DNA of 20,806 bases from a virus: IMG/VR virus record IMGVR_UViG_3300020158_000331, positions 1-20,806 of that record; one strand, 5' to 3'. The notes below the pieces were generated by a model, which worked only from the letters and a program-made list of their open reading frames with translations, made no database searches and was not told the origin of the DNA. Shown here one piece after another: positions 1 through 20,806 of this stretch. The position numbers and the translations under genes are program-made. How positions within the stretch are numbered: the first letter of the stretch is position 1; each line of letters begins with the position of its first letter.

Positions 1-1086
1 TCACTCCTCATCCACCAAACTGCGCCGCTGCTGCGGTGACAGCTTGGCAAAGGCATCTTGGTAAGCCTGCCCCGACAATCGTGACATCTGCTCTATCACA
101 TCCCCGTTGGAATTCGGCGTAGACGCCACTGGCAAGCCCCGTAGCGTAACCGGCGCCTTCTCGGCAGGCTGCCGATCGGGAACCTTCTCAGATGCAACCG
201 CAACTGGCGCTGCCGGTGTAGCCGCCTTGACCACCTTAGCTTCTTTCACAGCAGACGCAACCACTGCCGCAGCAACCGCCGGATCGACCTGCACCTTCCC
301 CACCCCACCCCGCAGCGCCAATACCACCCGGTGCGCTTCATCAACCAGGTCGCCGAACTCCAGAGCCGCATTGTCCGGATCAGCCTGCAAGGTGCGCAGC
401 ACCACATCAAAGCTCTTTTGTGCCTTGGTGTCCTTCGAATAATCAACATCCGCCTTGGCTCGTGCAATCAGCCGACGAATCTCCGACTGCTGCATAGCCT
501 GCTGGTTCTGCACATTGGCTTCGCTAAGCGTTTCCGAACGAATCCGCTGCGCCGTCAAATCTTCCAGTGCATTGGAAACCCGTGATTCGATGGCAGAGAA
601 CGCCTCCAGATCGAGCTCACCATCGATGAGCTTCTTCATGGCCAGGGCTTTTTCTTTCAGAAGCACACCACGCTGCTCCTGATAGTCGGCCGGCAGTTCC
701 GTCTGATAGGTCGGAATCTGGGGCTCTGGCGCCTCTTTGGCAGTTTCCTTTACAGGCTCCGGCGCCGCGGCTTGTGGCTCTTGAGCAGCCTGTGCATCAG
801 CATCCTCGACCGGCTCCGCCGGCGCCTCATCTTTCGCATTGGGCTGCGCATCAATGCCCTCCTCGCCTTGCTTCTCCGCGTCCGAAGCTACGGCGGCATC
901 CTTTTCTGGCGGGGCATCGACAACCTCGGAAACGGCAATTGGTTCATCTGGCTCATCGATGACTTCCTTGGCGCCAATCACCGGCGGATCAAACTCATCA
1001 TCGCCAAACGGATCCAGCCCTGCAGCACGTTCACGTGCAATGTCGGCCAGTACGTCGGTCTCGGTGGGTGTTGCTACAAGGCTCAT
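1..1086 (-). CDS. Probable scaffold-like protein of the head module
   Basis: A 361-residue protein, directly downstream of the portal gene, where P22-like phages carry the scaffold gene. Residues 1-120 are acidic and rich in Ala, Pro and Glu, so probably disordered. Residues about 130-270 look mostly helical, an Ala/Val/Pro-rich linker follows, and the C-terminus (about 330-361) is a short amphipathic helical segment ending in charged residues. P22 scaffold is about 300 residues and also strongly helical. I see no catalytic motif. I chose the ATG at 1086 because AAGGA lies 9 bases upstream; a TTG three codons earlier sits too close to that site. The scaffold role rests on position and composition, not on a recognised domain. 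It could instead be another head accessory protein. Confidence 0.6.
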   Translation of the reverse strand: MSLVATPTETDVLADIARERAAGLDPFGDDEFDPPVIGAKEVIDEPDEPIAVSEVVDAPPEKDAAVASDAEKQGEEGIDAQPNAKDEAPAEPVEDADAQAAQEPQAAAPEPVKETAKEAPEPQIPTYQTELPADYQEQRGVLLKEKALAMKKLIDGELDLEAFSAIESRVSNALEDLTAQRIRSETLSEANVQNQQAMQQSEIRRLIARAKADVDYSKDTKAQKSFDVVLRTLQADPDNAALEFGDLVDEAHRVVLALRGGVGKVQVDPAVAAAVVASAVKEAKVVKAATPAAPVAVASEKVPDRQPAEKAPVTLRGLPVASTPNSNGDVIEQMSRLSGQAYQDAFAKLSPQQRRSLVDEE

Positions 1087-1110
1087 GATGTTCAATCCTT
1101 CAAGGTTGGT

Positions 1111-3303
1111 TTAAAAAGTTGGGGTTGGGTGCGGTGCAAGTGACACCTGCACGCCATCAGCGCGCTGCGTCTGTATGCCAGCCATCGCCCCATCAGCTTG
1201 CTGCGCCGGCGGAATAGTTGTCGTCATGCCTGGCGCCGCTGCCGTCACGTTGTCGCGCGCCACCGCCGGATCAATGACAGGCCCGGGCGCATTCGAATCC
1301 TGAAAGCCTGCGGCCTTCAGCAATTCATCCGCAATCGGCGTGATGCCCGGCGCCACGGCCAGCACCTGGGCTGCCTGCGCGCTCATGTACAAGCCCTCCA
1401 GTCGCTTGGCCATGGCTTCAGCTTCAAGCTTTTCACCCTTGGCTTCAGACTCACGGATGCTGGCTTTGATCTGCGCCATCTGCGCCTCAAACTGGGCTTG
1501 CGCCACTTGCTGCTGTTGTTGTTTGGCTGCCTGTTGCTCCGGTGTTTCCTTGCCATCCGGGTCAGACTGACCATTGACCTGACGGATACGCTCCAGAATC
1601 GCTTTCTTTCTCGGCAGGTTGGGATGCATCTCGAACACCACATCGAGCATGCCCACCACCACCTGGGGTGCAGAAGACGCCAATTGCGACAAGACCTGCA
1701 TCAAGGAATCAAACGCCGCTTCGGCATAAGAGAGCTTCCAGGCCTGCTCGCCAATCACAAAGCTGGCCTTGCGCTGCGTGATGTCATTCAGGAAGGTTCC
1801 ATCATCCTGCGGCTGATTCAGCTTGGCATAGTCGTACTTGTTGCCTTCATGGGCGACTCTGATCGTCAAAGGTTGGGTCAGGAACTGCTCTGCCAAGCTG
1901 AGCGTAATCTCGCCTTCCATCTGCCGGGCAAACAACAGGTTGTCAAACAGCTCCATGGTCAAGAGACTGCCCTGCTCCTGCTTGGCCATCACCGCCTTGC
2001 CGCTGGTCACATTGGAATTGCGCCCCATGTTGTCGGCGTTCACGCCTGACATGTTTCGAATGGACGCGCTGTCGTTCTGCGCCATCTGCAGCTGAAACTG
2101 GGCCCGGCTCTCGTTGCCGCGCTCCTGCACCTTGCCACCCGACAGGGCGCCATTGGCAAAGACTGCGGTGCCGTCCGGTGCATCAAGCTCCCGCCTGATC
2201 TCGGCCAGGTCCATCACTTCCGCATCAATGGCGCCGACTTCCATCTTGATCTGGTTGGCACTGGCCTCGTACAGGCTGCGGCTCATCCGGTGGTTCAGTG
2301 CTTCCTGCGGCCCAAGGAGCGGCAGAATCGGTGAATACGGCATGCCGGTGCGCTTGTTCCGATACGCCCATACCGGAATGAACGGAAACAAATCGTGCTT
2401 GAACGGGCTCCAGGCCTCGATCAAGGTGTCCTTCTCGGTCATCACCGCACAGCACATGCGCCAGCTCACACCGTCGGCCATGCCGGTAACGGGATGAAGC
2501 TGGGCCTGTGGCTCCCGGCTCCAGCACTCGATCAGCAGAATGCGCTCTCTGGGGTTGAACAGATCAACCGGCCGTGCCGTCATGTAGTCCAGTTCATCGC
2601 CATTGCCGGGATTGAAAGAATCCATGCCGGCCAACAGACCAGAGCCACCGAGCCAATCCCTAAAGATCGTGACATCATCACCGGTCTGAACGCAGCGGTC
2701 GATCTGAATTTTCTTATTCGGGAAGAGGGCTTCGGCCACATCCCGGTCTACGACCTTGATGCGAAACAGGTAGCGTGCATCTGACAGATCACGCTTGGAC
2801 CCTTGGCTGTCGTAGAGGATGTTGCGCCAGGATTCGGCACCAATGTAGATCGGCGGCCCGGACGGATCGCCCCTGAGTCCCACTTCCATCCAGCCCAAGC
2901 CGGCTTTGAACGCGTCCTCAATCGCATAGGAGCGCTCAAAGACTGCCCGGTTCGCATCGTCCAGGTACTTCAGCAGTTTGGTCTTGAGGGTCGCATCGTC
3001 GCTGGCAGCCTCACCTTCATCGGCAGCCACCACCACAAAGTCCACCCGGCTCTTGCGCTCGGTGCCGATCAACCAGTCAATGGTCGGCTTGACCTCATTG
3101 AACACAACCGGGTTCTGGCCACGCTCCCGGACGCGCTCGGCATCCTCGTGTTCCCACTGGGTACCGTCATAGAAACCCTCGCACTTGGCCATCATGGCGC
3201 GGTTGGATGCCTGGCGTGATGCTTCTGCCAGAAACCAGCTCTTGCGCTTGTCATGGCGTGCACGCACTGAAGCATCGTCCATCTTCAGGGTTGGGGCCTT
3301 CAT
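1111..3303 (-). CDS. P22-like portal protein
   Basis: The portal forms the dodecameric ring at one capsid vertex through which DNA is pumped by terminase and to which the tail attaches. The 730-residue length matches the P22 portal (725 residues). The N-terminal third has the typical P22-portal pattern, including NPVVFNEVKPTIDWLIGTER (residues about 64-83) and the helix around KTKLLKYLDDANRAVFERSY (about 108-127). The C-terminal region has a glutamine run and a long charged helical stretch, like the barrel part of P22-type portals. The start at 3303 overlaps the stop of the upstream gene as ATGA, which argues against an in-frame start 19 codons earlier. The gene lies between terL/ORF167 and the scaffold-like gene. 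Confidence 0.9.
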   Translation of the reverse strand: MKAPTLKMDDASVRARHDKRKSWFLAEASRQASNRAMMAKCEGFYDGTQWEHEDAERVRERGQNPVVFNEVKPTIDWLIGTERKSRVDFVVVAADEGEAASDDATLKTKLLKYLDDANRAVFERSYAIEDAFKAGLGWMEVGLRGDPSGPPIYIGAESWRNILYDSQGSKRDLSDARYLFRIKVVDRDVAEALFPNKKIQIDRCVQTGDDVTIFRDWLGGSGLLAGMDSFNPGNGDELDYMTARPVDLFNPRERILLIECWSREPQAQLHPVTGMADGVSWRMCCAVMTEKDTLIEAWSPFKHDLFPFIPVWAYRNKRTGMPYSPILPLLGPQEALNHRMSRSLYEASANQIKMEVGAIDAEVMDLAEIRRELDAPDGTAVFANGALSGGKVQERGNESRAQFQLQMAQNDSASIRNMSGVNADNMGRNSNVTSGKAVMAKQEQGSLLTMELFDNLLFARQMEGEITLSLAEQFLTQPLTIRVAHEGNKYDYAKLNQPQDDGTFLNDITQRKASFVIGEQAWKLSYAEAAFDSLMQVLSQLASSAPQVVVGMLDVVFEMHPNLPRKKAILERIRQVNGQSDPDGKETPEQQAAKQQQQQVAQAQFEAQMAQIKASIRESEAKGEKLEAEAMAKRLEGLYMSAQAAQVLAVAPGITPIADELLKAAGFQDSNAPGPVIDPAVARDNVTAAAPGMTTTIPPAQQADGAMAGIQTQRADGVQVSLAPHPTPTF

Positions 3304-3803
3304 ACCAGCGCCTCCGTCAATCGCTTGCCGGTGTGCTTGTCGGTGGCAACGATCTCCCACATCTTCTGGCTTTCCAGATCAAGCCGGATGTGTCGTGGCG
3401 TGACCGGCATCAGCACCAGGTCAGGTGCAAAGGTGATCACCACCTCGCACAAGGCGTGCAGAGCTTGCCTGTCGTTTCTGTCCTTGCCCATGACCACCAG
3501 TGCTTCCCGGGCTTCCCGAAAGCAGTGCGGGCTAGGGTTGCCGGTACAAGTGCCATCGGCATTGAATCCAACAAACTCGGTGATGGCACGCCGGCCGATG
3601 ACCCATACTCCGGAATCGGAACACCCTTGCAGGAACACATTGGTCGCCGCCCAGATGCACAGGCAGGGTTGTGATTTCTTGCCCTCACCGATCCATTCCA
3701 GCGAGACATTGAAGCCCTTGCGGGTAGCCTGCTTCCAGGAATGCCGGTGTCCGACGGCAAAGACAGGTTCACCATGGGGCGACAGAATGGGTGACAGATG
3801 CAT
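3300..3803 (-). CDS. Conserved-looking protein between TerL and portal, unknown function
   Basis: A 167-residue soluble protein with no signal peptide, membrane segment or motif I recognise. It contains several Trp and Cys residues and a segment (residues about 20-110) that reads like a compact alpha/beta domain. It starts at ATG 3803, preceded by a strong ribosome-binding site (GGAGG, 5 bases upstream). This start overlaps nothing essential, but the binding site lies inside the last codons of terL, so the genes are coupled. Its stop overlaps the portal start as ATGA. The tight fit between the motor and portal genes suggests a role in packaging or head completion, but that is only inferred from position. 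Confidence 0.7.
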   Translation of the reverse strand: MHLSPILSPHGEPVFAVGHRHSWKQATRKGFNVSLEWIGEGKKSQPCLCIWAATNVFLQGCSDSGVWVIGRRAITEFVGFNADGTCTGNPSPHCFREAREALVVMGKDRNDRQALHALCEVVITFAPDLVLMPVTPRHIRLDLESQKMWEIVATDKHTGKRLTEALV

Positions 3804-3805
3804 GG

Positions 3806-5074
3806 CTACCTCCAACTGCGGGTTCGTTGCTTGAAGGAACCAATGGCATCGTTAGACGCATTGCTCATCAGATCGATGGCCTGGCCCAGATACCGAAAGG
3901 CATCCGCACCGTGGCTGTACTCGTCATGCCGCGGGGCCCCGGGCTCATTGGTTGCCTGGTTAACATCGCGCCGGTAGCGCTTCAGGCATTCCAGCAGTCG
4001 GGCCGTCTTGCCCTGATCGAAGTAGCAGCGTGGCCAGAGCAGTCGGGCTGCCTTGATGCCTTCTTCCACACTGGTCTGGGGCAACACATGGGTCTTGCGC
4101 TTGAGCTCACCCAGCAGTTCTTCCGTACTCTTGCCAGTCTGGAAGTTTCTGGTCCGACCATCGTGCGGGATGTAATCGGTACCGAAGCGGTAGGGGCGCC
4201 GTTCCAACTCCGCAACGTACCAGTCCAGGGTGCGGTTGTTGTCCTCGATGTAGTCGATCAGCCGCACATCCATAGGGGTACGCTGCACAAAGACGATGGT
4301 CATGGCATCGTTCCAGCCCAGGTCCCAGACTGTGTGCACTGGCAGCATGGGGTCGTACGGAACCAGTCTGACCCTGCCGTCCTTGAAGACAGCGTCGATC
4401 TCATGGCGGTAGATGGCGCCTTCAGCCACCCGGCGCGGTTTGCCTTCCCAGATGTGCTCATAGCTTTCCGGATCACGCGCCTGCGCCTTGAGGCGTTCTT
4501 GCTCCAGGACTTCTGGAAACCATGGGTTGTCACGCCAGTTGACTTCGCAGAGCCAGGTATCAGGACTGGGTGCCGCAATGAACCTGACGTAGGTTTCATC
4601 GGTATCCATGTCGGGGTTCAAGGTCAACCAGATTTCTGAGTCGGGCTTGCGGATGGTGGGGATCAGGACATCCCAGCTGCGTTTGGAAACCCCGTGTGCT
4701 TCCTCGACCCAGCAGCGGTCCACGCTCTCGTAACTTTTTATGGAATCAACCGTGTGCGATTGCAAACCGCAGAACAGGAACAGGCTGCCGTTCTTGCCCC
4801 GGATTTCGGTATCGAGCACCTCATAAAACTCGGAGAAGCCAAGTTCTTCGATCTGGTCTCTGAGCAGCCGGTGAACAGAGTCCTTCATGGACTTCTGAAC
4901 TTCCCGGGCGCACAGAACGCGAAGTGGCGTGCAGAAAGCGGCGATGAGCAGTGCTCTGGCCACACCCCAGGACTTGGCACCACCGCGACCGCCATAGAGA
5001 ACCTTGTAGCGCATGGGACGCATCAAGGGTTCGAGGACCTGCGGAAACTGGGGGGTGATGTGGATTTCATTCAT
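3806..5074 (-). CDS. terL: Phage terminase large subunit (TerL), PBSX/Terminase_3 type
   Basis: The ATPase-nuclease that cuts phage concatemers and drives DNA into the prohead. The 422-residue length is normal for the PBSX-like class. The N-terminal ATPase domain shows Walker A GGRGGAKS (residues 28-35), a Walker B strand ending in VEEA with the catalytic Glu at about 124-125, and the coupling motif TLNP (151-154). The C-terminal RNase H-like nuclease shows VWDLGWNDA with the metal-binding Asp at 251 and HDEYSHGADAFRY (383-395) with Asp 391. All key residues are present, so the enzyme should be active. The start overlaps the terS stop as ATGA, the usual arrangement of the two subunits. Confidence 0.95.
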   Translation of the reverse strand: MNEIHITPQFPQVLEPLMRPMRYKVLYGGRGGAKSWGVARALLIAAFCTPLRVLCAREVQKSMKDSVHRLLRDQIEELGFSEFYEVLDTEIRGKNGSLFLFCGLQSHTVDSIKSYESVDRCWVEEAHGVSKRSWDVLIPTIRKPDSEIWLTLNPDMDTDETYVRFIAAPSPDTWLCEVNWRDNPWFPEVLEQERLKAQARDPESYEHIWEGKPRRVAEGAIYRHEIDAVFKDGRVRLVPYDPMLPVHTVWDLGWNDAMTIVFVQRTPMDVRLIDYIEDNNRTLDWYVAELERRPYRFGTDYIPHDGRTRNFQTGKSTEELLGELKRKTHVLPQTSVEEGIKAARLLWPRCYFDQGKTARLLECLKRYRRDVNQATNEPGAPRHDEYSHGADAFRYLGQAIDLMSNASNDAIGSFKQRTRSWR

Positions 5075-5511
5075 CGCGGCTTGGCTGTGACGTAGGTGAT
5101 CTCCACCGTGTGTTTGATGGCTTCACCATTGGCACCAGTCACTTCCATCTTGTCGGTGAACATCTTCAGATGACGACCTTCGAGCTCAAGTGCCTTGAGG
5201 GCACCGGCGTGATTGGCCATCAGGCTGTTGCCGTCCTTGTCGATCACCTGCTTCATGGCATCGGTCTTGACCCTTTGAAGGTCCGTCAAAACGTCATCCG
5301 CTTTGCGCCTAACGCGTTTGGAGCGGGCGTTCATCAATTCCTGGATGCGCGCAGCAACCCAAGTTTTTCCAAGTAGTTCGGGGCCGATCCGTGAGGCTGT
5401 CTTGGCGCTGTAAGCAGCACGCACGGCCGCCTTGGTCGCGTTCAGGTCAACCAGATACTCCTGGCAGAACAGCACTTGCTTTTTAGTCAGCGCCTTCTTG
5501 CGCGTCGACAT
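5071..5511 (-). CDS. terS: Phage terminase small subunit (TerS), Terminase_2 type
   Basis: The DNA-recognition subunit of the packaging motor, which binds the packaging site and hands DNA to TerL. The protein has 146 residues. Residues about 6-60 form the Terminase_2 helix-turn-helix region, with the typical TKKQ..FCQEYL.D.NAT.AA..AAYS pattern followed by a basic segment KRVRRK. The central part is helical (oligomerisation), and the C-terminus is short and beta-rich. ATG 5511 is preferred over a GTG two codons upstream, because GGAG lies 8 bases before the ATG but only 2 before the GTG. It is the first gene of the leftward packaging block; the promoter for this block is not obvious in the 190-base gap upstream. 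Confidence 0.88.
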   Translation of the reverse strand: MSTRKKALTKKQVLFCQEYLVDLNATKAAVRAAYSAKTASRIGPELLGKTWVAARIQELMNARSKRVRRKADDVLTDLQRVKTDAMKQVIDKDGNSLMANHAGALKALELEGRHLKMFTDKMEVTGANGEAIKHTVEITYVTAKPR

Positions 5512-5707
5512 GAACACATCTCCAGAATTGTTTCGTTCTGGAAAGTGTCAGAGGGAATGTTTCGGAGTCAACGGGTCGGTTTGACGAGCCGCAGCCAGGC
5601 AGGGGCTGAGAATGAAATTCGGGTGAGTGGTGAATTGCTTTTTTTACGCTTATTTGGTGGGCTATAGTGAGCTACGTAACCGCATATAGAAACTTGCTGA
5701 ACCATCA
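5512..5707. other. Divergent intergenic region between terS and the HNH gene
   Basis: About 190 bases without a gene. It is rich in A+T towards the HNH side. A TATAGT at 5663-5668 could be a -10 box for the rightward cargo genes, but no -35 box with good spacing is present. No terminator or clear repeat was seen. It may hold the packaging recognition site, which cannot be judged by eye. Confidence 0.35.
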
Positions 5708-6466
5708 ATGAACGTAACGCCTCATCCCTACCTCGAATACCCTGAGTCACTCAATTACATACAGGACGCTGCCGTAAAAGAGGCGTTCGAATACCTTGTC
5801 AGCAGTGCGCAGCATATCCCGGGTTACACAGCGCGCCCTAAGCCCCATGGATACATCACGCGTAATCTTCACTACTTCGACGCGCCTAACACCTCACCTT
5901 ACGCATTCACTGTCAACCGGCATTGGCTTCTTTTTTATCTTAGGTCGCCCGCGCAGACGCACCCCGACATCAGCGTGGAAAAACTTCAGCAGACATTTGC
6001 TGACGCGAAAGTTCTCGATGATGGGCAGATAACGTTCAAGATCCGAACGCTTGCTGATGCCCAGTCCGCAATGCAGTTGATTTTTCCAGGACTTGCAATC
6101 ACCGCAGAATATGCATCACCTGACGAGATACCAAACAGCGCTTCCTATGTTGAGGGCGCATCGACAGTGGTTCACGTCAACAGCTTCGAGAGAAATCGGC
6201 ATGCGCGAGAAGCGTGTATCCGACACTACGGTTACAAATGCAACGTTTGTGGCTTTAGTTTCAGCGATGCCTATGGCGCGATAGGCGAGCAATATATACA
6301 CGTTCACCACGTGGTTGAGCTGGCATCAATCCGCGAACAATATGAAGTTGACCCTATTCGCGATCTCCGACCAGTTTGTCCCAACTGTCACGCCATGCTG
6401 CATCGAAGGTCGCCGGCGCTCACCATCGAAGAATTGAAGCGAAACTTAAATCGCAGTCATCAGTGA
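5708..6466 (+). CDS. McrA-like HNH endonuclease (predicted restriction-type nuclease)
   Basis: A 252-residue protein. The C-terminal half carries a complete HNH/beta-beta-alpha-metal nuclease of the McrA/COG3183 type: zinc cysteines CNVC (C178, C181) and CPNC (C224, C227), the catalytic HVHH (H198-H201), and DLRPVCPNCHAMLHR with N226, H228 and H232. Residues 1-150 form a separate domain that I do not recognise; it has a YAFTVNRHWLLFYLRSP segment and may sense the substrate. HNH proteins next to terminase genes often help packaging. This one, however, is on the opposite strand, has a large extra domain and is paired with a second nuclease gene, so a cargo or defence role is more likely. No methyltransferase gene is adjacent. 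No clear ribosome-binding site precedes the ATG. Confidence 0.85.
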   Translation: MNVTPHPYLEYPESLNYIQDAAVKEAFEYLVSSAQHIPGYTARPKPHGYITRNLHYFDAPNTSPYAFTVNRHWLLFYLRSPAQTHPDISVEKLQQTFADAKVLDDGQITFKIRTLADAQSAMQLIFPGLAITAEYASPDEIPNSASYVEGASTVVHVNSFERNRHAREACIRHYGYKCNVCGFSFSDAYGAIGEQYIHVHHVVELASIREQYEVDPIRDLRPVCPNCHAMLHRRSPALTIEELKRNLNRSHQ

Positions 6467-6527
6467 TCCATGATCATTAACCGTCGCAGCATTCACCCAA
6501 CATCATCAGATTCACATTTAGGGCAAC

Positions 6528-7088
6528 ATGACTTCAATAGCGTTGCAACATGCCCAGCAAATCTACCTGCACTCGACACCGGTACTCCATATTCAGGGAA
6601 TTGGAGGCAAACGGTGGAAAAGAAATGTTGCTAAAGGTGGAAGGATTGGACCGTGGCTACAAGCTAATTATTCCGTCCTCGATCGCAAGGTCTGGGAACA
6701 TCGCGTCCCATCCTTGTACTTGGTGAGTGGATCCGACGGAAAAATTAGATATGTTGGAATCTCAAGAAATCGAATGAAGGACCGGTGGCGAGAGTCCCCA
6801 GCATATGATGCAGAAACAATGGTTCGTCTTCCCAAAAACCAGCTATTTCATAGCCAGTGTTGGAAGCAAATTGAATTGGAAACAAACGTCAATCCAGCAG
6901 CGACGTTTGAGGTACGCTGCATAGACGCTGAGGCATTACTTCCTCTCCTCATAAAGTTAGGGCCGCCACTCTCCGCATTCATCGCACTTGGAAATGATAG
7001 TGAAGGCATCGTGGCTGGAGTAGAGCGATGGCTCTGCAATAACAAGAGTGACGTTTTGGTGACATGGAACATTGCAATGACCAAATAG
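6528..7088 (+). CDS. Probable GIY-YIG-fold nuclease
   Basis: A 186-residue protein, 61 bases downstream of the HNH gene on the same strand, so probably cotranscribed. Residues 62-88 fit the GIY-YIG core: SLYLV (first motif), a hairpin SGSDGKIR, YVGIS (second motif) and RMKDRW, whose Arg 86 lines up with the catalytic Arg 27 of I-TevI. The metal-binding Glu would be E116 or E118, in the helix after CWKQIE. The first motif is LYL rather than GIY, so this is a divergent member. The N-terminal 60 residues and C-terminal 60 residues are unassigned. Base composition is more A+T-rich than the flanking phage genes. A weak AGGG lies just upstream of the ATG. Nuclease activity is an inference from the motif. 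Confidence 0.62.
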   Translation: MTSIALQHAQQIYLHSTPVLHIQGIGGKRWKRNVAKGGRIGPWLQANYSVLDRKVWEHRVPSLYLVSGSDGKIRYVGISRNRMKDRWRESPAYDAETMVRLPKNQLFHSQCWKQIELETNVNPAATFEVRCIDAEALLPLLIKLGPPLSAFIALGNDSEGIVAGVERWLCNNKSDVLVTWNIAMTK

Positions 7089-7107
7089 CGGCAACAAATC
7101 CGCCCCA

Positions 7108-7317
7108 CTAGCACCAAAACAACGCCCCCTGGTAAGCCCGGTTAGATTTGACCTTGCCGGCAAGCATCATCATCTCCAACCGGTGTCGTGCCTTGAGCTT
7201 GGCCTCGCGACAGGCCAGCGCAACGCCCGGGTGCATCTCCACCTGACGCGCCGTTGATGGCCCGAGTTCTAACAACGCAGCCAGGATTGCCTCTTCAATT
7301 TCTTGCAGTTTATTCAT
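7108..7317 (-). CDS. Small winged-helix-like protein
   Basis: A 69-residue protein. The sequence reads as a compact helix-turn-helix with a wing: helix 1 EEAILAALLELG, a turn and recognition-helix candidate TARQVEMHPG, then a helix with REAKLKARHRLEMMMLAGKV and a terminal beta strand NRAYQGALFWC. This is typical of small phage DNA-binding proteins that test whether genes are switched on at low cost. It is the last gene of the leftward early operon. Its start lies inside the end of the upstream gene (ATGAATAA overlap), so the two are translationally coupled. The target is unknown. Confidence 0.6.
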   Translation of the reverse strand: MNKLQEIEEAILAALLELGPSTARQVEMHPGVALACREAKLKARHRLEMMMLAGKVKSNRAYQGALFWC

Positions 7318-7579
7318 GACTGTGAAGGAATCCTGGTTTGCATCGGTCCACGTGCATCATCTCTAAACTCTTGATCTGGGTGCAGTCGCAGCAATAGTCA
7401 AAGCCCAGGTTGAACACGGGCTCGCCGTCGACCACCAGAATTACCCGCGGCTCGCCCTTATGGTTTTGCACAGCCGCTGCGCTCTTCAGATATTCCACCC
7501 ATTCCAAGCGGTTCAGAAAGCATGGTGGTGGCGGCGGATGCAGATCGGCAACGGCGTCGTTGAGGTTGATTCGTGCCAT
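7310..7579 (-). CDS. Small Cys-rich phage protein, unknown function
   Basis: An 89-residue protein whose start at ATG 7579 has a strong GGAGG 7 bases upstream; an in-frame ATG/GTG-type start 20 codons further up has no such signal. The sequence shows a proline run, then RVILVVDGEPVFNLGFDYCC, and a cluster CCDC...C that could bind zinc. No family is recognised. Genes with the tail DYCCDCTQ...H.D.C look like small early phage proteins whose role is not known. It lies 1 base after the DUF3310 stop, in the leftward early operon. Confidence 0.6.
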   Translation of the reverse strand: MARINLNDAVADLHPPPPPCFLNRLEWVEYLKSAAAVQNHKGEPRVILVVDGEPVFNLGFDYCCDCTQIKSLEMMHVDRCKPGFLHSHE

Positions 7580-7580
7580 G

Positions 7581-7790
7581 TCAGGCCTCCCGAAGCTCGA
7601 TGAGCTTGTCCAGATAGTGACGCGCCTTGCGCAGGTCATCCAAGCCGCCCTTGTCCTTCCAGCGACTGACGTACTTCACGATGTTGCCCTCGAAGTAGCC
7701 AAGCTCGTTGGCTGCAATGTAGTCCCAAGGCTGAATCGCTTTGGACTTGTAGTGGGTGCCGCCGACCTGGGTTTGATTTGCGTTTTCCAT
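7581..7790 (-). CDS. DUF3310 family protein
   Basis: A 69-residue protein that matches the DUF3310 pattern through most of its length: VGGTHYKSKAIQPWDYIAAN, then GNIVKYVSRWKDKGGLDDLRKARHYLDKLI. This family is common in phage early regions and has sometimes been annotated as a nucleotide kinase-related protein; its biochemical role is not established. ATG 7790 is preferred; a TTG six codons earlier is the only other option in frame. It is transcribed away from the iteron array, after the primase gene. Confidence 0.85.
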   Translation of the reverse strand: MENANQTQVGGTHYKSKAIQPWDYIAANELGYFEGNIVKYVSRWKDKGGLDDLRKARHYLDKLIELREA

Positions 7791-7824
7791 GTCCGTTCCA
7801 ATCAGCAAACGTGCAAAAACTTAC

Positions 7825-8004
7825 TGTCACCACTGTCACCACTAAAAGGTGGTGACGCCAACCTTTCCCTGAAAAAACAGGTATATATCCCTCTCCTACA
7901 GCATCTACTTAAAGAAGTAAGTGGTGACAGTGGTGACAGTGGTGACACCCCAATGAAAATCGTGTCACCACCTGAGCAAATCGAAGTGGTGACAGGTGGT
8001 GACA
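7825..8004. repeat. Iteron array, GTGGTGACA in both orientations; candidate replication origin
   Basis: The 9-base word GTGGTGACA occurs eight times without mismatch. On the plus strand it starts at 7921, 7930, 7939, 7986 and 7996. On the minus strand it occupies 7825-7833, 7834-7842 and 7963-7971. A ninth copy at 7849-7857 has one mismatch. The copies at 7825/7834 and at 7921/7930/7939 are head to tail with a 9-base period. The two blocks form an exact 19-base inverted repeat around an A+T-rich segment (7861-7920) that includes GTATATATCC. The array fills the gap between the primase-helicase gene and DUF3310. Iterons beside a primase-helicase gene fit a phage origin; the P4 alpha protein binds comparable short iterons. 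The function is inferred. Confidence 0.75.
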
Positions 8005-8033
8005 AAACCCCACCACACCGGTGTTGAGTGACA

Positions 8034-10232
8034 TCAGAGAACTGCATAAACCCACCTGCGAACGTTACTTGCACGAATTTGCGTGCGCACAAATCCCAAT
8101 TCCTGTAAAACTTTGCCCATTCGCATCTCCTCGCGTTTTCCTACGTGTTTGGCTTCGATGCCCAATGCATCCTTGAGCACTTCCCCAATCTGCAAATAAT
8201 TGCTCGCACGTGCCGTGAGCCCTGTCATGGGGTCCACCATGTCGAGCCAGGCCTGCACAGCCTCTGACCATGGATCGGTCACCATGTGTTCCTGGTGCAC
8301 GTTTCTGGCCAGGTCTTCAGCCTCCCGGTACTCCACACCCAGCAGTGCAAACAAGTCACGAGCCTCGGCCCAGAGTTGCAGGCGATCGCGCCGGATGCCA
8401 TCGGTATCGATGCAGTCACCCACCTTCACTGGAAGCCAGCGCCGGTTGCCGGTACGGTCGGCCAGAAACTCGTCTTCATTGGTGGTGCCGACAAACACCA
8501 AGCGACGCGGGAACTTGGTTGCGAACTCTCGGTACTTGGGGATCCAGTTCTCATGAGTGCGAGTGATAAAGGCCTTGATCGATTCAAGCTCCTTGGTGTG
8601 CAGCCCACGCAGTTCACCGATCTCTGCCACCAGGCGGCCGCGCATCTTGCGCGCCAGGTCGTCGTCTTTCTCATCGAAGCTGAGCTCGGTGAAGAAGGCC
8701 TCATCGGGCACCATGTCCTTGACCGCGGTGCTCTTGCGCGCGCCCTGCGCACCCATCAGGATTGGCACCATGTCTGCCTTTACGCCCGGCTGCATCACAC
8801 GACCGGCCATGGCAGTCCACAGGTAACGCGATACCGCTCTGGCATAGGGAGAATCCGGCACACCAAGATAGGTGCTGAGAAACATGTCAACCCGACTGAT
8901 TCCGTCCCAGTGTTGCTGGTTAAGCCATTCAATCGCCGAATCAAACGGGTTGTCCATGGCCACCAGCAAGACCGTGTCACGAATCAGTTCACGCGCCACC
9001 GGTTTGAATTTTTTCTTCTCCAGCGTGATGCGCAATCGCGTGTAGTCGGCGTCCGTCAGGGGCAGCCACTGGGCGTTGGCCGGTATGCCAACTTCACTGA
9101 GCTTGCTGGGAGCTGCGTACATGATCTCGTCACGGAACTGGTCAAAGCGGATATGCATTCCGCAGTACAGGGGATGACGCAAAGCCTTGGTCACGTTATC
9201 GACCGTTGCCAGGTACCCGCCCCTGCCCTTGCGCAGAATCGGTCCTGCGTTCTGAACTTCCAGCATTTCCGCGGCATCCAGAACCACCGGCTCAAATTTG
9301 TCGGCCGGCTCGACATAGCCGACGGCCGCAAAGAAGTCGCCATCCGCCTTGCTTTGGCAATGCCCATGCAAACACTTGAAGTGGCCCCGCTCATAACCCT
9401 TTGTGCCGGCCCTGAACCACATCGTGGAGCTGTCACCAGCCTCACCCGTGGTGTGATCTGCGCTCCAGGGGCAAGTCACTATGAGAGAACCATCGCGGTC
9501 AGTGTCCAGGATCAGGCCTTCCGTTTCCAGAAAGTCTGCCACTGGGTCCGGCGCCATTACGTTGTCGCCCTTCTTGCGCGCACTGAGCTCAGAGCCAGTG
9601 GGCTCACCGGTGGCGTAGTTCTTGATCAGTTCAGCCCAGACCTCCTCGAACTCGACCAGTGATATCTCGGGTATCTCGTACGGCAGCCCGCCGGCCCAGT
9701 CGTAGTGCACGCCGCTGGGATGGGTGCCGATGGCGACAAACTGATTGCCTGTGCCCAGAAACTCGATCACACCACCCTGAACCGGAATCGTGCGTTTGGC
9801 GATCTCTCCACTGAGCCGGAAAGCCAGCAGGGTCTTGCCGCTGTTGGGGCGCTGGCGCGTTGGCAAATGACGCATCAGGAAGTTACTGATGAAATCCACC
9901 AGCGCCTTGGATGCCTGCGGATCGGGCACATCGATGTCGAAAGCCCTGACCTCACGGGTTTGCAAGCAGATGCCGTAATCGGGTTTACTGGCCCACAGGG
10001 TGATTTCCTGAAAGCTGGCCTGCTTGGCCGTCCAGTCCGTGATACCAACAACCTTGTCCTGTCGGTTGTAGCGACTTGGCGTCTTGCCAATGTCCTTGAT
10101 CTTGGACTGGGCCGAGATTTGCGCCTTTGGATTAGAGACCACGGGCAGCAGATCTGCGCCAAGGCCAAGCACCAGGTCGAAGTGGTCCCACTCAGGTGCG
10201 CTGGCGCCCCACACAGTTGCAGCAGATGGCAT
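8034..10232 (-). CDS. Replication primase-helicase: Prim-Pol domain plus VapE-type P-loop helicase
   Basis: A 732-residue protein that probably starts phage replication by making primers and unwinding DNA. Numbering below counts from a TTG two codons upstream. Residues about 10-210 form an archaeo-eukaryotic Prim-Pol domain, with FDIDVPD (metal Asp 101 and 103) and the GTH motif (His 173). Residues about 255-300 hold a Cys/His cluster (TCPW...H...CLHGHC) that may bind zinc. Residues about 440-650 form the VapE-family helicase, with QHWDGISRVD, YLG, Walker A GAQGARKS (496-503), Walker B around RLVAEIGEL, and the hallmark FVGTTNEDEFLADRTGNRRW. All key residues are present. No clear ribosome-binding site precedes ATG 10232, which lies 17 bases after the cro-like stop, so coupling is likely. 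Confidence 0.93.
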   Translation of the reverse strand: MPSAATVWGASAPEWDHFDLVLGLGADLLPVVSNPKAQISAQSKIKDIGKTPSRYNRQDKVVGITDWTAKQASFQEITLWASKPDYGICLQTREVRAFDIDVPDPQASKALVDFISNFLMRHLPTRQRPNSGKTLLAFRLSGEIAKRTIPVQGGVIEFLGTGNQFVAIGTHPSGVHYDWAGGLPYEIPEISLVEFEEVWAELIKNYATGEPTGSELSARKKGDNVMAPDPVADFLETEGLILDTDRDGSLIVTCPWSADHTTGEAGDSSTMWFRAGTKGYERGHFKCLHGHCQSKADGDFFAAVGYVEPADKFEPVVLDAAEMLEVQNAGPILRKGRGGYLATVDNVTKALRHPLYCGMHIRFDQFRDEIMYAAPSKLSEVGIPANAQWLPLTDADYTRLRITLEKKKFKPVARELIRDTVLLVAMDNPFDSAIEWLNQQHWDGISRVDMFLSTYLGVPDSPYARAVSRYLWTAMAGRVMQPGVKADMVPILMGAQGARKSTAVKDMVPDEAFFTELSFDEKDDDLARKMRGRLVAEIGELRGLHTKELESIKAFITRTHENWIPKYREFATKFPRRLVFVGTTNEDEFLADRTGNRRWLPVKVGDCIDTDGIRRDRLQLWAEARDLFALLGVEYREAEDLARNVHQEHMVTDPWSEAVQAWLDMVDPMTGLTARASNYLQIGEVLKDALGIEAKHVGKREEMRMGKVLQELGFVRTQIRASNVRRWVYAVL

Positions 10233-10249
10233 GGTCAATCGCAGCTGCG

Positions 10250-10504
10250 TTAAGGCTGCTTGCCATTGCGCACAGTGGGCGACTCAATTAACTCGGGCCA
10301 TATTTTTTGCCAGTCCGTGGGATGCAGGTCCTTGCGGCTTACAACTCGATTGGTTGCCGCTTCAATCGCAACGGCAAACCGCACGGGGACTGGCCTGAGA
10401 CCTTTGCCCCAATCAGAGACATCTGATGGAAAGGCACCGATCTCAGCAGCCAGCCTTGTGGCTGCTCCTCGCCCCTGCTGCTTAAAGTACTTAAATAGGT
10501 TCAT
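10250..10504 (-). CDS. Cro-like (YdaS-type) DNA-binding protein
   Basis: An 84-residue protein with a helix-turn-helix: RGAATRLAAEIGAFPSDVSD, then WGKGLRPVPVRFAVAIEAAT and RVVSRKDLHP. The pattern of a VSxW...RPVP....IE.AT...V.R.DL.P tail is typical of the YdaS/Cro group of phage regulators. It is divergent from the repressor gene and is the first gene of the leftward early operon. The ATG lies exactly where transcription from the predicted promoter should begin, so the mRNA may be leaderless; no ribosome-binding site is seen. By analogy with lambda Cro it would bind the same operators and shut off repressor synthesis. Confidence 0.85.
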   Translation of the reverse strand: MNLFKYFKQQGRGAATRLAAEIGAFPSDVSDWGKGLRPVPVRFAVAIEAATNRVVSRKDLHPTDWQKIWPELIESPTVRNGKQP

Positions 10505-10510
10505 GTCCGT

Positions 10511-10539
10511 ACTATAGCGTAAGGCTAAATCACAATCAA
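10511..10539 (-). promoter_or_regulatory. Leftward early promoter (PL-like)
   Basis: Minus-strand sigma-70 promoter with -35 TTGATT (10534-10539), a 17-base spacer and -10 TATAGT (10511-10516). The predicted first transcribed base is 10504, the A of the cro-like ATG. Two repressor operators overlap it, one reaching 2 bases into the -35 box and one 2 bases into the -10 box. Confidence 0.75.
10515..10527. promoter_or_regulatory. Repressor operator O1 (TAGC-N5-GCTA)
   Basis: The palindrome TAGCGTAAGGCTA overlaps the -10 box of the leftward promoter. Extended to 16 bases and read on the minus strand it is TTAGCCTTACGCTATA, one mismatch from O3. Confidence 0.75.
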
Positions 10540-10550
10540 GCCTTTAGCTA
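10538..10550. promoter_or_regulatory. Repressor operator O2
   Basis: AAGCCTTTAGCTA is a slightly degenerate copy of the palindrome, 23 bases centre to centre from O1. On the minus strand it reads TAGCTAAAGGCTT and leads into the TTGATT -35 box, exactly like the distal operator of the rightward early promoter. Confidence 0.7.
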
Positions 10551-10562
10551 TATACTTTTTGT

Positions 10563-10575
10563 TAGCCTTATGCTA
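10563..10575. promoter_or_regulatory. Repressor operator O3
   Basis: The perfect-arm palindrome TAGCCTTATGCTA overlaps by 2 bases the -10 box of the repressor promoter, 25 bases from O2. Occupancy would repress the repressor gene, as OR3 does in lambda. Confidence 0.72.
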
Positions 10576-10579
10576 TAAA
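10571..10579 (+). promoter_or_regulatory. Repressor promoter (PRM-like), extended -10
   Basis: TGC-TATAAA at 10571-10579 is an extended -10 element. The base block at the -35 position (TATACT, 10551-10556) is poor, so the promoter should be weak or activator-dependent. The predicted start is near A10586, giving a leader of about 19 bases with AAGGTG (10595-10600) before the repressor ATG. Confidence 0.6.
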
Positions 10580-10604
10580 TACAAAACGGACACCAAGGTG
10601 CAAC

Positions 10605-11189
10605 ATGAAACTGATTGACGACATTCGACGGGAAAATCTTGCTCATTTGAGAGAAGAATTAGGCGGACTGCGTCCATTGGCCCAAAGAACCGAGCGCAAT
10701 GATTCGCAAGTAAGTCAGTGGATTCAGGGATCAAAAAACTCCGGGACTGGAAAGCCGCGCGGGATGCGAAGCGACACGGCAAGATTCATTGAGAGCAAAT
10801 GCGGCAAATCTCAGGGATGGCTAGACACGGATCACACAAGCTTTTCCACGACAGGATCGACCACCCAGTCATCAGTTGGCAGCGTCACTCTGACACCTGC
10901 CACATCGCTCCTGCAAACCTTAGAAAGACTTGGCTTCTTTTTGTCAAATATTGCGGATGGCCAAAGGGACTTGGTGTCACGAAAGCTTGCCGCCTTCGCG
11001 ATGGCCCCTGACAGTGTGCAATTAATGCACTCCTTGTATCAAACTATGGATATTGGTAGCGATGATTTCCCCATCCCTCAACTGACCCAGGACGAGCTGG
11101 ACAGAGGACAGCGTCTGACTGATGCCGCCCATGCTGCTGCTGCTGTAAACTTAGCAGCAACTAAGCATGGCAAACAAAATACAGCCTGA
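10605..11189 (+). CDS. CI-type phage repressor lacking an autocleavage domain
   Basis: A 194-residue protein. Residues about 8-78 form a lambda-repressor-like helix-turn-helix domain: GLRPLAQRTERNDSQVSQWI is the DNA-binding core, followed by the loop GTGKPRGMRSDTARFIE and the CGKSQGWLDTDH end seen in phage CI proteins of Burkholderiales. Residues 80-105 are a Ser/Thr-rich linker. The C-terminal half is helical and lacks the Ser and Lys catalytic motifs and the Ala-Gly or Cys-Gly cleavage site of the LexA/S24 family. It should keep the lysogenic state by binding the TAGC-N5-GCTA operators, but induction cannot follow the standard RecA-stimulated route. AAGGTG precedes the ATG. The stop lies 23 bases inside the next gene. 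Confidence 0.8.
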   Translation: MKLIDDIRRENLAHLREELGGLRPLAQRTERNDSQVSQWIQGSKNSGTGKPRGMRSDTARFIESKCGKSQGWLDTDHTSFSTTGSTTQSSVGSVTLTPATSLLQTLERLGFFLSNIADGQRDLVSRKLAAFAMAPDSVQLMHSLYQTMDIGSDDFPIPQLTQDELDRGQRLTDAAHAAAAVNLAATKHGKQNTA

Positions 11190-11625
11190 TTTTCCGCCGC
11201 TGCTCGTCACACCCGGAGCAAACGTATTGACGCTCGATACGTTGCACCGAATTTGCGTGCAACAACAAGAAACCGACCGTCGAAAACAACTGTGGGACGG
11301 GTTTGCAGCGCTTTACACCCGCTTTCTTGACGCGGGGTTGGCCGGACTAGAACTGTGGGTTGACGGAGCCTTCATGACCTTTGTTCCCTCACCACGACAT
11401 GTGGATTGCGTTTTGTGGGTGCCTCAATCGCACGTCGACCAGTGCACAGACTCCCAATACAAAGACCTCCAGCAACTGCAAGATGGCCCAGCCGTAAAAA
11501 ACAAATATGGAGTAGAGTTGTGGGTACAACCACCGGAAGCGCCAAACAGCAACTTTTGGACGAGTTGTTTTTCGACCACCGGGGACGGCATTACTCTTAA
11601 GGGGTTTGCGAGACTTGCGCTATGA
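11167..11625 (+). CDS. DUF6932-like protein with a degenerate nucleotidyltransferase signature
   Basis: A 152-residue protein cotranscribed with the repressor: its ATG lies 23 bases before the repressor stop, and its own stop overlaps the next start as ATGA. The layout matches what I know of the DUF6932 family: PDFPPLLVTPG at the N-terminus, a helix with RRKQLWDGFAALYTRF, then GLELWVDGAFMTFVPSPRHVDCVLWV and a C-terminal GITLKGFARLAL. Family members usually show G-S-F followed by D-x-D, a nucleotidyltransferase-like active site. Here these positions read G67-A68-F69 and H78-V79-D80, so two signature residues differ and catalysis may be lost or altered. Its role is unknown; the position suggests a lysogen-expressed accessory function with the next gene. 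The family call is from memory of the pattern. Confidence 0.68.
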   Translation: MANKIQPDFPPLLVTPGANVLTLDTLHRICVQQQETDRRKQLWDGFAALYTRFLDAGLAGLELWVDGAFMTFVPSPRHVDCVLWVPQSHVDQCTDSQYKDLQQLQDGPAVKNKYGVELWVQPPEAPNSNFWTSCFSTTGDGITLKGFARLAL

Positions 11626-12524
11626 CTTCCTCACGGACTGATCATTTTTCTGAACAGACGAATGCCTGGAAACGTCGTGCTGAACAGCAGCCTAATAGTC
11701 GTGGTGCAGCCTTTTACGCTGACGGCTTTGCCAACTACGAACGGGCAAGTCGCAACGACCAAGCGCTAAGTACCGCAAAAGATGCCGGCGAAATGCTGGA
11801 TCTTCGTTTCATGGGACCTCGCACAGAGCGAGGAACTTTGCCAATGGGTCATTTTCTGGACATCATGACCCCGCTAAACCGCGCTTTTAACCATGCGGCA
11901 TACAGACTGCGTAGTGGAAAAGTGACCAGCCGTGTCAGTTCTGACATCAAAGGGGAAATTGCATTGCAGATGGCCGGTACCGGGTATGGCTCTGCCCGGA
12001 TATTTGTAACTGGCGATGCCCGTGAAGACCTAACCGGGGTAAGTTTACTGGGAGCAACGTTCAAGCAAACTTTTCAGTTATTGAACGCAAAATCTGAAGA
12101 CTTTTACGATGCTGTTGATGCCGTTGGCGGGACTGCAGCGCGTCACTTTGGTGAGGCGCTCCACCAAACTGACCGCCATGGAATGGCGGCCGAGTTCACC
12201 TGGATACGCCCACAAGATCCGCTGTCGTGGAAGGGGACACCTGCCGAAATAGATCGGGTTTGCTCACTGATAGACAGCACCGCAGAACCGGAAACTTTCG
12301 AGCAAATTCTGACGGGTCACGTCTCTGCGATGGCAGAAACTGGCAATCTGCAACTTCGCGTCGGGGCGGAAAAGACAAAAGTTCGCTTCCCTACGAGATT
12401 GATCGATCAAGTGCAACGCTTGGCCTTAGGGCGGGACGCAAGACTTCTCGTTCAGACCGCCCGCTACTGGGACGCTGTTTTGCAGAAGGACGTCTTTAAG
12501 CACACCCTGCGTGAAGTCACCTAG
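11622..12524 (+). CDS. Unrecognised 300-residue protein, last gene of the repressor operon
   Basis: No family is recognised. It is soluble, without signal peptide or membrane segment. Residues 1-55 are polar and possibly flexible. Residues about 58-195 read as one alpha/beta domain: DLRFMGPRTERGTLPMGHFL opens with a strand and then a helix (FLDIMTPLNRAFNHAAYRLR), followed by a GYGSARIFVTGD strand and a helical part containing FYDAVDAVGGTAARHFGEAL. Residues about 227-300 look like a separate small beta-rich domain (ILTGHVSAMAETGNLQLRVG..KTKVRFP). The start overlaps the upstream stop as ATGA, so production is coupled to the DUF6932-like protein, which may be its partner. A strong terminator follows 24 bases after the stop. 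A prophage exclusion, defence or toxin-antitoxin role is possible but not shown. Confidence 0.75.
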   Translation: MTSSRTDHFSEQTNAWKRRAEQQPNSRGAAFYADGFANYERASRNDQALSTAKDAGEMLDLRFMGPRTERGTLPMGHFLDIMTPLNRAFNHAAYRLRSGKVTSRVSSDIKGEIALQMAGTGYGSARIFVTGDAREDLTGVSLLGATFKQTFQLLNAKSEDFYDAVDAVGGTAARHFGEALHQTDRHGMAAEFTWIRPQDPLSWKGTPAEIDRVCSLIDSTAEPETFEQILTGHVSAMAETGNLQLRVGAEKTKVRFPTRLIDQVQRLALGRDARLLVQTARYWDAVLQKDVFKHTLREVT

Positions 12525-12547
12525 CTGATCCATTTTTATCGTGCTCG

Positions 12548-12573
12548 AACCGCCCTTGTAGGCGGTTTTTTTT
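12548..12573 (+). terminator. Intrinsic terminator of the repressor operon
   Basis: A 7-base stem AACCGCC / GGCGGTT with a 6-base loop (CTTGTA) runs into eight T residues. It closes the three-gene repressor operon and insulates it from the rightward early promoter about 75 bases downstream. Confidence 0.92.
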
Positions 12574-12636
12574 CGCGCAAAAAACATTGCTGGATTCAAT
12601 GCGATCTTTGAGCGTGAACATTTTTTGCTCTTAATG

Positions 12637-12649
12637 TAGCTTTTGGCTT
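12637..12649. promoter_or_regulatory. Repressor operator, distal site of the rightward promoter
   Basis: TAGCTTTTGGCTT is a degenerate copy of TAGC-N5-GCTA. It overlaps the TTGCAT -35 box by 2 bases and is 23 bases centre to centre from the next site. It closely resembles O2 read on the minus strand (TAGCTAAAGGCTT). Confidence 0.65.
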
Positions 12650-12676
12650 GCATTGCATTTAGCTTTCGGCTATATT
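12648..12676 (+). promoter_or_regulatory. Rightward early promoter (PR-like)
   Basis: Sigma-70 promoter with -35 TTGCAT (12648-12653), 17-base spacer and -10 TATATT (12671-12676). Start predicted near 12683-12684, giving a leader of about 30 bases. Both boxes are overlapped by repressor operators with the same geometry as the leftward promoter. Confidence 0.75.
12660..12672. promoter_or_regulatory. Repressor operator, proximal site of the rightward promoter
   Basis: TAGCTTTCGGCTA has perfect palindromic arms and overlaps the -10 box by 2 bases. The 16-base extension TTAGCTTTCGGCTATA fits the consensus shared with O1 and O3. Confidence 0.75.
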
Positions 12677-12713
12677 AACGGCTATCCAAGAAATGCCGCA
12701 AAGGATTACCAAC

Positions 12714-12872
12714 ATGACATCACTGCAAAAAGCCCTGTCCGAGCTCAACCAACGCATCCACCTTGGCGCTGAGTTCCCCGACGCCGGCTATGTCGTCGCC
12801 TGGTTGTTCAAGGTCTGTCATCACGACCTGGCTGATGCCTATGACGCCCAATTCCAAGGGACGCATTCGTGA
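12714..12872 (+). CDS. 52-residue early protein, unknown function
   Basis: First ORF after the rightward early promoter. It encodes 52 residues beginning MTSLQKALSELNQRIHLGAE and ending with a Cys/His-containing segment VCHHDLADAYDAQ. AAGGA lies 8 bases before the ATG. An in-frame ATG at 12693 would add seven residues but lies too near the predicted transcription start to have a binding site. The predicted fold is mostly helical. The third-codon positions favour G/C as in the neighbouring genes, and the stop overlaps the next start as GTGA. It is too short for family assignment. Confidence 0.7.
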   Translation: MTSLQKALSELNQRIHLGAEFPDAGYVVAWLFKVCHHDLADAYDAQFQGTHS

Positions 12873-12958
12873 ATTTCCGCACTACCGCCCTGTTCCTCGC
12901 CTACATCGGCGGCGCAGTCGTCATCGCGCTGGACCTACTGGTCTGGCGTCCTTTTTAA
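12869..12958 (+). CDS. 29-residue single-span membrane peptide
   Basis: A tiny ORF starting with GTG that overlaps the previous stop as GTGA. The product begins MNFRTTALFLAYIGGAVV and continues IALDLLVWRPF, giving one hydrophobic helix of about 20 residues with an Arg near each end, as in a membrane-anchored microprotein. Position at the start of the early operon fits a small host-modifying or exclusion peptide, but the function is unknown. Evidence is the overlap, the reading context and the membrane-like composition. Confidence 0.55.
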   Translation: MNFRTTALFLAYIGGAVVIALDLLVWRPF

Positions 12959-12978
12959 CCACTCCTGAAAGTTCACTT

Positions 12979-13443
12979 ATGACATTTGAAGCCATCCCCG
13001 GCCTGTTGGCCGATTTGCTGCAAGAACAGCGCGATACCCGTGAGGCCATCACCAGTCTGGCCGAGGCCATTGCCGGCATTCGTGCCAAGACCGTTGCCAC
13101 CCCAATCCCCGCCACGACCGATGCAGTCAAGGCCAAACCAGCCCCAAAGTCGGCGGCACCGGTGGCGGCACCAGTAACTGCTGCCCCCACTGCCGAAGCC
13201 CCGGTGCCGAGTGCAGCAGTGGTGCAGACTGCCGAATCCGCATCTGAGCCGCCAAGCTACCAGACAGTCGCGACCGTGATCACGCAGTTGTCAAAGCTCA
13301 AGACCCGCAACTTTGCCATGGAACTGCTCCAGACCTTTGGCGTGAACAAGTTGCCCGAAGCCAAGCCCGATCAGTACGCTGCGATTCTGGCTGCTGCCAG
13401 TCAGGCCGTTCTGGCTGCTACCAGTCAGGCCGCTCTGGTATGA
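12979..13443 (+). CDS. Early phage protein with Ala/Pro linker, unknown function
   Basis: A 154-residue protein with three parts. Residues 1-36 form a helical, possibly coiled-coil segment (MTFEAIPGLLADLLQEQRDT). Residues about 40-90 are an Ala/Pro/Lys-rich linker. Residues about 95-154 are a small helical domain (SYQTVATVITQLSKLKTRNF, then FGVNKLPEAKPDQYAAIL). Small helical domains of this form are common just before DUF2800 nuclease genes in phages, which suggests an accessory to recombination or replication. The C-terminus carries a 24-base tandem duplication (13387-13434). The stop overlaps the DUF2800 start as ATGA. The start is chosen at the ATG that gives the coherent N-terminal helix; a longer frame back to 12763 would overlap the two small ORFs. 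Confidence 0.72.
   Translation: MTFEAIPGLLADLLQEQRDTREAITSLAEAIAGIRAKTVATPIPATTDAVKAKPAPKSAAPVAAPVTAAPTAEAPVPSAAVVQTAESASEPPSYQTVATVITQLSKLKTRNFAMELLQTFGVNKLPEAKPDQYAAILAAASQAVLAATSQAALV
13387..13434 (+). repeat. 24-base tandem duplication in the 154-residue gene
   Basis: Two adjacent 24-base units (13387-13410, 13411-13434) differ at two positions and encode LAAASQAV and LAATSQAA, right before the stop. They keep the frame, so they lengthen the C-terminal helix by eight residues. Confidence 0.85.
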
Positions 13444-14600
13444 GTACGCACGCGTTTCTGTCGCCATCGGGCGCGCCGTACTGGACGCGCTGCCTGGCTA
13501 AGCCCTATATGGAAGCCGGCTGCGCAGACAGCACCAGCGCAGCTGCTGCTGAAGGCACATCAGCTCACGAACTGCGCGCGCGCTGCCTGATTCAAAACAC
13601 AGACGCCTGCGACTATCTGGGTCAAGTCATCGAAGGCTTCGAGGTCACTCAGGAGATGGCAGATGCTGTCCAACAATCCCTGGACGTGATCCGTGCTATC
13701 GGTGCTGGCGAAGGCTGCGACATTCATGTCGAGGTGCCACTGGACATCAGCGTCATCACCGGCGAGAAGGATGCAAAGGGCACCAGTGATACGGTCATCC
13801 TGCGCCACGCAACGCACAACCTCTGGGTTGACGACTACAAGCACGGCCGCGGCGTGAAGGTGTTTGCGCAGGACAACGAGCAACTTCTCGTTTACGCCGG
13901 TGCAGCACTCTTTGAATTTGACCTGGTCGGTGACTGGCAGACCATCACCCTGAGTATTTCGCAACCGCGCCTTGGCCACTTTGATGAATGGACCATCAGC
14001 GTTGAGGAACTGCAAGAGCGCCTTGCCACGGTTTCCAGCATCGCCGCACAGATCTTGGCCGGCCGCAAAGACACTTTGACACTGGCGCCGGGCGAGAAGC
14101 AGTGCAAGTTCTGTCGTGCCAAGGCCACCTGCCCCGCGCTGAACACCACGGTGTTCTCGGAATTTGAAGCCATCAAAGCCGAAGAGAAAACACCCGTCGA
14201 GATGCTGTCTCACGCCATGTCCAAGGTTGATCTGATCGAAGGCTGGTGCAAGGCAGTACGCGCAGAGACCGAACGGCGACTGCTGGCCGGAACCGACGTT
14301 GTGGGCTGGAAACTGGTGCAGGGCAAGCGAGGCAACCGCGCCTGGACTAGCAAGGCGCAAGCCGAAGCGCTCCTCAAAGCCATGCGCATCCCACACGACC
14401 AGATGTACGACTACGCAGTCATCAGTCCGACCACCGCAGAAAAGCTCAGCAAGCTCGAAGTCATCGGCCCGCGCCAATGGCCCAAGTTGCAGGCCTTGAT
14501 GAGTCAGTCCGAAGGCAATGCATCTGTTGCGCCCGCATCCGATAGGCGCCCTGCCCTGGTTGCGGATTCATTCAAACCGGTACTGATTGGGGAGGAATAA
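13440..14600 (+). CDS. DUF2800 protein, RecB/Cas4-like PD-(D/E)XK nuclease
   Basis: A 386-residue protein. The N-terminal 235 residues carry the RecB-type nuclease motifs: GTSAHE (Glu/His at 43-44), GTSDTVIL (Asp 117), VDDYKHG (Asp 131/132 and Lys 134) and the QLLVY motif (Gln 148, Tyr 152). Cys 222, 225 and 231 in CKFCRAKATCPALN, with an N-terminal Cys (18 or 28), fit the Fe-S cluster seen in Cas4/AddB-type nucleases. The C-terminal 150 residues are helical and typical of DUF2800. The family is a phage exonuclease candidate that works with a DUF2815 partner in recombination or end processing. The start overlaps the previous stop as ATGA. Confidence 0.9.
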   Translation: MSTHAFLSPSGAPYWTRCLAKPYMEAGCADSTSAAAAEGTSAHELRARCLIQNTDACDYLGQVIEGFEVTQEMADAVQQSLDVIRAIGAGEGCDIHVEVPLDISVITGEKDAKGTSDTVILRHATHNLWVDDYKHGRGVKVFAQDNEQLLVYAGAALFEFDLVGDWQTITLSISQPRLGHFDEWTISVEELQERLATVSSIAAQILAGRKDTLTLAPGEKQCKFCRAKATCPALNTTVFSEFEAIKAEEKTPVEMLSHAMSKVDLIEGWCKAVRAETERRLLAGTDVVGWKLVQGKRGNRAWTSKAQAEALLKAMRIPHDQMYDYAVISPTTAEKLSKLEVIGPRQWPKLQALMSQSEGNASVAPASDRRPALVADSFKPVLIGEE

Positions 14601-14669
14601 GCACCAGCGACAACACCCTACCCCGCCCACCAACTCACCCGTCGTCTTCATTTTCATCCGGAATCCATC

Positions 14670-15206
14670 ATGAAAATCTTTCTCAAAAAAACCCGCCTCT
14701 CCTATCCACATCTGTTCGAGGCACAAGCCTACGAGGGCTCCGAGCCCCGCTTTTCCGCCAACTATCTGTTGGAACCCACGCATCCAGCGGTCAAGGAACT
14801 CACCGCCGCCATCGAGACCGTTGCCAAAGACAAGTGGGGTGCCAAGGCAGACGCTGTTCTGAAATCAATCCGTGCTGCCGACAAGACCTTCTTGCGCAGT
14901 GGTGACGCCAAGGGCACTGACGGATATGAGGGGCTGCTGTTTGTCTCGGCATCGAGCAAGCGTCGCCCAAGCGTTGTTGACCACGACGGCACGACCCCGC
15001 TGGTTGAAGCTGACGGCAAACCCTATGGCGGCTGTTTCGTCAATGCCTTTGTCGAGGTCTGGGCGATGGACAACAAGTTCGGCAAGCGCGTCTGTGCTTC
15101 GTTGGGTAGTGTCCAGTTTCACAGTCATGGCGAACCCTTTGGCGCCGGTGGTGGCACTCCCGACACCTTCGACGCAGTCGAAGACGCCGAAGAAGACTTG
15201 GTGTAG
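14670..15206 (+). CDS. DUF2815 protein, probable phage ssDNA-binding protein
   Basis: A 178-residue protein of the DUF2815 family, an OB-fold single-stranded DNA-binding group related to phage Enc34 ssb. Signature parts are KKTRLSYPHLFEAQAYEG at the N-terminus, FSANYLLEPTHP, the middle GYEGLLFVSASSKRRPSVVD and the near-C-terminal GGCFVNAFVEVWAMDN. The last 15 residues are strongly acidic (DAVEDAEEDLV), like the acidic tails by which phage and bacterial SSBs contact partner enzymes. It follows DUF2800 after a 69-base gap in which I see no hairpin. It should coat the single strands made during replication and recombination in the infected cell. Confidence 0.9.
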   Translation: MKIFLKKTRLSYPHLFEAQAYEGSEPRFSANYLLEPTHPAVKELTAAIETVAKDKWGAKADAVLKSIRAADKTFLRSGDAKGTDGYEGLLFVSASSKRRPSVVDHDGTTPLVEADGKPYGGCFVNAFVEVWAMDNKFGKRVCASLGSVQFHSHGEPFGAGGGTPDTFDAVEDAEEDLV

Positions 15207-15278
15207 AAGCCAGCCGCCATGGAATCACTGATCGCCAATGGCGGCTCGCCCGCTTTGACCATGACCAGTCTGCTTGGA

Positions 15279-15302
15279 GGTGTCTCCATTCCTGGAGACA
15301 CC
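15279..15302 (+). other. RNA hairpin in the leader of the Rha-like gene
   Basis: GGTGTCTCC and GGAGACACC form a perfect 9-base stem around the 6-base loop ATTCCT, in the 159-base gap before the Rha-like ATG. No T run follows, so it is not a standard terminator. It could be a processing site, a protein-binding RNA element or a DNA operator. Confidence 0.6.
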
Positions 15303-15365
15303 CCGCATTGCCAGAGCCCTCCGCAATCCCAGCACCAGTGCCAACACATCACCAGAAAGTTTTCC

Positions 15366-16037
15366 ATGAATACAAACCAACTCGTTGCCATCATCAACGA
15401 CACACCCGCAGTCACCACCCTGGTGATTGCGCAAGAAGTGGGTTACGACCACGCATCAGTCATCAAGCTGGTTCGTGAACATATTGCGGATTTGGAAGAG
15501 TTTGGATTGACCAGATTTGAAATCCAGCCAAAAACGCCCGGCATCCGCGGTGGCTCGGATACCGAATACGCAATTCTGAACGAACAGCAGTGCGCGCTGA
15601 TTTTGACGTACTTGCGTAACAGCGACGTCGTGCGTGAATTCAAAAAGCGTTTGATCCGCGAGTTCTATGCCATGCGCGAAGAATTACGAATTCGAAAGGC
15701 CGCTCATCCGAGCGCGCCCAGGGTCAAAAACCCGGTTGCACAAGCTCAAATTTATTTGCTGGAGGAATTCGACAGGGTTGAGCAAGCGCAGCAACTCCTG
15801 AGCGCACGAGTCGATGCGGTGGAAACGCGCTTGAGCACCCAGGACACCACCTTCTACACGGTGCTTGGTTATGCCCGCAAGGCCGGAGCGTTTGTTGACA
15901 ACTTTAGGGCATCGGTCCTTGGCCGAAAGGCCAGTCGTTTATCGAAAGAGCGCGGCTATCCCGTTGCCGACGTGTCTGACCCGCGCTTTGGCATGGTGCA
16001 CAGCTACCACGTTGACATCTTGCAGGAGGTCTTCTGA
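15366..16037 (+). CDS. Rha-family phage regulatory protein
   Basis: A 223-residue protein. Residues about 10-105 match the Rha domain: PAVTTLVIAQEVGYDHASVI, a helix with REHIADLEEFG, then the strand pair with GGSDTEYAILNEQQCALILT and the helix KRLIREFYAMREELR. Residues about 150-223 form a second domain of the kind found at the end of phage antirepressors: YTVLGYARKAG, then LGRKASRLSKERGYPV and HSYHVDILQEVF. Rha proteins of phi80 and P22-like phages affect growth depending on host factors; the exact target is unknown. It could relieve the non-cleavable repressor, but this is speculation. The start at 15366 gives the family-like N-terminus; a frame extended to 15219 has no binding site and runs through the hairpin. 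Confidence 0.85.
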   Translation: MNTNQLVAIINDTPAVTTLVIAQEVGYDHASVIKLVREHIADLEEFGLTRFEIQPKTPGIRGGSDTEYAILNEQQCALILTYLRNSDVVREFKKRLIREFYAMREELRIRKAAHPSAPRVKNPVAQAQIYLLEEFDRVEQAQQLLSARVDAVETRLSTQDTTFYTVLGYARKAGAFVDNFRASVLGRKASRLSKERGYPVADVSDPRFGMVHSYHVDILQEVF

Positions 16038-17818
16038 AATCCACGCTGGTCTTCGACCTGGAGATCTACCGGGATTACTTCCTGGCCATGTTTGGCAACG
16101 TGGCCACGGGTAATACCCGGGCATTCGAACTGTTCGCAGATCACCCTCTGGACATGGACACGATCCGCTCGATTGTTGCCAAGTTCACGCTGGTGTCCTT
16201 CAACGGCAACAACTTCGACATGCCGTTGCTCTCGCTTGCCCTGTCCGGCGCAACCAACCAGGCGATCAAAAACGCTTCTGACGCCATCATCCTGAACAAC
16301 CTGCGCGGCTTCGCGCTAGAGCGAAAGTTCAAATTCAAGACCATGACAAAGGTCGATCACATCGACCTGATCGAAGTCGCCCCCGGCATGGTTAGCCTCA
16401 AAATTTATGGCGGCCGTCTGCACTGCAAGAAGATGCAGGACTTGCCGATTGAACCCAGCGCCAGTATCAGCGTTGCTGATCGTGAATTACTCAAGACCTA
16501 CTGCGCCAATGACCTACAGGTGACACAAGCGCTGTATCTAAAGTTGGCGCCCCAAATTGAACTGCGTGCGCAGATGGGCAAGACCTATGACTTGGAGTTG
16601 CGCAGCAAGTCCGACGCCCAAATCGCCGAGACGGTGATTCGAACCCAGGTCAAGGCCATCACCGGTGTGATGCCGGAGCGTCCCATCATCGAAGGCGGCA
16701 CCCTGTACCAGTACAGTGCGCCAAGCTATATCCGCTTTAGCAGCGCGCCACTGGAGGCTGTGCTGGCCATGGTGCAGGCAACGAAGTTTCGTGTCATTGA
16801 CAGCGGCAAGGTGATTGAGCCTGATGAACTCAAAAATGCCAAGGTCGCCATCGGCGCCAGTGTTTACCGCATGGGCGTTGGCGGCTTGCACAGCACCGAG
16901 AGTTCAACGTCCCACGTGGCAGATGAGAAAACATTGCTAATCGACCGCGATGTCGCGAGCTATTACCCCAGCATCATTCTGGGCTCTAGTCTGGCACCGG
17001 TCCACATGGGTGAGCCCTTCTTGCGTGTTTACCGTGACATCGTTGAACAGCGCCTGGCTGCCAAGCATGCCGGCGACAAGGTCAAGGCCAATGCGCTCAA
17101 GATCACGGTCAATGGGAGCTTCGGCAAATTTGGTTCTAAGTGGTCAACGCTGTACAGCCCCGACCTGCTGATCCAGACGACACTGACTGGCCAACTCGCG
17201 CTGCTCATGCTGATCGAAGCACTTGAGGTCGCAGGCATTGCGGTGGTCTCGGCCAATACCGATGGCGTGGTGATCAAGTGTCCTGTGAACAAGCAGGATG
17301 TCATGGACGATATCGTCTTTGAGTGGGAGACCTGCACTGGATTCAGTACCGAGGCCACCCACTACCGCGCGCTCTACTCGCGCGACGTCAACAACTACCT
17401 GGCTTTCAAGCTTGGTGGCGGCTTCAAGGCCAAGGGCGCTTATGCCAGCGCTGGTCTGTCCAAGAACCCATCCAATGAGATTTGTACCGAAGCGGTGGTG
17501 GCCTTTCTGAATGACGGCACGGCCATTGAAGACACCGTGCATGCATGCTGGGATATCAGCCGCTTTGTGACGATTCGCAGCGTCAAGGGCGGCGCCATTG
17601 ACCAGCAGGGTCATTACCTTGGCAAGGCGGTGCGCTGGTACTACAGCACCGCAGCGCAAGGTCCTATCCGCTACCGGCTCAACCATTACACCGTGGCCCG
17701 CTCCGATGGGGCACAGGCACTGATGGAGTTGCCGGACAAGTTTCCCAGTGATGTTGACTTTGATTGGTACATCGCTGAGGCCCAAACCATCCTCAAAGAC
17801 ATAGGGGCATGCACATGA
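16034..17818 (+). CDS. Family B DNA polymerase with 3'-5' exonuclease, apparent CTG start
   Basis: A 594-residue replicative polymerase if started at CTG 16034. Exonuclease motifs are FDLEIY (D8, E10), FNGNNFD and YCANDLQVTQ. Polymerase motifs are A: DVASYYPSII (Asp 306), B: KITVNGSFGKFG (Lys 356, Asn 360) and C: SANTDGVVI (Asp 410). Motif C has Asn where DTD is usual. The only ATG nearby (16088) would remove exonuclease motif I. Upstream to the in-frame stop at 16013 there is no ATG, GTG or TTG before that motif. CTG 16034 follows AGGAGGT (16024-16030) and overlaps the Rha stop as CTGA, matching the ATGA pattern of this operon. The short length fits protein- or RNA-primed phage polymerases of this type. 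Confidence 0.9.
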   Translation: MKSTLVFDLEIYRDYFLAMFGNVATGNTRAFELFADHPLDMDTIRSIVAKFTLVSFNGNNFDMPLLSLALSGATNQAIKNASDAIILNNLRGFALERKFKFKTMTKVDHIDLIEVAPGMVSLKIYGGRLHCKKMQDLPIEPSASISVADRELLKTYCANDLQVTQALYLKLAPQIELRAQMGKTYDLELRSKSDAQIAETVIRTQVKAITGVMPERPIIEGGTLYQYSAPSYIRFSSAPLEAVLAMVQATKFRVIDSGKVIEPDELKNAKVAIGASVYRMGVGGLHSTESSTSHVADEKTLLIDRDVASYYPSIILGSSLAPVHMGEPFLRVYRDIVEQRLAAKHAGDKVKANALKITVNGSFGKFGSKWSTLYSPDLLIQTTLTGQLALLMLIEALEVAGIAVVSANTDGVVIKCPVNKQDVMDDIVFEWETCTGFSTEATHYRALYSRDVNNYLAFKLGGGFKAKGAYASAGLSKNPSNEICTEAVVAFLNDGTAIEDTVHACWDISRFVTIRSVKGGAIDQQGHYLGKAVRWYYSTAAQGPIRYRLNHYTVARSDGAQALMELPDKFPSDVDFDWYIAEAQTILKDIGACT

Positions 17819-17910
17819 TTTTTACTCGTCTTTATTTGATGTTTCGCCGCAATGGCTACAGCCTGGCCAACGCCGTGCGCCGGGCTTGGGAGGTATCGCG
17901 CAATGCATGA
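17815..17910 (+). CDS. 31-residue basic microprotein
   Basis: A small ORF whose ATG overlaps the polymerase stop as ATGA and whose stop runs 8 bases into the VRR-NUC gene. The product starts MIFTRLYLMFRRNGYSLANA and continues VRRAWEVSRNA. It is basic, with an amphipathic helix. The gap it fills would otherwise be the only real break in a run of overlapping genes, which supports it being translated. It may serve mainly to couple translation to the nuclease gene; no function can be assigned. Confidence 0.6.
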   Translation: MIFTRLYLMFRRNGYSLANAVRRAWEVSRNA

Positions 17911-18169
17911 ACGTGACATTGAACGTCACCTGAGCCAGCGCGTCAAAGCGCTGGGCGGTGAGTGCCGAAAGGTGAGTTGGCTGGGTCGCCATGGTGCCCC
18001 GGACCGATTGGTGATGCTGCCGAGTCAGGCCGCAGTCTGGGTGGAACTCAAAGCGCCGGGTCAGAAGGCCAAGCCGCATCAGCAGCGTGAGCACGAGCGC
18101 ATGCGCGCCATGGGGCAACGCGTAGTGGTGATCGACAGCATTGAAGGCGTTGAGGATCTGTTGACATGA
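17903..18169 (+). CDS. VRR-NUC domain nuclease
   Basis: An 88-residue stand-alone VRR-NUC domain, the PD-(D/E)XK nuclease type of FAN1 and of many phages, where it is thought to cut branched DNA during replication or recombination. The order of motifs is normal: an N-terminal helix with Glu (HERDIERHL), GAPDRLVML with Asp 34, VWVELKAP with Glu 48 and Lys 50, and a Gln-containing helix PHQQREHERM (Gln 60/61). The start at 17903 has GGAGG 9 bases upstream. Its stop overlaps the helicase start as ATGA, a pairing seen in many phage replication modules. Confidence 0.9.
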   Translation: MHERDIERHLSQRVKALGGECRKVSWLGRHGAPDRLVMLPSQAAVWVELKAPGQKAKPHQQREHERMRAMGQRVVVIDSIEGVEDLLT

Positions 18170-19533
18170 AGTTCTGCCCTCGCCCGTACCAGACCATGAT
18201 CCGGGATCACATTCTGGACGTGCCGCGCTGCGCCATCTGGGCCGGCATGGGCATGGGCAAAACCACCAGCACGCTCGATGCGATCGACACGCTGGCTCTA
18301 ATTGACGACGCCCCGGTTCTGGTGCTCGCGCCGCTGCGAGTTGCCCGCAGCACCTGGCCACAAGAGGCAGCGAAGTGGGATCACCTCAAGATGATGAACA
18401 TCACGCCCATCGTTGGCAACGAAACTGAACGGTGCCTGGCAATCAAGCTTGACGCCCAAATCCACACCATGAATTACGAAAACCTGGAGTGGTTGGTGTC
18501 CTACTGGGGTAATCGCTGGCCCTATCGCACCGTTGTTGCGGACGAATCGACCAAGCTCAAGAGTTTTCGTCTGCGCCAGGGTGGCAAACGGGCACAGGCC
18601 TTGGGCCGGGTGAGCCACACCAAGATCAAACGCTTCGTTCAACTCACCGGTACGCCAAGTCCCAATGGTCTTAGCGACCTGTGGGGGCAAGCGTGGTACC
18701 TCGATGCCGGCCAGCGTCTGGGGCGCACCTTCACTGCCTTTCAGCAACGCTGGTTTCGCACGGCTCCGAACGGCTTCGGCCTGGTGGCGCTACCCCATGC
18801 GCAGATCGAGATTCAGGACAAGCTGCGCGACCTGTGTCTGACGGTGGATGCCAAGGACTGGTTCGACCTGCGCGAACCGATTGTGAACAACATCTTTGTG
18901 GACCTTCCGGCCAAGGCACGCAAGCACTACGCCGAGATGGAAAAAGAGATGTTCACCTGCATCGAGAGCCATGACGTTGAAGCCTTCGGCGCGGCAGCAC
19001 GGACCATCAAGTGTTTGCAGATCGCCAACGGCGCCGCCTATGTGGGTGAGTCAAACACCGAATGGAAGGAACTCCATGATGCCAAGCTTCAGGCCCTGCA
19101 GTCCATTGTTGAAGAGGCTGCGGGTGCGAGCGTGCTCGTGGCGTACCACTTCAAGAGCGATCTGGTGCGCTTGATGCGAGCATTTCCACAAGGCCAGTCA
19201 CTGGACTCGGACCCCGACACGATCCGACGGTGGAACGCCGGACAGATCGCAATCCTGTTTGCGCACCCGGCGTCTGCCGGGCACGGTCTGAACCTGCAGG
19301 ACGGCGGAAACATCCTCGTCTATTTCGGTCACTGGTGGAATCTTGAAGAACGCATGCAGATTTTGGAGCGCATCGGCCCGACGCGGCAAATGCAGGCCGG
19401 TCATGACCGGGCGGTGTTTGTTCACAACATTATTGCCAAGGACACGGTCGATGAACTGGTGATTGAACGCGTGCAGAGCAAACGCGCAGTGCAGGACATC
19501 TTGTTGGATGCAATGAAACGCAAAACTCTATGA
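18166..19533 (+). CDS. SNF2/DEAD-like superfamily 2 helicase
   Basis: A 455-residue DNA-dependent ATPase/helicase of the phage SNF2-like type. The N-terminal domain shows a Q-like motif RPYQ (residues 6-9), Walker A GMGMGKTT (27-34), motif Ia VLAPLRVARSTW, Walker B VVADEST (DES at 126-128) and motif III QLTGTPSPNG. The C-terminal domain shows VAYHFKSDLVRL, the motif V region HPASAGHGLNLQ and motif VI LERIGPTRQ. All core motifs are present, so activity is likely. The partner is the VRR-NUC nuclease just upstream (ATGA overlap); the pair may process replication or recombination intermediates of the phage. Confidence 0.92.
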   Translation: MKFCPRPYQTMIRDHILDVPRCAIWAGMGMGKTTSTLDAIDTLALIDDAPVLVLAPLRVARSTWPQEAAKWDHLKMMNITPIVGNETERCLAIKLDAQIHTMNYENLEWLVSYWGNRWPYRTVVADESTKLKSFRLRQGGKRAQALGRVSHTKIKRFVQLTGTPSPNGLSDLWGQAWYLDAGQRLGRTFTAFQQRWFRTAPNGFGLVALPHAQIEIQDKLRDLCLTVDAKDWFDLREPIVNNIFVDLPAKARKHYAEMEKEMFTCIESHDVEAFGAAARTIKCLQIANGAAYVGESNTEWKELHDAKLQALQSIVEEAAGASVLVAYHFKSDLVRLMRAFPQGQSLDSDPDTIRRWNAGQIAILFAHPASAGHGLNLQDGGNILVYFGHWWNLEERMQILERIGPTRQMQAGHDRAVFVHNIIAKDTVDELVIERVQSKRAVQDILLDAMKRKTL

Positions 19534-19751
19534 TGGCTGACCTAACTGACAGCGAGATCGACGCCATCTGCGCTGGGCTCACACAGTCAGCAGCAAAAGT
19601 GCGTTTTTTAAAATCGTTAGGACTGCGCGTCCACCGAAAACCCAATGGAGCGCCCCTAGTAAATCGAGCGCACTATGATGATGTCACAGGCGTTGGTAAC
19701 AAGGCCTTAATTTCAGCGGAAAATGGTCCTGCTTGGGGAGTCCATCGATGA
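19530..19751 (+). CDS. DUF4224 protein
   Basis: A 73-residue protein whose first 50 residues match DUF4224: LTDSEIDAICAGLTQSAAKV, RFLKSLGLRVHRKPNGAPLV and NRAHYDDV. This small family sits beside tyrosine integrases in many proteobacterial prophages and may act as an excisionase-like or integrase-accessory DNA-binding protein, though this has not been shown. Both neighbours overlap it as ATGA: the helicase stop at 19533 and the integrase start at 19748. ATG 19530 and ATG 19533 are both possible starts. Confidence 0.85.
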   Translation: MMADLTDSEIDAICAGLTQSAAKVRFLKSLGLRVHRKPNGAPLVNRAHYDDVTGVGNKALISAENGPAWGVHR

Positions 19752-20806
19752 GTAGAAATAGAGAAAGAAAAAGCGCACTCGGTTTGCTCCCACTAATGGA
19801 AGCCCGACTATGGGCTGACGGCAAGACTTGCACTTACCGCTACCACCCTATCGGCGGAAAGCCGATAGCTCTTGGTCAAGACCGGGTAATTGCAATCCGC
19901 AAGGTCTTGGACATGCTCGGCAACAACAAGGATCAAGGTACGCTCCAATGGGTTTGGGAGCGCTACACCGACGCCGAAACTCCGTCAACCAGATGGAAAA
20001 AGCTGGTGGACAGTTCCAAGGACGATTATCGGCAGGCATGGAAGCAGATTGAAAAGACGTTCGGCAAGATGCAGATCAGCCGAATTGATGCCACCATGGT
20101 CGCGCGCTACGTGCATATCGAGCGCGCCGCATCACCCAAACGCGCCAACACCGAAAAAGCCCTGCTTTCCAATCTGTTCGGCCATGGAATCAAACTCGGG
20201 GTTTGTACCGTCAATTCAACAATCGGGGTAGAACCTCACCAGTTGGAAGCCAGAACCGAGGCGCCGGCAGAAACATTGCTGGCGAAATATCTTGACTGGC
20301 TGACAGTCCAGACACCGCAGCGCCGCATCGTCGGCATGGCCGCAGAATACGCAAGCCTGGCCGGAAACAGAAAGTGCGAGTTCCTTCATTTGACCTGGCC
20401 GCAGGTTGACCGAAAAGCCGGGGTGATCCGCACCATTCGCGCCAAGCAGCGCGGCAGAAAGCGCGAACAGATTGTCGAAGTCGTGAACATAAGCCCTGCG
20501 CTTGAATCGTTGCTGGACCGGCTGCAGGCCATCAGGAAGCAGGATTGCTCATTCGTCTTTCCGAGTCGGAACAATACCCAATACACAGACCGGGGTTTCA
20601 AAACCCTATGGCAGCGCTGCGTACTTGAAGCGATCAAGCAGAAAATCCTGACCAGCGAAACCCGGTTTACGTTCCACGATTTGCGCGCTTTTTACGCCAG
20701 CAAGCACAAACGAAATACCGGCGAATTGCCCGATCTGCACGCCAACAAAGAGACAACGTCGCGCGTTTATGACCGGAACAAAGAGGTATTCAGGAATGCT
20801 AATTAG
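19748..20806 (+). CDS. int: Tyrosine-type phage integrase
   Basis: A 352-residue site-specific recombinase that inserts and removes the phage. The N-terminus (residues about 8-60) holds an arm-type DNA-binding region, residues about 65-170 form the core-binding (SAM-like) domain, and the rest is catalytic. The catalytic set is complete: Arg 208 (GNRKCEFLHL), Lys 233 (RAKQRG), His 310 and Arg 313 (HDLRAFYASK), His 331 (LHANKETT) and the nucleophile Tyr 341 (SRVYDRN). The start at 19748 overlaps the DUF4224 stop as ATGA and has GGGGAG 7 bases upstream. The gene is the last of the rightward early operon, so integrase would be made only when repression is lifted. The attachment site should lie just beyond the window. 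Confidence 0.93.
   Translation: MSRNRERKSALGLLPLMEARLWADGKTCTYRYHPIGGKPIALGQDRVIAIRKVLDMLGNNKDQGTLQWVWERYTDAETPSTRWKKLVDSSKDDYRQAWKQIEKTFGKMQISRIDATMVARYVHIERAASPKRANTEKALLSNLFGHGIKLGVCTVNSTIGVEPHQLEARTEAPAETLLAKYLDWLTVQTPQRRIVGMAAEYASLAGNRKCEFLHLTWPQVDRKAGVIRTIRAKQRGRKREQIVEVVNISPALESLLDRLQAIRKQDCSFVFPSRNNTQYTDRGFKTLWQRCVLEAIKQKILTSETRFTFHDLRAFYASKHKRNTGELPDLHANKETTSRVYDRNKEVFRNAN

Follow-up and report, generated by a model that had tools for sequence, protein, structure and literature searches.

Organization of the repressor-A-B operon

The stretch of DNA analysed here (20,806 nucleotides, called the window below) is a 20.8-kb virus record carrying genes for terminase, portal, primase/helicase, exonuclease, single-strand annealing protein, DNA polymerase and integrase. 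A 194-residue phage repressor is encoded on the + strand (positions 10605 to 11189; PHROG 12107 transcriptional repressor, 1.8e-25), and divergent from it, on the − strand, lies the gene of a Cro/YdaS-like regulator (positions 10250 to 10504; Pfam YdaS_toxin 3.9e-10, PHROG 35 8.5e-12). Two + strand genes follow that of the repressor. The first, A (positions 11167 to 11625), encodes a DUF6932/PDC-M63A protein of 152 residues, recognised through PF22014 and PADLOC and assigned a nucleotidyltransferase (NTase) fold from its AlphaFold2 model and structural matches. The second, B (positions 11622 to 12524), encodes a PDC-M63B/PHROG 6603 protein of 300 residues, characterised with PADLOC, PHROG and an AlphaFold2 model.

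As the original prediction had it, both genes are coupled to the repressor gene: the repressor and A genes overlap by 23 nt (positions 11167 to 11189), and A and B have in common an ATGA at positions 11622 to 11625, an overlap of 4 nt. A and B are adjacent and co-directional, the arrangement by which PDC-M63 is recognised. We saw no obvious Shine-Dalgarno sequence 5' of A or B, which fits translational coupling of the two genes. That both are real genes follows from their homology (A to DUF6932, 4e-20; B to PHROG 6603, 3e-31, and to PDC-M63B, 1.8e-39).

The strong terminator proposed behind B was also recovered. Stem-loop scanning and RNA folding place an intrinsic terminator at positions 12547 to 12575 of the + strand, closing the operon; its stem-loop (12547 to 12568), about 20 nt 3' of B, has 8 pairs, 5 of them G-C, followed by a T tract, and the RNA of a 61-nt stretch has a folding energy of −15.8 kcal/mol (z −2.1 compared with shuffles). 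The scan on its own is weak evidence, with 7 terminator-like sites found and 5.6 expected by shuffling, and the call therefore rests on the position and the T tract. No RNA element of Rfam matched around the operon.

Elsewhere in the window, the DNA polymerase gene (PHROG 1252, positions 15219 to 17818) aligns with its profile from position 70 onwards, and the gene immediately upstream of it is Rha/antirepressor-like; this polymerase gene may have had its 5' end replaced. The interval between the terminase and primase modules (positions 5708 to 7088, + strand) carries an HNH endonuclease gene together with a weak GIY-YIG match and is possibly a second cargo spot.

Operator-like sites and comparison with lambda rexAB

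A motif search found four matches to TTAGCYTTNNGCTATA in the window, where 0.06 were expected. Three of these operator-like sites are located in the gap between the repressor and Cro-like genes (positions 10513 to 10528 on the − strand; 10537 to 10552 on the + strand, with 2 mismatches; 10562 to 10577 on the + strand), the two outer ones forming an inverted repeat of 94%. The fourth (positions 12659 to 12674, + strand, no mismatch) is found behind the A-B terminator, in the promoter region of the next + strand genes. From these positions, the repressor-A-B block is flanked by two operator-like regions. We infer that repressor, A and B are expressed in the lysogen, as had been proposed, and the operator-like sites, which were not part of that proposal, strengthen this view.

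The comparison made at the outset with lambda rexAB is upheld as far as the place is concerned, since in both cases two genes separate the repressor from the next early promoter, with operators on both sides. It does not extend to the proteins. Neither has profile similarity to RexA (hhalign E 0.64 for A, 0.44 for B), and we rejected B as a RexA relative on the latter value. RexB is polytopic, whereas A and B are both devoid of a hydrophobic membrane segment (maximum 19-residue hydropathy of 1.12 and 0.74, respectively); a membrane effector was rejected on the same ground.

A is an NTase-fold protein with a degenerate active site

The match of A to DUF6932 reached 73.1 bits, the Pfam gathering threshold being 27, and that to the PADLOC PDC-M63A model (6.3e-24) covers residues 7 to 151. 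The AlphaFold2 model of A, built on a 31-row alignment, has a pLDDT of 92.8. For neither model, that of A or that of B, did Foldseek find a PDB match below E 0.001, and our fold statements for both proteins come from a second look with VIA-align and from the agreement among the folds listed. For A the top VIA-align matches are all nucleotidyltransferases: AadA (Z 6.3, rmsd 3.5, 103 residues), HI0073, MNT antitoxins, cGAS and pol mu. The list is consistent, with modest Z values; this agreement, along with a weak profile match to the CD-NTase 6e0k (E 0.009), makes the NTase assignment of the model credible, in line with the nucleotidyltransferase-like character first attributed to A.

The family motif of A, W-h-D-G-S-F-x-T-x-K-P-x-P-x-D-I-D, contains the signature GSX9DXD. 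In the window this site is degenerate (positions 11365 to 11406, + strand): G67 A68 stands for the family GS and H78 V79 D80 for DxD, with codons GGA GCC ... CAT GTG GAT. Among 75 distinct A proteins, 73 retain S68 and 74 retain D78; the window protein has the sole A68 and the sole H78, and is the only one lacking both S68 and D78. Its third acidic position is E, as in 10 of the 75, and it retains the other near-invariant residues R39, G67, P76, D80, K145 and G146. Active pol-beta-type nucleotidyltransferases have GS...DxD plus a third acidic residue; window A reads GA...HxD. A sequencing error behind S68A and D78H is unlikely, as the identical A protein is encoded on a separate contig (L028) whose primase gene differs by 6-8%.

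The behaviour of MntA mutants is instructive here. Nucleotidyl transfer by MntA is lost on changing GS to AT or DxD to ExE, the catalytic-site mutant D39E,D41E still binds HepT, and mutants of the GSX10DXD motif neutralise more weakly (PMC7641770). From the lost residues and these mutants, we predict that window A does not transfer nucleotides, though binding may persist. The loss of these residues is, like the four operator-like sites, a point beyond the original prediction.

B combines a helical hairpin, an alpha/beta core and an OB fold

The 300-residue product of the second gene had been called unrecognised, a description that does not hold: besides PHROG 6603, it matches the PADLOC PDC-M63B model from residue 50 to 299. 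Its AlphaFold2 model (25-row alignment, pLDDT 87.8) is made of three parts, all encoded on the + strand: a helical hairpin (residues 1 to 55, positions 11622 to 11786) with helices at residues 2 to 22 and 27 to 55, an alpha/beta core (residues 56 to 222, positions 11787 to 12287), and an OB fold (residues 223 to 300, positions 12288 to 12521). By VIA-align the OB fold, at about residues 223 to 300, superposes on the mtSSB Rim1 (Z 10.6, rmsd 2.0, 77 residues), and PriB and RuvA match too.

Glycines make up most of the conserved columns of B, joined by W194, a GS pair and two columns of arginine, in one of which the window has Q. Since no conserved acidic, histidine or catalytic-type residue appears in the alignment, a binding role is more likely for B than an enzymatic one. 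We found in B no HEPN match, no RX4H or RX4HXY motif and, with Pfam and PADLOC profiles, neither an HTH nor an M78 domain. The nearest viral model to the whole of B is a phage protein named DUF6575 (structural E 3.8e-13); among the 21 systems that Vassallo et al. validated, one contains DUF6575 (PMC9519451). The B core did not match DUF6575 (PF20215) by sequence, nor did the profiles of two PF20215 proteins from genomes; the likeness of the B core to DUF6575 stands as a structural hint.

The pair recurs beside unrelated phage repressors

Searching IMG/VR with window A or B singly returned no relative, and an alignment query was needed. When about 85,000 species genomes were scanned with A alone, 25 loci were recovered, from Pseudomonadota, Thermodesulfobacteriota, Chitinispirillia, Bacteroidota and Actinomycetota. 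Although A was the only query, B lies directly behind it in 22 of the 25, so the co-occurrence on which the proposal of a pair depended is real. The pair is not undescribed as had been thought: both proteins match the PADLOC models PDC-M63A and PDC-M63B, and the repressor-A-B order, at the rex place, is present in the annotated records of mEpX1, PhiR30_1, Erwinia vB_EhrS_59 and a Klebsiella prophage region. Of 5426 complete E. coli genomes, 18 carry the mEpX1 type. At two further loci (L032 and L104) the cassette lies behind S24-type repressors.

In the tree of B, an enterobacterial lambdoid clade stands apart from the window and its nearest relative, L029, with chromosomal copies in between. 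Some branches are long and the deeper joins unsure; the strongly supported branches imply that a place next to the repressor was acquired two or more times, and a single origin was seen in none of 200 bootstrap trees. Judged from this tree, the place beside the repressor arose independently at least twice, in the lambdoid and Comamonadaceae clades. By tblastx, L029 shares only A-B with the window, and the two repressors are without detectable similarity; similarity confined to A-B indicates that the cassette moves between repressors. L029 and the Pandoraea locus L030 keep GSX9DXD, their A proteins being 38% and 32% identical to that of the window.

L028, a contig of a Comamonadaceae metagenome-assembled genome, encodes A and B proteins unchanged from those of the window. 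The two DNAs diverge by 6-8%, primase included, up to about position 10350 and are nearly identical from that point to 13304. This sharp drop at the left edge of the immunity region points to an immunity block, A-B included, that was probably exchanged recently as one piece.

Shorter or solitary forms were also seen. In Chitinispirillia (L031 and L045, about 5441 to 5848), A is accompanied by a short B-like protein of 133-135 residues, and L056 encodes a B-like protein (positions 1068 to 2045, − strand; 1.3e-31) with no recognisable A alongside. Some neighbours of the chromosomal copies match PADLOC models, in an uncontrolled tally from which we draw no enrichment in defence islands.

DUF6932 proteins have several kinds of partner

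With the DUF6932 profile, proteins above the cut-off were found in 24 of the 395 genomes surveyed from the phylum of L036 (Chitinophagaceae) and in 17 of the 398 from that of L030. A co-directional open frame begins at or near the end of A for 73 of the 75 distinct A proteins, a few of these frames being probably spurious. The partners are PDC-M63B itself, a divergent B relative (hhalign E 8.5e-13) that in L060, L068 and L093 adjoins HsdR or HsdS genes, XRE-M78 proteins, hairpin-bearing HsdR, and free hairpin-like proteins of 65-76 residues. The XRE-M78 partner in L095, directly behind the DUF6932 protein, belongs to the PD-Lambda-2_B family (1e-75). In L036 (positions 658 to 8029), a type I restriction operon comprises a zeta-toxin-like gene, DUF6932 and, adjoining it, an HsdR with a B-type hairpin as its N-terminal 55 residues (hhalign E 5.9e-8).

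The common element of the family is thus likely to be A plus the hairpin, as far as profile comparison goes; the case of the XRE-M78 class and the free hairpins is no more than suggestive. The class I and class III (XRE-M78) hairpins match weakly (E 9e-4, probability 23%; class I set compared without the class II protein L076), too weakly for us to call them homologues, and the free hairpins gave no match.

Discussion

Established here are the operon anatomy, the membership in PDC-M63, the NTase fold modelled for A, the hairpin-core-OB build modelled for B and the repeated, independent recruitment of the pair beside phage repressors. We infer the function of the pair and the direction of control within it as follows. 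A-B would be a lysogen-expressed, toxin-antitoxin-like exclusion cassette of the PDC-M63 type, a reading that we hold with even confidence and doubt, this grade applying to the whole and not to each step. Repressor, A and B would be made from one prophage transcript, the pair being present while the prophage is silent, and would act on a superinfecting phage. A and B would bind each other through the B hairpin. In the family, catalysis is placed on A owing to its near-invariant active site and to the lack of one in B: A would be the catalytic half, nucleotidyl transfer arresting the cell or modifying a partner, and B the nucleic-acid-sensing half that holds A, reads an infection cue with its OB fold and releases A once phage replication exposes its ligand. 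In the window copy the transfer step was probably lost (S68A, D78H); A would act, if at all, by binding, and the nucleic-acid-binding part of B would be left as the active end. Since the catalytic step is probably missing, a binding-only or decoy role has to be considered for this copy.

Support for the cassette reading comes from the PADLOC models matched by A and B, the copies at the rex place, the origins beside repressors numbering at least two and the bracketing operator-like sites, as well as from the coupled gene behind A in 73 of 75 cases, the likeness of A to NTases including MNT antitoxins and that of the B OB fold to single-strand-binding folds. Relatives of A that precede PD-Lambda-2_B-like XRE-M78 proteins or a hairpin-tagged HsdR, or that have HsdR/HsdS genes nearby, point the same way. 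The toxin-antitoxin-like or defence association that had been suggested is supported, whereas anti-phage activity itself is unproven. The sole paper that we found naming PDC-M63, which also holds its sole published deletion test, reports that deleting PDC-M63AB from E. coli NILS69, where it is prophage-borne as well, left infection by ten phages unaltered; its authors note that their collection consisted of virulent dsDNA phages only (PMC12409345). We count this result against the cassette reading, together with the absence from window A of the motif that an MNT antitoxin needs for catalysis and the reversed orientation of PD-lambda-2, in which the second partner is toxic and the upstream one neutralising.

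Among known systems, the window pair is closest to PDC-M63, a two-gene PADLOC candidate family, and has the order and ATGA coupling of the lambdoid copies; it differs from its relatives in lacking S68 and D78 and in sitting behind the repressor of a non-lambdoid, Comamonadaceae-type phage. PD-lambda-2, a tested defence system (PMC9519451), consists of a HigB-like protein, an XRE-peptidase and a third component; some DUF6932 proteins occupy the place of the HigB-like gene, as in L095, but window B has neither the XRE HTH nor the ImmA/IrrE (M78) peptidase. With HEPN-MNT (HepT/MntA, type VII toxin-antitoxin) the window has in common a small NTase-fold protein coupled to a partner gene, and the family GSX9DXD is close to the GSX10DXD of MntA. 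However, the window partner is not a HEPN protein and has no RX4HXY motif, and window A is without the catalytic residues.

PD-lambda-2 (PMC9519451) and MntA (PMC7641770) are the reason for keeping the opposite orientation as a rival, unlikely though we think it: A would be an MntA-like antitoxin that binds and, in most relatives, nucleotidylates a nucleic-acid-binding toxin B, until infection tips the balance and B arrests the cell. MNT antitoxins are indeed among the fold matches of A, the XRE-peptidase of PD-lambda-2 is toxic and neutralised by its upstream HigB-like partner (PMC9519451), and as MntA D39E,D41E still binds HepT, a dead A could neutralise. Yet MntA mutants of the motif neutralise less well, B lacks a HEPN domain, the RX4HXY motif and conserved catalytic-type residues, and its replacement by free hairpins of 65-76 residues or by HsdR suits a handle more than a toxin. 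The pair might instead regulate the phage's own lysogeny or replication, the OB fold of B binding phage DNA, as lysogeny accessories and not as defence. The resemblance of this fold to SSB, PriB and RuvA and the tight coupling to the repressor agree with such a role; the occurrence of the cassette outside phages in several phyla and behind unrelated repressors, and of relatives adjoining restriction genes, makes it quite improbable.

The active-site changes raise two further explanations. Dead A and B could be a disarmed decoy that titrates out or blocks an active system, PDC-M63 or a related one, of the host or of a rival prophage. Two such changes within an intact, full-length A gene, and A and B proteins unchanged in L028 despite the divergence of the neighbouring primase, would suit this idea, but we identified no active close relative in the same hosts, L029 and L030 keeping the motif in A proteins of only 38% and 32% identity; we find it a shade less plausible than a lysogeny regulator. 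That the cassette is a passenger decaying in the window phage, with no present function, is very improbable: the lost active-site residues of A would be expected of it, whereas both frames are intact, the match of B to its model extends from residue 50 to the C terminus and A keeps R39, G67, P76, D80, K145 and G146.

A broader proposal, speculative and to our mind rather unlikely, is that DUF6932 is a portable NTase device docking on a short helical hairpin fixed to varied sensors (OB-fold protein, XRE-peptidase, HsdR) and yielding a set of toxin-antitoxin-like defence systems, with the window copy as a catalytically dead, binding-only regulator or decoy against active ones.

Altogether, the pair is real, conserved and well placed for a function in the lysogen, and was already catalogued as an unproven defence candidate. 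What is new is a variant with lost active-site residues, a second independent recruitment by phages, and the link through DUF6932 to restriction and PD-lambda-2-like loci. PDC-M63, catalogued yet mechanistically blank, gains a testable anatomy of NTase, hairpin handle and OB-fold end, and is tied through the common A protein to type I restriction operons and PD-lambda-2-like loci. Window A is a natural variant without active-site residues that separates binding from catalysis, and unrelated phages have placed the same pair beside their repressors at least twice. If the proposal of a portable device is true, DUF6932-hairpin defence systems would be of one kind, so far unrecognised as such.
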